DNA of 64,000 nt from Chitinophagales bacterium (GTDB taxonomy: Bacteria; Bacteroidota; Bacteroidia; Chitinophagales; JADJOU01): assembly GCA_030832185.1 (NCBI GenBank), contig JAURJQ010000022.1, forward strand, positions 1 through 64,000, written 5' to 3'. The position numbers and the translations under genes were made by a program. Positions 1 to 64,000 of the stretch are shown piece by piece. Position 1 is the first letter of the stretch. Each line of letters begins with the position of its first letter. The notes under the pieces are model-generated. The model was not told the origin of the DNA and ran no database searches. It saw nothing but the letters and a program-made list of their open reading frames with translations.

Positions 1-727
1 CGGAGTTACGGTTCCAAGTGGATTGACTTTAAATACAAACGGCACCATTGCGGTAGCAACAGGTACTCCATCGGGTACGTATACCTTAACTTATAGAATC
101 TGCGAGAATGGAGCTACACCAGCGAATTGTGATACGGCAATAGTAACAATTGTAGTATTGAAGACTAGTCCTGCTGATTCTGATGGGGATGGTGTTACTG
201 ATTTACAAGAAGCTCTTGATGGCACTGATCCAAATAATCCATGTTCATCTAAGCCGTCTAGTATTACACTGCCGTTTAGTCAAAATTTCTTATTTGGTGA
301 CTGCGATGGAGATGGATTAACAAATGGTCAGGAAATAGGTCTCAACCCTAGTGTGCCATTTGATACAAATAATAATGGAATACCAGACTACTTAGAGAAA
401 AACAACTATAAGCTATCGGAGGATGACTTAGAAATTTTCAATTCGCTATCACCTAATGGGGATGGAAATAATGATGTTTTTGTAGTTAGAGGTATCGAAA
501 ACTATCCAGATAATACGTTAACTGTTCTAAACCGATGGGGCGTACAGGTATATGAAGTGATAGGTTATGGTCAAAACGACAACTTTTTTAAGGGATATTC
601 TGATGGACGCCATACAATCAATAGAGATATTCAGTTGCCAGAAGATACTTATTTCTATATCTTACGCTATGTGAACAAAGCAGGTGTCGAAAAACAACGT
701 TCAGGTTATTTATACCTAAAAAGATAA
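1..727 (+). CDS. T9SS-secreted adhesin, C-terminal part (CHU_C sorting domain), 5' truncated by window
   Basis: The reading frame is open from base 2, so the gene begins before the window and only about the last 241 residues are visible. The first part looks like the end of an Ig-like or cadherin-like repeat. Two Asp/Gly-rich calcium-binding stretches of thrombospondin type 3 style follow (DSDGDGVTDLQE and DCDGDGLTNGQE). The last ~95 residues, from about base 435, carry the LSPNGDGNNDVF and LNRWG signatures of the CHU_C (type B) gliding-motility sorting domain, which directs export by the type IX system and attachment to the cell surface. The PorP/SprF and OmpA genes directly downstream fit a common Bacteroidota adhesin cassette. 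Confidence 0.9.
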   Translation, partial: GVTVPSGLTLNTNGTIAVATGTPSGTYTLTYRICENGATPANCDTAIVTIVVLKTSPADSDGDGVTDLQEALDGTDPNNPCSSKPSSITLPFSQNFLFGDCDGDGLTNGQEIGLNPSVPFDTNNNGIPDYLEKNNYKLSEDDLEIFNSLSPNGDGNNDVFVVRGIENYPDNTLTVLNRWGVQVYEVIGYGQNDNFFKGYSDGRHTINRDIQLPEDTYFYILRYVNKAGVEKQRSGYLYLKR

Positions 728-755
728 TTCTTAATAAACGTAATATATAAGAGAG

Positions 756-1667
756 ATGAAAAAAATAATTTATAGCTTGTTTATTCTTTTGGATTTGAGT
801 GCATCAGCTCAACAGGAGCCTCAATACTCGCAGTACATGTACAATCCTTCAGTTATTAACCCGGCCTATGCTGGATCATTGGGATATGGTTCATTGTTTA
901 GTTTGTACCGCACGCAGTGGATAGGATTAGAGGGTGCTCCAAAGACGCTGAATCTATCTTATCACCAGCCTCTAGAAAATACTAATCTAGGGTTGGGAGG
1001 TAATATAGTTCATGATGAAATAGGTCCAAGTGTCAAGACCAATCTGGCACTAGATATTTCGTATACGATTCGCTTTGAGAATGAGAGTCGTTTGGCTTTT
1101 GGTATGAAAGTGGGTGGGGAGTTGCTCAATATTGACTATACTAGATTGAATCATTACAATCCGAGTGATGTATCTTTCAGAGACAACATTGACAATCAAT
1201 TTTCTCCTAATATAGGAGCTGGATTGTTTTATTACAATGCAAACTCTTATTTAGGAATATCAGCTCCGATATTATTACAAACCATACATTACGATGAGTT
1301 AGCTTATTTGGATACGAATCGTAGACAACACTTTTATTTGATGGGAGGTAAAGTATATGATTTGAGTTATAATGTCAAATTCAAGCCAGCTTTTGTAGCA
1401 AAAATGGTGGCAGGTTCGCCATTACAATTAGATTTAACGGCGAATTTTTTAATCAATCAGAAATTCACAGTAGGAGTATCCTATAGATGGAGTGCAGCAC
1501 TATCGGCTTTAGTAGGATTTAAAGTGAACGATCGCATCTCTATAGGCTATGGTTATGATAGAGAAACTACAAGGTTATCGAACTTCAATTCAGGTTCTCA
1601 CGAGCTCCTCTTTCAGTTTGATTTGTTTAAAATAAAACAACAAATAGAAACGCCAAGATTCTTTTAA
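756..1667 (+). CDS. PorP/SprF family type IX secretion outer membrane protein
   Basis: This 303-residue protein has an N-terminal signal peptide ending near SASA at residue 18. The diagnostic PorP/SprF opening follows (QEPQYSQYMYNPSVINPAYAGS), then alternating amphipathic strands expected of an outer-membrane barrel. Family members are accessory outer-membrane proteins of T9SS, and SprF-type paralogs are usually encoded next to the large adhesin they help export. That fits here: the gene starts 28 bp after a CHU_C-tagged adhesin and ends just before an OmpA/PorE-like gene, so the three probably form one operon. Paralog number and exact substrate cannot be told from the window. Confidence 0.93.
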   Translation: MKKIIYSLFILLDLSASAQQEPQYSQYMYNPSVINPAYAGSLGYGSLFSLYRTQWIGLEGAPKTLNLSYHQPLENTNLGLGGNIVHDEIGPSVKTNLALDISYTIRFENESRLAFGMKVGGELLNIDYTRLNHYNPSDVSFRDNIDNQFSPNIGAGLFYYNANSYLGISAPILLQTIHYDELAYLDTNRRQHFYLMGGKVYDLSYNVKFKPAFVAKMVAGSPLQLDLTANFLINQKFTVGVSYRWSAALSALVGFKVNDRISIGYGYDRETTRLSNFNSGSHELLFQFDLFKIKQQIETPRFF

Positions 1668-1678
1668 AAATGACAGCA

Positions 1679-3889
1679 ATGAAAAAACAGATAGTATTAC
1701 TGCTATTATTCCCATTGGGATTATTAGCTCAAGATCGAATATTAAAAAAAGCAGATAAAATATTTAGTAAAGAGCAGTATGTATCCGCGATTGAAATTTA
1801 TGAGCATTTAGCCAATAAAGGCATGGGATCAGAAATGATCTATGAAAAGCTAGGAGATGCGAATTACTTTAATGCGAATTACGTTAAGGCAGAGCACTGG
1901 TACACAAAGCGCTATGAGCTTAAAGGTCCCTTTCCAAAAGAGTTTTTGTACCGTTATGGTCAATCATTAAAATCTGCAGGTAAAACTCAAAAGGCTTATG
2001 AAATCATGGCCCAATTTGCAAGAGAAAATCCAACTCAATTGCGCGCAAAGGTTCAAATACCAACGAAAGCCCAAGAAAGTATTAAAAAAGGCAGTGATGT
2101 ATTTTTAATAACCAACCTAAATACTAATAGCAAGTACTCTGATTATAGCAGTAGTATAAAAGGCGATACTCTTTTATTTGCCAGCGCACGACCTAAAGCA
2201 TTATGGAATAAAACCTATGATAGAACAGGACAACCCTTCACAAATTTGTATTATGCAATTAAACAAACCGATGGAAACTATAGTAACCCTACCTTATATT
2301 CAAAGAATACATTTTCTATCTACCACGAGGCCAGTCCAGTGTTCACCAAAGATGGGAAGACAATGTATTACACTCAAAATGAGCTGAAACCAAATAACCA
2401 AAAAAAGCTAGTCAACGGTCGATATAAGATTTATAAATCTGTATACCAAAAAGGTAAATGGAACAATCTAGGAGTGCAAGATATCTTTGCTAAAGACAAT
2501 GCTAGAGTAGCGCATCCAGCATTATCTCCGGATGGCAAAACGTTATACTTCGCCTCAGACGCACAAAGTACTTTTGGTCAATCGGACTTGTTTAAAGTAA
2601 CAATTAAAGAAGATGGCAGTTACACCGTGCCTGAGAATCTAGGTAATACAATTAATACTGAAGGCAGAGAGAGTTACCCTTTTGTAACTGAAGATAACAT
2701 CTTGATTTTTTCCTCAGATGGCCATCCAGGACAAGGAGGTTTTGATATCTTTGCTCTAGATTTGAATCAAAAGGGAGCTAGTCCAGTTCATTTGAAATCA
2801 CCACTGAATAGCGCCTTTGATGATTTTGGTTTGAATTGGGACAGACAAACTAATAATGGTGTATTTACCTCCAATAGGCCTGAGGGAAAAGGTGATGATG
2901 ATTTGTATGTATTTTCCAATACTAATCCATTCTTTGAATTTGATTACAATACGAGAATTATTGGGAAAGTACTCGATAAAAATACTAATCTTTCAATAGC
3001 TAATGTTACAGTAGGATTATACGACAACAAAGGTAAGGAGCTGGCAAAAACTTCTGCTAATGAGACAGGAGATTTTTTCTTTGAAAAAGTACTTTCTAAT
3101 AATTCTTATACTATGAGGGTTATAAAAAAGTCTTACTCTTCAAAAGAGATTCAAATAAGTTTGCCCTTGTATGAGAGAGAAATAAGTACTTCAATATTCA
3201 TGGATAAAGAATCTTTAGCAGTCGATGAGCCTGCTGGTTGTCGACTAGTTATCACAGTATTGGACAAGGAAACAAATCTTCCTATCGAAGGTGCTAATGT
3301 CAGTATAAAAGGTTTGAAAACTCTTGATGAAGTTAATGGCTTGTCCAAAGCAGGAGGACTTATAAAAGTTGCAGGAATTCAAACGTCTGAAACTTACAGA
3401 ATTTTAGCTTCAAAAACTAATGAAGATGGATCTAGGTATATTGGTAAGGCTGAGACAATTAGCTTTAGAGTGTCTAAAAATGGAAATAGAGATATCGTTA
3501 AGGTTATCTATTTAACAAGAATACAGGTAGGTTCTAAGTTTAAGATGACAAATATTTATTATAATTTAGATAAATGGAATATCCGAACTGAGGCCAGAGT
3601 GGAATTAGAGAAAATTGTAGAAGTATTAAAACAAAATCCTAGTATTAAAATAGAAATAGGTTCTCATACTGATAGTCGTCAGAGCAAGGCCTTTAATCTA
3701 GCCTTATCACAAAGAAGAGCTGAATCTGCGCTTGAGTATATTTTAAAACGGGGTATAGCTAAGAGTCGTTTAACCGCTAAAGGCTATGGAGAAAGTCAGT
3801 TGGTGAACCAATGCTCAGATGGAGTAAAGTGTTCAGAAGAGGATCATCAACTCAATCGAAGAAGTACTTTTGAAATTGTAGAAGAATAA
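1679..3889 (+). CDS. PorE-like OmpA family protein (TPR, PD40 propeller, CRD, OmpA domain)
   Basis: About 736 residues from the ATG at 1679, which opens a good signal peptide (MKKQIVLLLLFPLGLLAQ); an ATG at 1670 in the same frame is less likely. Domains in order: TPR-like helices to about residue 130; WD40-like PD40 propeller blades at about 150-420 (HPALSPDGKTLYFASD, SSDGHPGQGGFDIFAL); carboxypeptidase-regulatory-like beta sandwich repeats at about 430-600; and a C-terminal OmpA peptidoglycan-binding domain with IEIGSHTDSR and LSQRRAESALEYI. This architecture is that described for PorE of Porphyromonas gingivalis, which links the T9SS to peptidoglycan. PorE is a lipoprotein, whereas no lipobox Cys is seen here. 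It is the last gene of the adhesin-PorP-OmpA set. Confidence 0.88.
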   Translation: MKKQIVLLLLFPLGLLAQDRILKKADKIFSKEQYVSAIEIYEHLANKGMGSEMIYEKLGDANYFNANYVKAEHWYTKRYELKGPFPKEFLYRYGQSLKSAGKTQKAYEIMAQFARENPTQLRAKVQIPTKAQESIKKGSDVFLITNLNTNSKYSDYSSSIKGDTLLFASARPKALWNKTYDRTGQPFTNLYYAIKQTDGNYSNPTLYSKNTFSIYHEASPVFTKDGKTMYYTQNELKPNNQKKLVNGRYKIYKSVYQKGKWNNLGVQDIFAKDNARVAHPALSPDGKTLYFASDAQSTFGQSDLFKVTIKEDGSYTVPENLGNTINTEGRESYPFVTEDNILIFSSDGHPGQGGFDIFALDLNQKGASPVHLKSPLNSAFDDFGLNWDRQTNNGVFTSNRPEGKGDDDLYVFSNTNPFFEFDYNTRIIGKVLDKNTNLSIANVTVGLYDNKGKELAKTSANETGDFFFEKVLSNNSYTMRVIKKSYSSKEIQISLPLYEREISTSIFMDKESLAVDEPAGCRLVITVLDKETNLPIEGANVSIKGLKTLDEVNGLSKAGGLIKVAGIQTSETYRILASKTNEDGSRYIGKAETISFRVSKNGNRDIVKVIYLTRIQVGSKFKMTNIYYNLDKWNIRTEARVELEKIVEVLKQNPSIKIEIGSHTDSRQSKAFNLALSQRRAESALEYILKRGIAKSRLTAKGYGESQLVNQCSDGVKCSEEDHQLNRRSTFEIVEE

Positions 3890-3918
3890 TTTAAGAATCC
3901 TATTTGTTGAAAAATTTG

Positions 3919-3955
3919 AAAAAAGCGACTTGTCTAAAAAGATGAGTTGCTTTTT
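3919..3955 (+). terminator. Intrinsic terminator after the adhesin/PorP/OmpA set
   Basis: A 10-bp stem (GCGACTTGTC with GATGAGTTGC, three G-T wobbles) is extended by A-tract/T-tract pairing around a short TAAAAA loop. It ends in TTTTT and lies 30 bp after the stop of the OmpA-family gene. Confidence 0.75.
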
Positions 3956-4326
3956 CAATAAAAAGCTCACCAGATGTTAATATGAGTTGTTTCTTAAACC
4001 TTAGGTAAATTTTAGGTAAAAATTAGGTTATAGACTATAGTAAAAGTCAATAAGTAGATTTATAGATTTTAAGCTAACTAGGTTGTATATAGGAATATCA
4101 AATATGAAAGATTCCAATTAGATAATTATCATGTGGTAAAAGAAAAATATCTACAGTTTTATCAAGATAAATTTAACTTTATACTTAATAGAATATTTAA
4201 TAAAACCTCTTTGAATCAAGGATTTATGAATTTATATAGGTAAACCAACTAACTGGCGAATCGAGTTTCGTTTCTTTCTATATAGTTTGAAACAATTCTT
4301 GAATTATGACTGAAATCTAAACTCAC
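3956..4326. other. Intergenic region, no gene recognised
   Basis: About 370 bp of very AT-rich sequence. It contains a short direct repeat of TTAGGTAAA-like units near 4000-4030 and a 50-codon open frame ending at 4243 that has no convincing start codon and no recognised similarity. I see no RNA gene here. Confidence 0.5.
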
Positions 4327-4334
4327 TATATTTG
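4327..4334 (+). promoter_or_regulatory. Bacteroidota -7 element TATATTTG, likely leaderless start
   Basis: TATATTTG matches the TAnnTTTG -7 consensus of the Bacteroidota housekeeping sigma factor. The GTG start of the DUF4254 gene lies only 4 bp beyond it, so transcription probably begins at or next to the start codon. Confidence 0.55.
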
Positions 4335-4338
4335 TAGC

Positions 4339-4944
4339 GTGAATTTAATACAGACGTTTGATATTTTTCAAAAGGCCATCGCTGATTATCATATTTTAAA
4401 TAGTATAGAAGCGCCTATACAAAATCCATTTCCTTCTAAGAGTATAGAGAGTCTTTTGTATGAAAAATGCTGGATAGATTCTATGCAATGGCACTGTGAG
4501 GATGAGGTAAGACATCCAAAGATAGATGCAGAGCGCATTCGTTTTTTTAAGAATAGAATCGATAGCCTAAATCAGTTGAGAACTAATTTAGTAGAGCAGT
4601 TAGATGATTATTTCTTAGCCTTATTTGAGCATATTCAATATCAATCTGACGCCAAACTCAACACGGAAAGCCCAGCCTGGGCTATTGATCGCCTTTCTAT
4701 TTTAGCATTAAAGATCTACCATATGCGCGAAGAGGTAGAGCGCACTGACCTCAGTCTGGAGCAGTTTCAAGCCTATCAGCAGAAGTTAGAATTACTTCTC
4801 ACTCAAAAATTGGATTTAATGGAAGCCATTCAACAATTCTTAAAGTCAATCGAGCAAGGCAAGACCCTATTTAAGGTATATCGTCAGGTGAAAATGTATA
4901 ATGATGCCGATTTAAATCCTGTTCTTCGCGCTATCAAGTCATGA
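4339..4944 (+). CDS. DUF4254 domain protein
   Basis: A 201-residue, largely helical, soluble protein with the spacing of conserved Glu, Trp and His residues recalled for DUF4254 (LLYEKCWIDSMQWHCEDEVRHP near residue 40; AIDRLSILALKIYHM near 115). The function is unknown. In Bacteroidota this family is regularly found next to glycosyltransferase family 9 genes. Here its stop overlaps the GT9 start by 4 bp (ATGA), so the two are very likely translationally coupled and work in the same surface-glycan pathway, which is inference. Translation starts with GTG at 4339, directly after a -7 element. Confidence 0.8.
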   Translation: MNLIQTFDIFQKAIADYHILNSIEAPIQNPFPSKSIESLLYEKCWIDSMQWHCEDEVRHPKIDAERIRFFKNRIDSLNQLRTNLVEQLDDYFLALFEHIQYQSDAKLNTESPAWAIDRLSILALKIYHMREEVERTDLSLEQFQAYQQKLELLLTQKLDLMEAIQQFLKSIEQGKTLFKVYRQVKMYNDADLNPVLRAIKS

Positions 4945-5948
4945 AGGACATTGTAGTTTTAAGATTATCCTCACTAGGCGATGTAGCCATAACGGTTCCA
5001 GTATTATTATCTTTTCATCAAGCGTTTCCCGACTGCACTATTCGTCTGATTACTAGGAGACGATTCGCTCCTATATTTTCAAATCTTGATTTTGTTACAA
5101 TTGAGGCCATAGATCAGGAATATAAGCCACTTTCATTCATTCAATGGATTCGTTTTGCTATACAACTTTCTAAATCTAGGCCAACTCTTGTTTTTGATCT
5201 GCACGATGTTTTGCGGACTAAGGTCATTCGTTGTTTTTGCAGACTATATGGAAGTAAAGTCTACGTTTTAGATAAAGGAAGAGATGAAAAGAAGGCCTTA
5301 ATAGAGCAAAAAGGAGGCCCGATTCTATACCTCAAGACTACTGCGCAGCGTTATGCAGATGTTTTTGGAAAAGCAGAGTTTCCCTTCCAACTTCAGTCTA
5401 TTTTTTTGCCAAGATTAAAAGAATCTAGCGAAAGATATAGTGTAGGTATAGCTCCATTTGCAAAGCATACAAGTAAAGAGTATGGAATAGAAAAGATGGC
5501 TCAAATTCTTCATTTATTAGCCAAGCATCAAGAAATTGATATCCAGATATATGGTCATGGATCCAGAGAACTTCACAAAGCACAAATTATGACAGCGGGT
5601 TTTTCTAATGTTACTATCCTTATCAATCAATTAAGTTTTGAACAAGAATTAGCAGCCATATCGAGTTTAGACCTTTTGTTAGCTATGGATAGTGGAAACG
5701 GACATTTAGCCGCCAATTATGGTATACCTGTATTAACCCTGTGGGGTACCACACACCCAAGTATTGGGTTTGGACCATATTTGCAGCCAGCAGAATACTC
5801 GTTTTTCCCTGATAGAGCCATCTATTCTGATTTACCTGTTTCTATTTTCGGGCCTTGCGACCGAACTGATTATGAGAGAGCGATAGACAGTATTAATCCA
5901 ATAACTGTGTATCAAAAAATACTAACAGTTCTTGAGAGACACAATTAG
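4941..5948 (+). CDS. Glycosyltransferase family 9 (heptosyltransferase-like)
   Basis: A 335-residue GT-B fold protein. It opens with the family 9 signature (VVLRLSSLGDVAITVPVL, in which the Asp in GDV is the usual catalytic base), has a GIAPFAKHTSKEYG nucleotide-sugar segment near residue 172, and ends with the conserved AMDSGNGHLAANYGIPVLTLWG motif near residue 250. The family transfers heptose or related sugars from ADP-sugar donors to lipooligosaccharide cores at the inner face of the cytoplasmic membrane. It overlaps the DUF4254 gene by 4 bp. The sugar donor and acceptor cannot be deduced. Confidence 0.9.
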   Translation: MKDIVVLRLSSLGDVAITVPVLLSFHQAFPDCTIRLITRRRFAPIFSNLDFVTIEAIDQEYKPLSFIQWIRFAIQLSKSRPTLVFDLHDVLRTKVIRCFCRLYGSKVYVLDKGRDEKKALIEQKGGPILYLKTTAQRYADVFGKAEFPFQLQSIFLPRLKESSERYSVGIAPFAKHTSKEYGIEKMAQILHLLAKHQEIDIQIYGHGSRELHKAQIMTAGFSNVTILINQLSFEQELAAISSLDLLLAMDSGNGHLAANYGIPVLTLWGTTHPSIGFGPYLQPAEYSFFPDRAIYSDLPVSIFGPCDRTDYERAIDSINPITVYQKILTVLERHN

Positions 5949-6028
5949 TTATTTAAAGTATTTTTAAAACTATACAATACAAATTAGTGTGTTTAATCTT
6001 CATTTTACACTTCTAGCATATTCGCACT

Positions 6029-6048
6029 ATTTTTGTAGAATATATTTG
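6029..6048 (+). promoter_or_regulatory. Two candidate -7 elements upstream of menD
   Basis: TATTTTTG (6029-6036) and TATATTTG (6041-6048) both fit TAnnTTTG. The second is 13 bp before the GTG start of menD. Confidence 0.45.
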
Positions 6049-6061
6049 TTTTATATTTTTC

Positions 6062-7708
6062 GTGTTAGTTTCCAATAAAAAATCCGCCCTTTATCTAAAA
6101 TCCTATTTCAAACAAATTGGCCTAACTCAAATTGTAATATGCCCAGGTAGTAGAAATTTGCCATTAATCATGAATTTCTCTAATGATAAGGATTTCAAGG
6201 TATATAGTATTATTGATGAGCGGGTGGCAGGATTTTTTGCTCTAGGTCTGACTAAAGCAAGTAGAAATCCTACCGTTGTGATTACCACATCAGGCTCAGC
6301 AGCACTTAATTTAGCGCCAGCTATGGTAGAGGCCTATTATCAGAGATTGCCACTGATAGCTATTACCGCAGATAGGCCAGCAGAGCGAATAGAAAAAGGA
6401 GAGAATCAAACCATAGTTCAGAAAGGATTATTTAAAAACTATGTCTCGTATGAAATAGAAATAGAGGAAAAAATTAGTTTAAATCTCTTTGAGAAAAAAA
6501 TACAGTCTCTTCATCAGTTTTTATTTCAAAACTCTACCTCAGGAAATGTCCATATTAATTTACCTTTTTCAGAACCTCTGGATTCCGTGGAGCATATACT
6601 AGGGGAGTTTAAATTTAATTTGACCCTAAAAAAAGCGCACCCTAAATCTGTTTTAAATTTTAATATTCCTTTTCAAAAAGGACAAAATGTCATAATTTAT
6701 TTATCCACCTTTCAAGAAGATATTCAACTAAATCGGCTATTGGATGAGGGAGTTTTGAATAAGAATTGGGTAGTTATCTCCGAACTACATTCTGGTTGGA
6801 AGCATAAAAACCTTGTTTCACAAATTGACTTAATTTTAAGTAATGAAAGAATAGTATATAAGCCTGATATACTGATAACTATAGGCGAAACTATGCTTTC
6901 GAAAAAATTTAGGAACTATATACGCAGCCTTGAGGGATTAAAACATATTGATGTCTCTAATTCTACTCGAAATTGGGATAGCTTATCTTGTGATTATTGC
7001 AATATTGTATGTAATGATAATATAGCGAAAATCTTAGATTTTGAGAATACTCGTAGTTTTCAGTCCAATTGGTTAGAGGCTGAAATCAAAGCTATTGACT
7101 ATCTTAAGACGAGATGTCAACCTTTGATTTATCAAGAGTTTAGTCTAGTCCACAATTTAATTAACTCAATAGATAATCAAGCCTTTATATTTTGGGGAAA
7201 TTCTTCTTTGATTCGTTACGCCAACTGGTCTAATTGGAAGGAAAGGGTTCAATTGAGCCATCTATCTAACCGAGGTGTATCTGGTATAGATGGTGTATTA
7301 GCTACAGCTATTGGCTATCAGTCATTTATTGGAGGAGGCGATTTCTATTGTTTTTTAGGGGACGTTAGTCTTTTATATGAAACAAGTAGCCTTTCTATAT
7401 TGAAATATGTTGATAATTTTAAGATTTTAGTGCTAAATAATCATGGAGGACGCATATTTGATCAGATACATAATGGGGAGACTTTAGGTGATACTCATGC
7501 GCTGGTGACACCTCATAGCGCTAGCTTTGAAGTATTAGCAGAGCTATATGATATTGATTATTTGAAAGTGAACGACTTAAATTCTTTTTTAACTCAACTT
7601 ACTTACTTAAAATCGCTAAAGGGAAAGATATTGTTTGAAATCAATATAACGGACGCCGACTGGGTGAAGTGGAAAGATTACTTCAACGAATTTGGCTCAA
7701 TTGATTAA
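6062..7708 (+). CDS. menD: 2-succinyl-5-enolpyruvyl-6-hydroxy-3-cyclohexene-1-carboxylate synthase
   Basis: A 548-residue ThDP-dependent enzyme of menaquinone synthesis, condensing isochorismate and 2-oxoglutarate. Visible landmarks: the N-terminal CPGSRNLPLIMNF segment (residues 21-34), IIDERVAGFFALG with the ThDP-activating Glu near residue 52, TSGSAALNLAPAMVEAYY, and a C-terminal ThDP-binding stretch GDFYCFLGDVSLLYETSSL near 430 followed by LNNHGGRIF. The chosen start is GTG at 6062, which gives the usual family N-terminus. The 3' end converges with a decayed yigZ on the other strand; the two overlap by about 26 bp. No other men gene is in the window. Confidence 0.95.
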   Translation: MLVSNKKSALYLKSYFKQIGLTQIVICPGSRNLPLIMNFSNDKDFKVYSIIDERVAGFFALGLTKASRNPTVVITTSGSAALNLAPAMVEAYYQRLPLIAITADRPAERIEKGENQTIVQKGLFKNYVSYEIEIEEKISLNLFEKKIQSLHQFLFQNSTSGNVHINLPFSEPLDSVEHILGEFKFNLTLKKAHPKSVLNFNIPFQKGQNVIIYLSTFQEDIQLNRLLDEGVLNKNWVVISELHSGWKHKNLVSQIDLILSNERIVYKPDILITIGETMLSKKFRNYIRSLEGLKHIDVSNSTRNWDSLSCDYCNIVCNDNIAKILDFENTRSFQSNWLEAEIKAIDYLKTRCQPLIYQEFSLVHNLINSIDNQAFIFWGNSSLIRYANWSNWKERVQLSHLSNRGVSGIDGVLATAIGYQSFIGGGDFYCFLGDVSLLYETSSLSILKYVDNFKILVLNNHGGRIFDQIHNGETLGDTHALVTPHSASFEVLAELYDIDYLKVNDLNSFLTQLTYLKSLKGKILFEINITDADWVKWKDYFNEFGSID

Positions 7709-8239
7709 CCCATTTTAATTTCGATTTGAAGACCGATAGTTGTATATTGTATTGACCATCAATGAAGCTTTAATATAGTGTGTTTATATTATTGCTTATT
7801 AACTGTTTAATAGCAGTATAGTGCATGGTAGCTTCCAGTATTAGCTCGCAAATAGTTTTATTTTCTCCTGTATGATTTTTGCTTGTTCCAGGCTGTGAAT
7901 GGCGGTTTTTCCTGTAGTCTTCTATTCAACCAGGCAGTCCAATAGCTCACTACAAATAAACTACAATTTTGGATCTGAAATGAATAGAGTTGATTTAGAA
8001 TGGGTTTTCCGGCTGATCCTGCAGGTTCTCCATCATCATTGGCTCGCACCTCTTCGCTATGAAAACTTATTCCATAGGTACAGCAGATTATGGCTAGCCT
8101 TGGGCTGATGATTCCTTAATTGAAGTAACGCTTCTTTAAATGCTGATATAGAAGTAGTAGGAAGGAGAAATTCGATCAACTTAGATTGAAAACTCTTGTA
8201 TTCTCCTTGTGATAGCTTTTCGATGGTTTTTATGACCAT
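7683..8239 (-). pseudogene. yigZ: Decayed YigZ/IMPACT-family gene (multiple frameshifts)
   Basis: Minus-strand fragments in different frames align in order to one YigZ protein. They are: an N-terminal piece from the ATG at 8239 (TIEKLSQGEYK, SISAFKEALLQLR, HPKAS-like QPKASH); then ISFHSEEVRANDDGEPAGSAG KPIL, the family hallmark, in another frame; then KTTGKTAIHSLEQAKIIQEK near 7860-7905; then TMHYTAIKQLIS; and a C-terminal SFIDGQYNIQLSVFKSKL ending at a TGA at 7683-7685. At least four frame changes and in-frame stops interrupt it. Total length (~185 codons) is close to an intact ~200-residue gene. The start lies 5 bp after the SDR stop, so it was the last gene of that operon. YigZ proteins are ribosome-associated IMPACT relatives of poorly defined role. 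Confidence 0.85.
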
Positions 8240-8244
8240 TTTAT

Positions 8245-8973
8245 CTAACCGTCAACTTGAATTCTAAATATGGATTCCGAATATTGAGACGGATTCTCTA
8301 AAACTTGAATTAATTTTTCTGCCACTTTGACGGGGCTATAGAGTTGATTTTTCTCATGTAATTCTTCAAACTTTGGCTTCATGGCAAAATTCTCCAAACT
8401 CGAATTTCGTATATGTTCTTGCATTTTGGTATCCACTACACCAGGTGCAATACTGAAACATCGAATTGGAAATTCCATTTGTTTCTGTTCTACTTCGATG
8501 CATTTACTGAGCATCTCTAAAGCTGCTTTTGAAGCACAATAATTCGCCCAAGAGGCATATGCACCCGTAGCTGCCCCACTTGAAATATTGATAATTGTTT
8601 TTTGTATGTTTAAATGCTGTGTTTTCTGAATAAATAGGGTGGCGAGAAGCATAGCCGAGGTATAATTTACCTGAATTATCGTCTCAAGAGCATTGACATC
8701 TATTTTGTCCAAGGTATTGATCTCACCAAGCATGCCTGCATTATTGATTAGACTAATAGATTGGTATTCATCTAAAATTGGAAATCTGAAGGCTAAAACA
8801 GCTTTAGAATCAGACAAATCTATAGCATGAAATTGAAAATTATCAGCTTTTAATGAGTTCGTTCTAGCGAGCCCAATGACGAAATTAGAAGAGTTTTTTG
8901 CCAGATTTCTACATAAAGCCAGTCCAATACCACTGCTAGAGCCGGTGACTAGGTATAGTTTTTTTTTATTCAT
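8245..8973 (-). CDS. SDR family NAD(P)-dependent oxidoreductase
   Basis: A 242-residue classical short-chain dehydrogenase. The cofactor motif TGSSSGIG sits near residue 11, NNAG near 76, the catalytic Ser in INISSGAATG near 130, and the catalytic YxxxK as YCASK near 146. The pattern with LARTN after beta-2 and a SIAPGVVDT loop resembles the sepiapterin reductase/benzil reductase branch, but the substrate is unknown. It is cytosolic and lies in a minus-strand run purS-rsmI-SDR-(yigZ relic), 61 bp downstream of rsmI. Confidence 0.9.
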   Translation of the reverse strand: MNKKKLYLVTGSSSGIGLALCRNLAKNSSNFVIGLARTNSLKADNFQFHAIDLSDSKAVLAFRFPILDEYQSISLINNAGMLGEINTLDKIDVNALETIIQVNYTSAMLLATLFIQKTQHLNIQKTIINISSGAATGAYASWANYCASKAALEMLSKCIEVEQKQMEFPIRCFSIAPGVVDTKMQEHIRNSSLENFAMKPKFEELHEKNQLYSPVKVAEKLIQVLENPSQYSESIFRIQVDG

Positions 8974-9034
8974 ATGTAACGTTTTAGAAAAGAGTAAAAA
9001 TGTAAAATATGGATAAACTTGGGGCCCTACTAGG

Positions 9035-9712
9035 TTATTTCGCTTTACTTTTGATGACTATCACGAATTCTCCAATTGGATCTTTTTTAGCAAAATATCC
9101 AAGTAATTCTGACGCACAACCTCGGATGGTCTCTTCAAATTTTTTGGTTATTTCTCTTGATATGGAGATTGGTCGATCTCCCCCTCCTAAATCAATAAAT
9201 TCTTGCAGAAACTTGACAATTCTGTAGGGAGATTCATATATGACAACAGTTTTTGGCTCAGCTAGAATAGATTTGATAAATGTCTGTCTGCCTTTTTTAT
9301 GTGGCGGAAACCCCAGGAATACAAATGATGAGAGGTCATAGCCAGAATTGACCAAGGCAGGAACAAATGCGGTGGCCCCAGGTAAACAATCTATTTGAAT
9401 TCCATGTTCTAAACATTTATCAATTAGTAGATTACCTGGATCAGATATCACGGGCGTGCCAGCATCAGATATAAGGGCAAAGGATTTTCCACCTTGAATT
9501 TGTTGAACTATGCGCTCTACTTCTTTAAACTCATTCATTTTATGCAGAGGCTGCAGTGGCTTGGATATATCATAATGCTGAAGTAGTTTAAAACTCTGTC
9601 TAGAGTCTTCGCACAGAATAGTATCTACAGACTTCAATACGTCTAGTGCTCGCAGCGTGATATCACCCAAATTTCCTATGGGAGTAGGAATTATAAAGAG
9701 CTTAGGCGTCAA
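9035..9712 (-). CDS. rsmI: 16S rRNA (cytidine(1402)-2'-O)-methyltransferase
   Basis: A 225-residue SAM-dependent tetrapyrrole-methylase fold protein. RsmI signatures are PTPIGNLGDITLRALDVL (residues 9-26), CEDSRQSFKLL near 34 (family EDTRxT), the ALISDAGTPVISDPG glycine-rich loop near 79, and the PGATA and GFPPHKKGRQ segments. It methylates the ribose of C1402 in 16S rRNA. Its ATG overlaps the 3' end of purS by 11 bp, indicating co-transcription and likely translational coupling. The protein ends soon after EFVIVI, as in short RsmI variants without the C-terminal HTH extension. Confidence 0.95.
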   Translation of the reverse strand: MTPKLFIIPTPIGNLGDITLRALDVLKSVDTILCEDSRQSFKLLQHYDISKPLQPLHKMNEFKEVERIVQQIQGGKSFALISDAGTPVISDPGNLLIDKCLEHGIQIDCLPGATAFVPALVNSGYDLSSFVFLGFPPHKKGRQTFIKSILAEPKTVVIYESPYRIVKFLQEFIDLGGGDRPISISREITKKFEETIRGCASELLGYFAKKDPIGEFVIVIKSKAK

Positions 9713-9959
9713 GAGGAGATAGCGTATAAGTGTACTGCTCCATGATTTTATTGACTAGTAATTTCTCACAAGCTTCTCTCGTTTGATTTTCAGCGTCCTC
9801 TTTGGAGGCAGCCTCTAAGTGGAGCTCTATATTTTTACCAATACGCACATTTTCTATAGCATGGAGTTGCATTTTGTGCAAACCATTATTAACAGCTTTA
9901 CCTTGTGGATCCAGTAACTCTTTATGCGGCATGACCTTAATTTCTGCTAAGTATTTCAT
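9702..9959 (-). CDS. purS: Phosphoribosylformylglycinamidine synthase subunit PurS
   Basis: An 85-residue small subunit of the three-part PurSLQ enzyme of de novo purine synthesis. Typical features are YLAEIKVMPHKELLDPQGKA at the N-terminus, then a VRIGKNIELHLEA strand and a conserved acidic helix. I chose the ATG at 9959; an upstream TTG at 9980 would lie inside the -7 element. PurL and PurQ are not in the window. PurS as a separate polypeptide is unusual for Gammaproteobacteria but common in Gram-positives and part of the Bacteroidota. Confidence 0.88.
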   Translation of the reverse strand: MKYLAEIKVMPHKELLDPQGKAVNNGLHKMQLHAIENVRIGKNIELHLEAASKEDAENQTREACEKLLVNKIMEQYTYTLSPLDA

Positions 9960-9977
9960 ATTTTCATGATTAATCAG

Positions 9978-9985
9978 CAAATTTA
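9978..9985 (-). promoter_or_regulatory. -7 element TAAATTTG for purS-rsmI
   Basis: On the minus strand, TAAATTTG matches TAnnTTTG and lies 18 bp before the purS ATG at 9959. It supports that start and shares the short divergent region with surE. Confidence 0.5.
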
Positions 9986-10069
9986 CAGGAAATATTTTAT
10001 TTGCAATTTTTTCCTTTTTTTAATTTATATATCAACTTAGTTCTCGCATTATGCTCTATTTTTACATCT

Positions 10070-10867
10070 ATGATACGAAAGATAAAATCAGATCCAGCCA
10101 CACCCTTAATATTGATTACAAATGATGATAGTATATACTCTAAAGGAATACGAAGCTTGGTAGAAGCTGTCAAAGATTTAGGTCAAATAGTAGTAGTAGC
10201 TCCTAGCCTACCACAAAGTGGTATGGGACACGCTGTTACGTTAAAAGACCCTATTCGATTGACCCCGGTTAAGAGATTCGATGGAGTACTAGCTAGTTAT
10301 GCATGCAGTGGCACACCCGTAGACTCCGTGAAAATAGCACGCGATGTCATTCTAGATCGTAAACCAGACCTTTGCCTATCTGGTATCAATCATGGCTCCA
10401 ATTCATCTATCAATATTATTTATTCTGGCACCATGAGTGCTGCCTTAGAAGCGGCAATCGAAGAAATACCTTCCATTGGCTTTTCCTTATGTGATCATGA
10501 TTTGGATGCTGATTTTGAAACGGCTAAAATTGTGGCGAGAAAGTTAACGATTCAAATGTTGGCTAATCCGATGACCAAACCTAGTCTGCTCAATGTAAAT
10601 ATACCACAAGTAAGTCCATCTGAACTCAAAGGTTATAGAATATGCAGACAAGCGATAGCTAAATGGGAGGAAGAATTTGAAGAGCGAAATGATCCACGCG
10701 GAGGCCATTATTATTGGCTGACAGGTAAATTTGTTAACTATGATCAAGGCCATGATACGGACGAATGGGCACTTGAGAATGACTATGTTTCTGTGGTACC
10801 TATTCAATTTGACTTAACTAATTATCATAACATAAACTATATTCATAATAACTGGGAACTCAATTAA
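10070..10867 (+). CDS. surE: 5'/3'-nucleotidase SurE
   Basis: A 265-residue metal-dependent nucleoside monophosphate phosphatase. The ATG at 10070 gives the normal N-terminus, with the metal-binding ITNDDS motif at residues 16-21. SIYSKGIRSL follows, then VVAPSLPQSGMGHAVTL, the CSGTPVDSVKIA loop, and SGINHGSNSSINIIYSGTMSAALEA, which supplies the conserved Asn ligand. An in-frame extension upstream to a TTG at 10001 encodes a hydrophobic non-conserved segment and is rejected. The gene diverges from purS and is followed by a small membrane-protein gene. Confidence 0.93.
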   Translation: MIRKIKSDPATPLILITNDDSIYSKGIRSLVEAVKDLGQIVVVAPSLPQSGMGHAVTLKDPIRLTPVKRFDGVLASYACSGTPVDSVKIARDVILDRKPDLCLSGINHGSNSSINIIYSGTMSAALEAAIEEIPSIGFSLCDHDLDADFETAKIVARKLTIQMLANPMTKPSLLNVNIPQVSPSELKGYRICRQAIAKWEEEFEERNDPRGGHYYWLTGKFVNYDQGHDTDEWALENDYVSVVPIQFDLTNYHNINYIHNNWELN

Positions 10868-10925
10868 GCTCGATATAATCATTTCCTTCAACCTTTTAAT
10901 TACTTCACTTATCAAATCATACTAA

Positions 10926-11222
10926 ATGGAATATAAACGAATCATTGGCTACGAAAAAATGGATAATATGGTGACAGGATTTATCCTAGGTTTTTTAACC
11001 ATAGGACTAACATATTTAGCTCAAATGACCTATTATAATGTGGATGTTTTGGGTGATTTAGGTGCGCCTATCAAAGTGAATATTCTAAAATTGAGTCTTC
11101 TCGGTGCTTTGTTTCTCTTCCTGCTACTTAACTATTTTGACAAAGTATTCGCTATGAAAGGAGTTTTGATGTCTGTAATTATCGTAGCTACTTATGTCGT
11201 TTTTAAATTATTTTGGAATTGA
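10926..11222 (+). CDS. Small three-helix membrane protein, unknown function
   Basis: A 98-residue hydrophobic protein with three predicted membrane segments (about residues 17-35, 52-66 and 77-95) and a charged N-terminus (EYKRIIGYEKMD). I do not recognise a family. Its stop overlaps the TTG-initiated start of the DUF2797 gene by a few bases, so it is probably co-expressed with DUF2797 and priA. Its placement after surE suggests one transcription unit running from surE to priA, but that is inference. Confidence 0.7.
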   Translation: MEYKRIIGYEKMDNMVTGFILGFLTIGLTYLAQMTYYNVDVLGDLGAPIKVNILKLSLLGALFLFLLLNYFDKVFAMKGVLMSVIIVATYVVFKLFWN

Positions 11223-12037
11223 GTACTTCTACTTCTTTTTTTCTAGATAAGTTGCCAGCAAGACTAGAGCATGATGCCGTGCAGTATAATTTATCCTTGG
11301 CACAAAGGGAGCCTATTGCTTTGAATGAACTTGTAGGCAAGGAATTTAAACTAGAATATACAGGAAGATTACAGTGTATAGACTGTAAAAAAAATGTCAA
11401 AAAATTTTATGCCCCAGGTCTATGCTATGTTTGTATGATGTCTTCTGCATTGAATTCTGAATGCATTATCAATCCGGAACTCTGCGAAGCTCATTTGGGT
11501 AAAGGGAGAGTACCTGAGTGGGAGGAGAAATATCATAATCAACCTCATATTGTATATTTAGCAAATTCAGGAGGGCTTAAAGTAGGTGTCACTCGTGTAG
11601 ATCAGATACCGACTCGTTGGATAGATCAGGGTGCGGATGAGGCGATTATTTTAGCATTGACCCCATATCGACAATTAGCAGGTCAAATTGAAGTCGTGTT
11701 AAAAAATCAATTGAGCGATAAAACCAATTGGCGGGCTATGCTTAAAAATGTAAAAGATCTATCTATAGATTTAAAGGCTGAAAAGAATCATTATGCATCT
11801 TGGTTGGTTGATCAGGATCAAGAATTTGAGCATTATATAGCCGAAGATGATACTGTACACGTTTTGAGTTATCCTACCACAATTTTAAGCCAACCTATAC
11901 AATCAGTTAAACTAGAAAAGCAAGCCAAGTTAGAAGGCATTCTCACTGGCATCAAAGGGCAATATTTGATTATAAATGAGAATACTGTTATCAATATCCG
12001 CAGTCATGCGGGGTATGAAGTGGTTGTCAATTTATGA
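11213..12037 (+). CDS. DUF2797 domain protein with Cys-rich motifs
   Basis: A 274-residue protein with the DUF2797 pattern: GRLQCIDCKK and CYVCMMSSALNSECIINPELCEAH, giving several Cys pairs that could bind zinc, then the HIVYLANSGGLKVGVTRVDQIPTRWIDQGA core, which resembles a GIY-YIG-type fold segment. The biochemical role is not established. Only TTG codons (11213 or 11219) precede the conserved region, overlapping the end of the upstream membrane gene, so a TTG start with translational coupling is inferred. Confidence 0.82.
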   Translation: MELSTSTSFFLDKLPARLEHDAVQYNLSLAQREPIALNELVGKEFKLEYTGRLQCIDCKKNVKKFYAPGLCYVCMMSSALNSECIINPELCEAHLGKGRVPEWEEKYHNQPHIVYLANSGGLKVGVTRVDQIPTRWIDQGADEAIILALTPYRQLAGQIEVVLKNQLSDKTNWRAMLKNVKDLSIDLKAEKNHYASWLVDQDQEFEHYIAEDDTVHVLSYPTTILSQPIQSVKLEKQAKLEGILTGIKGQYLIINENTVINIRSHAGYEVVVNL

Positions 12038-12075
12038 TCTTAACTGCCATTGAAATAGATTCTTAATAGAAAATA

Positions 12076-14535
12076 ATGACCCTTTTTACTGATATTATTT
12101 TACCTTTTAAACTAGCTTCAAGCTTCTGTTATCAGGTCCCCAGCCAGTTGGCGGATAATGTAGCAGTGGGTAAGCGCGTTTTGGTACCATTCGGTAAGAG
12201 TAAATATTATGCAGGTATAATTTCTAAACTGCATACGGATAGGCCCAACTTCGCTCAGATAAAGGCGATAGAAGAAGTTCTCGATGATGAGCCCATCCTA
12301 TCAGCTATTCAGCTTGACTTTTGGACTTGGTTAGCGAACTATTATATGTGCACGATTGGGGAAGTTATGGAAACTGCTTTGCCCAATTATTTCAAGCTAT
12401 CGAGTGAGCGATTTTTCAAAATAGCAGACAATTATATCGAAGAGCCGCATTGGCCAATATCTATAGAGGCTAGCGGGGAAGATGAAATGCTGCTAGATGC
12501 TATCCGCAGTTCTGGGCAGCTTTCCTTCAAGGAAATTAAGGATAGTTTTGGAAATAAGAGAGGACTAGCTAGTCTGAATAAATTGATAGACATCGGTATC
12601 GTAGAACCAATAGATATAGTGAAGAATAAATACAAGGCGAAATATGAAAAGTTTATTCGTCTGCATTATAGCTATACAGATACATTTAAAATCAATGAGG
12701 CCTTTAATGCATTGCAATCTAAAAGTCCTCAGCAATATAAGCTATTACTCAGTTTTTTCTCTCTAACCAAGGGACATGATGGTGTGCTTAAATCAGACCT
12801 ATTGCATAAAGCGGACACTAGTGCTAGTGTGCTTAAATCCATAGTAGATAAGGGGATATTGGAAGAATATTCCCAGCAAGTTGATCGATTTATGATTCAG
12901 AAAAATAGCACACCAGAAAAGGCTATATTGAGTCCAGCCCAATTGATAGCACATCAGAGTATTCTAGAACTTTTTTCTACTAAAACTACGGTTTTACTTA
13001 GAGGAATAACCGGTAGCGGCAAAACGGAAGTTTATATAAAATTGATCCAAGATGCACTAGACAAGCAGAAATCTTGTCTTCTTATTTTACCTGAAATAGC
13101 GCTAACACAGCAGATAGTAAGCCGCCTCAATCGCTACTTTGGTTCAGATTTCGTCGTTTATCACTCTCTCATTAGTCAGAATAAGCGCTACGAGATATGG
13201 AAGAAAGTAAAAAATGGAGAAATAAAATTAATTATAGGTACACGCTCTGCTATGTTTCTTCCTTTTCAGAAGTTGGACTTGATCATAATAGATGAAGAAC
13301 ACGATAACTCTTTAAAACAAACCGATAGCAATCCAAAATTTCATTTACGGGATAGTCTGATTCATTATTCAAAGTCGCTTCAAACTAAGATATTATTAGG
13401 CTCTGCTACACCTTCAGTAGAGACCTATTTCAATGTAAGAAATGAAAAGTATGGCTATGTAGAATTATTGGAGCGCTATGGAGATGCTCTAATCCCCGAA
13501 ATAGAACTCATAAATCTGAGAGACCACGACGTCCATCAGGGCATGAAAAGTTTCTATTCTGAAAAACTGCTTGAGGAAACTCAGAAGGCAGTGAGTAAAG
13601 GTCAACAAGTTATTTTATTTCAGAATAGACGAGGATATTCGCCATTTATCCAATGCAATACTTGTGGCTTTGTCCAAAAATGCGATCATTGCGATGTGAG
13701 ATTAACGTATCATTCTTATCAGAAACTCTTGGTTTGTCACTATTGCAATAAAAAGTATAGTTTAAAGCCTACCTGTGTCGATTGCGGAAGTTCGGAGCTT
13801 AGGACGAAAGGGCTGGGTACACAAAAAGTAGAAGAAGAAATACAATTGTTTCTCCCAACCATAAGAATTGGTCGTTTGGACCTTGATTCTGCCGGTAGTA
13901 TAGCCAAGATAGATCATATTCTAAATCAATTCAAAAAAGGAGACTATGACGTATTGATTGGTACTCAAATGGTATCGAAGGGATTAGATTTTGAAAATTT
14001 GACTTTGGTAGGGGTAGTACAGGCGGATATTTTCTTCTCATTTATAGAATATAGAACAGATGAACGGGCTTTTCAAACCCTCCATCAGGTGTCAGGAAGG
14101 GTAGGACGCGGTTTAAAGCCAGGGAAGGTCTTAATTCAAACTAGTGATCCAGACAATAAAGTCATCAATTATGTGCTCAATAATGACTGGAAGGGATTTG
14201 TAGAGCAGGAGCTAAAAATTAGAGAACAATTTATCTACCCGCCCTATTGCAAGCTTCTCAAAATCTCAATTAAGCACATCAAAGAAGACCTAGTTAAAGT
14301 CTATGCCGATAAATTGGTAGAGCGGATTTCTAACTCTATTAAGGCGATCATACTTGGACCTACGGTGCCTCCTATTTCTAGAATACGAAATCAGTATATA
14401 CGAGATATCTTGATTAAACTACCAAAAAATAAGGATCTACAAACGAACAAATCGCGAATAAAATCTATTATTGATGAGGAATTAATGACCTTGACGAATA
14501 AGAATTTTACAATTGAAATACTAGTTGATGTATAG
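12076..14535 (+). CDS. priA: Primosomal protein N' (replication restart helicase)
   Basis: An 819-residue superfamily 2 helicase that restarts stalled replication forks. There is an N-terminal 3'-DNA-binding domain (residues 1-100); Walker A GITGSGKTEVY near 310; DEEHD (motif II) near 406; and LGSATPS (motif III). The zinc-binding insert has paired Cys motifs (CNTCGFVQKCDHCD, CHYCNKKY, CVDCGS, about residues 530-575). Motif V/VI follow as GTQMVSKGLDFENL and QVSGRVGRG. Length and domain order are normal for PriA. The start at 12076 is 38 bp after DUF2797. Confidence 0.97.
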   Translation: MTLFTDIILPFKLASSFCYQVPSQLADNVAVGKRVLVPFGKSKYYAGIISKLHTDRPNFAQIKAIEEVLDDEPILSAIQLDFWTWLANYYMCTIGEVMETALPNYFKLSSERFFKIADNYIEEPHWPISIEASGEDEMLLDAIRSSGQLSFKEIKDSFGNKRGLASLNKLIDIGIVEPIDIVKNKYKAKYEKFIRLHYSYTDTFKINEAFNALQSKSPQQYKLLLSFFSLTKGHDGVLKSDLLHKADTSASVLKSIVDKGILEEYSQQVDRFMIQKNSTPEKAILSPAQLIAHQSILELFSTKTTVLLRGITGSGKTEVYIKLIQDALDKQKSCLLILPEIALTQQIVSRLNRYFGSDFVVYHSLISQNKRYEIWKKVKNGEIKLIIGTRSAMFLPFQKLDLIIIDEEHDNSLKQTDSNPKFHLRDSLIHYSKSLQTKILLGSATPSVETYFNVRNEKYGYVELLERYGDALIPEIELINLRDHDVHQGMKSFYSEKLLEETQKAVSKGQQVILFQNRRGYSPFIQCNTCGFVQKCDHCDVRLTYHSYQKLLVCHYCNKKYSLKPTCVDCGSSELRTKGLGTQKVEEEIQLFLPTIRIGRLDLDSAGSIAKIDHILNQFKKGDYDVLIGTQMVSKGLDFENLTLVGVVQADIFFSFIEYRTDERAFQTLHQVSGRVGRGLKPGKVLIQTSDPDNKVINYVLNNDWKGFVEQELKIREQFIYPPYCKLLKISIKHIKEDLVKVYADKLVERISNSIKAIILGPTVPPISRIRNQYIRDILIKLPKNKDLQTNKSRIKSIIDEELMTLTNKNFTIEILVDV

Positions 14536-14616
14536 GTGTTTGATTTTATAAACGCTTTCATTCAAGTGTGGAAACTCGTTTAAAATGAATCAGTTAATTC
14601 TTCAGAGTTTTGCTTC

Positions 14617-14952
14617 ATGACTATATTAGAATCCAGGCTATTTACTAACTACCAATGGGGCCTTACTCTCATTAAAAAGTACTTTAGGAGTAAGTATTGG
14701 ACAGCGTTTATTCTTTTTATTGTTTGGATTTGCTTGTTTGATAATAATAGTCTAGTGAGGCAAGTGCAGCGAAAGTATCAAATCGTCAAGCTCAACAAAG
14801 AAATAAGCTATTATCAAAAAGAGCTTCAAAAGACCAAGATAGAAGAAAAGGCACTAAAGTATAGTGATGAATATTTTGAAAAATTCGTTCGCGAAACCTA
14901 TCTTTTGAAAAGGCCTAATGAGGTTTTATATATCTTCGCTGAGGAAAGATAA
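14617..14952 (+). CDS. FtsB/DivIC-like septum formation protein
   Basis: A 111-residue bitopic protein with a short cytoplasmic N-terminus, one membrane helix (about residues 30-45), then a coiled coil (QVQRKYQIVKLNKEISYYQKEL) and the conserved tail ETYLLKRPNEVLYIF. That tail resembles FtsB/DivIC proteins, which bridge the FtsQ/FtsL subcomplex to the divisome. Bacteroidota examples often lie near eno or housekeeping genes. It sits 80 bp after priA on the same strand. Confidence 0.82.
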   Translation: MTILESRLFTNYQWGLTLIKKYFRSKYWTAFILFIVWICLFDNNSLVRQVQRKYQIVKLNKEISYYQKELQKTKIEEKALKYSDEYFEKFVRETYLLKRPNEVLYIFAEER

Positions 14953-14996
14953 AATCTTTTTCTATTAACTAATCACTTTTTACTTATTACTATTAT

Positions 14997-16475
14997 ATGT
15001 CCTACGATCTATTAAAGAAAAAAACGTATGAAATAAAGCAATTGCAGTCTATTAGCGCCTTGCTGAGTTGGGATATGGAAGTGATGATGCCTCATGCATC
15101 TGATAGAGGATTTAGAGCAGATCAGTCCTCATTGATCAATGGTATGGCTCATGAAAAAATGACTGATAGTGAATTGGAAAAGATGGTGAATGATTTGTTA
15201 GCAGGAAATACTCTATCAGAGCAGGATAGGAGAGAGGTAACTGTATTGAAAAAAGATATTTCTAAGTCAAAGAAGATATCAAAGGAATTCGTAGAAAAGG
15301 AAAGTAAACTGACTAGCGAAGCCTATTCGATATGGGAAAGGGCGAAATCGTCTTCTGATTTCAAATTATTCGAGCCTTCGTTGAGTTCTATCGTGGATTT
15401 ACTTCGTGAGAAATGTGATTTGCTAGGTTATGAGGCTCATCCTTATAATGCTTTGTTGAATGAATTTGAAGAAGGAATGACTGTAGCTAAACTAGATCCT
15501 TTATTTGAAGATGTCAAGGTTCGTCTAGGATTTTTAATTGCCAAAGTACTAGCTAAGCAAGGCCCTAGGACTGCCCACTTGAGGCAATCTTTTGATATTC
15601 CCAATCAGGTAAAGCTAGTGGAAAAAATTATGGATTTACTAGAAGTCAATAAAGATCTTTTTCGCATGGATGTCTCTTCGCATCCTTTTTGCACCAATTT
15701 TCATAGCACCGACATACGCATGACGACGCGCTACAATGAAAATGATTTAATGTCTTCAATATGGTCTGCTATACATGAAAGTGGTCATGGTAGATATGAA
15801 ATGGGTCTTTCACAAGGTTTGGCGGGCATGCCTTCTTCTAATTCCGTGTCTCTAGGTATTCATGAGAGTCAGTCAAGATTCTGGGAGAATAACATAGGTC
15901 GCAGTCAAGCATTTATTGAACTTCTTTTCCCGATTATACAAGAATTTTTTCCCGCACAAATGCAAGCTCTCAGCCCCTGGGATTTATTCTCTGAGATCAA
16001 TTATATAGAGCCGAGTCTCATAAGAACAGAAGCCGATGAGCTAACCTATCACTATCACATTATGATACGCTATGAGTTGGAAAAAAAATTGATTAACAAT
16101 GAATTGAAAGTATCTGAGGTAAGTGAATATTGGAGTGCTATGTATAAACAATATCTAAAATTAGATGTACCGAATGATGCTATGGGTTGTCTGCAAGATG
16201 TTCACTGGAGTTTTGGCGGTATGGGTTATTTTCCAACCTATTCGCTCGGCTCCTTTTATGCAGCGCAATGGTATCTAGAAATGAATAAAACCCAAGGTTT
16301 AAAAGATCTTATAAGACAAAAAAAGTATAGCCAAATTAATGATTGGCATTCGGTTCATATTCATCAATATGGTGCTCTATATAATTCAGATGAACTCTGC
16401 GTCATGGCTACAGGGAAGTCTTTAGATTTTTATTGTTTCGAGCATTATATATCTGAAAAGTATCAATTAGGATAA
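14997..16475 (+). CDS. Carboxypeptidase M32
   Basis: A 492-residue metallocarboxypeptidase. The zinc-binding HExxH occurs as HESGH near residue 259 and the third ligand in the downstream GIHESQSRFWEN motif near 290. Other M32 hallmarks are FHSTDIRMTTRYNENDL before the HESGH and EINYIEPSLIRTEADELTYHYHIMIRYELE near 340. The length is normal for the family. It is a cytosolic enzyme removing C-terminal residues from peptides. It starts 45 bp after the DivIC-like gene. Confidence 0.95.
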   Translation: MSYDLLKKKTYEIKQLQSISALLSWDMEVMMPHASDRGFRADQSSLINGMAHEKMTDSELEKMVNDLLAGNTLSEQDRREVTVLKKDISKSKKISKEFVEKESKLTSEAYSIWERAKSSSDFKLFEPSLSSIVDLLREKCDLLGYEAHPYNALLNEFEEGMTVAKLDPLFEDVKVRLGFLIAKVLAKQGPRTAHLRQSFDIPNQVKLVEKIMDLLEVNKDLFRMDVSSHPFCTNFHSTDIRMTTRYNENDLMSSIWSAIHESGHGRYEMGLSQGLAGMPSSNSVSLGIHESQSRFWENNIGRSQAFIELLFPIIQEFFPAQMQALSPWDLFSEINYIEPSLIRTEADELTYHYHIMIRYELEKKLINNELKVSEVSEYWSAMYKQYLKLDVPNDAMGCLQDVHWSFGGMGYFPTYSLGSFYAAQWYLEMNKTQGLKDLIRQKKYSQINDWHSVHIHQYGALYNSDELCVMATGKSLDFYCFEHYISEKYQLG

Positions 16476-16602
16476 TTTAAAAAATCGAACTATTAACCTA
16501 TTAACCAAGCTTTCCCTTTCTAATGCGAGTTTCCGGAATTTTGATAATATATTTATTAACAAGCAAATCGTTTTTGATATTGATTTTCTCCTAAAATTGG
16601 CG

Positions 16603-16610
16603 TATATTTG
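16603..16610 (+). promoter_or_regulatory. -7 element TATATTTG
   Basis: TATATTTG fits TAnnTTTG and lies 17 bp before the ATG of the VCBS-repeat gene, indicating an independent promoter with a short leader. Confidence 0.55.
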
Positions 16611-16627
16611 TAGTTAATCAATTCTCT

Positions 16628-18997
16628 ATGTTCTCAAGACAGTTATATGCGCTTGTGTTTTCTATTTTAGCTTTAATTAGTCATTCTCAGGATTTATTCA
16701 GAATGAATAATATTCCTGTTTTCCATGGTAATAGACAGCTTCTCAATCCTTTCACTGGTGGTATGAACAGTTGTATCCTAAATCAGATGGATTTGAATAA
16801 TGATGGTATAAAAGACCTTGTTGTAGTTCAAGTTGCAGGCGCTAATGCGAATAGAATACAAACTTATCTTCAAAAATCAAATGGAGATTATGTCTATACT
16901 CCAAGATATGAGGCCTTTTTCCCCAAAAGTGATAATTATATATTCTCCATGCGAGATTTAAATGAAGATAAACTGGATGATCTCATATTGCAGACTGAGA
17001 GCTATTTTCTCATTCATTATACCAAGCGCATAAATGATTCTGTATTTCAGTTTGACTTTTATGATTCCATCGAATCTACTAGTTATGATCCATTGATAGG
17101 TCGACAGCAAATCATAAGTTTAAATAAATATTTGCCTGTATTCGAAGACTTAGATAGCGATGGGGATGTAGATATAGTCTATGTAAATCGAATGGGAAAT
17201 AATAGATGGCTATATAAAAACTATAAAAAAGAACTAGCTCTGCCTGCAAATGAAAATTTATGGAAGAGTGATAATACATGTTACGGTCTATTTAATTTTA
17301 CTAGTTCAGATTTTTTTCCTTTGAAATATAATGAAGGTTTTTGCAAGTCTATAGTTAAGGGAGAGGCCCCTCCTAGAAAAGATCCAATTTTAACGCCAAG
17401 ACACGATGAATATCAAATGTTTTGGAATATTGATATCAATAGGGATTCATTATTCGATATAGTCTGTTATAGCGAAAATCAAAAAAATGCTCCTTTAGGT
17501 ATCAATTTAGGATCTAAAGATTCTGCTTATATTAAGAATTCCGATACTTACTTTCCTAGCTATTCTGCGAAACCCATAAGTCTTATGATGCCCATTGGCT
17601 TCTGGTATGACATCAACAATGATAAGTTTAAGGATATTTTAATTTCTTTCCTTATTGAGCGAGATTTTTCTGGTGTTCAGTTATCTCAAAAATTGTTCAA
17701 CGACGATATCAATACGATTCATTTTTATAAAAACCATGGTAGAAAAAAGATTTTAGATACAAAAACCATGACTTATCATGATAGTTTTGTCTTCGTGACG
17801 GATAGTTTTTTGTCTAATGAGACTATCGATGTGGGGACTGGTTCTGCGCCTGTCTTTTACAACTATGACAGAGATAGTTTGGTCGATTTATTGATACCAA
17901 ATATAATGAAGAGAGATTCATGGGAAATTGGATACATAACTTATTATAAGAATATAGGCAATAAAAAACAACCTATTTATAAGCTAGAGAATCCCGATCT
18001 ATTTAGTTATAAAGCTAAAAATAGAGCGAATATTAAGCTGGCTGTCGGTGATTTAAATGGCGATAAACTAGATGACTTATTAGTTACTTCTTATGATAGA
18101 ATTCAATATGGACCCTTTGCCACCAATGGAAATGCAGATATTATCGGAGAAATCTATTATTATCAAGGGGATGGAGGACAACAATTTATTTATACTACAG
18201 AAAATTTAAAACTTGAATCTGAAGAAAAATATGGTCGATCTAATATTTGTATTCACGATGTAGATAAAGATGGAAAGAGTGATTTATTTGTAGGAGATTT
18301 ATATAACCTCAAATATTACAGAAATACTGGAACTAATAGCACTCCGCTTTTTGACACCGCTTCTTGCGATTCAGTTATTAATCCAATTGAAATAATTGAC
18401 CCTATTTATCTTCCATTCCAATTTTATTATCACCCTGCTGTCTGGAGAGATCCAAAGGATAATAAAGAGTATTTGATTTTTGCCTATGAGCACTATAGAG
18501 GCAAGGTAGGGAAGGCATTAATTGATACTCAAAAACTGAATAATAACCGATCTTTGAAGTTGCAGAATAAGAGTATCTTTGATAATTATTCAATTAATAA
18601 ACTTCCTAGCATTGTAATTAAGGATGTGACAGATGATGGTAGAGAGGAATTTATGTTTGGTAACTATGCTGGCGGTATCCAGATTTTTTCCATAGATAGC
18701 CTTACAGGAGTTAAAGATCCTCCGCCTCCACCAAGTGCAATAGTTACTGTCAATTCTATTGGAAAATTTAGTGTATATCCCAACCCGAGTCAAGATTTTA
18801 TCCAATTGTCCGGTCTAGAGAATAATCTAGACTATAGTTTGTATATTTTTTCTATTGACGGCAGATTGATACTAGTGAACGAAAAGTTTAATTCCCGAGA
18901 AACACTTGATATTTCACGACTTAATACTGGTATTTATTGGTTGAAAATTCGTCATGACAAGTTGGGCGAAAATGCTATAAAAATTCTTAAGCAATAA
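16628..18997 (+). CDS. Secreted FG-GAP/VCBS repeat protein with T9SS type A sorting domain
   Basis: A 789-residue protein with a signal peptide (to about residue 20, ending ISHS). Several FG-GAP/VCBS calcium-binding motifs follow: DLNNDGIKDLVVV, DLDSDGDVDIVY, DLNGDKLDDLLV and DVDKDGKSDLFVG, consistent with a beta-propeller. After a Pro-rich linker (DPPPPPSA) the last ~75 residues form a Por-type C-terminal sorting domain (FSVYPNPSQDFIQL ... LNTGIYWLKI). It is therefore expected to be exported by T9SS and anchored or released outside. The ligand is unknown. Confidence 0.92.
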   Translation: MFSRQLYALVFSILALISHSQDLFRMNNIPVFHGNRQLLNPFTGGMNSCILNQMDLNNDGIKDLVVVQVAGANANRIQTYLQKSNGDYVYTPRYEAFFPKSDNYIFSMRDLNEDKLDDLILQTESYFLIHYTKRINDSVFQFDFYDSIESTSYDPLIGRQQIISLNKYLPVFEDLDSDGDVDIVYVNRMGNNRWLYKNYKKELALPANENLWKSDNTCYGLFNFTSSDFFPLKYNEGFCKSIVKGEAPPRKDPILTPRHDEYQMFWNIDINRDSLFDIVCYSENQKNAPLGINLGSKDSAYIKNSDTYFPSYSAKPISLMMPIGFWYDINNDKFKDILISFLIERDFSGVQLSQKLFNDDINTIHFYKNHGRKKILDTKTMTYHDSFVFVTDSFLSNETIDVGTGSAPVFYNYDRDSLVDLLIPNIMKRDSWEIGYITYYKNIGNKKQPIYKLENPDLFSYKAKNRANIKLAVGDLNGDKLDDLLVTSYDRIQYGPFATNGNADIIGEIYYYQGDGGQQFIYTTENLKLESEEKYGRSNICIHDVDKDGKSDLFVGDLYNLKYYRNTGTNSTPLFDTASCDSVINPIEIIDPIYLPFQFYYHPAVWRDPKDNKEYLIFAYEHYRGKVGKALIDTQKLNNNRSLKLQNKSIFDNYSINKLPSIVIKDVTDDGREEFMFGNYAGGIQIFSIDSLTGVKDPPPPPSAIVTVNSIGKFSVYPNPSQDFIQLSGLENNLDYSLYIFSIDGRLILVNEKFNSRETLDISRLNTGIYWLKIRHDKLGENAIKILKQ

Positions 18998-19112
18998 GGT
19001 TATGGCTAATTTGTAGACATTTTGTCGTATATATTTGCATTAATTAGTATACAATAAACCATATTATGTGAATTTACTTTACCTATCTTGTATTGGCGCA
19101 ATTATTGATGAC

Positions 19113-19120
19113 TATATTTG
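19113..19120 (+). promoter_or_regulatory. -7 element TATATTTG for clpC
   Basis: TATATTTG lies 21 bp before the clpC ATG, with a TTG at 19093-19095 at about the right distance for the -33 element. Confidence 0.55.
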
Positions 19121-19141
19121 TAGAAAATTAATAATAGAAGA

Positions 19142-21691
19142 ATGGAAGCTAGTTTTAGTGATAAGGTAAAAGAAATACTTCGGTTTAGCAGAGATGAAGC
19201 TATTCGCTTAAATCATGATAGCATAGGTGCTGAGCATATCGTACTAAGTCTGATACGGGAGAAAGAAGATTATGTATGTCAGTCATTGATTAATCTCAAT
19301 GTCAATTTAGTTGATTTTAAGAAGCAGCTAGAGAAAGCGATAGCGAAGAACATAGGTTCTGTTTTAAATAAAAATAGCGATATTCCACTTACGAAACAGA
19401 CGAATACCATATTGAAAGTAGCCATTCTAGAGGCTAAAAAATATAAGAGTCCTATCATTCAAACAGAGCATGTGATGTTAGCTATTCTTCGTTCTAAGGA
19501 GAATATAGTGAGCCAGGTTTTTCGCGATTATGACATAGATGATAAAGTTTTTCGCGATCATTATGAGACTACTTTAAACTTTGCTCCCAAGTCACATTTT
19601 GAAAATGAAGAAGAAGATAGTTTTGAAGATAATCTCAATCCTAAGAAAATAGCGTCGCGTTCCAGATCAAATTCTAAATCAAAAACGCCAGTATTAGATA
19701 GCTTCTCAAGAGATGTCACGAAACTAGCAGAAGAAGATGCGCTAGACCCTATCATAGGAAGAGATGAAGAAATAGAGCGCGTTTCGCAAATCTTGAGCAG
19801 ACGTAAGAAAAACAATCCCATACTTATTGGTGAACCAGGAGTAGGTAAGACAGCTATTGTGGAAGGATTGGCTTTAAGAATTATCAGTAAAAAGGTTTCA
19901 CGTATACTTTTTGATAAAAGAGTGGTCATGTTAGACATGGCTGCAATTGTCGCTGGAACTAAATATCGAGGACAGTTTGAGGAGCGAATTAAAGCGATAA
20001 TGGCTGAGCTTGAAAAGAATAAAGATGTTATTTTATTTATAGATGAGGTTCATACTATTGTCGGTGCGGGAGGCTCATCGGGTTCTCTTGATGCTTCTAA
20101 CCTCTTTAAACCAGCCCTAGCCAGAGGAGAACTTCAAGTTATAGGAGCTTCTACCTTGGATGAATATCGTCAATACATAGAGAAAGACGGTGCTTTAGCC
20201 CGTCGTTTTCAAAAAGTGCAAATTGATCCACCAACCATAGAGCAGACGATTGCTATAATTAAGAATCTTAAGTCCAAATACGAAGACTATCATAATGTCA
20301 CATTTGATGATAAAGCCATCGAAGCTGCAGTAAAGATGAGTCAGCGATACATTACAGATAGATTTCTGCCAGATAAGGCTATAGATGTCATAGATGAAGT
20401 TGGAGCTAGAGTTCATATCAAAAATATTAAAGTGCCAGAGGAGATTATTCTTTTTGAAGATAAATTGGAGGAATGCAAGGTACAGAAAGAAGGTGCGATT
20501 AAGATTCAAGACTTTCAGAAAGCTGCCGAATACAGAGATAAAGAGAATGAACTAAAGGCAGAGTATGAGAATCTAAAATTGAAATGGGAGAACGATGTCA
20601 AAGGATCTAAATGCCCTATTACTGAAGATCATATAGCTGAGGTTATAGCTATGATGACTGGTATACCTGTAGCCAAGGTAGCTTTTGATGAGACATCTAA
20701 GCTCAAAAATATGCAACATGAATTGCGTAAATCTGTCATAGGACAGGATGCCGCAATCGAAAAAATAACCAAAGCCATACAACGAAATAGAATCGGACTT
20801 AAGAATCCAAATAAACCTATTGGTACCTTTGTATTTCTGGGACCAACAGGAGTAGGTAAGACAGAGCTAGCTAAATCTATAGCTAAAACCTTGTTTGAGT
20901 CTGAAGACTCACTCATACGAATCGATATGAGCGAGTACATGGAGAAATTTACTCTTTCTAGATTAGTTGGCGCGCCTCCAGGTTATGTAGGCTATGAAGA
21001 AGGTGGACAGCTAACAGAAAAAGTTAGACGCAAGCCATATTCTGTAGTACTCCTTGATGAAATAGAAAAAGCTCATCCCGATATTTTTAATCTTTTACTT
21101 CAAGTGTTTGACGAAGGCCAATTAACCGATGGACTAGGAAGAAAAGTAGATTTTAAGAATACGCTTATAATAATGACATCCAATGCCGGAGTTAGAGACT
21201 TGAAAGATTTCGGACAGGGAGTGGGTTTCGCTACACAAACCAAATTAGATAATAAAGATGACTATGTCAAGAATGTTTTGGATAAGGCTTTAAAAAAGAC
21301 ATTTGCACCAGAATTTTTGAATAGAATAGATGATGTTATCTTATTTAATTCTCTTGAACCTTCGCATATTCGTGAGATAGTAAACATTTTATTAAGTCAG
21401 TTAAAAACAAGAATGACAGACTTAAACTATCCGTTTGAAGTTACAGAAAAGGCTATTGAATTTATATGCGAAAAAGGCTATGATGTTCAGTTTGGAGCCA
21501 GACCATTACAGCGCTCCATTCAGAAGCATATAGAAGATGTATTAGCAGAAGAAATTCTCGCTGGAGAATTTCACGAAGGAGAGTCACTTATAGTAGATTT
21601 TGATGTAGAATTGCTCAAGACTGTCGCTAGGAGAACATTAAATGAAACTTCAGCTTTGGTTGAGATTATAGAAGATATTCAATCAAAGTAG
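19142..21691 (+). CDS. clpC: ATP-dependent Clp protease ATP-binding subunit ClpC
   Basis: An 849-residue Hsp100 AAA+ unfoldase. A double Clp_N repeat occupies residues 1-145. AAA1 has Walker A GEPGVGKT near 231 and the LFIDEVHTIVGAG Walker B. The middle region contains a UVR-type segment (IKIQDFQKAAEYRDKENEL near 455), typical of ClpC rather than ClpB. AAA2 has Walker A GPTGVGKT near 567 and ends in a ClpB_D2-small domain (GARPLQRSIQKHIED). It unfolds substrates for ClpP; clpP is not in the window. A second gene for a small helical protein follows 32 bp later. Confidence 0.96.
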   Translation: MEASFSDKVKEILRFSRDEAIRLNHDSIGAEHIVLSLIREKEDYVCQSLINLNVNLVDFKKQLEKAIAKNIGSVLNKNSDIPLTKQTNTILKVAILEAKKYKSPIIQTEHVMLAILRSKENIVSQVFRDYDIDDKVFRDHYETTLNFAPKSHFENEEEDSFEDNLNPKKIASRSRSNSKSKTPVLDSFSRDVTKLAEEDALDPIIGRDEEIERVSQILSRRKKNNPILIGEPGVGKTAIVEGLALRIISKKVSRILFDKRVVMLDMAAIVAGTKYRGQFEERIKAIMAELEKNKDVILFIDEVHTIVGAGGSSGSLDASNLFKPALARGELQVIGASTLDEYRQYIEKDGALARRFQKVQIDPPTIEQTIAIIKNLKSKYEDYHNVTFDDKAIEAAVKMSQRYITDRFLPDKAIDVIDEVGARVHIKNIKVPEEIILFEDKLEECKVQKEGAIKIQDFQKAAEYRDKENELKAEYENLKLKWENDVKGSKCPITEDHIAEVIAMMTGIPVAKVAFDETSKLKNMQHELRKSVIGQDAAIEKITKAIQRNRIGLKNPNKPIGTFVFLGPTGVGKTELAKSIAKTLFESEDSLIRIDMSEYMEKFTLSRLVGAPPGYVGYEEGGQLTEKVRRKPYSVVLLDEIEKAHPDIFNLLLQVFDEGQLTDGLGRKVDFKNTLIIMTSNAGVRDLKDFGQGVGFATQTKLDNKDDYVKNVLDKALKKTFAPEFLNRIDDVILFNSLEPSHIREIVNILLSQLKTRMTDLNYPFEVTEKAIEFICEKGYDVQFGARPLQRSIQKHIEDVLAEEILAGEFHEGESLIVDFDVELLKTVARRTLNETSALVEIIEDIQSK

Positions 21692-21723
21692 TTATTTTTA
21701 AATTAAACCAAAATCAAGCTAAT

Positions 21724-22020
21724 ATGGGATTATTAGATTCAATCAAAGGCCTTTTTACTTCGGCAACAGATAAAATAGAAGAAACAGCTGAAAAAGCTAA
21801 ATCAGTAGTAGAAAATTCTACAGGCTCTATTGGTGATATCAAAAATGCGGTTACCAATGCTGCAAGTGAAATAGCTGAAAGTGGTAAAGAATTCATAGAT
21901 AAATCTGCCGAATCTCTCTCACATGCTAAAGACGTCATCGTCGAAAAGGGAAGTGAAATCATAGAAAATGCTATGGAAACGATTCAGGAAAACGATGCTA
22001 CAGACGAAAAAAAAGATTAA
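21724..22020 (+). CDS. Small amphipathic helical (LEA/YtxH-like) protein
   Basis: A 98-residue, highly charged, Ala/Ser/Glu/Lys-rich protein with no hydrophobic segment other than the amphipathic N-terminus MGLLDSIKGLFTSA. It has 11-residue-like periodic helices (AEKAKSVVENSTGSIGDIK, SGKEFIDKSAESLSHAKDV), recalling LEA-like or YtxH-like stress proteins, though no specific family is recognised. The 32-bp gap to clpC and the terminator just downstream indicate co-transcription with clpC, which would fit a protein-quality or stress role (inference). Confidence 0.75.
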   Translation: MGLLDSIKGLFTSATDKIEETAEKAKSVVENSTGSIGDIKNAVTNAASEIAESGKEFIDKSAESLSHAKDVIVEKGSEIIENAMETIQENDATDEKKD

Positions 22021-22043
22021 TTATCTAGTAAAAGTAAAAACTT

Positions 22044-22076
22044 AAAGTCTCATCGAAACTTCGATGTGACTTTTTT
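22044..22076 (+). terminator. Intrinsic terminator after clpC operon
   Basis: Stem AAAGTC-T-CATCGA pairs with TCGATG-T-GACTTT around a short loop and is followed by a T-run. It lies 24 bp after the small helical protein gene and may also act on the convergent pssA transcript. Confidence 0.85.
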
Positions 22077-22172
22077 ATCGCATAAAAAATTATTATAGAT
22101 GAAAAGGATACCATCTGATACTTAAAATACTACCCAGTGAGTGCGTTAAGAGCTCACAAAAAAACAGTTAGT

Positions 22173-22901
22173 TTATAATTTCAGCCATTTCAAGCGTAAG
22201 ACAAGTATAGATAACAGAACATACGTCAGTATTGTTAAAGATAAACCAATGTATTTAAAAAAGATAATCGATACTAAGCCTATGATGCCCACTACTATAA
22301 AAGGGAGGTTTCCTTTAAACTGTTTCTTGAAAGACTTATTTGAGAACATAGGCGTATTGCTTATTAAAAGGTAGTTAATTAGAATCACTGTGGCTATCAA
22401 TAATATCCAGTTTTGGTCCAAGAAATCGATAAGGTTGAAATCATTACTTAACCATGATAAATATACCCCTAAAATCATTAAGGTGTTTGAAGGTGTATTT
22501 AATCCATAGAAATATTCTGAATCACGTGTTTCTAGATTAAATTTAGCTAATCTGAAGGCAGAATAAACAGCAATAGTAAACGGTAGAGTGAATAATAATA
22601 GGCCAGTGAAACTAGATTTAAATTCCATGGTCGGATTAAACATACGAAGCAATATAAAACTTGGCACTAAACCAAAACTAATCACATCAGCTAATGAATC
22701 TAACTCCTTACCAATACTGGATTGAATATTCATTTTCCTAGCTATAAAGCCATCAAAAAAATCACAGACTAAACTCACTAGTATACATATAGGTACTATA
22801 AAATCTATTTTTGTAATTAATCCAAAAATAGCTACACCACCCGACATTAAATTGACTGCGGTGAATAAATTAGGTAGACTGTGAAGATCTCTTTTACGCA
22901 A
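22173..22901 (-). CDS. pssA: CDP-diacylglycerol-serine O-phosphatidyltransferase
   Basis: A 242-residue integral membrane protein of the CDP-alcohol phosphatidyltransferase family. The catalytic pattern D..DG..AR........G...D...D is seen as DFFDGFIARK-(8)-GKELDSLADVISFG (about residues 47-76). Multiple hydrophobic helices follow. The preceding NLFTAVNLMSGG segment is typical of PssA, which makes phosphatidylserine on the way to phosphatidylethanolamine. No ATG is available before the conserved N-terminus in this frame; a TTG at 22901 is used. It is downstream of the SPFH gene on the same strand. Confidence 0.92.
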   Translation of the reverse strand: MRKRDLHSLPNLFTAVNLMSGGVAIFGLITKIDFIVPICILVSLVCDFFDGFIARKMNIQSSIGKELDSLADVISFGLVPSFILLRMFNPTMEFKSSFTGLLLFTLPFTIAVYSAFRLAKFNLETRDSEYFYGLNTPSNTLMILGVYLSWLSNDFNLIDFLDQNWILLIATVILINYLLISNTPMFSNKSFKKQFKGNLPFIVVGIIGLVSIIFFKYIGLSLTILTYVLLSILVLRLKWLKL

Positions 22902-22941
22902 AACTATTTCATCTAATTTCTAAAATCAATTATCTATTAAA

Positions 22942-23865
22942 TCACTTCTTATCCAATAAAGTCATTCCTTGAATCTGCTTCATCGTTTTTTCCATACCAT
23001 CTACAGACCCATCAAGGAAAATCACATTGCCTTTGCCTTGTTCTGCAAAATGTTTGATCGATTCTGTCCAAATGGAAAACATAACAAGCGAAGAGTCTAA
23101 TTTAGCTTCTTCCATTTCTTTTGCCGCTAAGGCCATACCTCTTGCTACTTCTTCTCTAAACAATGCTACACCTTGCCCTCTTAATTGTGCTGCTTCTTTT
23201 TCTGCCTGAGCTTGTATTTTTATAGCATTTCCGTCCGCTTCCGCTGCTTTGGTTTTAGTTATTAAGAGAGCTTGACCTTCGTTTTCAGCTGCTGCTTTTA
23301 GATTGCTAGACGCCACTACCTGAGCCATAGAGCGCATGATGGCTTCGTCAAATGCAATATCATTGAGCTGTAAATCTAATAAATGAAAACCCCAGTCAGC
23401 CAGAGTAGCATCAAGATGATCTTTTACCTCATCTACAATTTCTTTTCTTAATAGTAGAATTTCACTTTGCTTTTTTGTCGCAACAAATGCTCGGATAGAC
23501 CCTTCAATACTTCTCACAAGAGTCTGCATAAAGTTTCTGTCATCAATAAATTTAAAAGCTACCTTTTTAATGGTTTCTTCTGTACCGTCTATCACAGAAT
23601 AGAGGAGCATAGCTTTGAAATTGACATTCGCTTGATCGATTGTAATGGCCATAAACTCCAATTCCGCTGAACGATTTTGGATGGAAACTCGTTTAAAAAT
23701 TTGTTCTATAAGAGGAATCTTAAAGTTTAGTCCTGGCTGAAGTACTCGTCTATATTTCCCAAACATAGTGATAACAGCTACAGAACCTTGCTGTACAGTC
23801 ACTAGACCACTGAAAAAAATAATCAACCCGAAGATTAAAAAAGGTATAAAAGAATATGATGTCAT
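22942..23865 (-). CDS. SPFH/band 7 (stomatin-like) membrane protein
   Basis: A 307-residue protein with one N-terminal membrane segment (FIPFLIFGLIIFFSGLVTV), then a band 7 domain (VQQGSVAVITMFGKYRRVLQPGLNFKIPLIE; QNRSAELEF; DQANVNFKAMLLYSV). A C-terminal Ala/Glu/Lys-rich coiled coil follows (KTKAAEADGNAIKIQAQAEKEAAQLRGQG). Such proteins oligomerise on the inner membrane and organise lipid microdomains or proteases. No NfeD partner is adjacent. pssA lies 40 bp downstream, which would link it to membrane lipid synthesis (inference). Confidence 0.92.
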   Translation of the reverse strand: MTSYSFIPFLIFGLIIFFSGLVTVQQGSVAVITMFGKYRRVLQPGLNFKIPLIEQIFKRVSIQNRSAELEFMAITIDQANVNFKAMLLYSVIDGTEETIKKVAFKFIDDRNFMQTLVRSIEGSIRAFVATKKQSEILLLRKEIVDEVKDHLDATLADWGFHLLDLQLNDIAFDEAIMRSMAQVVASSNLKAAAENEGQALLITKTKAAEADGNAIKIQAQAEKEAAQLRGQGVALFREEVARGMALAAKEMEEAKLDSSLVMFSIWTESIKHFAEQGKGNVIFLDGSVDGMEKTMKQIQGMTLLDKK

Positions 23866-23984
23866 AACATTTTTGATTTTATAAGTTTGGTAATTAATTT
23901 TAGCTGCAATATAGGTGAAATTTGAACATTAAGTTTGAAAATAAAGTCGGCAGCCTATAGGATAAAATGCATATTCTTTATTCA

Positions 23985-24872
23985 CTATGAAAACATACTG
24001 CTAACTATTAGTTCTTTGCTTTCCTTATTTCTGTAGTCGTAAAATCCTTCTCCAGATTTTTTGCCTAGATAGCCTGCGGTGACCATATTGACTAAAAGAG
24101 GGCATGGTGCATACTTAGGATTTCCAAATCCATCATGCATAACGCGAAGTATAGCAAGGCATACATCTAATCCTATAAAATCTGCTAACTGAAGTGGTCC
24201 CATAGGGTGAGCCATACCTAGTTTCATAACAGTATCTATTTCTGCGACCCCAGCTACATCTTCGAAAAGGGTAGAGATGGATTCATTAATCATGGGCATT
24301 AAAATTCTATTCGCCACAAAACCAGGATAATCATTAACTTCCACAGGTATTTTACCTAGTTTAATAGATAAGTCCATTATGGTTTTTGTTACTTCCTTAT
24401 CAGTAGCATAGCCATTGATTATTTCTACTAACTTCATTATCGGCACCGGATTCATGAAATGCATACCAATAACTTGGCTAGGTCGCTTGGTGGCGGAGGC
24501 TATTTTTGTAATCGAAATAGAAGACGTATTAGTGGCAAGAATGGCACGACTTGGAGCATGCTGATCCATTTGAGCAAATATCTTTAATTTGAGATCTTGA
24601 TTCTCTGTGGCAGCTTCTACAACAAGGTCAGCTATTTCTATTCCTGAGGCGATATCCGTGTAAGTCAATATATTCGAAAGTGTCGAAGTTTTGGCGGCTT
24701 CATCTATACTTCCTTTAGCTAATTGTCTATCTAGATTTGAAGCTATTGTATTAATTGCTTTATCAAGAGCTGTTTGAGAAACATCTATGAGTTGAACTTT
24801 AAAGCCAGCTTGCGCAAAACTGTGTGCAATACCATTTCCCATCGTTCCAGCGCCTATTACAGATACTTTCAT
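23985..24872 (-). CDS. 3-hydroxyacyl-CoA (3-hydroxybutyryl-CoA) dehydrogenase
   Basis: About 295 residues from the ATG at 24872. That start gives the usual N-terminus with the NAD-binding VIGAGTMGNGIAHSFAQAG motif; an in-frame extension to 24914 runs over the promoter and is rejected. The 3HCDH core includes NTSSISITKIA, GMHFMNPVPIMKLVEII with the catalytic His near residue 140, and the C-terminal DYPGFVANRILMPMINE domain ending in KSGEGFYDY. It oxidises 3-hydroxyacyl-CoA to 3-ketoacyl-CoA in fatty-acid or butyrate-type metabolism. It is a single-domain enzyme, not the fused FadB type. Confidence 0.93.
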   Translation of the reverse strand: MKVSVIGAGTMGNGIAHSFAQAGFKVQLIDVSQTALDKAINTIASNLDRQLAKGSIDEAAKTSTLSNILTYTDIASGIEIADLVVEAATENQDLKLKIFAQMDQHAPSRAILATNTSSISITKIASATKRPSQVIGMHFMNPVPIMKLVEIINGYATDKEVTKTIMDLSIKLGKIPVEVNDYPGFVANRILMPMINESISTLFEDVAGVAEIDTVMKLGMAHPMGPLQLADFIGLDVCLAILRVMHDGFGNPKYAPCPLLVNMVTAGYLGKKSGEGFYDYRNKESKELIVSSMFS

Positions 24873-24896
24873 TATATAATTTGAGTTTAGTTTCTG

Positions 24897-24904
24897 CAAA
24901 ATTA
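24897..24904 (-). promoter_or_regulatory. -7 element TAATTTTG for the hydroxyacyl-CoA dehydrogenase
   Basis: On the minus strand TAATTTTG fits TAnnTTTG, 24 bp before the ATG at 24872. Confidence 0.5.
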
Positions 24905-24914
24905 GAACTCTCAA

Positions 24915-25493
24915 ATTAACCCCTATCGTTTTTTTTATTAGTATTTTTTAAAATTAGGAGAAACGGCTTCATTTATAAAGTACTCACTTATTTCTAGATA
25001 TTAACTTAATGCAAATTGAAATAGCTCAAACATTCTAAAGATATGTTAAACGTATTATTTACAGATTTATTACCTGATTAATTGGCATTGGTGCCTCCAC
25101 AATCTATTTCTTGCCATTCATTGCGAATATGTATTCATAGCTTCATTCATTAATTAGTAAATCTCAAGAAAAAGCTGTAATTTACGTTGAGATGCCAGGT
25201 AATAAGTACATCCTCACTTGTTAAACCTGATTATTAAAGCGAGTTTTTTGTTGAATTTTCTAGTACCGATATGAATATTGATTCTATAGGTATGATGCTA
25301 AAGAAAAAACCTGATTATAACTCAATTAATCAATGATACTTGAAGATGAGACAACTAAATTATAAAAATTATCATAGTATGTAATCTATATCGTTACTTA
25401 AAGAGATTAACTTTCATTAGCTTCGACCACAAATGCTGTTATTATTTCTTAATCGGTATTATTTCCCCTTATCAGGGCCTAGAAATGAACTAT
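24915..25493. other. Long intergenic region, no intact gene
   Basis: Nearly 580 bp of AT-rich DNA without a supported gene. The nonamer ACCTGATTA occurs three times (near 25073, 25227 and 25311). Short open stretches exist on both strands but none has a recognisable product. Together with the adjacent OsmC-like scraps this may be decayed coding sequence. Confidence 0.4.
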
Positions 25494-25690
25494 GAATAAA
25501 GACTATAGAGTTCATGCCACAATAGGCGAAGAACCAAACTATTTTACTCGAATGTTATCGAGAGATCAAAACGGCAATTTAAGTTCGAATGCGAGCATTA
25601 ATAGACTCCTATAAAATCCATGTATAGATAAGTCAAATATAGGAAAATCTAGGATGAAAGTAGCTTGCGGAATGCAGATAAGCTTAACAG
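25494..25690 (+). pseudogene. Possible gene relic (weakly OsmC-like)
   Basis: From the ATG at 25494 a 40-codon frame reads MNKDYRVHATIGEEPNYFTR and stops at about 25616. Further on, MYRDK and MKVACGMQIS occur in other frames near 25620-25680. The order YKV-A-IGEE--YFT-, MY-DK, -KVAC is reminiscent of OsmC/Ohr-type peroxiredoxins, but the match is by eye and weak. No intact product is possible. Confidence 0.3.
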
Positions 25691-25757
25691 TCAATTATTA
25701 TTGGAAGATATTCCCCAGTATAATAGAAACTAGTTTTTTTATTTCTATTTAGTTTAG

Positions 25758-25765
25758 TATTTTTG
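25758..25765 (+). promoter_or_regulatory. -7 element TATTTTTG for TPR lipoprotein gene
   Basis: TATTTTTG fits TAnnTTTG, 29 bp before the ATG at 25795. Confidence 0.45.
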
Positions 25766-25794
25766 TCCAAAATTATCATTCATTAGTAATTAGA

Positions 25795-26826
25795 ATGTTA
25801 GGATACACTTTTATGATGAGATTAGAATTTAAATATATTGTTTTCATTTTACTTATAGTTATGTTTTCTTGTGATTATTTTCATAAGAAAGACACGAAGT
25901 CAAACCATATTCAGGCAAAGACGCCTCTTGAAATAGAACTCAGTAAATTATCTGATAGATTAATCGATTCTCCTAAGAATGCATTTCTTTATTTTCAGAG
26001 AGGCAAGCTCTATTGGCAGAATTATGAGAATGAAAAAGCGCTCAATGATTTCTACAAAATGGTTTCTTATGATTCTACTAAACCAATTTATTATGAAACC
26101 TTGGCGGATTTTTTTGTGCAGAATGCAAACGTAGAACGAGGTATTAATGCATTAGATTATGCTATACGGCTAGATCCGGAGAACGCCAGATACCATGTGA
26201 TGCAGGGAAAGTATAGTTTAATTATAAAGCGTTATCAAGATGCCATCAATCATTTAAATAATGGGTTAAAGCGCGATGTATTCAATCCTGATGCATATTT
26301 CTATAAAGGCTTGGTTTATAAAGAATCTAACCAATTAGACAAGGCAATTTCCAATTTAACGACTGCTACAGAGCAAGATCCTACTTGGGATGCACCTTTT
26401 GAGCTTTTAGGAGATATTTATGCAGATAAAAGAGATAATCTTTGCTTAAAATATTATGACAATGCTATTAAAGCGAATGCGAATAATACATCTGCTATTT
26501 TACAAAAAGCCTACTATCTCAAAACTAATGGTAGAAAAAAAGAAGCAGAAGCTATTTATGAATCTCTCGTAATAGCTTCGCCTCAAAATGCTGATGCCAT
26601 CTATAACCTTGGGGTTATAGCCTATGAAATGAAGCAATATGATAAATCCTTGAAAAAATTGCAGATTTGCATTCAAGTAGACCCCAAACATGCACTAGCT
26701 TATTATTTGATAGGTAAAACGCAATTGGCATTAGGAAATAAGGCCTTGGCTAAAAATGCCTTTCAAAATGCTCGTAATTTTGACACCACATTGGTAGAGG
26801 CGAATACGGAATTGGATAAATTGTAA
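25795..26826 (+). CDS. TPR repeat lipoprotein
   Basis: A 343-residue protein with a lipoprotein-type signal (hydrophobic FKYIVFILLIVMF followed by Ser-Cys, Cys near residue 26). The mature part is made of about seven to eight tetratricopeptide repeats (for example FLYFQRGKLYWQNYENEKAL, PDAYFYKGLVYKESNQLDKA, ADAIYNLGVIAYEMKQYDKS, ALAYYLIGKTQLALGNKALA). It is probably anchored in the periplasm or outer membrane as a protein-protein scaffold. The start may instead be one of the ATGs at 25813 or 25816. It is isolated between two long non-coding stretches; partner unknown. Confidence 0.85.
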   Translation: MLGYTFMMRLEFKYIVFILLIVMFSCDYFHKKDTKSNHIQAKTPLEIELSKLSDRLIDSPKNAFLYFQRGKLYWQNYENEKALNDFYKMVSYDSTKPIYYETLADFFVQNANVERGINALDYAIRLDPENARYHVMQGKYSLIIKRYQDAINHLNNGLKRDVFNPDAYFYKGLVYKESNQLDKAISNLTTATEQDPTWDAPFELLGDIYADKRDNLCLKYYDNAIKANANNTSAILQKAYYLKTNGRKKEAEAIYESLVIASPQNADAIYNLGVIAYEMKQYDKSLKKLQICIQVDPKHALAYYLIGKTQLALGNKALAKNAFQNARNFDTTLVEANTELDKL

Positions 26827-26853
26827 TATATAAAACAGGGGGAGAATTAGAAT

Positions 26854-26889
26854 TAGGCTAAATTCAATATACTATTAGAATTTAGCCTA
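26854..26889 (+). terminator. Hairpin terminator after TPR gene
   Basis: The 12-bp arms TAGGCTAAATTC and GAATTTAGCCTA pair perfectly around a 12-nt loop, 27 bp after the TPR stop. The T-run after it is weak, so it could equally be an RNA-stabilising hairpin. Confidence 0.65.
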
Positions 26890-26900
26890 GTTTATATCTC

Positions 26901-27191
26901 TATGGAGATTTGGCTATAGAATTAGCTAAAGAATTTAGAGATAGTTTATGCTCTATGGAAGTATACAAAGAGAGAGAAAATAATTTTTATAGGTCCAATT
27001 GAGTAATGAACTATTTTTTCAAAACAGAATTGACTGAAGCAGAAGTCATATCAAATATTAATCCAAGAAACAATTTCTTTAGAGTAGAAGGTTTCTCTCT
27101 GCTCAATATATCGCTGGAGTTTGGTATTTGATCTAATCCAGGTTATAAGTATATTGAAAACTTTTTCGGGTTCCTAATGCGGTGCGGCTAA
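26901..27191 (+). pseudogene. Degenerate ORF of unrecognised family with two in-frame stops
   Basis: One plus-strand frame runs for 97 codons with only two stops (TGA at 27000 and TGA at 27129) before a final TAA at 27189-27191. It encodes protein-like stretches such as GDLAIELAKEFRDSLCSMEV, TELTEAEVISNINPRNNFFR and NPGYKYIENFFGFLMRCG. Composition and the helical, charged character look like former coding sequence. I cannot name the family, and no start or intact copy is visible. Confidence 0.4.
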
Positions 27192-27596
27192 ATAATACTG
27201 TACTTTGGGTTTAGAGTACCTAGAAAATTTAATCATCATAGGTTAGGAGAGCACCAGGGTTATATATCCTCGCAGCAATCGTGTATATTCAGATTTCAAT
27301 ATGATCAAAAAATAGAACAAGAAGAGAAAGGAGGTAGGTTACATCCTAGTACCTCGAAGTGTTTTTCAGAGATATATTGAAAGTTTAAATCTGTCATTCT
27401 TAATTTTAAAAACAAGCTAATATTGGGAAGTATACCTCACAATATCATCCAAAATATATAAGCCAGTTAAGACATAACAGACTATTTTTAACAATAACAC
27501 TCCTGTGAGTCATTGCCCCGCCGCATATAAATTCAAATCCGTGTTTAAAAATACTAAAAAAATAAAATCAATCATTATGAAACCGTAAACTTTTCA
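27192..27596. other. Intergenic region upstream of valS, nothing recognised
   Basis: About 400 bp of AT-rich sequence with no supported gene, RNA or repeat. It may include more of the decayed sequence found just upstream. Confidence 0.4.
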
Positions 27597-27604
27597 TATA
27601 TTTG
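27597..27604 (+). promoter_or_regulatory. -7 element TATATTTG for valS
   Basis: TATATTTG fits TAnnTTTG, 31 bp before the valS ATG. A GAGGAGAT stretch at 27615-27622 lies between, one of the few purine-rich leaders in the window. Confidence 0.5.
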
Positions 27605-27635
27605 TCCTATCCGTTGAGGAGATAAGATTTAGGTC

Positions 27636-30317
27636 ATGGAAAAGAATTTTAACGCAAAGGAAGTAGAAAAGAAATGGAGTGAGTATTGGCTTGAAAACAA
27701 GACATTCAAATCTTCAATTGACGAAAGTCGACCTTCATATACTGTATTGATACCCCCACCGAACGTAACTGGAGTTTTACATTTCGGCCATGTTTTGAAT
27801 AATTCCCTCCAAGATTTTTTTATACGAAAAGCTCGTAAACAAGGATTTAATGCCTGCTGGGTGCCTGGCATTGACCATGCAGCTATCGCTACTGAGGCCA
27901 AGGTAGTGGGATATCTTCGTGAGAAAGGTATTAAGAAAAGCGATCTTAGTCGAGAAGAGTTTTTAGATTACTGCTGGGAGTGGAAAGAGAAGTACGGTGG
28001 TATTATCTTGGATCAGTTAAAAACTATTGGTGCTGGATGTGACTGGGATAGAGTGACCTTTACTTTAGATGATCATTACTACAAAGCTGTTGTTCGAGTT
28101 TTTGTCGATTTATATAAAAAAGGCTATATTTATAAAGGGAAACGCATTATCAACTGGGACTGTGAAGCTCAGACAGCCTTATCCAATGAAGAGGTTATTT
28201 ATAACGAAACAGGCGAGAAAGCGCAGTTATTTTATCTGAAATATAAGTACATTCAAGGAGATGGTTATTTGACGGTAGCTACTACTCGTCCGGAAACTAT
28301 TTTTGCTGATATGGCAGTAGCGGTGAATCCTGATGATGAGCGTTATAAATGTCTGATAGGTCAGGAAGTTTTAATTCCTCTTATCAATAAACCGATAAAA
28401 ATCATAGCCGATAGCTATGTAGATAAAGAATTTGGGACTGGATGCCTCAAAGTGACACCAGCGCATGATATCAATGACTACGAAATAGGAATACGTCATG
28501 GATTGGAGATAGTTGATATACTAAACGATGATGGTACACTCAATGAATTGTGTCAATATCCTGAATTTATTGGTAAAGATCGGTTTAAAGTTCGTCGTGA
28601 GATCAAGACGAAGCTAGAGGAGGTAGATTGTCTTGAAAAGGTAGAATATATAGTCAATAAAGTAGGTAGAAGTGAACGCACCAATTCGGTGGTAGAGCCT
28701 AAATTATCGCTTCAATGGTATGTGGATATGAAAAATTTGTCCGAAAAAGCCTATGAAGTGGTAATGAGTGATGAGGTTGAATTCTTCCCTAAATATCATA
28801 AAAACACGTTTAACCATTGGATGACCAATATTCGCGACTGGTGTATTTCTCGTCAACTGTGGTGGGGACATAGAATACCAGCATGGTATGATGAAGACGG
28901 TAACTTCTATGTAGGAGAAACTGCAGAAGAGGCTTATGAACAGTATGAATCTTACCTTAAAGCAAATAACCGTCCCTCCTGCGGAGGGATAGAGGGAGGT
29001 CACTTAAGACAAGATGAGGACGTGCTTGATACTTGGGCTTCTTCTTGGTTATGGCCATTAGAAGTTTTTAATGGTTTCGAGCACTATAATGTAGAGACTG
29101 GAAAAATAGATGTCTCTAAATCTAAAGATCTAGATTACTATCTGCCTACACAAATTATAGTCACTGGACCCGATATTATGTTTTTATGGATTACCCGAAT
29201 GATTATTGCCAACTATGAATATACCGACAGAAAACCTTTTGAAAAGGTCTTCTTTACAGGTATTGTGCGTGATAAATTGGGTAGAAAATTATCGAAACAA
29301 TTGGGAAATTCACCTGACCTCTATGAATTGATTGATAAATATGGTATGGATGGTATTCGCTATGGGATGATGAGCATCAGTCCTGCAGGAAATGATATTT
29401 TATTTGATGAGAAATCGCTCGAAATCGGACGAAATTTTACGAATAAAATCTGGAATGCATTCCGACTGATTAAAAGTTGGGAGATAGTAGAAGGTAAAAA
29501 TACTGAAAATGAAGCGGTCTTTGTTTGGTTTGAGGCCTTATTGCAGAAAAATGTAAATTCATTTTTAGACAATATAGATAATCTAAGAATATCCGAAGCA
29601 TTGAAAGATTTGTATTCATTCGTATGGGACGACCTCTGCTCATGGTATCTAGAAATGATTAAACCTGAATTTGAAAAGCCTATTGATAGCTATACCCATG
29701 AGAAAACTATGCAGTTTTTTGAGACGGTACTCTCTCTGCTCAATCCTATTATGCCATTTATCACAGAAGAAATGTGGGGTATCATTAGAGAGAGAAGTTC
29801 AGGAGAATTATGTTCAGAACATCAACTACCAATAAAGGGAGTTTTTAATCAAGAAGTAATAACTAATCAAAACTTATTTATAGAACTAGTTGTTAAAGTA
29901 AGAGAGCTAAGAGCGAACTTAAAACTAAAGAACAAAGAAGAGATCGACCTTAGTATAGATAAAGAATTGTTGTCTAAAATAGAGGTGTTAGTGCCTAAGA
30001 TTAAAAAAATGACCTGGGTTAATAAAATCAATACCGACCTAGATTCTAGTTCTTGCGCTTCTTCCGTGGTAGCGGGAAAGAAAATTATCGTACACTCGGA
30101 GAAGAAACTAGATAGTTCCGAGGTTAAGACGAAATTAGAAGATGAAATTAATTATACTCGAGGATTTATTAAATCTATAGAAGCTAAGCTGAGCAATGAA
30201 AAATTTGTAACTAATGCACCAGAAAAAGTTCTAGATATGGAGAGAAAAAAGCTGAGCGATGGTTGCGAAAAACTCAAACAACTCGAGCAAAATCTAAGCC
30301 AACTGAGCGGTAACTAA
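27636..30317 (+). CDS. valS: Valine-tRNA ligase (with in-frame palindromic repeat insert)
   Basis: An 893-residue class Ia aminoacyl-tRNA synthetase. The HIGH-type motif is PPPNVTGVLHFGHV (about residues 46-59). The editing domain contains TVATTRPETIFADMAVAVNP near 215. The core RQDEDVLDTWASSWLWP is near 460, the KMSKS-type loop appears as GRKLSKQLGNSPD near 548, and the anticodon-binding and C-terminal coiled-coil arm follow. Odd feature: just before RQDEDVLDTW the sequence carries NRPSCGGIEGGHL, encoded by a G/C-rich palindrome (28973-28989) unlike its surroundings, apparently a repeat accepted in frame in a surface loop. All catalytic motifs remain intact, so the enzyme is presumably functional. 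Confidence 0.97.
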   Translation: MEKNFNAKEVEKKWSEYWLENKTFKSSIDESRPSYTVLIPPPNVTGVLHFGHVLNNSLQDFFIRKARKQGFNACWVPGIDHAAIATEAKVVGYLREKGIKKSDLSREEFLDYCWEWKEKYGGIILDQLKTIGAGCDWDRVTFTLDDHYYKAVVRVFVDLYKKGYIYKGKRIINWDCEAQTALSNEEVIYNETGEKAQLFYLKYKYIQGDGYLTVATTRPETIFADMAVAVNPDDERYKCLIGQEVLIPLINKPIKIIADSYVDKEFGTGCLKVTPAHDINDYEIGIRHGLEIVDILNDDGTLNELCQYPEFIGKDRFKVRREIKTKLEEVDCLEKVEYIVNKVGRSERTNSVVEPKLSLQWYVDMKNLSEKAYEVVMSDEVEFFPKYHKNTFNHWMTNIRDWCISRQLWWGHRIPAWYDEDGNFYVGETAEEAYEQYESYLKANNRPSCGGIEGGHLRQDEDVLDTWASSWLWPLEVFNGFEHYNVETGKIDVSKSKDLDYYLPTQIIVTGPDIMFLWITRMIIANYEYTDRKPFEKVFFTGIVRDKLGRKLSKQLGNSPDLYELIDKYGMDGIRYGMMSISPAGNDILFDEKSLEIGRNFTNKIWNAFRLIKSWEIVEGKNTENEAVFVWFEALLQKNVNSFLDNIDNLRISEALKDLYSFVWDDLCSWYLEMIKPEFEKPIDSYTHEKTMQFFETVLSLLNPIMPFITEEMWGIIRERSSGELCSEHQLPIKGVFNQEVITNQNLFIELVVKVRELRANLKLKNKEEIDLSIDKELLSKIEVLVPKIKKMTWVNKINTDLDSSSCASSVVAGKKIIVHSEKKLDSSEVKTKLEDEINYTRGFIKSIEAKLSNEKFVTNAPEKVLDMERKKLSDGCEKLKQLEQNLSQLSGN
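28973..29000 (+). repeat. G/C-rich palindromic element inserted in valS
   Basis: TCCCTCC-TGC-GGAGGGA is a perfect 7-bp inverted repeat (28973-28989) followed by a second GGGAGGT box (28994-29000). Its base composition contrasts with the AT-rich gene around it. It reads in frame as roughly RPSCGGIEGG. Confidence 0.7.
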
Positions 30318-30393
30318 TTAAAGTAGAGGGAAAATTAAAGAAAAACAAAGATCGTAAATTATTAACAGATAAAAATTGAAATAAACTATAAGT

Positions 30394-30918
30394 ATGAATA
30401 ATAACAATAATAGCAACAAAAAAAACGACTCACAATCAAAATTTGTCATAGTCAAAGAGAGTTACTCTCAAAATCTTATTAGCACCATAATCAATGCTGC
30501 TAAGAATAAAAATTTAATCACTATTCACTACTATTCCAATGAAAAAGGAATTACAGAACGCGACATTGAAGCTATGGACGTAGTTATTAGAAATGGTAAG
30601 AAAAATTTAGTCGGCTGGTGCAGACTCCGTCAAGATTGGAGAACCTTTAGATTAGATAGAATTAATTTTATAAAAATACATTTAGGAGAGACCTTTCCAA
30701 TCAGAGAAGGCTATAATAGAGCGGATTATCAAGACGAGGGTGTCACATTTAACATGAATGAAACTAGAACCACTCCTTCTACCACAGCTAATGGCAGACC
30801 AAATAAAGAGTTTGCTTTCAATACCGACAATATCAAGACCATGTCGGAGAATAAACTCAACTTCTCGAATGAAGAAGTAAAGAAATATAGTGATGATGAA
30901 GAAGATATGGCCCTGTAG
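30394..30918 (+). CDS. WYL-domain protein without HTH
   Basis: A 174-residue protein. Residues about 45-100 (ITIHYYSNEKGITERDIEAM, then LVGWCRLRQDWRTFRLDRI) match the WYL domain: a strand, a short linker, then G-(Y/W)CRLR-D-R-F-LDRI. WYL domains bind nucleic acid or nucleotide ligands in transcription regulators. No DNA-binding HTH is present. Low-complexity Asn/Ser/Lys-rich N-terminus and an acidic C-terminal tail (SDDEEDMAL) flank it. It lies between valS and eno on the same strand, 76 bp after valS. Role unknown. Confidence 0.8.
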   Translation: MNNNNNSNKKNDSQSKFVIVKESYSQNLISTIINAAKNKNLITIHYYSNEKGITERDIEAMDVVIRNGKKNLVGWCRLRQDWRTFRLDRINFIKIHLGETFPIREGYNRADYQDEGVTFNMNETRTTPSTTANGRPNKEFAFNTDNIKTMSENKLNFSNEEVKKYSDDEEDMAL

Positions 30919-30970
30919 TTTCATCAAAAAAATTAAGTTGTTAAATTAGAAAGCTAAGAACAAAAAATAA

Positions 30971-32263
<1,293 letters not shown>

Positions 32264-32278
32264 AATTACATAAAATAC

Positions 32279-32311
32279 CTCTGCTATTTTTTTAATCATA
32301 TCATAGCAGAG
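32279..32311 (+). terminator. Hairpin after eno, candidate terminator
   Basis: CTCTGCTAT pairs perfectly with ATAGCAGAG across a 15-nt T-rich loop, 15 bp after the eno stop. The T-tail is poor. Confidence 0.6.
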
Positions 32312-32345
32312 TCAAATGTTTAGCCTAAATACGCTGCGTTAATTC

Positions 32346-32387
32346 AATAGGCTTCATGCCTATTTTCGAAATAGCCTATCTATAGGC
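32346..32387 (+). repeat. Cluster of overlapping hairpins between eno and the next gene
   Basis: Three short inverted repeats share bases: AATAGGC-TTCAT-GCCTATT (32346-32364), CTATTT-TCG-AAATAG (32360-32374) and GCCTAT-CT-ATAGGC (32374-32387). The first and second cannot form at the same time. The G-G-C-bearing arms are related to each other. This could be a small repeat element or a regulatory RNA structure. Confidence 0.5.
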
Positions 32388-32537
32388 GTTTTCAATAGCT
32401 CATTCTGAAAACAATAATTTTCGTGGAATTTCAATAGTTTTCTTAATTATCGACCATAAGCCAAGCAATTGAGAAAACACTAGTAATCCAATATAATTGT
32501 TAATATTTTTTTAACCTCATGACTGAGTTAAATTATA

Positions 32538-32545
32538 TAAATTTG
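32538..32545 (+). promoter_or_regulatory. -7 element TAAATTTG, likely leaderless start
   Basis: TAAATTTG fits TAnnTTTG and ends 4 bp before the ATG at 32550, so the mRNA probably begins at or next to the start codon. Confidence 0.55.
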
Positions 32546-32549
32546 TCTT

Positions 32550-32864
32550 ATGTTTCTTATAAACTTATTTTATATTCGAATCATTTTGGTTTATTTGGCT
32601 TTATATATGGTCAATATGAATCTGAATGTATGTGTGGATTGGACTAAGTCAGGATATTGTGTAGAAATAGCAGAAGAAACGGATGCAGAAGAATCTGAAA
32701 AAACGAAAGAGCTTACAGAAGAAAATGAATATAAAATTTCTCGTGATATAAATTATTCGCATACCGTTCTATCTAGTTTGTATCGAAATGATATACTCCG
32801 GTGCGCCACTAGATTATTACCACCTCCTTATTTACTTGCTTTTAGTCCACCACCAGAAGTCTAG
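32550..32864 (+). CDS. Small single-pass protein, unknown
   Basis: A 104-residue protein with an N-terminal hydrophobic segment (FLINLFYIRIILVYLALYMV), then an acidic stretch (EIAEETDAEESEKTKELTEE), and a C-terminal proline-rich end (LLPPPYLLAFSPPPEV). I do not recognise a family. It may be exported or membrane-anchored. A well-placed -7 element 4 bp upstream supports it as a real gene. It precedes the SulP transporter by 117 bp on the same strand; whether they are co-transcribed is unclear. Confidence 0.6.
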   Translation: MFLINLFYIRIILVYLALYMVNMNLNVCVDWTKSGYCVEIAEETDAEESEKTKELTEENEYKISRDINYSHTVLSSLYRNDILRCATRLLPPPYLLAFSPPPEV

Positions 32865-32981
32865 TTTTATAGTTTGATGTTCTTTCAGAACCTCAATTTT
32901 ACAGGTAATTTGTGAACTTTTTTAGTCGTTCTTATTGCCTGTTTAGTTCAATTAAACATATAAAATTGCGAAATTTTTCAA

Positions 32982-34559
32982 ATGAATAATAATCATACAT
33001 TTTTTTCATCAATTAAAACAGATGCGCTTTCAGGGCTCGTCGTTTTTTTGGTGGCATTGCCGCTGTGTCTAGGCATAGCAGTCGCTTCGGGCGCACCTCC
33101 TTTTGCGGGTATTATTACGGGCATAATAGGTGGTATAGTCGTAGGTTTTCTGAGCAATTCCAATGTGAGTGTCTCTGGACCTGCCGCTGGTTTGATTGCT
33201 ATTGTTCTCGTAGCTATTTCCAATCTCGGATATGAGGCATTTCTTCTGGCTGTCGTTATTGCTGGTATATTTCAGCTCATGCTTGGCTTCGCCAAAGCTG
33301 GAACACTCTCAAATTATATCCCTTCTGGTGTGATAGAAGGTATGCTCACGGGCATAGGTATTATCATTATTAAAAAAGAACTCCCACATGCCATCGGTTA
33401 TGATACAGAGCACGAAGGAGATTTCTACTCTTATCACATAATGGATAAGGCAGATCAAGGTTTTTGGGGTGAACTTTTACACTCATTCAATATGGCTCAT
33501 ACGGGCATTATTATAGTTACTATCATTTCTATGGCTATACTGGTCGCATTCAATAATGTCGCATTTCTCAAGAAAATAAAAGCCATTCCGGGCGCTTTGA
33601 TTGTCGTTCTTGTCGGAATAATCATCAATGAAGTATTTAGAATGTCTAATTCACCTCTATTTATAAACGGCAGCCATTTAGTCAAACTACCGGTAGCTTC
33701 ATCCTTGAATGAGTTTTTGACTCAATTTCATTTACCAGATTTCTCGAGTATAGCCAAACCAGCGGTATGGGTCACTGCAGTTACGATAGCAGCTGTAGCG
33801 AGTATTGAAACCCTCCTATGTCTGGAAGCAGGAGATAAAATGGATCCGTTAAAAAGATACTCCAATACGAATAAAGAATTGAAAGCTCAGGGAATAGGTA
33901 ATATTTTAGCAGGACTAGTTGGAGGAATACCGTTGACCTCCGTAATAGTTCGTACCTCTGCCAACGTCAATGCTGGCGGGAGAACGAAATTATCAGCTAT
34001 TACCCATGGGGTATTCTTACTTTTAGCTGTAGTTCTAATTCCTAGCCTTCTGAACAAGATACCCATGGCTTGCTTAGCGGCTATCTTGATTATGATAGGT
34101 TTAAAACTAGCAAGTCCTAAAGTATTTAAACATATGTGGGATGCGGGTAAATTTCAGTTTGTGCCGTTTATTGTCACTGTCATAGGTGTCGTGGGAATAG
34201 ATTTACTCAAAGGGGTGGGGATAGGACTGGTTGTAAGTATTCTCTTTATATTAAAAGGCAATATGAAGCTAGCCTATTTCTTTAATAAAGAAAAACACAA
34301 GGAAGGAGAGACTATACGAATTGATTTAGCTCAAGAAGTTTCATTTCTCAATAAGGCAGCAATCAAACAAACATTAGTGCATTTACCTGCTAATAGCAAA
34401 GTCATTATCGATGCGAAAGATACGGTGTATGTGGACTATGATGTGCTGGAGTTAATCAGAGATTTTGTCCATATCGGCTCCAAAGACAAAAACATTCAAG
34501 TGGAATTACAAAATTTCAAAGAAGTTTACAATATGGAAGATAGCAATCATTTATCTTAA
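32982..34559 (+). CDS. SulP family anion (probable bicarbonate) transporter
   Basis: A 525-residue SLC26/SulP carrier with 10-14 hydrophobic helices. Family landmarks are DALSGLVVFLVALPLCLGIAVASGAPPFAGIITGIIGG at the N-terminus, the NVSVSGPAAGLIAIV motif near 60, and SIETLLCLEAGDKMDPLKRYSNTNKELKAQGIGN near 265. A short C-terminal STAS-like segment (about residues 445-525, LPANSKVIIDAKDTVYVDYDVLELI) follows. SulP proteins carry sulfate, bicarbonate or other anions. A beta-carbonic anhydrase starts 26 bp downstream, which strongly suggests bicarbonate (BicA-like) transport; this is inference from context. Confidence 0.93.
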   Translation: MNNNHTFFSSIKTDALSGLVVFLVALPLCLGIAVASGAPPFAGIITGIIGGIVVGFLSNSNVSVSGPAAGLIAIVLVAISNLGYEAFLLAVVIAGIFQLMLGFAKAGTLSNYIPSGVIEGMLTGIGIIIIKKELPHAIGYDTEHEGDFYSYHIMDKADQGFWGELLHSFNMAHTGIIIVTIISMAILVAFNNVAFLKKIKAIPGALIVVLVGIIINEVFRMSNSPLFINGSHLVKLPVASSLNEFLTQFHLPDFSSIAKPAVWVTAVTIAAVASIETLLCLEAGDKMDPLKRYSNTNKELKAQGIGNILAGLVGGIPLTSVIVRTSANVNAGGRTKLSAITHGVFLLLAVVLIPSLLNKIPMACLAAILIMIGLKLASPKVFKHMWDAGKFQFVPFIVTVIGVVGIDLLKGVGIGLVVSILFILKGNMKLAYFFNKEKHKEGETIRIDLAQEVSFLNKAAIKQTLVHLPANSKVIIDAKDTVYVDYDVLELIRDFVHIGSKDKNIQVELQNFKEVYNMEDSNHLS

Positions 34560-34585
34560 AAAAAATACAATAAATTATCATACAA

Positions 34586-35227
34586 ATGAAAAAAAATAGT
34601 GGTATACGTAGATTATTGGAGAACAATAAAAACTGGGCAGAATCTGTAGTAAAAGAAGATCCGGAATATTTTTCTAGACTATCTAATGTGCAAAAGCCCG
34701 AGTTTCTATGGATAGGATGCAGCGATAGTCGGGTACCGGCAGATAGAATCACAGGCACTCATCCTGGAGAGATTTTTGTACATAGAAATATAGCCAATAT
34801 GGTCATTCATACCGATATGAACCTCTTGGCAGTTCTAGAATATGCAGTAGATCACTTAGATGTGAGTCATATCATCGTCTGCGGTCACTATGGTTGTGGT
34901 GGGGTCAAAGCAGCTATGTCTAGACATAATTTTGATTTGATCAATAAATGGATACGAAACATAAAAGATGTCTATCGTATGCATCGAGATACCATAGACT
35001 ATCAAACAAAACCTGATGAAAGATTAAATAAACTAATAGAACTCAATGTAGAGGAGCAGGTGATGAATCTAGCTAAAACAAGTATCGTTCAAAAAGCATG
35101 GAAAAATAAAAAGAAACCCGACATACATGGCTGGGTTTATAGTTTAGAGGACGGTATCATTAAGGAAATATGTACAATGAATTACAAAGATCACCTAGAT
35201 CCTTTGTATGAGTTTGATGATTTGTAG
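34586..35227 (+). CDS. Beta-carbonic anhydrase
   Basis: A 213-residue zinc enzyme interconverting CO2 and bicarbonate. Zinc ligands are Cys45 and Asp47 in CSDSRVP, and His101 and Cys104 in HYGCGG. The HRNIANMV segment between them and the C-terminal WVYSLEDGIIKE are typical for beta-class enzymes. It lies 26 bp after the SulP gene, almost certainly in the same transcript, so hydrated CO2 can be coupled to bicarbonate transport. No signal peptide, so cytosolic. Confidence 0.96.
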   Translation: MKKNSGIRRLLENNKNWAESVVKEDPEYFSRLSNVQKPEFLWIGCSDSRVPADRITGTHPGEIFVHRNIANMVIHTDMNLLAVLEYAVDHLDVSHIIVCGHYGCGGVKAAMSRHNFDLINKWIRNIKDVYRMHRDTIDYQTKPDERLNKLIELNVEEQVMNLAKTSIVQKAWKNKKKPDIHGWVYSLEDGIIKEICTMNYKDHLDPLYEFDDL

Positions 35228-35362
35228 TTTTTATTCAATTATTACGTTGTGATATAATTAGAATACAGAAAATGGGCTCTTCAATTTAGGTCTTCCTTTT
35301 AAATCAAAATTTAATCTAAAAAACTTGCTTATTGAATTGATTAGTTTATCGATAGTCCTATT

Positions 35363-35689
35363 TTATTGCTTTAATTTTATTACTGTACACTTATCAATTC
35401 CCTTCTTGTCAAACTTCATGATAAGTCCATTAGCATTTGGGAATTTAGCTTTAGCTCGTTTAATTAAATTATTCCTAATTTGTTCATACTGCGTTCCTGT
35501 AATAAAACCAATATCGACAGCGCCTAGACTGTCATAAGGAGCAATAGGCTGACTATCTGTGAAGATATATAAGCCACTTATTTTATTGACTTTAGCTGTT
35601 GATTCGTTCGTTTGAGTATTTGCCACTTGAAAAGCGAAGAGGATGTTAATACACAGCGCAAAAAGAAAAGCTAGGAAAGGTTTTTTCAT
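35363..35689 (-). CDS. Small secreted protein, unknown
   Basis: A 108-residue protein with a signal peptide (MKKPFLAFLFALCINILFAF) and a mature domain containing KVNKISGLYIFTDSQPIAPYDSLGAVDI-type strands and a helix with RAKAKFPNANGLI. The order strand-G-helix with ANGLIM resembles small periplasmic proteins of the YbjQ-like/DUF4156 kind, but I cannot assign it. It lies between the carbonic anhydrase (convergent) and SbtA (upstream on the same strand, 81 bp). Confidence 0.72.
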   Translation of the reverse strand: MKKPFLAFLFALCINILFAFQVANTQTNESTAKVNKISGLYIFTDSQPIAPYDSLGAVDIGFITGTQYEQIRNNLIKRAKAKFPNANGLIMKFDKKGIDKCTVIKLKQ

Positions 35690-35770
35690 ATGAGTTAGTT
35701 TTTATGATTTGCCTACTTTGTAATTAGATGTTCGGCTTGTTATTAAATTTTTATTATCTAGTATTTAATT

Positions 35771-36754
35771 TTAGAGTTTCGATGTAATTGAAATAATGAA
35801 ATAGTAGAGTGGAATACCGATCGTAATATTAAAAGGAAAAGTGACCCCAAGTGCCATAGGAACGTATAAGCCTGGATCGGACTTGGGAGCAGCGAGGCGC
35901 ATAGCGGCAGGTACGGCTATATAGGAAGCACTAGAGGCAAGTATGGCAAATATAAATCGATTCCCGATATCGTGTGTGATAAACTGACTTCCCCACGCCA
36001 CAGCACAACCATTGATGGCAGGTATCAATATCGCAAACAGGGAGACAAACCAACCATATTTTAAAAAAGCACCAAAACGCTTAGCTGTTACCATACCCAT
36101 CTCTAGAAGGAATATAACCAAAAAACCTTTGAATATATCTGTTGTAAAGGGCTTGATCCCTTCTGCTTGCTTGGTGTCTGCAATAAAGCCAATCACCAGG
36201 CTTCCTAGAATTAGAAGAACACTGCCATTGGTAAATGAATGATGAAGAAGCTTCTTGAAACTTATACTGCGTTCACCAGAGGATGATTTTTCAAATTTCA
36301 TAAGTAGTATTACTCCTATGATAATAGCAGGGGATTCCATGAGAGCCATAATAGCGACCATGTGACCTCCGAAACTAATTTTCTGAATTTCTAAAAAAGA
36401 TACTGCGGCTACAAAAGTCACAGCACTTACAGAACCATAGGCAGCAGCCACCGCTGCAGCATCGCTCACACTGAGTTTTTTCTTCAGTATGAAAAATGTG
36501 TAAAATGGAATAATTGAAGAAATAAATAAACCAAAAAAGGCAGAATAGATAACCTCTGCATTAATATGACTATGTGCTAATTCTTGTCCACCTTTGAAAC
36601 CTATAGCAAATAATAGATAAAGCGATATAAATTTGATACTTTGTGCTGGTATCTCTAAATCACTTTTGAGACGCACAGCCAATATACCTAATAAGAAAAA
36701 TAAAAGAGTAGGGTTGGTTAAATTGCTATGTAAAATTTGAAATTCTAAATCCAT
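35771..36754 (-). CDS. SbtA-type sodium-dependent bicarbonate permease
   Basis: A 327-residue membrane protein with about ten helices and the SbtA family (DUF897) pattern. It opens with NPTLLFFLLGILAVRLKSDLEIP, then FAIGFKGGQEL, AAVAAAYGSVSAVTFVAA (the substrate-binding half-helix region), and the inverted repeat counterpart FAILASSASYIAVPAAMRLA. SbtA imports bicarbonate with sodium in cyanobacteria. No SbtB (PII-like) gene is adjacent. Its presence 0.5 kb from SulP plus carbonic anhydrase on the other strand supports an inorganic-carbon supply locus. Confidence 0.92.
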   Translation of the reverse strand: MDLEFQILHSNLTNPTLLFFLLGILAVRLKSDLEIPAQSIKFISLYLLFAIGFKGGQELAHSHINAEVIYSAFFGLFISSIIPFYTFFILKKKLSVSDAAAVAAAYGSVSAVTFVAAVSFLEIQKISFGGHMVAIMALMESPAIIIGVILLMKFEKSSSGERSISFKKLLHHSFTNGSVLLILGSLVIGFIADTKQAEGIKPFTTDIFKGFLVIFLLEMGMVTAKRFGAFLKYGWFVSLFAILIPAINGCAVAWGSQFITHDIGNRFIFAILASSASYIAVPAAMRLAAPKSDPGLYVPMALGVTFPFNITIGIPLYYFIISITSKL

Positions 36755-37043
36755 GGGGTTCTGTTAATGTATATAATTTAATCTCATTTAAAATATTAGG
36801 GTAAGTGATTTTAACCAAATAGAACTCATAGCAATGAAGTTAGTTAAATTTTCTTTTCCTTTTTCTATGTAAAAATTTATTTTCTATGCATTTAAATCTT
36901 CAACCTTTAGTATTTTAAGGTTATGATAGGCGCTTAGCTCTACATAGTAGAGGGAAAGATTTATCTTGAATTCTATGTGTCCTATGTGTTTCATTTGTGA
37001 GTCTCCTTTTAATTGCGGTGATTGTAATTTATTTTATAAAATA
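36755..37043. other. Intergenic region with short hairpin
   Basis: Nearly 290 bp without a gene. It holds the perfect hairpin CTCTAC-ATA-GTAGAG (36938-36952) and a tandem-like TCTATGTG/CCTATGTG stretch near 36973-36990, which may be a dispersed repeat. Nothing else is seen. Confidence 0.45.
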
Positions 37044-37898
37044 TTATGGGTTACAATGATCGCAATACATAGGATCTTCCTGTTTTTTTTCATTTGGATA
37101 TTTCCTTTCTGAACTATACTGACAATGGGCACAGGTGCTAATATGGGCTAGAGTAGATCGCGTAGGTTGGTCACAAAGTTGACAGGGCAGTCCTGGTAAA
37201 ACCTTGGTCACACTGAATCCAGGAGTTTGGCATTCTGGGCATAGAGAACTTAGCTTATCTATCAGATTAGAAGTCGCTTTTGCTATGACACGCATGCGAG
37301 TGGGATTGTTCATAGCGCGCATATCTGTCTCGATATATACTTGACCATATTCATCTATTATTTCGTTGTAACACTTTATAAGTATCTCCCAGTCTCCTAT
37401 TCCTTTGACTAGTTTGTCTTTTTTGTTTTCACCATTGCGCAGTATGAGTTTGTGACTCGGAAATAAAGCTTTGTTGGCAAAGTCTTTCAATTGCTTTTCA
37501 GATTCAATGCTAGAGCCATTAAAGTTTGTTTCCAGCGTTAGTTCGCGAGCGACGACTTCCAAGTTATGCTTAGTATCCAGTAACATTACGAGTTCATCAT
37601 CTGCATGCGCAAAAAAGGCTGAAGGATGCACTCCAAAAGAACCTTCGCTCGCCACCGCTAAGTTACTATTGGTCATTTCCATAGCCATCAAACACTTGTT
37701 TCTCAGGGTAGTCAGTGGGTCATCTTTTCTTTCTACTTCACCACTGAAAGTACCTAGTTTATCTGTATTGATCCCTTTAGGAATTATGACAGAGACGCCT
37801 AGTCTTTTTTCTAGTATAGGCTGCATAACGATTTCCTTGCTATGCATACTCGCAAGCACTAGTTCTCTATTTTTGAAAAAGTGTTGTAGATCTTGCAT
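37044..37898 (-). CDS. DUF6671 family protein with C-terminal zinc ribbons
   Basis: A 284-residue soluble protein. The N-terminal two thirds carry the pattern I associate with DUF6671 (LASMHSKEIVMQPILEKRLG, GTFSGEVERKDDPLTTLRNKC, NLAVASEGSFGVHP, ETDMRAMNNPTRM). The C-terminus has four CxxC pairs (CPEC, CQLC, CAHC, CDHC), enough for two zinc ribbons. The function is unknown. The start follows a 57-residue membrane-peptide gene by 4 bp, so the two are probably co-transcribed. Family assignment is from memory. Confidence 0.72.
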   Translation of the reverse strand: MQDLQHFFKNRELVLASMHSKEIVMQPILEKRLGVSVIIPKGINTDKLGTFSGEVERKDDPLTTLRNKCLMAMEMTNSNLAVASEGSFGVHPSAFFAHADDELVMLLDTKHNLEVVARELTLETNFNGSSIESEKQLKDFANKALFPSHKLILRNGENKKDKLVKGIGDWEILIKCYNEIIDEYGQVYIETDMRAMNNPTRMRVIAKATSNLIDKLSSLCPECQTPGFSVTKVLPGLPCQLCDQPTRSTLAHISTCAHCQYSSERKYPNEKKQEDPMYCDHCNP

Positions 37899-37902
37899 GA
37901 TT

Positions 37903-38076
37903 TTATCTTGTTATAAAAATTTCTTCCTTTTTAAGAATTTTAAAAACAAGGAGAGAAAAGAAAATAGAGAGAGAAGTCAAGACAAAGTTTACAAAAATCG
38001 CATCTGTAAAAAGAGATAGCAATATACATAAGATAGAAGTTGCATATAGAAGGATAATAACCGCTTTCTTTTTCAT
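37903..38076 (-). CDS. 57-residue two-helix membrane peptide
   Basis: A short frame starts at ATG 38076 (MKKKAVIILLYATSILCILL) and stops at 37903-37905. It encodes a Lys-rich N-terminus, two hydrophobic helices separated by a short Thr-Asp turn, and a basic tail (KILKKEEIFITR). Charge distribution and positioning (33 bp after the isocitrate dehydrogenase gene, 4 bp before the DUF6671 start) support a real gene. No family recognised. Confidence 0.6.
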   Translation of the reverse strand: MKKKAVIILLYATSILCILLSLFTDAIFVNFVLTSLSIFFSLLVFKILKKEEIFITR

Positions 38077-38109
38077 AATAGGAAATATAAGTATGATATT
38101 AAATTGGTT

Positions 38110-39546
38110 TTATTGACCTTGACCAAGAGAGAAAGCCGGTTTGCCATCAAATGCGTATAAGTTTTCTGTTTTTATGACATCTAGATTATTTATGATTGCT
38201 TTTTGCATTAAATCAATAATAACACTTGGGTTGATAGAACTATTGTTTTTTGGTTTGAATCTGCAGCGCCAATGGTCCGTACAAAAGGTCTCTGAGAATC
38301 CGTCTGGATACACTTTAATGCCTCTATTGGTAATCATAGTTAGGTTGACTTCTTCAGGTAGAATTTCTTTGACTAAGGCTGCTAATTCGTTTGGATTTGT
38401 ACCTTGCCAATGCATAAATAAATCTACACCTAACAACTCTTTTTTCTGAGCGGGCTTTCGATGGTATTTAGGCAAAGTGATTTGGAGTCCTTTGGCAAAA
38501 TGAACAGGAGCTAACTGACTGGGCTTTTGACCTAAGTTGTGAATGACTCTATCGGCAAACTCTTTGGTCCCAAGCTTCTGTTTACTTTTGCCTTCTGTAA
38601 ATATATCTTGCGTATGATAGCCATCTTCGATGGTTTTTAGCCAAGCATTTTGTATAGTTTCCGCTATTTCAGTTTGTCCTATATGAGTCAGCATCTGAAC
38701 AGCGCCTTGAATTAAACCAGAAGGATTAGCTAGGTTTTGACCTGCAATCGTAGGTGCAGAGCCGTGAATCGCTTCAAATAAAGCACATTCTTCGCCTATA
38801 TTGGCTGAACCCGCTAATCCAACTGAACCAGCTACTTGAGCTGCAATATCACTTATGATATCTCCGTATAGATTAGACGTGACGATGACATCAAATTTTT
38901 CAGGCGAATCTGCCAATAAAGCTGCTCCGATATCTATAATCCAATGTTCGTTTTCTATTTCTGGATATTCCACGGCTATTTCATTAAACACTTGATGAAA
39001 TAATCCGTCCGTCTGCTTCATAATATTATCCTTGGTGAAGCAAGTGACTTTCTTTCTGCCATAAAGCTTGGCATATTCAAAGGCATATCGGACGATTTTC
39101 TCACAGCCTGGTCGGCTAATAAGTTTCAAGCACTGAACGACCTCATCCGTTTGCTGATGTTCTATTCCTGCATACAAATCCTCTTCATTCTCTCGTACTA
39201 TGACTATATCCATTTTCGGATGTTTAGTCGCTACAAAAGGATAAAGGGACATAGTAGGTCTAATATTCGCATAAAGACCTAAAAATTTGCGCATAGTCAC
39301 ATTAAGACTCTTATATCCGCCACCTTGCGGTGTAGTGATGGGTGCTTTAAGGAGTATTTTATTTCTTCGTATGATATTCCAGGCATCATCTGATATACCG
39401 GAGGTGTTTCCTTCTAGAAATAGCTTTTCGCCTAGTTCTATTTCATCGGTTTCAATCTGCGCTCCTGCCGCCTTGAGTATCGCTAAGGTTGCATCCATAA
39501 TTTCTGGGCCTATTCCATCCCCTTTCGCTATTGTGATTCTTTTCAT
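38110..39546 (-). CDS. icd: NADP-dependent isocitrate dehydrogenase
   Basis: A 478-residue enzyme of the isocitrate/isopropylmalate dehydrogenase family, in the longer Thermus-type subgroup. It contains the N-terminal ITIAKGDGIGPEIMDATL, substrate-binding SLNVTMRKFLGLYANIRP with the conserved Ser/Arg residues, IVRENEEDLYAGIEH, and the metal-binding SNLYGDIISDIAAQVAGSVGLAGSANIG segment near 224. A C-terminal extension of about 140 residues (from about GKGLQITLP-like FAKGLQITLP) is typical of this class. It converts isocitrate to 2-oxoglutarate in the TCA cycle. It diverges from a LysR gene 88 bp away. Confidence 0.93.
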   Translation of the reverse strand: MKRITIAKGDGIGPEIMDATLAILKAAGAQIETDEIELGEKLFLEGNTSGISDDAWNIIRRNKILLKAPITTPQGGGYKSLNVTMRKFLGLYANIRPTMSLYPFVATKHPKMDIVIVRENEEDLYAGIEHQQTDEVVQCLKLISRPGCEKIVRYAFEYAKLYGRKKVTCFTKDNIMKQTDGLFHQVFNEIAVEYPEIENEHWIIDIGAALLADSPEKFDVIVTSNLYGDIISDIAAQVAGSVGLAGSANIGEECALFEAIHGSAPTIAGQNLANPSGLIQGAVQMLTHIGQTEIAETIQNAWLKTIEDGYHTQDIFTEGKSKQKLGTKEFADRVIHNLGQKPSQLAPVHFAKGLQITLPKYHRKPAQKKELLGVDLFMHWQGTNPNELAALVKEILPEEVNLTMITNRGIKVYPDGFSETFCTDHWRCRFKPKNNSSINPSVIIDLMQKAIINNLDVIKTENLYAFDGKPAFSLGQGQ

Positions 39547-39601
39547 TTAGACTTTATTTTTTTAGATTGCAAATATGTAATGAATATATATAAACTTTTA
39601 T

Positions 39602-39620
39602 ATAACTTTGCTATAGTTAT
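39602..39620 (+). promoter_or_regulatory. -7 element TAACTTTG within an inverted repeat, lysR promoter
   Basis: TAACTTTG (39603-39610) fits TAnnTTTG and lies 24 bp before the LysR ATG. It overlaps an inverted repeat ATAACT-N7-AGTTAT (39602-39620), a plausible LysR-type autoregulatory site placed to block or govern the promoter. Confidence 0.4.
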
Positions 39621-39634
39621 TATAAATAAAATTT

Positions 39635-40555
39635 ATGAACTTTACATTAAATCAACTGCGTGTTTTTCAAAAAGTGGTTCAAACATTAAGCATAACGAAA
39701 GCAGCAGAAGAGCTTCATTTAACCCAGCCAGCAGTATCTATTCAACTTAAGAATTTTCAAGACCAGCTTGAATTGCCCCTTTATGAAATAATTAATAAAA
39801 AAATCTATATTACAGACTTTGGTAAGGAAATAGCTGAATTAGCCAATAAAATTATAGCGGATGTGCATTCTATCCAATTCAAACATAATGCTCACTTAGG
39901 TCAGCTGACTGGTCAGCTAAAAGTATCTGTTGTATCTACTGGTAAATATATTGCGCCATATTTTTTGGCTGATTTTATCCACCTCCATCAAGGCGTCGAA
40001 CTTATGCTAGATGTTACGAATAAATCTAAGGTGATAGAAAGTTTGGAAAAAAATGAGGTGGATTTAGCCTTGGTTAGTGTATTGCCTGATAACTTGCGGA
40101 TAGAAAAACTCGAACTATTAGACAATAAACTTTTTCTTGTAGGTAATTCTTCCACTAAGAAAACAGCAAAAATTTATGATAAAAAAATATTCGATGATCT
40201 ACCTTTGATATATCGCGAAAAAGGCTCAGGAACGAGACATGTTATGGAAAAATATCTAATTAAAAACAATATATTTATTAAGAAAAAAATGGAACTGACG
40301 AGTAATGAAGCCGTTAAACAGGCTGTGCTTGCGGGATTGGGGTATTCTATCATGCCTCTCATAGGTATCAAAACGGAATTGGATGTTAATTTGCTTAAAA
40401 TCATTCCAGTCAAGGGATTCCCAATTCAGTCTAAATGGTCACTCATATGGCTAAAAGATAAGAAGCTATCAATTGCGGCGCAAGCCTATTTAAAATATAT
40501 AAAAAACGAGAAACTAAATATAATCGATAGTAAATTTGGCTGGTGTGATCAATAA
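39635..40555 (+). CDS. LysR family transcriptional regulator
   Basis: A 306-residue regulator with an N-terminal winged HTH (LNQLRVFQKVVQTLSITKAAEELHLTQPAVSIQLKNFQDQLELPLYE, residues 5-51) and a periplasmic-binding-protein-like effector domain (about 90-295, with GSGTRHVMEKYLI and GLGYSIMPLIGI). The HTH and effector domain resemble the CysB/CbbR/CcmR group. It is transcribed divergently from icd. Nearby bicarbonate transporter genes make an inorganic-carbon or TCA-related regulon plausible, but this is inference. Confidence 0.92.
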   Translation: MNFTLNQLRVFQKVVQTLSITKAAEELHLTQPAVSIQLKNFQDQLELPLYEIINKKIYITDFGKEIAELANKIIADVHSIQFKHNAHLGQLTGQLKVSVVSTGKYIAPYFLADFIHLHQGVELMLDVTNKSKVIESLEKNEVDLALVSVLPDNLRIEKLELLDNKLFLVGNSSTKKTAKIYDKKIFDDLPLIYREKGSGTRHVMEKYLIKNNIFIKKKMELTSNEAVKQAVLAGLGYSIMPLIGIKTELDVNLLKIIPVKGFPIQSKWSLIWLKDKKLSIAAQAYLKYIKNEKLNIIDSKFGWCDQ

Positions 40556-40664
40556 ATTAGTTTCTTGGCTTTTTGTTTTTTTACACAATTATATTTATAA
40601 GAGAATAATTTTTTACAAGTATAGTGCGAACAAATATCTTTATTTTTACCCTTAAATAATAAAA

Positions 40665-41156
40665 ATGAAAGAAAAAATACAGATCATTGAGACCTTGGTT
40701 TTGGTTATTATTTATATAGTTGCATTTTTCCTCACAAAAAACTTCATAAATAATACACTAAAGAAAACTCAAGTACAACGTCCTAGGCGAAAAATGATAA
40801 TCCAAGTAATTCATTTATTTACCACTATCGGAGTCTTAACTGTACTAGCTGGTGTGTGGGGTCTAAAACAGAATGAAATAGCGGTTTTCGCTAGTACCAT
40901 ATTGACTGCGCTAGGTATAGCTTTCTTCGCTCAGTGGTCTTTACTTTCCAATATCACGTCGAGCATCATTCTCTTTTTCAATCATCCATTGAAACTTGGA
41001 GATACTATAAAAGTTTTAGATAAGGACTATCCTTTTGAAGGCGAAGTGATGGAGCTGACTTATTTTTTCATTCACCTCAAGACAGACAAAGGGGAGCTTA
41101 TAACCGTTCCAAATTCAATTATTCTTCAGAAATCAATAGCTGTTATAGAAATTTGA
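40665..41156 (+). CDS. Short mechanosensitive channel (MscS) family protein
   Basis: A 163-residue protein with two or three membrane helices. The MscS pore helix and beta domain are recognisable (FASTILTALGIAFFAQWSLLSNITSSIILFFNHPLKLGDTIKVLDKDYPFEGEVMEL), ending with VPNSIILQKSI. It lacks the C-terminal alpha/beta vestibule of full MscS (about 280 residues). Such short forms are common in Bacteroidota, so this is not necessarily a truncation. Its stop overlaps the next ATG by 4 bp. Confidence 0.88.
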   Translation: MKEKIQIIETLVLVIIYIVAFFLTKNFINNTLKKTQVQRPRRKMIIQVIHLFTTIGVLTVLAGVWGLKQNEIAVFASTILTALGIAFFAQWSLLSNITSSIILFFNHPLKLGDTIKVLDKDYPFEGEVMELTYFFIHLKTDKGELITVPNSIILQKSIAVIEI

Positions 41157-41854
41157 TTATGAGAATATTAATACTATTTTTCACTTTTTTAGTCCTATAT
41201 AATCATTCTAGCTTTTCACAAGGGTTTGATCTTGGTAGCTGGAATATTCTTCATGTAAAATTCAACCATAATGAAAAATGGAGTGGCTTCGGTGAAGCGC
41301 AACTAAGGTCCTTAAAGTTTTACCATAATTTTCATTATTATGAAGTCAAGGGAGGCATACATTATAATATATATCGCAATGTAAAGCTCTCTTTAGCAGC
41401 TGGAACTTATCAGACTTATAGAGAAGGAGGTGATTTTGTGACACCAAAAAATAATAACGAATTTAGAATTTGGCCACAATTGATACTGACTCAATCTATA
41501 GCAAGTCTCAAGGTAGAACAGAGATATAGGATAGAGTGTCGATTTACAAGTAATGGCTATCGAAATAGATTTAGATATAGACTGGGGTTATCTTATCCAT
41601 TTGGAAAAGAAAAAGACGGTTATAAACCTTTCCAAGTAGGTGTGAGTAACGAAATCTTCTTTACAGACAATGAACCCTATTTTGAGCGAAATCGGGCATT
41701 GATCTCGTTTAACTATAAACTCACTAAATCATCTACGATTCAACTAGGGTATCTACATCAATTCGATTATAAGATAAATGACGAGACAGGAAGAGACTTT
41801 TTACAGCTTGGATATTATATAGATATAAACAGAAAGACCGGAAGTAAAAAATAG
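41153..41854 (+). CDS. DUF2490 outer-membrane-type protein
   Basis: A 233-residue protein with a signal peptide (MRILILFFTFLVLYNHSSFS) and alternating amphipathic beta strands with aromatic girdles. The motifs LTQSIASLKVEQRYRIECRF and NRFRYRLGLSYPFG are typical of DUF2490. It is probably a small outer-membrane barrel. Translationally coupled to the MscS gene (ATGA overlap); ATG 41159 is an alternative start. Confidence 0.82.
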   Translation: MIMRILILFFTFLVLYNHSSFSQGFDLGSWNILHVKFNHNEKWSGFGEAQLRSLKFYHNFHYYEVKGGIHYNIYRNVKLSLAAGTYQTYREGGDFVTPKNNNEFRIWPQLILTQSIASLKVEQRYRIECRFTSNGYRNRFRYRLGLSYPFGKEKDGYKPFQVGVSNEIFFTDNEPYFERNRALISFNYKLTKSSTIQLGYLHQFDYKINDETGRDFLQLGYYIDINRKTGSKK

Positions 41855-42170
41855 GAGGGAAGATGTTTATTAAAAATGTTTATTTTTTCTATTAGACTGT
41901 GACGGTCTTTTAACCTTGACTCCTAGTAAAATATTGAGAAAAAGGGTATAAAAAGTTTGCAAGAATAGAGTTTTCAAGATTGGAATACCTTGAAAGGCTC
42001 CCATATATTGAATTTGGAATAATCGGAGGAGGATTAATAATACTTGAAACGAATTGAGCTGTTTTCTATTTAAACAATTCTAGCTGATTCTCTCACAGAG
42101 TATTAGGCTATCAATTTTTATACTGTCTAATCCTATAATTTCATTTCTAAAGACTTGAATAGCAGAAGAA
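41855..42170. other. Intergenic region between convergent genes, nothing recognised
   Basis: 316 bp of AT-rich DNA between the DUF2490 gene and alkB, which converge. The repeat AATGTTTATT follows ATGTTTATTA near 41862-41882. No convincing terminator or gene is seen. Confidence 0.4.
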
Positions 42171-42812
42171 CTAATCAAATTTTTTATTTAGATCTTCTGA
42201 AATATTATGTTCAATTGTTCTAAATGTTAGGTTTATCCGTGGTCTGCTGATTCGTTTTGTAGGGGGCAGTCTATGCTGCCAGTTTAACTGTGTTGTATCT
42301 TTCATAACTAGTAAGCTCCCATTTTCTAAAATCACTGAAATACGTTCATTTGTCTGTTTGTGTTTAAAGATAAATTTGCGCTCAGCTCCAAAACTTAACG
42401 ATCCGATAGCTCCATTTTTTTTTAATTCTTTTTCAGCATCGCTATGCCAACCCATTCCTTCATTTCCATCGTGATATAAATTTAACAAGCAGGAATTGAA
42501 TTTTTCATTTGTCTTTTCCTCGACTATGGCTTTCAGGGCTATTAAATCCCTTGTCCAAGGCAAGGCCCGCTTTAAGGTATTTGAATAGGAATACTCAAAA
42601 TCAGTATCGCCATACCAAGCTACTTTTCGCTTCGTAACTATGAGTTTTCCGAAGATAATTGACTGATCATTTTCCCATTCTATTGTATTTAATAAATTAT
42701 CAAAATAGCTATTGGACTCAAGACTCGTGATTATTTTACCATAGTAATTTACTAACCCATCATAGGGTAATAAATTCTCTAGGCAGTCTATATCCGTATT
42801 AAATAAATCCAT
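42171..42812 (-). CDS. alkB: Alpha-ketoglutarate-dependent dioxygenase AlkB
   Basis: A 213-residue Fe(II)/2-oxoglutarate oxygenase that repairs alkylated DNA bases. Iron ligands are His and Asp in WHSDAE near residue 121 and the distal His in WQHRLPP near 185. The 2-oxoglutarate-binding Arg pattern is RISRPRINLTFR near 195. The length is normal for ALKBH2/3-like bacterial proteins. Its ATG overlaps the stop of a 44-codon ORF as TAATG, so translation is likely coupled to it. Confidence 0.94.
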   Translation of the reverse strand: MDLFNTDIDCLENLLPYDGLVNYYGKIITSLESNSYFDNLLNTIEWENDQSIIFGKLIVTKRKVAWYGDTDFEYSYSNTLKRALPWTRDLIALKAIVEEKTNEKFNSCLLNLYHDGNEGMGWHSDAEKELKKNGAIGSLSFGAERKFIFKHKQTNERISVILENGSLLVMKDTTQLNWQHRLPPTKRISRPRINLTFRTIEHNISEDLNKKFD

Positions 42813-42946
42813 TATAGTATTCTGTTATCCAATATTCCATCTAGTGCTCTATATTCTATGCTCGAGACTCCGAGGGGAGAGAAACTCAGAAGTGATGTAT
42901 AGGATAATTGATCGTTTTTATCGGCTAAGATTATAAAATCACTCAT
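42812..42946 (-). CDS. 44-residue ORF coupled to alkB
   Basis: This minus-strand frame starts at ATG 42946 and stops with TAA at 42814-42812, overlapping the alkB ATG by one base (TAATG). It encodes MSDFIILADKNDQLSYTSLL and ends in YRALDGILDNRIL. A -7 element lies just upstream, so this is the first ORF on the alkB transcript. No family is recognised. It could be a small protein, a leader peptide, or a remnant of a fused N-terminus. Confidence 0.5.
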   Translation of the reverse strand: MSDFIILADKNDQLSYTSLLSFSPLGVSSIEYRALDGILDNRIL

Positions 42947-42962
42947 TAATCTGTCCTAACTA

Positions 42963-42970
42963 CAAATGTA
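42963..42970 (-). promoter_or_regulatory. -7 element TACATTTG for the alkB transcript
   Basis: On the minus strand TACATTTG fits TAnnTTTG, 16 bp before the 44-codon ORF. It is divergent from the bshB1 promoter about 85 bp away. Confidence 0.5.
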
Positions 42971-43054
42971 CTAAATGCTAAAAACTCAGTGAGACAAATA
43001 TTTATTCTTTTCAATTGCACGTATGAGACTCAAATGAATGAGAAAAATTTTACG

Positions 43055-43062
43055 TACATTTG
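43055..43062 (+). promoter_or_regulatory. -7 element TACATTTG for bshB1
   Basis: TACATTTG lies 17 bp before the ATG at 43080. It falls inside an in-frame upstream extension, which argues that translation begins at 43080, not 43038. Confidence 0.55.
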
Positions 43063-43079
43063 CTTTTAAACCACTTTTC

Positions 43080-43796
43080 ATGATTTTAGATATTTTAGCC
43101 TTTGGCATTCACCCAGACGATGTAGAACTCAGTGCTGGAGGCACTCTTTTTAAGCATAAAGCTCTAGGTTACAAGGTAGGTATTTGTGATTTGACTCATG
43201 GAGACATGGGTTCGCGAGGTAGTGGAGAATTGAGGCAAGTAGAAGCCGCCAATGCGGCAAAGATACTTGGCATAGATGCGAGAGAAAATTTAGGATTACC
43301 CGATGTATGGGCCATAGATAATCAAGAAAACTGTTTGAAAATTATTCAAATCATACGTAGATACCGTCCTCGAATTATACTCTGTAATGCAAAACAAGAT
43401 CGACACCCTGATCATGCGAAAGGAGCAGAAATGGTTCAAAAAGCAGCATTTCTTTCGGGTCTAATAAAGATTAAGACTGAGATGGAAGGGAAACCGCAGG
43501 AGCATTTTAGACCATATGTAGTATATAATTATATTCAATTTCAGTTTCAAAAACCGGACTTTGTGGTAGATATTTCAGACTATGAGGATAAGAAGTTTGA
43601 AGCTATACGCGCTTATAGTTCCCAATTTTACGACCCCAATAGTCAAGAGGTTGAAACTTATATTTCTGATAAGTCTTTTTTGGATGTCATCCGCTATCAA
43701 TCTGCCATTCTAGGGAAGAGTATTGGTGCGCAGTCAGGTGAAGGATTTCAGGTGCAACGTTATCTGGGCGTCAATGATTTAACCCAGTTGATTTAG
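43080..43796 (+). CDS. bshB1: Bacillithiol biosynthesis deacetylase BshB1
   Basis: 238 residues from the ATG at 43080. LmbE/PIG-L zinc hydrolase with the metal site HPDD at residues 11-14 and HPDH near 109. THGDMGSRGSGELRQVEAANAAKILG and the C-terminal FYDPNSQEVETYISD, GAQSGEGFQV segments are specific to BshB1. It deacetylates GlcNAc-malate to GlcN-malate in bacillithiol synthesis. The thiol is used by Firmicutes and many Bacteroidota. bshA and bshC are not in the window. Confidence 0.93.
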   Translation: MILDILAFGIHPDDVELSAGGTLFKHKALGYKVGICDLTHGDMGSRGSGELRQVEAANAAKILGIDARENLGLPDVWAIDNQENCLKIIQIIRRYRPRIILCNAKQDRHPDHAKGAEMVQKAAFLSGLIKIKTEMEGKPQEHFRPYVVYNYIQFQFQKPDFVVDISDYEDKKFEAIRAYSSQFYDPNSQEVETYISDKSFLDVIRYQSAILGKSIGAQSGEGFQVQRYLGVNDLTQLI

Positions 43797-43869
43797 ATTT
43801 ATTGTTTAATATACTATACAACCCTCTTTCTACGTTTACTACATACATTTTAAACTATTGTGTATCGTA

Positions 43870-43877
43870 TAATTTTG
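43870..43877 (+). promoter_or_regulatory. -7 element TAATTTTG for merR-ddl
   Basis: TAATTTTG fits TAnnTTTG, 18 bp before the ATG at 43896. Confidence 0.5.
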
Positions 43878-43895
43878 TCCGAGTTAAAATAAATT

Positions 43896-44288
43896 ATGGA
43901 AGGTAAACTTTATTATACAATAGGCGAAGTGGCCGAAATCATGCAGACTTCAACATCTCAGCTAAGATACTGGAGTGGCGAGTTTCATCTCAATGTGCGA
44001 AAGAATAGAAAAGGTGATAGACTCTTTCAAAAAGAAGATCTGGATAAGCTAAAAATGATTCAGCGCATGTTAAAGGATGAAGGCTATACCATAGAGGGAG
44101 CTAAGAAACAACTCAAGCAGGGTAGGAAAGAAGATTACGTTCCAGAGCCCCTTGAAGAATATCAAGTAATGCAGGTATTGCAGACAAAATCAGACGTTCA
44201 GGTCAATAATTTTGAACTCATCAATCGTTTGAAACTCATACGCGATGGGTTAGAGTCTCTCAAGGTAAAAGTTCATGTTAGATTTTAA
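43896..44288 (+). CDS. MerR family transcriptional regulator
   Basis: A 130-residue regulator with the MerR winged HTH at the N-terminus (YYTIGEVAEIMQTSTSQLRYWSGEF, then NRKGDRLFQKEDLDKLKMIQRMLKDEGYTIEGAKKQL) and a C-terminal helix for dimerisation (DVQVNNFELINRLKLIRDGLESL). No Cys metal-binding loop is seen, so the effector is unknown. It is 11 bp upstream of ddl on the same strand, a pairing seen often in Bacteroidota. Confidence 0.92.
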   Translation: MEGKLYYTIGEVAEIMQTSTSQLRYWSGEFHLNVRKNRKGDRLFQKEDLDKLKMIQRMLKDEGYTIEGAKKQLKQGRKEDYVPEPLEEYQVMQVLQTKSDVQVNNFELINRLKLIRDGLESLKVKVHVRF

Positions 44289-44299
44289 GTAAGTTTTCA

Positions 44300-45271
44300 A
44301 TGAAGAATATAGCTATACTAGCAGGAGGCTTCGATGCAGAGCGAATTATTTCTTTGAAGAGTGCGCAGGTAGTCAAGCGCAGTCTAAATTCCAATCATTA
44401 TCTTGCCTACATTATAGATATAGATAAAGATCTTTGGAGAAGTGAGGAGGGTTACGTTATAGATAAAAATGATTTTTCTCTCCAGACCCCGACTGGTAAA
44501 ATAAGTTTTGATGCTTGTTTTATGGCTATTCATGGATCACCGGTAGAAGATGGAAAAATACAAGGCTATCTTGAGATGATGGGTGTTCCTTACACAGGCT
44601 GTAACGGTCGAACGATGGCCATTACTATGGATAAGATACTAAGTAAGCAAATTCTCAAAAATACGTTTGCTGTTCGAACAGCTGCGTTTGAAATCTATAG
44701 AAGAGGAGAAGAGTTTCAGGAATCCAAATATGATTATCTTGGTTTTCCTATGTTTATCAAACCCAATAGCGTAGGATCCAGTTTTGGGGTGACTAAAGTC
44801 AAAGAGCGCTCACAAATAAAGAAAGCTATTGAAGATGCGCTAGAACACGATGACTTGATTTTAATCGAAGAATTCATAGAAGGTCGAGAGTTTTCTCATG
44901 GCATACTTCAGGAAGGTGACAAGCTACATATCATGCCTATCACAGAAATCATATCTGAAACAGAATTTTTCGATTACGCCGCTAAATACGAAGGTAAATC
45001 CAAAGAGGTAACTCCTGCGGAAAATTTGAGTCCGAAAGTTGAAAATGAAATGAGAGCAATGTCTGAGAAAATATTCCGAGTCATGAATTGCAGAGGGTTA
45101 GGACGTGTCGATTATCTCCTAAGAGGCGATGAAGTCTTTTTTATGGAAATCAATACGATTCCTGGGCTATCAGAGGCGAGTATATTCCCTCAGCAATTAA
45201 ATCACTATGGCTTTAGTTTAGAACAAGCGTTTGGGATTATGATAGAAACTTGTTTTAGTGATAAGTTTTAG
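44300..45271 (+). CDS. ddl: D-alanine-D-alanine ligase
   Basis: A 323-residue ATP-grasp ligase of peptidoglycan precursor synthesis. It has an N-terminal ILAGGFDAERIISLKSAQ, MAIHGSPVEDGKIQGYLEMMGVPYTGC near 75, FIKPNSVGSSFGVTKV near 154, EEFIEGREFSHGIL (ATP-binding Glu), and the C-terminal GLGRVDYLLRGDEVFFMEINTIPGLSEASIFPQQ with metal-binding Glu/Asn. Cytosolic. Follows the MerR gene by 11 bp. Confidence 0.96.
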   Translation: MKNIAILAGGFDAERIISLKSAQVVKRSLNSNHYLAYIIDIDKDLWRSEEGYVIDKNDFSLQTPTGKISFDACFMAIHGSPVEDGKIQGYLEMMGVPYTGCNGRTMAITMDKILSKQILKNTFAVRTAAFEIYRRGEEFQESKYDYLGFPMFIKPNSVGSSFGVTKVKERSQIKKAIEDALEHDDLILIEEFIEGREFSHGILQEGDKLHIMPITEIISETEFFDYAAKYEGKSKEVTPAENLSPKVENEMRAMSEKIFRVMNCRGLGRVDYLLRGDEVFFMEINTIPGLSEASIFPQQLNHYGFSLEQAFGIMIETCFSDKF

Positions 45272-45428
45272 TTTTAAGTGTGGTAAAAGAAAGTATAATA
45301 TTAAATTAAAGTTTTGATTTTGTACTAAAGTCAATTGATTTATATAAAGCCTCGTTAACAAAGAATGAGTATATTAACCAAAATAGTAAAGACCAGCCAA
45401 GAATTATTTATTAAGTAGAGGTCTTATT

Positions 45429-45448
45429 AAACTTAACACTTAAAACTC
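45429..45448 (+). repeat. AAACTTAA-rich repeat copy 1
   Basis: The 20-mer at 45429-45448 (AAACTTAACACTTAAAACTC) matches 19 of 20 bases of the block at 46625-46644 inside the LuxE-like gene. It lies just upstream of the YiiX-like gene. Confidence 0.6.
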
Positions 45449-45468
45449 AAAATTTATAACTCTCAAAG

Positions 45469-46071
45469 TTGAAACTTTTTATTCTATTCCAAGTATTGTT
45501 TAACTTTAAAGAAGGAGATTTACTTTTTCAAGACTGCGACTGCGGAGCCATCTGCGAAGCGATAGAAGATGTCACTCAGCTAAAAGACAAGCGTAGATTT
45601 TCTCATATGGCTATGGTCATAGAAGATTCGGGGACTTTAAAAGTGATTGAAGCCAATACGAAAGGGGTAAAAATAGTAGTATTAGATAGTTTTCTTTATC
45701 GATATACAAAAGCAGGCAAACCTAAAATAGCAGTAGGGCGCTGGAAAGAAGACTATGAATATTGGATACCTAAAGCCATCGAATATGCACGACTAAAATT
45801 AGATCTCCCATACGACTATGCTTTTGTGCCAAATAATGATGCCTACTACTGTTCGGAGCTTATCTATGAAGCATTCAAGTTCGCCAATTTGAATGAGGCG
45901 GTTTTTCCGGAAGTTCGTATGACGTTTAAAAAATATAGAGCTAAAGAATTTCACCCTGAATTCGTGCGCTATTATAAAAAGCAAAAGAAGAAAATTCCTG
46001 AGGGCAAATTGGGTACAAACCCAGCACAGGTGAGTCGAATACCCTATCTTACGCTACATTATTTATACTAG
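45469..46071 (+). CDS. YiiX/YebB-like NlpC/P60-type cysteine hydrolase
   Basis: A 200-residue papain-like protein of the permuted NlpC/P60 type: FKEGDLLFQD near residue 13, RRFSHMAMVIED with the catalytic His near 51, VIEAN, and YYCSELIYEAF with the catalytic Cys near 126. Members include YiiX and lipid- or peptide-hydrolysing LRAT-like enzymes. The only initiator before the conserved part is TTG at 45469; no ATG is available, and repeat-like AT sequence abuts the 5' end. It is 5 bp before the LuxE-like gene, so the two are co-transcribed. Substrate unknown. Confidence 0.85.
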   Translation: MKLFILFQVLFNFKEGDLLFQDCDCGAICEAIEDVTQLKDKRRFSHMAMVIEDSGTLKVIEANTKGVKIVVLDSFLYRYTKAGKPKIAVGRWKEDYEYWIPKAIEYARLKLDLPYDYAFVPNNDAYYCSELIYEAFKFANLNEAVFPEVRMTFKKYRAKEFHPEFVRYYKKQKKKIPEGKLGTNPAQVSRIPYLTLHYLY

Positions 46072-46076
46072 TAAGC

Positions 46077-47057
46077 ATGGAAATTCATTTGGAAGAAATC
46101 AATTCGGAAAATTTCGAAAAGAAAGCCCTAGAGGTCTTTGAATTTCAGCGAAAGGCCAATACCATCTATGCCGCCTATTGTCAATCTATTCAGAAAAATG
46201 AAGTAGATCAATTGACGGACATTCCATTTCTTCCTATTAGTTTTTTCAAGACGCATAAGGTAAGTTGTCTCCTAGATTCTGACTTAAGCTATTTTGAAAG
46301 TAGTGGAACCTCGGGTCAAGTCAATGCTAAACATTATTACAAGGATTTAAGTCTATATCATCAGAGCATTGAATTAGGATTTCGCCATTTTTTTGGAGAT
46401 AAAAAATACACTATTGTAGGTTTATTGCCACATTATCTCGAAAGGCAGCATTCATCATTAGTAGCTATGGTTCGACATTGGATGCAAATGAATGAGCAAG
46501 AAGAATATTTTTTTCTACATGACTTCGAAAAATTGGCTGACTGTTTAGACGAAATTTCCAATCAAGAGATACTCCTTATTGGCATTAGTTTCGCATTAAT
46601 AGATTTCGCTGAATATAAAAATCAAAACTTAAAACTTAAAACTCCCGATATCTATCGGGACTTAAAACTGACTATTATAGAAACTGGTGGTATGAAAGGG
46701 TCTAGACCCGAGATAGCCAAGGAAGAACTAGTGTATATTCTCCAAAAATCCTTTCCTCAGTCTAAAATTATCTCAGAATATGGTATGTGTGAATTATTCT
46801 CTCAAGCTTATTCTGACACTGACTTATGGTTTAGCACTCCGCCTTGGATGAAAGTCCTTGTTGGGGATATCAATGACCCTAGACTAGTAGCAGAGCAGGG
46901 TAGAGGCCCCGCTAAAATCATAGACCTAGCCAATATAAATTCTTGTGCCTTTATCGAGACGCAGGATCTCATAGACTTAAAGCCCAGTGGACAGTTTCAG
47001 ATACTAGGCAGAATGAATCAAGCTGATCTTAGAGGTTGTAGCTTGATGTATAGTTAG
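46077..47057 (+). CDS. LuxE-like acyl-protein synthetase / acyltransferase (with in-frame repeat insert)
   Basis: A 326-residue protein of the LuxE/acyl-protein synthetase branch of adenylating enzymes. IPFLPISFFKTHKV, FESSGTSGQVNAKHYY (nucleotide-binding Ser/Thr/Gly loop near residue 80), LLPHYLERQHSSLVAMV, IIETGGMKGSRPEIAKEEL and SEYGMCELFSQAY (acidic motif) are all typical. Between LIDFAEYK and LTIIETGG lies an extra segment (about residues 182-198, NQNLKLKTPDIYRDLK), encoded by heptamer repeats and a perfect palindrome. It looks like a repeat tolerated in frame. It probably activates an acyl group for a surface or carrier acceptor; substrate unknown. Confidence 0.85.
   Translation: MEIHLEEINSENFEKKALEVFEFQRKANTIYAAYCQSIQKNEVDQLTDIPFLPISFFKTHKVSCLLDSDLSYFESSGTSGQVNAKHYYKDLSLYHQSIELGFRHFFGDKKYTIVGLLPHYLERQHSSLVAMVRHWMQMNEQEEYFFLHDFEKLADCLDEISNQEILLIGISFALIDFAEYKNQNLKLKTPDIYRDLKLTIIETGGMKGSRPEIAKEELVYILQKSFPQSKIISEYGMCELFSQAYSDTDLWFSTPPWMKVLVGDINDPRLVAEQGRGPAKIIDLANINSCAFIETQDLIDLKPSGQFQILGRMNQADLRGCSLMYS
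46625..46668 (+). repeat. Heptamer repeats flanking palindrome inside the LuxE-like gene
   Basis: Units of AAAACTT repeat on both sides of the perfect inverted repeat TCCCGATA-TC-TATCGGGA (46643-46660). The upstream block matches 45429-45448 with one mismatch. It is translated in frame. Confidence 0.7.
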
Positions 47058-47234
47058 TATAAAAATTTTATTCTTAAGCAACTCAACTTAGGTGTAACAT
47101 AAATAGGAGACAAGTGTGCGTTTAATATAATTTCCGCTTATGATCTTATATAGCTATTAACAAGGGGCGTTTTTCGACATTTAGTTTCAATCTTTTTCAA
47201 CCTATTTTTGTTGTGTAATTTATCTAATAATAAG

Positions 47235-47242
47235 TAAATTTG
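47235..47242 (+). promoter_or_regulatory. -7 element TAAATTTG
   Basis: TAAATTTG fits TAnnTTTG, 7 bp before the ATG of the large surface protein, indicating a very short or absent leader. Confidence 0.55.
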
Positions 47243-47249
47243 CGTTATT

Positions 47250-50200
47250 ATGAAAAAGAGATTATGGAAATTAACCGTTTTTTTTATACTGCTGGGTGGT
47301 ATATTAGATACGAAAGCTAGCGGTCTTTCAGGTGCAGCTATTACTTACCAGCTTTTAGACTCCAATCTAGGTCTATATAAAGTAAGACTTGAATACTACA
47401 TGATATGCGCCAGTGGTTTCTCTTTCATTAACCAAACAATAAAAATAATAGGCTCTCCTTTAAATAGCCAAATGACTGCTTATTTTCATAAAAAGGAGGA
47501 AATCTCTCCTATTGGTTTACCTCCAGATGTTCTAGTACCTGTAAATACATGGTGCAACTCAAGCACAGGTCCGAAAAGTCCTTTTGGCTACTATAAAAAT
47601 ATTTATGAGGGCAATGTGGTCATTGGGAAAAATATAGGTGTAGTCATATTTGGATGGACGGATTGCTGCAGAGATATTGCAATTACTAATAATAAAAGTA
47701 GTTCAAATGGATTGTTTGTTCAGGCTTTAGTGAATACGAATTACCCAAATAGCTCCCCAGTGCACTCTAAGCCTGAAATGATTCCGCTATACAAGAATAA
47801 GCAGAATATCTATAATATGCGGGCTACAGATGTGCATGATCCGCAATTTATTCTAGTAAATGGCAAATTAGTCGTGAGAGATTCCCTGTCTTATGAATTG
47901 CTGCCGAGTTTTACAGCTATGGCTGGCAGTGCCACAAGTATTGCAAATCTCCAAAATCCTCCCGTAATCTATGAAACTGGATTAAGTGCTAGCCAATGTT
48001 TCTATGTATCTAATGCAATGTCTCTTAATCAATCTGCGGCTCAAGTTACTATTAATCCTAATCGAGATCAATTAGGGCATATGGCATACGTCGTGCGTGA
48101 ATATAGAGCTATCCCCAATGCTGCGGGAACCTCCTACACGAGAGTATTAGTGGGTTATACCATGCGTGACGTCGTATTGCGAGCCGAAGGCACGGCCGAC
48201 CCTGTTAAATTTGATGGGATAATTAAAGATTTATCTCTCGTAGATACTTTGCCAAATAATTTTACGGCTGCAACCTGCTACCTAGATAATAAAATAGTAT
48301 TTAAAGCTATAGGTGCTCCATATCGTTCCTTACGGATAAAGGATTTATCTGTAATTGATCCAACGTTTATAAGTAATTATAAAATGAGCTATAGTCTCAA
48401 ATCAGGAAATAATGTAGATACTGCTTATGTAACGCTGACATATCGTAAGAGGAAAGAAGCTCCTAGTTTTGAATTTCTCTACGATGCGTATTATGTCAAC
48501 ACGAATGGAATTTTAGTGAATAATATCATGCCTATTAAGGTGATTCCTGGGGTTGGATTTGTGCAGTTAGCAGAAGACACCGTCTATTATTGTTCTAGTG
48601 GTAGTATAAAGCTTGATGCCAGTATAGGGGTGGGAGCTAAATGGTCTCCGCTCACTTCAGTCGTCAGTATCAGTGCTGATTCCGCTATTATACAAGTATC
48701 TCCTACTATTGGAAGATGGTATTTGGCTAGTAATCTGACTACAGCGATTGGCTGTAAACTGCACGATAGTGTTTACATTAAGGTTTTGGCTTGTGATACT
48801 GTTTATGGTGTCATGTGCATAGATAAAAATAAGAACTGCCTATGCGATCCATGGGAATATAAAATAAAAAATACAATTTTTGATGTCAAGGGTGTTTCAA
48901 ATGTTTATTCAGCTACAGTCTCTACAGACTCTACTGGAGCCTATCGCTTTGTGCCACCTTCTCTTAATAGTTATATCATCGAACGCGATGGAATGCTTTT
49001 CAACTGCGGCATTAATAATAAGAAATCTCGAGCATTCAGCATGACCTTATTTGGAAATATGAAAGTGGATATACCTGCCATAGACAGTGTAGTGATTTCA
49101 GATTTTAATACTGGTATGGTGGATACCAATTATTGTTACAAAGATTCTGTGAGCTATGTGATGAATTTCTTTAAAAACTATGGACTCATGCGTGCTATCA
49201 TGCATTATGGTGATGGTAGAGTAGATACTACAAAGAATTTTGATATTGAATCGGGATTTACATCTCTTTCATTTTCTAGACAATACAATAGTGGTGGACA
49301 GTTCAAAGCGAAAATAGTATTCTTAGACTTTTTCTATTCTCCAAAAGACAGTCTTCTATTTAAACCTGTATTTATTTCCAATTGTATCTTTGGAAAAGTC
49401 TATATCGATGGAAACAAAGACTGTGTCTACAATCCTTCGGATAAATTACACGCTTATCACCGTCTAGATTTGAAAAATAATGTATCAAATGTCACCGATA
49501 TTCAATTCGCCTTATTTGATGGCAGTTACAAAGCCTTTCTTAAAAAGAATGAGGCGTATACGCTAAACAATACTATTCCAATTATGTGTAATGCAAATAG
49601 CCCCGTGAAGTCGATTCCTGCCTATACAGTTGATACCAGTTTGAAAATGGACATTCCTCTAGACCCATTGCCTGTTAACTACATAATCGTAGTCCTGAAA
49701 TCGGGCAGTATAGCTAATAATAAAAAATTAGATTTAAATTTGAGCTATTCAGGCAATTATTTTACAGACACAGCTATAAAAAAATACGAAGTTCGATTGC
49801 CCGCAAATACCAAAGTGGATGCTTTATCACCAAATGCTAGCTATACCCAATCCGGATCCGTGCTTCAAATCATACAAAACACAGGTACTCAGACCACACT
49901 TACTCTTAAGTTTGACTCCTTACTAGGCGGTGATAACTTATGTTTTTTTACTAGGCTACATAGAGTCTTACCTGAAACCGATACGAGCGATAATAGTCAG
50001 TATTTCTGCCTAAAAGAAGGTGAATCGGATTTAGCCTTAAATAAAAAGCAAGTGAGCATTGTTTCGCAGATAAATCAGCAAGATTTTCTTAATAAAAATG
50101 ATGATTTAATATATCAGATAAATTTTATCAATAACAGAACTAGCACTGCCAATCAACTTTATATTTCGGATATTATAGATTCTAAGTTAGATATGTCATC

Positions 50201-50747
50201 TATGAAACTGATTAAGCAAAGTCATTCTGGACAGATATTATTCAGACCTGGAAATGAACTCGTTTTTGCATATAAGGATATCAATTTGCCCGATAGTGCT
50301 ACAAACAATAGTGATAGCAGAGGATATGTGGTTTTTAGTTTCAAACCAAAATCGAGTTTAGCATTAAACGATAACATAGAAAATCAAGCGGTCATTGTAT
50401 TTGATTTTAGTCAAAACATAAGAACGAATACTACCCTGAGCCGCTATATAACTAAGCCCACTATTGCTATCAAAGAAGGACCAAATCAGAATTATTCCTT
50501 TTTCCCAAATCCAAGCAGTGACTTTATTCATCTAAACATGGAGTCAAATGCTGCCGCTAATCATAGGCAATTTTACCTCATAAATCTATTAGGTCAGCGA
50601 ATACCATTAGAATTTAGTATATCAGCTCCCTTATCCAAGGAAATCATACTAAATTTAAAATCTGTACCTGAAGGATTTTATTTCCTAAATACCTTTAGTC
50701 AGAGAGGCGAACATATTTATCTCGGTAAGATGGAGGTGATGAGATAG
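47250..50747 (+). CDS. Large T9SS-secreted surface protein
   Basis: A 1165-residue protein with a signal peptide (RLWKLTVFFILLGGILDTKAS). The long beta-rich ectodomain contains a Cys-bearing N-terminal module (GAAITYQLL, YYMICASGF), two calcium-type SdrD B-like segments (GVMCIDKNKNCLCDPWEYK near 525; GKVYIDGNKDCVYNPSDK near 712), and a DUF11-like region near 920-1050 (NDDLIYQINFINNRTSTANQLYISD). The C-terminal Por-type sorting domain (YSFFPNPSSDFIHLNM ... VPEGFYFLNTF) marks type IX export. Probably an adhesin or matrix protein. Directly after its TAG stop a second sorting domain continues in the same frame. Confidence 0.9.
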   Translation: MKKRLWKLTVFFILLGGILDTKASGLSGAAITYQLLDSNLGLYKVRLEYYMICASGFSFINQTIKIIGSPLNSQMTAYFHKKEEISPIGLPPDVLVPVNTWCNSSTGPKSPFGYYKNIYEGNVVIGKNIGVVIFGWTDCCRDIAITNNKSSSNGLFVQALVNTNYPNSSPVHSKPEMIPLYKNKQNIYNMRATDVHDPQFILVNGKLVVRDSLSYELLPSFTAMAGSATSIANLQNPPVIYETGLSASQCFYVSNAMSLNQSAAQVTINPNRDQLGHMAYVVREYRAIPNAAGTSYTRVLVGYTMRDVVLRAEGTADPVKFDGIIKDLSLVDTLPNNFTAATCYLDNKIVFKAIGAPYRSLRIKDLSVIDPTFISNYKMSYSLKSGNNVDTAYVTLTYRKRKEAPSFEFLYDAYYVNTNGILVNNIMPIKVIPGVGFVQLAEDTVYYCSSGSIKLDASIGVGAKWSPLTSVVSISADSAIIQVSPTIGRWYLASNLTTAIGCKLHDSVYIKVLACDTVYGVMCIDKNKNCLCDPWEYKIKNTIFDVKGVSNVYSATVSTDSTGAYRFVPPSLNSYIIERDGMLFNCGINNKKSRAFSMTLFGNMKVDIPAIDSVVISDFNTGMVDTNYCYKDSVSYVMNFFKNYGLMRAIMHYGDGRVDTTKNFDIESGFTSLSFSRQYNSGGQFKAKIVFLDFFYSPKDSLLFKPVFISNCIFGKVYIDGNKDCVYNPSDKLHAYHRLDLKNNVSNVTDIQFALFDGSYKAFLKKNEAYTLNNTIPIMCNANSPVKSIPAYTVDTSLKMDIPLDPLPVNYIIVVLKSGSIANNKKLDLNLSYSGNYFTDTAIKKYEVRLPANTKVDALSPNASYTQSGSVLQIIQNTGTQTTLTLKFDSLLGGDNLCFFTRLHRVLPETDTSDNSQYFCLKEGESDLALNKKQVSIVSQINQQDFLNKNDDLIYQINFINNRTSTANQLYISDIIDSKLDMSSMKLIKQSHSGQILFRPGNELVFAYKDINLPDSATNNSDSRGYVVFSFKPKSSLALNDNIENQAVIVFDFSQNIRTNTTLSRYITKPTIAIKEGPNQNYSFFPNPSSDFIHLNMESNAAANHRQFYLINLLGQRIPLEFSISAPLSKEIILNLKSVPEGFYFLNTFSQRGEHIYLGKMEVMR

Positions 50748-50966
50748 TTTAACATAAGCCCTAATCCAGCATCGGATAAAATTTCAATTGAAGTACCTAT
50801 AAATTTGAAAGCCTATTATGTGCGAATTCTGACTGTTGAAGGAAGATATATAACTGAATACACCAATCCTAAGGAAATCTCTATAGCAATACTACCTAGA
50901 GGCCTTTATTTTATAGAACTAAGGTCAGAAGGAGTGAATAAAGTTGAAAAATTAGAATTGAAATAG
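50748..50966 (+). pseudogene. Orphan Por-type sorting domain in frame after the TAG stop
   Basis: The frame continues without interruption for 72 codons after the TAG of the surface-protein gene: FNISPNPASDKISIEV, then YYVRILTVEGRYI, ILPRGLYFIELRS and VEKLELK, ending with TAG at 50964-50966. This is a full type A T9SS sorting domain of normal length lacking a start codon and passenger. It is most simply the remnant of a deleted gene, an earlier longer version of the upstream gene, or a swappable tail. Confidence 0.8.
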
Positions 50967-51068
50967 ATAAAAGGTGATGAAATAAATACTTTGTCTCTAT
51001 ATGGCAAATATAAATTCGCAATATTTCTATCTTACAAGCTAAGATTGGTTGATTAAAAATTAGATTTC

Positions 51069-51084
51069 TGTGATATATATCACA
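51069..51084. promoter_or_regulatory. Perfect CRP/FNR-type palindrome
   Basis: TGTGATATATATCACA is a perfect 16-bp palindrome with the TGTGA-N6-TCACA half-sites of CRP-family operators. It ends 58 bp before the ATG of the broken ydcH and about 40 bp before a weak -7-like TAAGTTTA (51106-51113). Confidence 0.55.
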
Positions 51085-51142
51085 TCTAATCTATCCTAGT
51101 TAGTTTAAGTTTACATGAATTAATATAAACCAATTTAAAAAC

Positions 51143-51376
51143 ATGGAAAAACACGATTTACGTCACGAATTCCCCGAGTTTGAGCAGAAAATTCATGATT
51201 TGAAGGTAGTTGATAATCATTTCAGAAGATTAATTGATGACTATCATTAAGTCAATAATGAAATACATCGTATAGAAACAGGAGCTGCATCCGCAGCTGA
51301 TGAGATCTTAAATCAGTTGAGATTAAAAAGAGTACATCTTAAAGATGAACTCTATGAGATTTTGAAACAAGCATAG
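51143..51376 (+). pseudogene. YdcH family (DUF465) gene with internal UAA stop
   Basis: The frame from ATG 51143 encodes MEKHDLRHEFPEFEQKIHDL and continues to RRLIDDYH, then TAA at codon 36 (51248-51250), then VNNEIHRIETGAASAADEIL and LKDELYEILKQA, ending TAG at 51374-51376. Total 77 codons, normal for DUF465/YdcH, a two-helix hairpin protein of unknown function. The family usually has Glu at the stop position (HEVN-EIHRIE), so a single GAA-to-TAA change explains it. No frameshift is present. Confidence 0.85.
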
Positions 51377-51486
51377 TCTATTTTGCTAGTCATTAGCAGA
51401 ATCAGTCAATTAATGACTTTGACCTATTAATTAATTAATTATTTTAGTAAAAATATGACCAAAAACTTCGATTAGGTCACTAAATT

Positions 51487-52212
51487 TTAATTGAAATTTA
51501 GAAGGTCCTCCATGGTGAAAAACCCTTTCTTACCATAAATAAATTCAGCTGCACGGACAGCACCCACAGCAAAACCTTTTCTACCTTTGGCTTCATGACT
51601 TATCTGTATATAGTCTATTTCAGACGTATAATTTACATGGTGAGTTCCTGGCACATGTAGCTCACGAATAGCTGTAATTGGAATAATATCTTCAGAAAGC
51701 GCTTTATCTAAAGACCACGATGAGTAACGATTGCTGCTACTAGCAATAATGTCATTCGCTAGTTTTATAGCCGTACCACTAGGAGCATCTTTCTTTTCGG
51801 TATGGTGTATTTCCGCCATCGTCAATTGATATTCATTAAATGGTCTCATGAGCTTAGCTAAATAAGTATTGAGGTGAAAAAAGAGGTTTACACCGATACT
51901 AAAATTAGGAGAAGCAAATAGGCTATGGTTATTTTCCAAGCAAATTTTCTTAGCTTTTTCCAATCCTTCCGCCCAGGAGGTAGTTCCTACCACTATAGGT
52001 ATATTGGCTTCAAAACAAAGCATGACATTAGAATAGGCAGATTCTGGCTGAGTAAAATCAATTGCCACATCGGCCATTCTTAAATTTGAGACAGTAAGTT
52101 GACCTTGATGACTACTGCCTATTTTCAATACGATTTCATGTCTTCCTTCTTCAAGGACGACTTCTTCAATGGCTTTACCCATTTTGCCATAACCTAGTAG
52201 TGCAATTTTCAT
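51487..52212 (-). CDS. dapB: 4-hydroxy-tetrahydrodipicolinate reductase
   Basis: A 241-residue enzyme of lysine/diaminopimelate synthesis. The Rossmann motif is LLGYGKMGKAIEE (residues 4-16). VAIDFTQPESAY and the catalytic EIHHTEKKDAPSGTA motif near 132 (His pair and Lys) are diagnostic. The C-terminal GTHHVNYTSEIDYIQISHEAKGRKGFAVGAVRAAEF matches the family. Last gene of the parA-parB-DUF5683-dapB run, a conserved order in Bacteroidota. It is shorter than E. coli DapB, as usual in this phylum. Confidence 0.95.
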   Translation of the reverse strand: MKIALLGYGKMGKAIEEVVLEEGRHEIVLKIGSSHQGQLTVSNLRMADVAIDFTQPESAYSNVMLCFEANIPIVVGTTSWAEGLEKAKKICLENNHSLFASPNFSIGVNLFFHLNTYLAKLMRPFNEYQLTMAEIHHTEKKDAPSGTAIKLANDIIASSSNRYSSWSLDKALSEDIIPITAIRELHVPGTHHVNYTSEIDYIQISHEAKGRKGFAVGAVRAAEFIYGKKGFFTMEDLLNFN

Positions 52213-52218
52213 ACGTTA

Positions 52219-52800
52219 TCATTTAAAATTGAATGTACATGTGAGTGAAGGGACTGGCTGTGTTGTGGTATAGTTTCGCATATCGAGGTTGAGTTGCATA
52301 GATAGGTCATCACTAACATCAAAATTCATAAAATGCGCATCCACAGTAGCATCTATAATATTCAATCCATAAAATAATACCCCGAAAAGTAAATACATGT
52401 CCCGTTGATTTCGGTATACATTTTTGGTGCTTTGAACTACAGATACATTCGTTATTCCATTGAGGGGAATATCATTGCTCACATCTGAATCGAGAAGCGA
52501 TAAATAGGAAGTTTTAGCATCTTGATATCGATTGTTTTCATTGATCCATAGATAACCTAAACCAGCTAGTCCACCCCAAACTATAGGAAGTTTCCAATAT
52601 TTTCTATTATAAATTTGTCCGGCTCCAGGAGCAATAGCAGATAAAATTGCTGCGGTCTTTGGACTATGATTAGGGTAAGCCTTCTTCTTAGTTTGACTTG
52701 GCAAGGATTTGCCATTCTCAAGAAGTCTCAAACTATCACTTTGACTGCAGCTAATGAGAGGTAGAAGAAGAAAATAAGATAGGATTAGAATTAAGCGCAC
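52219..52800 (-). CDS. DUF5683 domain protein
   Basis: A 193-residue protein with a signal peptide (LILILSYFLLLPLISC; the Ser-Cys may be a lipobox, though it is weak) and the DUF5683 core HSPKTAAILSAIAPGAGQIYNRKYWKLPIVWGGLAGLGYLW, with two hydrophobic hairpins, then YLLFGVLFYGLNIIDATVDAHF. The function is unknown; the family lies between parB and dapB throughout Bacteroidota, as here (2 bp and 6 bp gaps). Confidence 0.9.
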   Translation of the reverse strand: MRLILILSYFLLLPLISCSQSDSLRLLENGKSLPSQTKKKAYPNHSPKTAAILSAIAPGAGQIYNRKYWKLPIVWGGLAGLGYLWINENNRYQDAKTSYLSLLDSDVSNDIPLNGITNVSVVQSTKNVYRNQRDMYLLFGVLFYGLNIIDATVDAHFMNFDVSDDLSMQLNLDMRNYTTTQPVPSLTCTFNFK

Positions 52801-52802
52801 GC

Positions 52803-53705
52803 TTAGCTAATAAGTTCGATAAGACGTTCTAAATCTTTTTCATCAGCATAGGATAGAATCAACTGACCATCCCCTTTATCATTGTGTTGTATGGTTACCT
52901 TCGTACTCAGGTGACTAGAAAGATCATCTTGCCAACGCTTTACAAAAGGAGGCTGGCTTTTAATTTCTTTAGTTGATCTAGGTGCGCGCTGACTGCTGCG
53001 CTGTGCTACTAAACTCTCCGTCTGTCTTACAGATAAATGTTTAGATACTACTTCTTTAAATATAGATAGCTGCAGATCAATTCCATCAACACCAGCTAAG
53101 GCTCTCGCATGGCCCATAGATATTTTGTCTTCTCTTACCGCTACCTGGATATCTGGTGGCAGTTTGAGAAGTCTTATATAATTTGATATAGTTGCTCTTT
53201 TTTTACCTACTCTATCCGCTAATTCTTCATGATTCAGCTTGCATTCGTCAATTAATCGCTGATAATTCACCCCAATTTCTATTGCATTGAGTTCTTCACG
53301 CTGAATATTTTCTATCAAGGCCATTTCTAAGGCTTCCTGGTCATTGGCCGTGCGAATATATACAGGTACTTCTTTCAAACCCGCTAGATGAGAAGCTCTC
53401 CATCTGCGTTCACCTGATATAAGTTGATACTTATTGGTTCCTGTCAACTCTCTTACTGTCAATGGTTGAATAATGCCGTGCACACGTATCGAGTTGGCCA
53501 AATCTTCCAAGGCATCTTCATCAAAGTTGACACGAGGCTGAAACGGATTGACTTCAACTTTATCTAAACTAATCAGCTGAGTATTGGTAGTTTTTGGCTT
53601 TTCAGCTATCAGCATATCCTCTTCTTCATTAATTTGCTGATTAATATCACCTAGCAAGGCTCTGATTCCTTTTCCTAATTCTTTCTTTTGATTCAATTTG
53701 GCCAT
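52803..53705 (-). CDS. parB: ParB/Spo0J chromosome partition protein
   Basis: A 300-residue DNA-binding CTPase. The ParB N-domain has VEVNPFQPRVNFDEDALEDLANSIRVHGIIQPLTVR and the CTP-binding ISGERRWRASHLAG (GERR) motif near 96. A helix-turn-helix follows (LNHEELADRVGKKRATISNYIRLLKLP near 155) and a C-terminal dimerisation domain. It binds parS sites and loads SMC onto the chromosome. It lies 9 bp after parA. I found no parS-like TGTTTCACGTGAAACA in the immediate region. Confidence 0.96.
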   Translation of the reverse strand: MAKLNQKKELGKGIRALLGDINQQINEEEDMLIAEKPKTTNTQLISLDKVEVNPFQPRVNFDEDALEDLANSIRVHGIIQPLTVRELTGTNKYQLISGERRWRASHLAGLKEVPVYIRTANDQEALEMALIENIQREELNAIEIGVNYQRLIDECKLNHEELADRVGKKRATISNYIRLLKLPPDIQVAVREDKISMGHARALAGVDGIDLQLSIFKEVVSKHLSVRQTESLVAQRSSQRAPRSTKEIKSQPPFVKRWQDDLSSHLSTKVTIQHNDKGDGQLILSYADEKDLERLIELIS

Positions 53706-53714
53706 TTCTTAATG

Positions 53715-54500
53715 CTATTTATTTTCTATTGTTTTCTTCTCGTTGTTTTCGATTAACTCTTTAGCTAGGTGCAGATAATTAACAGAACCTTTACTTTCTA
53801 TATCAAATGCTATAACAGGCTTCCCGAAGCTAGGTGCTTCGCTTATTTTTGAATTTCTATGAATAATGGTATTAAATACCAAAGATTCAAAATGCTGTTT
53901 GACTTCCTCCACAACTTGATTGCTCAAGCGCAATCTAGAGTCATACATGGTAAGCAACAATCCTTCTATACTCAGGGCTGGATTGAGTCTTTTTTGAACT
54001 ATTTTTATGGTATTGAGAAGTTTTCCTAATCCTTCTAATGCGAAATATTCACATTGCACTGGAATGATCACGCTATCCGCAGCCGTTAGTGCATTGACCG
54101 TGATAAGTCCAAGAGAAGGTGAACAATCTATAATAATATAATCATAATCGTTTTTTATCTTAGCGAGAGTATCTTTCATGATAGTCTCCCTCTGCTCATG
54201 CTGAATGAGCTCTATCTCTGCTCCTACTAGATCTAAGTGAGAAGGGAGAATAAATAAGTTAGGGGTATCCGTAGGGAGAATGGCCTCCTTAGGGTCTATG
54301 GAATCAATCATACACTCATAAAGGCTTTTTTCAATAGATTTAGGATCTAGTCCACATCCGGAAGTGGAATTAGCTTGAGGATCTGCATCGATAAGAAGTG
54401 TCTTCTTATCCATTGCCGCTAAACTAGCAGATAGATTAATGGAGGTAGTTGTTTTACCTACTCCTCCTTTTTGATTGGATATTGCTATAATTTTTCCCAC
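53715..54500 (-). CDS. parA: ParA family partition ATPase
   Basis: A 261-residue MinD/ParA ATPase. Deviant Walker A KGGVGKTTTS (residues 10-19), DADPQANSTSGCG near 40, and the DYIIIDCSPSLGLITVNALTAAD Walker B region are clear. Starts with GTG at 54500. It segregates the chromosome together with ParB, which follows 9 bp downstream. A terminator lies upstream of the gene and separates it from the T9SS gene before it. Confidence 0.96.
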   Translation of the reverse strand: MGKIIAISNQKGGVGKTTTSINLSASLAAMDKKTLLIDADPQANSTSGCGLDPKSIEKSLYECMIDSIDPKEAILPTDTPNLFILPSHLDLVGAEIELIQHEQRETIMKDTLAKIKNDYDYIIIDCSPSLGLITVNALTAADSVIIPVQCEYFALEGLGKLLNTIKIVQKRLNPALSIEGLLLTMYDSRLRLSNQVVEEVKQHFESLVFNTIIHRNSKISEAPSFGKPVIAFDIESKGSVNYLHLAKELIENNEKKTIENK

Positions 54501-54579
54501 GCCTGTATATCTATATTTATCAACTTAAAATACGACAAAACTATTTGTTTTTGACTAAAAAAGGATAGCGAATTATAAA

Positions 54580-54632
54580 CAAAAAAAAAGAGAAACCTTT
54601 ATACTCAATAAATTGATTATTAGGTTTCTCTA
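54580..54632 (-). terminator. Strong intrinsic terminator (minus strand)
   Basis: Arms AGAGAAACCT (54589-54598) and AGGTTTCTCT (54622-54631) pair perfectly. On the minus strand the hairpin is followed by a run of nine or more T (A-run at 54581-54589). It ends transcription arriving from the T9SS protein genes upstream of parA. Confidence 0.85.
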
Positions 54633-54672
54633 TGCTTTAACGACTTTTGAAAAAGACGATTACGCTTAGTTT

Positions 54673-54710
54673 ATTCACATGTCAAATATCTATGTTTAAA
54701 ACATGTGAAT
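54673..54710 (-). repeat. Inverted repeat after the OB-fold T9SS gene
   Basis: Perfect 10-bp arms ATTCACATGT and ACATGTGAAT are separated by 18 bp. They lie 6 bp beyond the minus-strand gene stop and may act as a first, T-tail-less hairpin before the stronger terminator. Confidence 0.5.
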
Positions 54711-54715
54711 ATTTA

Positions 54716-56071
54716 TTATTTTATTATAGAAAACTGCTTATAAAGCTGATTGTTCGACGTTTGTATATTTAATATGTAATTGCCTTGCGGTAAAACATCT
54801 AATTGGGTTAACTGAAATATGTTCTCACCTATGTTTAGTTTAGTTTTATCCTCTCTCACCACTTTTCCCGATAAGTCAATAACTTGTATAGAGACAGATT
54901 CATTGAGAGTAGCATCCATGTATACATGCATGGTATTGGTCACTAGGGTAGGGAAGACTGTAAAGTTAAGTGCTGATAAAGAAGATATGCTGCTACCAGT
55001 ACTTACAATATCTGATAATTTACGTGGTAAAAGTTGGTACCCCATTGTATAAGTAGTACCAGTTGTTTGATCAAACTGACTTCCCATTCCAGTGATAGAG
55101 TATGTTTTCCCTGAAGTAATAGCAGCTGGTGCGCTAAAATTAGTGGATGGTTTATTTTCAATTCGAATACTAAACTCTGTATTAGCCGAATTTTTCATCT
55201 TGAGTTCAAAAGCTGAATCTGCTAACCAATTTCCACTAGAAAGTGTCAGCCCATCTAGTTTGACAAGTTTGGCTTCTGAAGCTTCATTTAAAGCCGTAAC
55301 TACTTGCGGAGCCTTTACAGTACTGAAACCTAATTTTCTAATTGTATCTCCAGTTGCGCTAAACTTTATCTGGCCTAGGCCTCTGAAATGTTCAATTATA
55401 CCCGATATTTCTACAGAATCCCCTTCTGCGGCTGTAGGATAAATAGCATATGTTTTTCCTGAGAAAATACCAATACAGCCTGTAGCATCACAAATAAACA
55501 TTTGATAACCTAAATTCGCAGCTCTGCGATTAACACCATATAATACACCTCTGATGCTACATGATTTATTGACTGAATCTGGAATACCATTCTTATTAGC
55601 TCCTCTCACGGTTCCAATATTATATAATGGTCTTCCTGTGATAGGTGCAGCTACGCTATCTGTGATTACTATGAATACAGAGTCAGGGGAACCTATAGTG
55701 CCCATACTAGGTTGAGAAATTTTAAAAACAAATGTATCGTTACCTTCGCTGAAGCCATCAAGAACTGGCTTAAATGAAAATCTTCTTATAGAATCATTAT
55801 TTCCAAATTGAATTGTATCATATAATAATCCATTGCTAAACTGTTCTAGATCTGTATTGACCATAGCATCCATATTTTTACCATATAGTACGAACTTTAC
55901 ACTCATGAGCATAGACATAGGCATTGAATTACGAATATCAATATTGATCAGCGAACCGCCTTCTTTTCTTGGAATAATTCTATTGGCTGGAATGCTTTTC
56001 AGACTAAATACTTGTGCCTGACTTCCTGAATACACGAGTATAATACTAATAAGGAGTATAAATTTTTTCAT
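54716..56071 (-). CDS. T9SS-secreted protein with OB-fold-like domain
   Basis: A 451-residue secreted protein with a signal peptide (KKFILLISIILVYSGSQAQ). The first part (to about residue 150) resembles a Calx-beta-like domain (SVKFVLYGKN, RRFSFKPVLDGFSEGNDTFVFKIS). It is followed by an OB-fold/DUF5689-like region (GIPDSVNKSCSIRGVLYG, MFICDATGCIGIFSG, SVEISGIIEHFRGLGQIKF). A Por-type sorting domain closes the protein (LNFTVFPTLVTNTMHVYMD ... LPQGNYILNI). It is next to endonuclease I, an arrangement in which OB-fold modules often accompany extracellular nucleases. Confidence 0.85.
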   Translation of the reverse strand: MKKFILLISIILVYSGSQAQVFSLKSIPANRIIPRKEGGSLINIDIRNSMPMSMLMSVKFVLYGKNMDAMVNTDLEQFSNGLLYDTIQFGNNDSIRRFSFKPVLDGFSEGNDTFVFKISQPSMGTIGSPDSVFIVITDSVAAPITGRPLYNIGTVRGANKNGIPDSVNKSCSIRGVLYGVNRRAANLGYQMFICDATGCIGIFSGKTYAIYPTAAEGDSVEISGIIEHFRGLGQIKFSATGDTIRKLGFSTVKAPQVVTALNEASEAKLVKLDGLTLSSGNWLADSAFELKMKNSANTEFSIRIENKPSTNFSAPAAITSGKTYSITGMGSQFDQTTGTTYTMGYQLLPRKLSDIVSTGSSISSLSALNFTVFPTLVTNTMHVYMDATLNESVSIQVIDLSGKVVREDKTKLNIGENIFQLTQLDVLPQGNYILNIQTSNNQLYKQFSIIK

Positions 56072-56141
56072 GAATTAATTATTGATTTTTTGTTATCTGC
56101 AAATTTAATTAAAAAACTTGAGATTTATATTAAATAATTGT

Positions 56142-57629
56142 TTACTCTATGAATAATCTAATAGATTTCCGTCTTTCACAAGTTTTTAGCTCCAATATAT
56201 AATTGCCGGCACCTATATTAGTTAAATCATAAAGAATAGCATTTTCACCTTCATTTACAGTTGTTTTTTCCTGGTGAACTCGCTGCCCTTTGAGGTCATA
56301 CAAACTTATTTCTAAAGGAGAAATTTTATCGTAATAGAGTTTTATCGTATATTTTTTAGGCTCATGCTGATAATACCAGACATCCCAGTTGTTTTTTTCA
56401 TTAGCAGATAGGGCATTATTTGAATTATTTACTACCAGACCTTCGCATGTTTTCAATAAACGTAAATCATTAAAATCAATACAATCAATCCAGTTAGGGA
56501 AATCTATAAAGGGATTTCTAGACCCCTGAATAGATGCTATACATTCATTTCTAGCTATTTCAAAGTTATCAGGAGTATCTTGCTTAGCCCATTGCTTGAG
56601 AAGAGATTGCTGCTGATTTTTGGCAAAAGAACTAAGACCCGTTTTGAGTCCCCAGTTATTACCTAAAAGGCTGTGATAGCAGACCTGCATATAAAATATA
56701 CAGCGAGCAGCATTCCCTTTATAATTGTCTTGTGGCTCGAAACAATTATTGGTATCACTGTAATTCGAGATATTTTCAGAATATCTGGCTATGCCTATAG
56801 ATTTTACTGATTTGGTGGGTATTTTGAATACATAATCACTGCGCAGTTGATTAGTAAGACCATCCGTTAAGGTCAAATTATGATAATCAGCCCCTTCAGG
56901 ATAATCAACCAGATTGCCATTTGGAACCCCTCGGAAGTTCATCCAATTTTTGGGTAGTGTGTGTTCACGGTTAAAGTTAGTTGCAGAGAATGAAAATTTA
57001 CCTGTATAATATGCCTTGATATTAGAATATTCACAAGCTACAAATTTCTTCGATTCATTACTTATAAATGTATCTTTTTCATACAATTCAGGTACAAGAT
57101 TTTCATCAAATCCATCATAGCTTAAAAAAGTATGATTTCTGAGTAAAGCCCCCAATTTGGATAAAAATACAGCCTTATTCGTATCTAAATTCGAATAATA
57201 ATTGCCAATAGTTCTGCCTTTAGTTCTTACTGTGAGCCTAGGTGGATTCGTTTGATTATAAAAAATACCATTCGTATTGTTATTAAACGTATAAATAGCT
57301 AAATAGTAATCTGTATTGGCTACCAAACTATTTACTTTATGATTTATAGTATTCGTCCCTTTATAGAATTTCTTGAGCACTTTAATATCTCCTGAAATAT
57401 TAGAGCCTACTCCATAAAATTTATTGGTCAGCGAGAGACTAGTCAGCGGAGAACGAGATATGATAAGTATGGCACTATCACTAGAAGTAGGTACTTTAAA
57501 GGATATATTGAACTTCCAAGCGAAGGTTTCGGTTACTTGCAATTCAGATACTTGCTGAGTCGGCATTTGTCCATAGACTCCATTCACACCAAAAATACTA
57601 CAAAAAACGAAAATAATTAATAATCTCAT
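56142..57629 (-). CDS. T9SS-secreted endonuclease I family nuclease
   Basis: About 495 residues from the ATG at 57629, which opens the signal peptide MRLLIIFVFCSIFGVNGVYG; a longer frame to 57650 would start inside the promoter. After a fibronectin-like N-terminal region, the Endonuclease I domain shows REHTLPKNWMNF, EGADYHNLTLTDGLTNQLRSDYVF, DNYKGNAARCIFYMQVCYH and RNECIASIQGSRNPFIDFPNWID, with the catalytic His and metal-binding Asn/Glu in family positions. A Por-type sorting domain follows (SPLEISLYDLKGQRVHQEK ... GAGNYILEL). It should degrade extracellular DNA or RNA for nutrient use. Confidence 0.92.
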   Translation of the reverse strand: MRLLIIFVFCSIFGVNGVYGQMPTQQVSELQVTETFAWKFNISFKVPTSSDSAILIISRSPLTSLSLTNKFYGVGSNISGDIKVLKKFYKGTNTINHKVNSLVANTDYYLAIYTFNNNTNGIFYNQTNPPRLTVRTKGRTIGNYYSNLDTNKAVFLSKLGALLRNHTFLSYDGFDENLVPELYEKDTFISNESKKFVACEYSNIKAYYTGKFSFSATNFNREHTLPKNWMNFRGVPNGNLVDYPEGADYHNLTLTDGLTNQLRSDYVFKIPTKSVKSIGIARYSENISNYSDTNNCFEPQDNYKGNAARCIFYMQVCYHSLLGNNWGLKTGLSSFAKNQQQSLLKQWAKQDTPDNFEIARNECIASIQGSRNPFIDFPNWIDCIDFNDLRLLKTCEGLVVNNSNNALSANEKNNWDVWYYQHEPKKYTIKLYYDKISPLEISLYDLKGQRVHQEKTTVNEGENAILYDLTNIGAGNYILELKTCERRKSIRLFIE

Positions 57630-57650
57630 CAAAAAGGAACAAAGAAGCAA
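57628..57650. repeat. Direct repeat copy 1 (endonuclease leader)
   Basis: ATCAAAAAGGAACAAAGAAG and the next bases overlap the start of the endonuclease I gene. A near copy occurs at 57809-57832 with one substitution and one insertion. Confidence 0.5.
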
Positions 57651-57665
57651 ATGTAAACAAATTTA
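57648..57665 (-). promoter_or_regulatory. Two -7 elements for endonuclease I
   Basis: On the minus strand TACATTTG (57655-57648) and TAAATTTG (57665-57658) both fit TAnnTTTG. The first ends 18 bp before the ATG at 57629. Confidence 0.5.
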
Positions 57666-58050
57666 TCTTCATAGAATTTAAAAAAAGAGTTTAAAGTATT
57701 AATAATAAAATAGCTGAGAGCTCAGGCAGAGGATAGTCCATTGTATTTGTTTAATTCTTCTGAAATTCGGTCATTAGCTCGGAGTGATTTACTAGAAATT
57801 ATAAATCGATCAAAAAGGAACGAAGGAAGCAATTAAATAATTTAAAGAAAGAAATATTTAGTTTATTTGCGTAATTAAATTTAAAGCCACATTAGATCAT
57901 CTTATAGGGTCTCATCGGTGACATAGTAAGTGACTGTTCGAAGCAATTAGGCGCTAGACTCCGCTATATGAAAGCTTCTTAAATTACTATATGGTATATC
58001 TTAATTTTTTTTATAGTAAGTTCTTCGGAACTGTCTTTATTTAATCTAGT
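57666..58050. other. Intergenic region with leader-like repeat and UUCG hairpin
   Basis: Nearly 400 bp without a gene, between divergent genes. It holds a second copy of the endonuclease leader sequence (57809-57832) and a short hairpin AGTTC-TTCG-GAACT (58019-58032), a C(UUCG)G tetraloop 18 bp before the glycosyltransferase ATG. Nothing else is recognised. Confidence 0.5.
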
Positions 58051-59364
58051 ATGAACTCAAATAACATAGACTCATTTAATGCAAAAGGCCCATATAGAAT
58101 AGGTCTCGTTACGAAAGGATCCAGAGGCGATATTCAACCATTTATAGCCTTGGCTATAGGCTTGAAAAAGCGAGGTCATCAAGTGACGATTGTCACGTTT
58201 AGGAATTTTCAAAAACTTATTGGCGACTATCAGATTGATTTCATACCTCTAGACCTCAATATGGAAGAAGAGGTCTATAATGAAGAGGTCATGGAGGTAA
58301 CCCGCACCGGCAGCCTGCTAAAATTTGCGCTGCTACTGAGAAAACATTCGGACAAATATCTAGACAAAACTATTCATGATATAGATCGCGCTTCTGAAAA
58401 TTTTGATTTCATCATCGCGAGTGGATTGGCATTTCCCAATATATTGCCTGTAGTAGTCAAAAGGCATATCAAATACGCTATACTCAACTTCAGTATGCCG
58501 TATTCAATAACCAAGGAATTTCCCTCCATTGGCTTTGAATTTCAGAATATTCCTATCATAAATAAATGGTCTTATACCATATTTGCCTATGCATCTTGCA
58601 TTTTATTTCTTCTGAGAGAAGTCAATCTCTCCGCTCAATTTTTAAATTTGCCGAAATGGAGCTTAACTCAGCTTCGAAAGGAATTTCAATTAAACAATCG
58701 ATTGATTTTACATCCTATGAGTCAGCAGCTGCTCCAGCAGCCTCTAGATTGGCCTAGTAATTCTGCTGTCACCGGTTTTTTGAACCTTCCATCAGCAGTG
58801 AGAACCCAAATCTCAAACGAACAAATCTCTTCAGAGCTCCAAGCATGGCTAGAATGTGGAGAAAAACCAATTTATATTGGCTTTGGTAGTATACCCATAC
58901 CCGATCCAGACCTTATGGAATCCATCATTTCAAGACTGCTTCACGAAACCCAACACCGCATTGTATACTGTCACGGCTGGACGAAGCCTTTCTTAACCCT
59001 AGAGCATAAAAATTTGTTTCTAGTCGATAGTATCAATCATGAATGGCTCCTACCTAGGTGCAAACTAGCTATTATTCATGGGGGTATAGGCACCGTGGGA
59101 GCTGTCTTGCTTGGTCAAATTCCGATGATCATAGCATCTATTCTGGCGGACCAACCCAATAATGGCAAGTTAATAACTAAAAAGAAGCTAGGAGTTCATA
59201 TTCCATTTAGAAAACTGAGTTACGATAAACTATTAAAGGCCATAAATCTCATATCAACCGAAGAGTATACACTCAACGCCCATACTACGGGCGCCAAAAT
59301 GAAACAAGAAAACGGGGTAGAGGAATCTGTGAAATTGATAGAGGATTATTTGAAGGAGCGATAA
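58051..59364 (+). CDS. UGT-type glycosyltransferase (GT1)
   Basis: A 437-residue GT-B enzyme of the sterol/macrolide glucosyltransferase type: GLVTKGSRGDIQPFIALAIGLKKRGHQVTIVT at the N-terminus (residues 18-49), YIGFGSIPIPDP near 270, and the nucleotide-sugar-binding SINHEWLLPRCKLAIIHGGIGTVGAVLL near 327-355 with HGG. It probably glycosylates a lipid or small hydrophobic acceptor. Isolated on the plus strand; its acceptor is unknown. Confidence 0.9.
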   Translation: MNSNNIDSFNAKGPYRIGLVTKGSRGDIQPFIALAIGLKKRGHQVTIVTFRNFQKLIGDYQIDFIPLDLNMEEEVYNEEVMEVTRTGSLLKFALLLRKHSDKYLDKTIHDIDRASENFDFIIASGLAFPNILPVVVKRHIKYAILNFSMPYSITKEFPSIGFEFQNIPIINKWSYTIFAYASCILFLLREVNLSAQFLNLPKWSLTQLRKEFQLNNRLILHPMSQQLLQQPLDWPSNSAVTGFLNLPSAVRTQISNEQISSELQAWLECGEKPIYIGFGSIPIPDPDLMESIISRLLHETQHRIVYCHGWTKPFLTLEHKNLFLVDSINHEWLLPRCKLAIIHGGIGTVGAVLLGQIPMIIASILADQPNNGKLITKKKLGVHIPFRKLSYDKLLKAINLISTEEYTLNAHTTGAKMKQENGVEESVKLIEDYLKER

Positions 59365-59540
59365 AGGATGTGTGAAAAATACGGACTGTAAGTATTAGCT
59401 TTAACTCTTAGCCTTTTAAACTCATTCTTACCAAAGCTTAAAAAAGGCGACGATTTCTGACTGTAAAGTATCAATATGATTTCCCATAGCGTACAAAATA
59501 TAATGATATTCTAGGAAAACCTTAGTTAACATAATGTAAA
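59365..59540. other. Intergenic region between convergent genes
   Basis: 176 bp with no clear terminator or gene; a short AAAAAAGGCG stretch near 59440 is the only G/C-bearing block. Confidence 0.4.
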
Positions 59541-60056
59541 TTATAGGACATTTAAAACAATTGGATTGATAATAGAATAATACGGTGAATCTATATATTC
59601 TGTTCCTTTCCGGACGTTGGCTCGCAAGGTTCCTTCGTAAAGCATTCCAGCTTTAATCATTACTTTCCCTGAAGCAGGATTCATTGGGTTATGAGTCGCG
59701 TAAATTCGGATGAGATTAAATTCTTCAAAACAAATCTGGATAATCAATTTCAATGCTTGAGTCATATATCCATTATTTCGATAATCCTTACCCATCCAAT
59801 ATCCAATTTCCGCCTGCCAATCTTTGGATTGATTGAAATTAATACCAATCACTCCTATTAATTCAGTTTTATCATCTAGACAGATAGCATATTGCTTTGA
59901 TGTGGTATTCAAAACAATATGATCGTAAAAGTAGCGGGCGTGCTCATAAGTATATGGATATGGCACATTGAGTGTCATTTCACTAATTATAGAATCTTGA
60001 CACAGCTCTACGATTCTGTCTAGGTCTGACTCTACTATAGGTCTTAAATTAATCAT
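59541..60056 (-). CDS. GNAT family N-acetyltransferase (RimJ/RimL type)
   Basis: A 171-residue acetyltransferase. INLRPIVESDLDRIVELCQD opens the fold; IGVIGINFNQSKDWQAEIGYWMGKDYRNNGYMTQALKLII gives the acetyl-CoA-binding (Q/R)xxGxG/A-like region (KDYRNNGY) near 92; ATHNPMNPASGKVMIKAGMLYEGTLRANV is typical of the ribosomal-protein/spectinomycin RimJ/RimL branch. Substrate unknown. It follows the EamA transporter by 17 bp on the minus strand. Confidence 0.92.
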   Translation of the reverse strand: MINLRPIVESDLDRIVELCQDSIISEMTLNVPYPYTYEHARYFYDHIVLNTTSKQYAICLDDKTELIGVIGINFNQSKDWQAEIGYWMGKDYRNNGYMTQALKLIIQICFEEFNLIRIYATHNPMNPASGKVMIKAGMLYEGTLRANVRKGTEYIDSPYYSIINPIVLNVL

Positions 60057-60073
60057 AAATTATTGATTTCAAA

Positions 60074-60937
60074 CTACTTATAATTTATTAAATAAAGTGA
60101 TACTAAAGCCAAAAAAAGTCCAAATATCTTCAACCTATCTAATTTTTCTCGGAAAAGGACGAGGCCAATGCCTACACTTAAGATCACAATAGACAAATTA
60201 TTGACCATAAATAAACTCGAACTCTCCATATTAAACTCTTTTTGCATTTCTTGCAGCGCTTTAACCAAAAAATAAATGGAAAAATAGTTTGGAATACCCA
60301 AAGCGATACCCCCTGTTAAGCTTTTAATATCCCACTTCATTCTCTTAAATAAAACGAAAGCTATACTCGAGGTAGCAGCACTTAAAAAAGCTGTAAATGA
60401 GAACATTCCATTTGAAGCTGGCACAGGAAATGATTTCTGTATGAGTTGCACAGCACTATCGCATAGTCCAGAACCAAACCATACGAGAATTGGAAGTATA
60501 AAAATAAGCTTATCTTGCTTATAATCAACGTCTTTACTAGGCTTGTTTATAAAGTAAATCGAACTAAAGCCTAAAAGTAAGCCGACATAGTTAATCCATT
60601 GAAAATCTTCACTATAGAATAAAATTCCGATAAGAACTGGAAAAACTACGCCGAGTTTCATGGCCACACTCGTAATACCCATTCCTACTTTCTGAGTGGT
60701 CATTTTGCTGAGATTGAAAATGAGGGAAAACATAAATCCAAGACAACAAGAAATGGCAATCCAATTTATATCGGGACCAGACAAAGGAACAGGCTGAATA
60801 AAGAATAAACCCACAAAAGCCGCCACCAAATAGTTAGTAGCTATGGCTAATACCGAATTGATCTTATATTTCTCAAACAACTTAAAGAAAATCAATAAAC
60901 TAGAAGAAAATAGTATGCTAAATAGTAAATAGATCAT
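60074..60937 (-). CDS. EamA/DMT-type transporter
   Basis: A 287-residue integral membrane protein with about ten hydrophobic helices in two repeats, as in drug/metabolite transporters: for example YLVAAFVGLFFIQP, GVVFPVLIGILFYSEDFQWINYVGLLLGFSSIYFI, and SIVILSVGIGLVLFREKLDRLKIFGLFLALVSLYLI. The substrate is unknown. Its start overlaps the end of ribD by 20 bp, so it is translated from the same message. Confidence 0.85.
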   Translation of the reverse strand: MIYLLFSILFSSSLLIFFKLFEKYKINSVLAIATNYLVAAFVGLFFIQPVPLSGPDINWIAISCCLGFMFSLIFNLSKMTTQKVGMGITSVAMKLGVVFPVLIGILFYSEDFQWINYVGLLLGFSSIYFINKPSKDVDYKQDKLIFILPILVWFGSGLCDSAVQLIQKSFPVPASNGMFSFTAFLSAATSSIAFVLFKRMKWDIKSLTGGIALGIPNYFSIYFLVKALQEMQKEFNMESSSLFMVNNLSIVILSVGIGLVLFREKLDRLKIFGLFLALVSLYLINYK

Positions 60938-61910
60938 GTCTCTGATGATAACTTAAGGTGTGGTTAAAATAGCGCTTTTGTTCAATTAATGAATAATCCG
61001 CATGGTTTAGTTTGGGAGCTTCAATTCCCGATCCGAGCACTAAATCCTGATTTTCTATCCATAAGACTTCATGAAAAAGCTTATGACTACTAAAAAACTG
61101 GAAAACCTCTCCTCCGCCCTCGATGAGTATATTTCTATAGCCTAGTTTGAATAAGCTCTTTTTCAAGATCTTGGGATCGCCTTCGGAGACGAAATGAATC
61201 TGGCGTCCATCTTCGGTTGAGATGCTTGACTTCAGGTTGTGATCTAACACAATAATATCTGGTTGAATATCTGCATGATACAGTCTAGCATGGAGACTAG
61301 GTTTATCTATCTCCCAGGTCGTTTTACCTACTAATATAGCATCTACCTCAGAACGAATTTTATGTGAAATGACATCTATCTCTGGTACAGTAATTTTTAT
61401 TCGCTCTCCTTTTCGACCTATATATTCATCTTGACTCATAGCCAATTTACCAATAAAATAGGGCTCGTTTTGAGTTTGATTAATAAAAAATCTTATGTTA
61501 AGCTGTTTCTGTCTTTCTTGCCAATCTAGGTTTATAACTTCTATTTTATGAGATCTTAGGTGGTCTATACCTTGGTTTCTCACTCTAGGATTAAAATCCG
61601 CACTTCCTACGACTACCTTTTTCAGTGCATGATTCAAAATATAGTCAGTACATGCGGGTGTTTTTCCTCGAAAATTACAAGGCTCCAAGGATATATACAA
61701 GGTAGATTCGCTTAGCAGTTCTCCATTAGCCAATCTATTAATGCAATTAACTTCTGCATGAGGACCTCCATAGAAGGCGTGAAAGCCCTCTGCTATAATT
61801 TTATCATTATGCACCAGTAAGGCCCCGACAAGCGGATTAGAACGGGTAGATCCTCTTCCCCGCTCAGCCAGCTCGAAACATCGATTCATATAATAGTCAT
61901 GTAAATACAT
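60918..61910 (-). CDS. ribD: Bifunctional riboflavin biosynthesis deaminase/reductase RibD
   Basis: About 330 residues from the ATG at 61910. The N-terminal zinc deaminase has NPLVGALLVHNDKIIAEGFHAFYGGPHAEVNC (His-Ala-Glu) and EPCNFRGKTPACTDYIL (two Cys ligands). The C-terminal reductase domain, from about residue 145 on, contains GKLAMSQDEYIGRKG, VDAILVGKTTWEIDKPSL and ILIEGGGEVFQFF. It performs two steps of riboflavin synthesis. An upstream in-frame ATG at 61964 would include the -7 element TATATTTG (61915-61922), so 61910, 4 bp after it, is the likely leaderless start. Confidence 0.94.
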   Translation of the reverse strand: MYLHDYYMNRCFELAERGRGSTRSNPLVGALLVHNDKIIAEGFHAFYGGPHAEVNCINRLANGELLSESTLYISLEPCNFRGKTPACTDYILNHALKKVVVGSADFNPRVRNQGIDHLRSHKIEVINLDWQERQKQLNIRFFINQTQNEPYFIGKLAMSQDEYIGRKGERIKITVPEIDVISHKIRSEVDAILVGKTTWEIDKPSLHARLYHADIQPDIIVLDHNLKSSISTEDGRQIHFVSEGDPKILKKSLFKLGYRNILIEGGGEVFQFFSSHKLFHEVLWIENQDLVLGSGIEAPKLNHADYSLIEQKRYFNHTLSYHQRHDLFTI

Positions 61911-61914
61911 TGAA

Positions 61915-61922
61915 CAAATATA
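61915..61922 (-). promoter_or_regulatory. -7 element TATATTTG for ribD, likely leaderless
   Basis: On the minus strand TATATTTG ends 4 bp before the ribD ATG at 61910. Confidence 0.55.
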
Positions 61923-61962
61923 TAAAATTTGACTAGTTTTGAATCTGGTTAAAATGATTTGC

Positions 61963-62556
61963 ATGCAAAAAATTCAATCACTGGCCATATTCTGCGGTTC
62001 TAGTCAAGGAAATAATCCACGATTCACCCTAATAGCCCAAGAATTAGGTAAATATCTAGCCCTAAATCAAATAAAAATGATCTATGGGGGTGCCCATGTA
62101 GGTTTAATGGGTAAAGTAGCTGATTCATGTTTGCACAATAACGGTCATGTAGTAGGAGTGATTCCACGCTTTCTCAGCCAAAAAGAAATAGTTCATGAAG
62201 GTCTGACAGAAATTATAGAGACTAAATCTATGCATGAGCGAAAGGCATTAATGGAGGAATTAGCGGATGGGTTTATAGCTATTCCTGGTGGCTTCGGTAC
62301 GTTAGATGAACTATTTGAAATTTTGACCTGGGCTCAATTAGGACTTCATACCAAGCCCATAGGTATATTGAATGTAGATAATTTCTACACACCTCTCTTA
62401 AATATGTTAGAAACTATGGAGACTAATCAATTGCTAAAACCTATACATAAAAACATGCTCTTGGTGTCTGAAACTAAGGAAGAGCTGCTAAAAAAAATGC
62501 AAGCCTACCAAGCCCCAGAATTGCCAAAATGGATAAAGAAACTAGAGGAAAGTTGA
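61963..62556 (+). CDS. LOG family protein (nucleotide 5'-monophosphate phosphoribohydrolase-like)
   Basis: About 197 residues from the ATG at 61963 (MQKIQSLAIFCGSSQGNN); an upstream in-frame ATG at 61939 is less conserved. Rossmann-like TIGR00730/LOG protein with MIYGGAHVGLMGKVAD near 43 and the signature PGGFGTLDELFEILTWAQLGLH near 112, which carries the catalytic Arg/Glu region. Homologs release adenine or cytokinin bases from the nucleotide. It diverges from ribD with 52 bp between the start codons. Confidence 0.92.
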   Translation: MQKIQSLAIFCGSSQGNNPRFTLIAQELGKYLALNQIKMIYGGAHVGLMGKVADSCLHNNGHVVGVIPRFLSQKEIVHEGLTEIIETKSMHERKALMEELADGFIAIPGGFGTLDELFEILTWAQLGLHTKPIGILNVDNFYTPLLNMLETMETNQLLKPIHKNMLLVSETKEELLKKMQAYQAPELPKWIKKLEES

Positions 62557-62633
62557 GTGTTGAAATTTGAATCAAGCACTCACGGGTTGATTCTAGAGCG
62601 CTTGGCAAGGAAATCTTTTATCATAGCTTCAAA

Positions 62634-63485
62634 TTACTTATTATACTTAAATCTATTATGCGATAAGAGCCATAGACTTGGATCTTCAAGGATATTATTC
62701 TCTAGGAGTTCGAATTGCTTCATTGTAAGGTCATAAGGTTTATCTGTGACGTACTTTACCTCTATGAGTTCGAGCTCGTATGTATTGCTTTTTGTCACAC
62801 GCAGAAAATAGACTGCTTGTTTTTGAGATTTAGCAAATTTTTCTGCTCCAGATATAACTGGTACCGTCTGTCCGAAAAACTTTAACCAATGCTGATGGTA
62901 GGGATCGCCCGGATTCTGGTCTATAGCGAATAAATTGATACAAACCTTCTTGGTTTTCTGCACTCGAAATAAATCGAACGTAGATTTGGTAGAGACCAAT
63001 ATAGCTCCAAAACGCTGCCTTAGACGCATCATAAATTGATTGAGCGCACTATTCTTAATAGGCGTATAGAGTATGACTACATTCAATTTAGGGATAAAAA
63101 GTCCAGCCCATTGGCAGAACAACTCCCAGTTCCCAATATGCGATAAGAGTATCGTAGCATTTTCTCCGCTGGCAAAGATTTCCTCAAACACTTCAGGATT
63201 TTTAAATCGGACTTTAGGTTTCAGCTCTTCAGGACTGGCACGAAAACACCAGAGCGTTTCGACGATTAAATCAGCCATGTGATGATAATACCTAAATTTG
63301 TATGCCGATAACTCTAGTTTACTTGCGTGTGGCAGTAGAATGGTTAAATTAGCATCAACAACTTTTCTTCTATAGCGTACAATATGCGCCAAAACGAAAT
63401 AAATAAGCCTTCTTAAGCCTTTGCCAAATCGAAATGATTCGAGATAATATATTAAATGTATTAGTAATTTTAACAAAAATGACAT
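62634..63485 (-). CDS. LpxL/HtrB-like lysophospholipid acyltransferase
   Basis: A 283-residue membrane-associated acyltransferase. The catalytic HX4E motif is HIGNWE near residue 115, and the second conserved region DQNPGDPYHQHWLKFFGQTVPVISGAEKFA near 187 carries the Arg/Lys-linked substrate site. It is the family adding secondary acyl chains to lipid A (lauroyl/palmitoleoyl transferases) or acylating lysophospholipids. Near the N-terminus it has one membrane segment. It is followed by small minus-strand genes upstream. Confidence 0.9.
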   Translation of the reverse strand: MSFLLKLLIHLIYYLESFRFGKGLRRLIYFVLAHIVRYRRKVVDANLTILLPHASKLELSAYKFRYYHHMADLIVETLWCFRASPEELKPKVRFKNPEVFEEIFASGENATILLSHIGNWELFCQWAGLFIPKLNVVILYTPIKNSALNQFMMRLRQRFGAILVSTKSTFDLFRVQKTKKVCINLFAIDQNPGDPYHQHWLKFFGQTVPVISGAEKFAKSQKQAVYFLRVTKSNTYELELIEVKYVTDKPYDLTMKQFELLENNILEDPSLWLLSHNRFKYNK

Positions 63486-63500
63486 GAAAGATTTTATAAA

Positions 63501-63791
63501 TTATTTTAAACCTATTTTAGCCAAAACACGATTAAATTCTGTTTTAGCGATAGTCCCTAGACATTCTCCTTTGAAAAATACTATAATATAATCTAATTCA
63601 GATCTAAGTTTTATTCTGCCTTGAAAAATACCAACATCGCTAGACCTTATGAAAGAATTAATAACTTTACTATCTTCCTTTCTGCAGGCTATCTCCTCTT
63701 CCTTGTAAAAAATTACAAATCTTAATCTTCCTTTATATTCTTCTATGCCAAAAGAATAGTCATTGGCCTTAGTTAAGGAAGTAAGAAGCAT
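63501..63791 (-). CDS. Hypothetical 96-residue protein
   Basis: A small soluble protein alternating short strands and charged turns (DYSFGIEEYKGRLRFVIFYKEEE, FQGRIKLRSELDYIIVFFKGE). No family is recognised. Its start abuts the stop of the C1B peptidase gene by one base, and its stop is 15 bp from the LpxL-like start, so all three may share a transcript. Confidence 0.6.
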   Translation of the reverse strand: MLLTSLTKANDYSFGIEEYKGRLRFVIFYKEEEIACRKEDSKVINSFIRSSDVGIFQGRIKLRSELDYIIVFFKGECLGTIAKTEFNRVLAKIGLK

Positions 63792-64000
63792 TTAGTTTTT
63801 AACTAATTTCGACTTAATAGTTGATGGAAGCCCATTTTTATTGACTAGAATAGCCGTTGTCTTATACATTAGATAAGCTTTGGTTACATAGATGTAGCCT
63901 TTGTGATCATTTTTCTCTCCCCATGAGTTTTTGACGATATAATATTCTCTTCCTGTCTGATCTTTGGCCAGGCCTGTAATATGCATTCCGTGATCATCCG
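63792..64000 (-). CDS. C1B peptidase (bleomycin hydrolase/aminopeptidase C type), 3' end only
   Basis: The minus-strand frame is open to the window edge, so only about 69 C-terminal residues are seen. DDHGMHITGLAKDQTGREYYIVKNSWG contains the catalytic His and, in VKNSWG, the catalytic Asn of papain-fold C1B peptidases, followed by GYIYVTKAYLMYKTTAILVNK as in the family. The catalytic Cys lies outside the window. A cytosolic aminopeptidase is likely. Confidence 0.85.
   Translation of the reverse strand, partial: DDHGMHITGLAKDQTGREYYIVKNSWGEKNDHKGYIYVTKAYLMYKTTAILVNKNGLPSTIKSKLVKN

Follow-up and report, generated by a model that had tools for sequence, protein, structure and literature searches.

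Results

The gene of a T9SS surface protein is followed in frame by a second sorting tail

The window, the 64,000-nucleotide stretch of DNA analyzed here, encodes a T9SS surface protein that we call paralog A (Table 1). Paralog A ends in ...MEVMR-TAG (ORF 47250-50747), and its frame goes on past the TAG as FNISPNPASDKISIEV...VEKLELK-TAG, up to position 50966. The initial annotation described this extension as a second complete sorting domain of 72 codons, and both the reading of the ORFs and Pfam confirm that description. The second tail matches the Por_Secre_tail profile (PF18962) with an E-value of 7.8e-10 and 39.4 bits, against a cut-off of 27, and it is also matched by the TIGR04183 profile. 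The first tail passes the same cut-off (29.5 bits, E 9.3e-7), and both tails cover nearly the full length of the Pfam profile. The interval originally given for the second domain, 50700-50966, also covers the final 48 bases of ORF 47250-50747, and the second tail proper occupies 50748-50966.

By profile, both tails resemble the T9SS type A sorting domain (PF18962, TIGR04183). By inspection, the first is C-terminal on an exported passenger with a predicted signal peptide, whereas the second has neither a passenger protein nor a start codon; no in-frame ATG was found for it, in agreement with the initial annotation. At the protein level, the two tails share only 25% identity. Back-to-back tails are exceptional, with one pair only among the 50 sorting-tail matches in the window's genome (whole genome, E up to 0.01).

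We compared the window with four genomes of the same genus, G001, G002, G003, and G004. G001 and G003 carry orthologs of paralog A with 70-71% identity. The best match to the first tail across the genus is the A tail of G001 (E 3e-12), with the next at 5e-6. The possibility that the first tail is a foreign one was therefore ruled out, since in E-value the A tail of G001 leads the next match by six orders of magnitude. The A tail (window 50502-50744) evolves far faster than the body of A, with 33% versus about 70% identity to G001.

Table 1. Features at the A/B locus of the window
Feature	Position	Strand	Remarks
LuxE-like gene	46077..47057	+	Synteny anchor upstream of A and B
Paralog A	47250..50747	+	Complete gene of a 1165-aa surface protein; N-terminal signal-like segment, DUF7619, own T9SS sorting tail, TAG end
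First sorting tail	50502..50744	+	Native to A, fast evolving; closest match within the genus: A tail of G001
TAG stop of A	50745..50747	+	Proposed deletion junction flush with the stop; 1 bp (G) shared
Orphan second sorting tail	50748..50966	+	72 codons and a TAG; PF18962; very probably what is left (the 3' end) of paralog B after a deletion; 89% aa / 90% nt identity to B of G002
DUF465 gene	51143..51376	+	Synteny anchor, located after B in both G001 and G002; its frame holds a TAA at a codon that is sense in relatives

The second tail matches the 3' end of an intact gene in related genomes

G002 is a sister species, with 85-97% identity in other parts of the window. At the A/B site G002 lacks A and encodes a single intact gene of 1448 aa, which we call paralog B. 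This protein terminates in RFNISPNPASDKILIEVPINLKAYSVRILTVEGRYVTEYANPKEISVISLPRGLYFIELRSEGVTKVEKLELK, and over its final 72 residues it shares 88.9% identity with the orphan tail. Within the genus, the B tails of G003 and G001 come next, at 43-45% identity. In both G001 and G003, B (about 1440 aa) adjoins A; the gene order is LuxE-like gene, A, B, DUF465 in G001 and B, A in G003. The LuxE-like gene precedes the site and the DUF465 gene follows it in all three genomes, and the DUF465 and dapB genes downstream of B in G002 are the same as those behind the orphan tail. G004 has neither A nor B, although this genome is only 62% complete. No further copy of B was found in the window's genome, and the body of B is missing genome-wide.

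Within the LuxE-like gene, positions 46500-46800 are 62-73% identical to G002, compared with 82-97% around this segment. The DUF465 gene has a TAA at 51248-51250 where G002 has GAA, and the frame is open in five other genomes; this TAA represents either a nonsense mutation or an error in the consensus sequence.

DNA homology with G002 starts abruptly at 50747, the last base of the TAG of A, and continues unbroken through the tail, DUF465, and dapB (92.9% over 2.1 kb). Upstream of this point the window has A, and G002 has the body of B. Microhomology at the junction amounts to 1 bp flush (G), and no word of 8 or more bases is common to the end of A and the portion of B that precedes the tail. 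We also considered recombinant import of the downstream segment, as the LuxE-like gene is only 84% identical to G002, and rejected it: other parts of the window show 85-97% identity, and the low LuxE value is local.

Tails have been exchanged between A and B in G003

The body of A in G003 is that of A elsewhere, but its tail resembles that of B, with 87% DNA identity to the tail of the neighboring B over 210 bp; A has thus undergone tail exchange in this genome. The exchanged stretch starts at the PNP motif and ends just past the stop. The exchanged tails are the 3' ends of adjacent ORFs at 4527-7991 and 8172-12485 (G003:C23, L068). The initial annotation offered tail swapping by recombination as one explanation of the two tails and proposed looking for swaps among paralogs. 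Such a swap has occurred between A and B of G003; at the window's own locus, both tails keep their own ancestry, and swapping does not account for the pair.

Other short tail-bearing frames

A separately started small gene was rejected as an account of the second tail, which has no in-frame ATG. The other short tail-bearing frames that we examined have their own signal-peptide start, are part of a longer frame, or run off a contig end. One such frame in G000 (C26, L082 2731-3054) encodes 107 aa, mostly signal peptide and sorting tail, behind its own start codon. A tail-bearing gene on C3 of the same genome (L090 1222-2511) has its sorting domain broken by an in-frame TGA. Outside the tail-bearing genes, a Cas9-like frame in G001 (L067 14456-18001) contains a single in-frame TAG at 16154-16156 (...NGRDI*RYKLWEE...).

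Discussion

How did a complete sorting tail come to lie in frame behind the stop codon of another gene? We propose that a tandem paralog, B, was deleted here except for its 3' end, which persists as the second tail and so is an ordinary gene fossil; to this reading we assign a probability of roughly 92%. As in a deletion pseudogene, close relatives (G002, G001, and G003) have an intact homolog, B, at the corresponding site, homology breaks off sharply at 50747, and the rest of the gene is lost. Of the options raised by the initial annotation, the pseudogene remnant was the right one.

The homology, the synteny, and the junction can be read directly from the DNA, and the order of events that we infer is as follows. 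The ancestral order would have been LuxE-like gene, A, B, DUF465, as still seen in G001. A deletion of about 4 kb in the window's lineage, after its split from G002, would have removed the spacer between the two genes together with all of B that precedes its sorting tail. One breakpoint would lie flush with the TAG of A, the second at the residue where the tail domain of B begins. That the orphan tail then fell in frame with A would be a one-in-three chance. In the simplest history, the loss of A in G002 would be a separate event. Having no start codon, the orphan tail should not be translated and is presumed silent. A itself is untouched, and we expect it to be produced, exported, and sorted by means of its own tail.

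Some observations count against a fossil. The orphan tail is open over its 72 codons, its dN/dS versus G002 is 0.25, and the junction looks tidy, abutting the stop on one side and the start of the domain on the other. The openness and the dN/dS are weak counter-evidence. When 10 random substitutions were simulated in a neutral tail, leaving insertions and deletions aside, the frame remained open in 55% of cases, and openness is therefore no argument for use. The dN/dS value is weak because half of the comparison is G002's own constrained branch. Differences between the orphan tail and G002 fall 7/5/9 on the three codon positions, compared with 2/5/26 for dapB and 8/7/23 for the next gene. This pattern suggests relaxed constraint on the orphan tail, although the count is small and these tails evolve fast anyway.

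Could the second tail instead be in use? Rare readthrough of the TAG would yield a minority product with the second sorting tail, and the tail is indeed in frame and still open. Programmed readthrough, however, goes with an extension that is conserved in orthologs and with structured RNA 3' of the stop. A of G001 and of G003 has no in-frame extension past its stop, and the predicted folding of the 121 nt of RNA from the stop onward does not exceed that of shuffled versions (z 0.80). Moreover, the tail that A carries before its stop is already complete, and B accounts fully for the second one. In relatives B is a full separate gene starting elsewhere, a finding that the initial annotation had named as refuting its interpretation and that here counts against readthrough. 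We therefore regard readthrough as extremely unlikely. An assembly artefact, in which the contig wrongly joins A-bearing and B-bearing strains, deserves consideration because the genome is a 31-contig draft. Yet the window is syntenic with G002 on both sides of the junction, and nothing there would mislead an assembler: with no shared word of 8 or more bases and 1 bp flush, repeat-mediated misassembly is unlikely, and we judge a false join to be highly improbable.

The tail exchange in G003 invites another reading, in which an exchange is under way at the window's locus, with A gaining the tail of B and the second tail kept as a gene-conversion donor. The 87% DNA identity between the A and B tails of G003 shows that the tails of these two genes do exchange. 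On the other hand, the window's tails have diverged to the extent noted above and each has its own ancestry, and the codon-position differences versus G002 reveal no selection for keeping a donor tail. We consider an exchange under way very unlikely, and there is only a very slim chance, smaller again, that the retained B tail serves as an exchange donor for A, as a step toward the exchanged state of G003. Were it to do so, tandem T9SS genes would behave as small cassettes in which tails recombine separately from passengers.

Our preferred explanation, loss of most of B by deletion, has familiar counterparts. The orphan tail is like other truncated pseudogenes left by deletion in tandem paralogs in that it consists of the 3' end only, lacks a start, and has an intact copy in a sister species. 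It is unlike them in that the fragment lies in frame and flush behind its neighbor's stop. Our literature search on sorting-tail exchange and tandem sorting domains returned thin results, with only loosely related work (PMC5266723). T9SS surface proteins of Porphyromonas gingivalis undergo domain rearrangement and allelic exchange (PMC5266723), which, like the events described here, involves recombination among related T9SS-exported proteins, and the tail exchange in G003 is of the same general kind. In P. gingivalis, however, it is mainly adhesin domains and alleles between strains that are affected, whereas here we find a deletion fossil and, in G003, exchange of the sorting tail itself.

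The locus matters little in itself, as a clean deletion fossil. It does offer a caution, in that a lost neighbor can explain in-frame sequence behind a stop codon. Beyond this, it is a clear example of how two adjacent T9SS surface genes can turn over: B would have been lost in one species and A in its sister, and tails were exchanged in a third.
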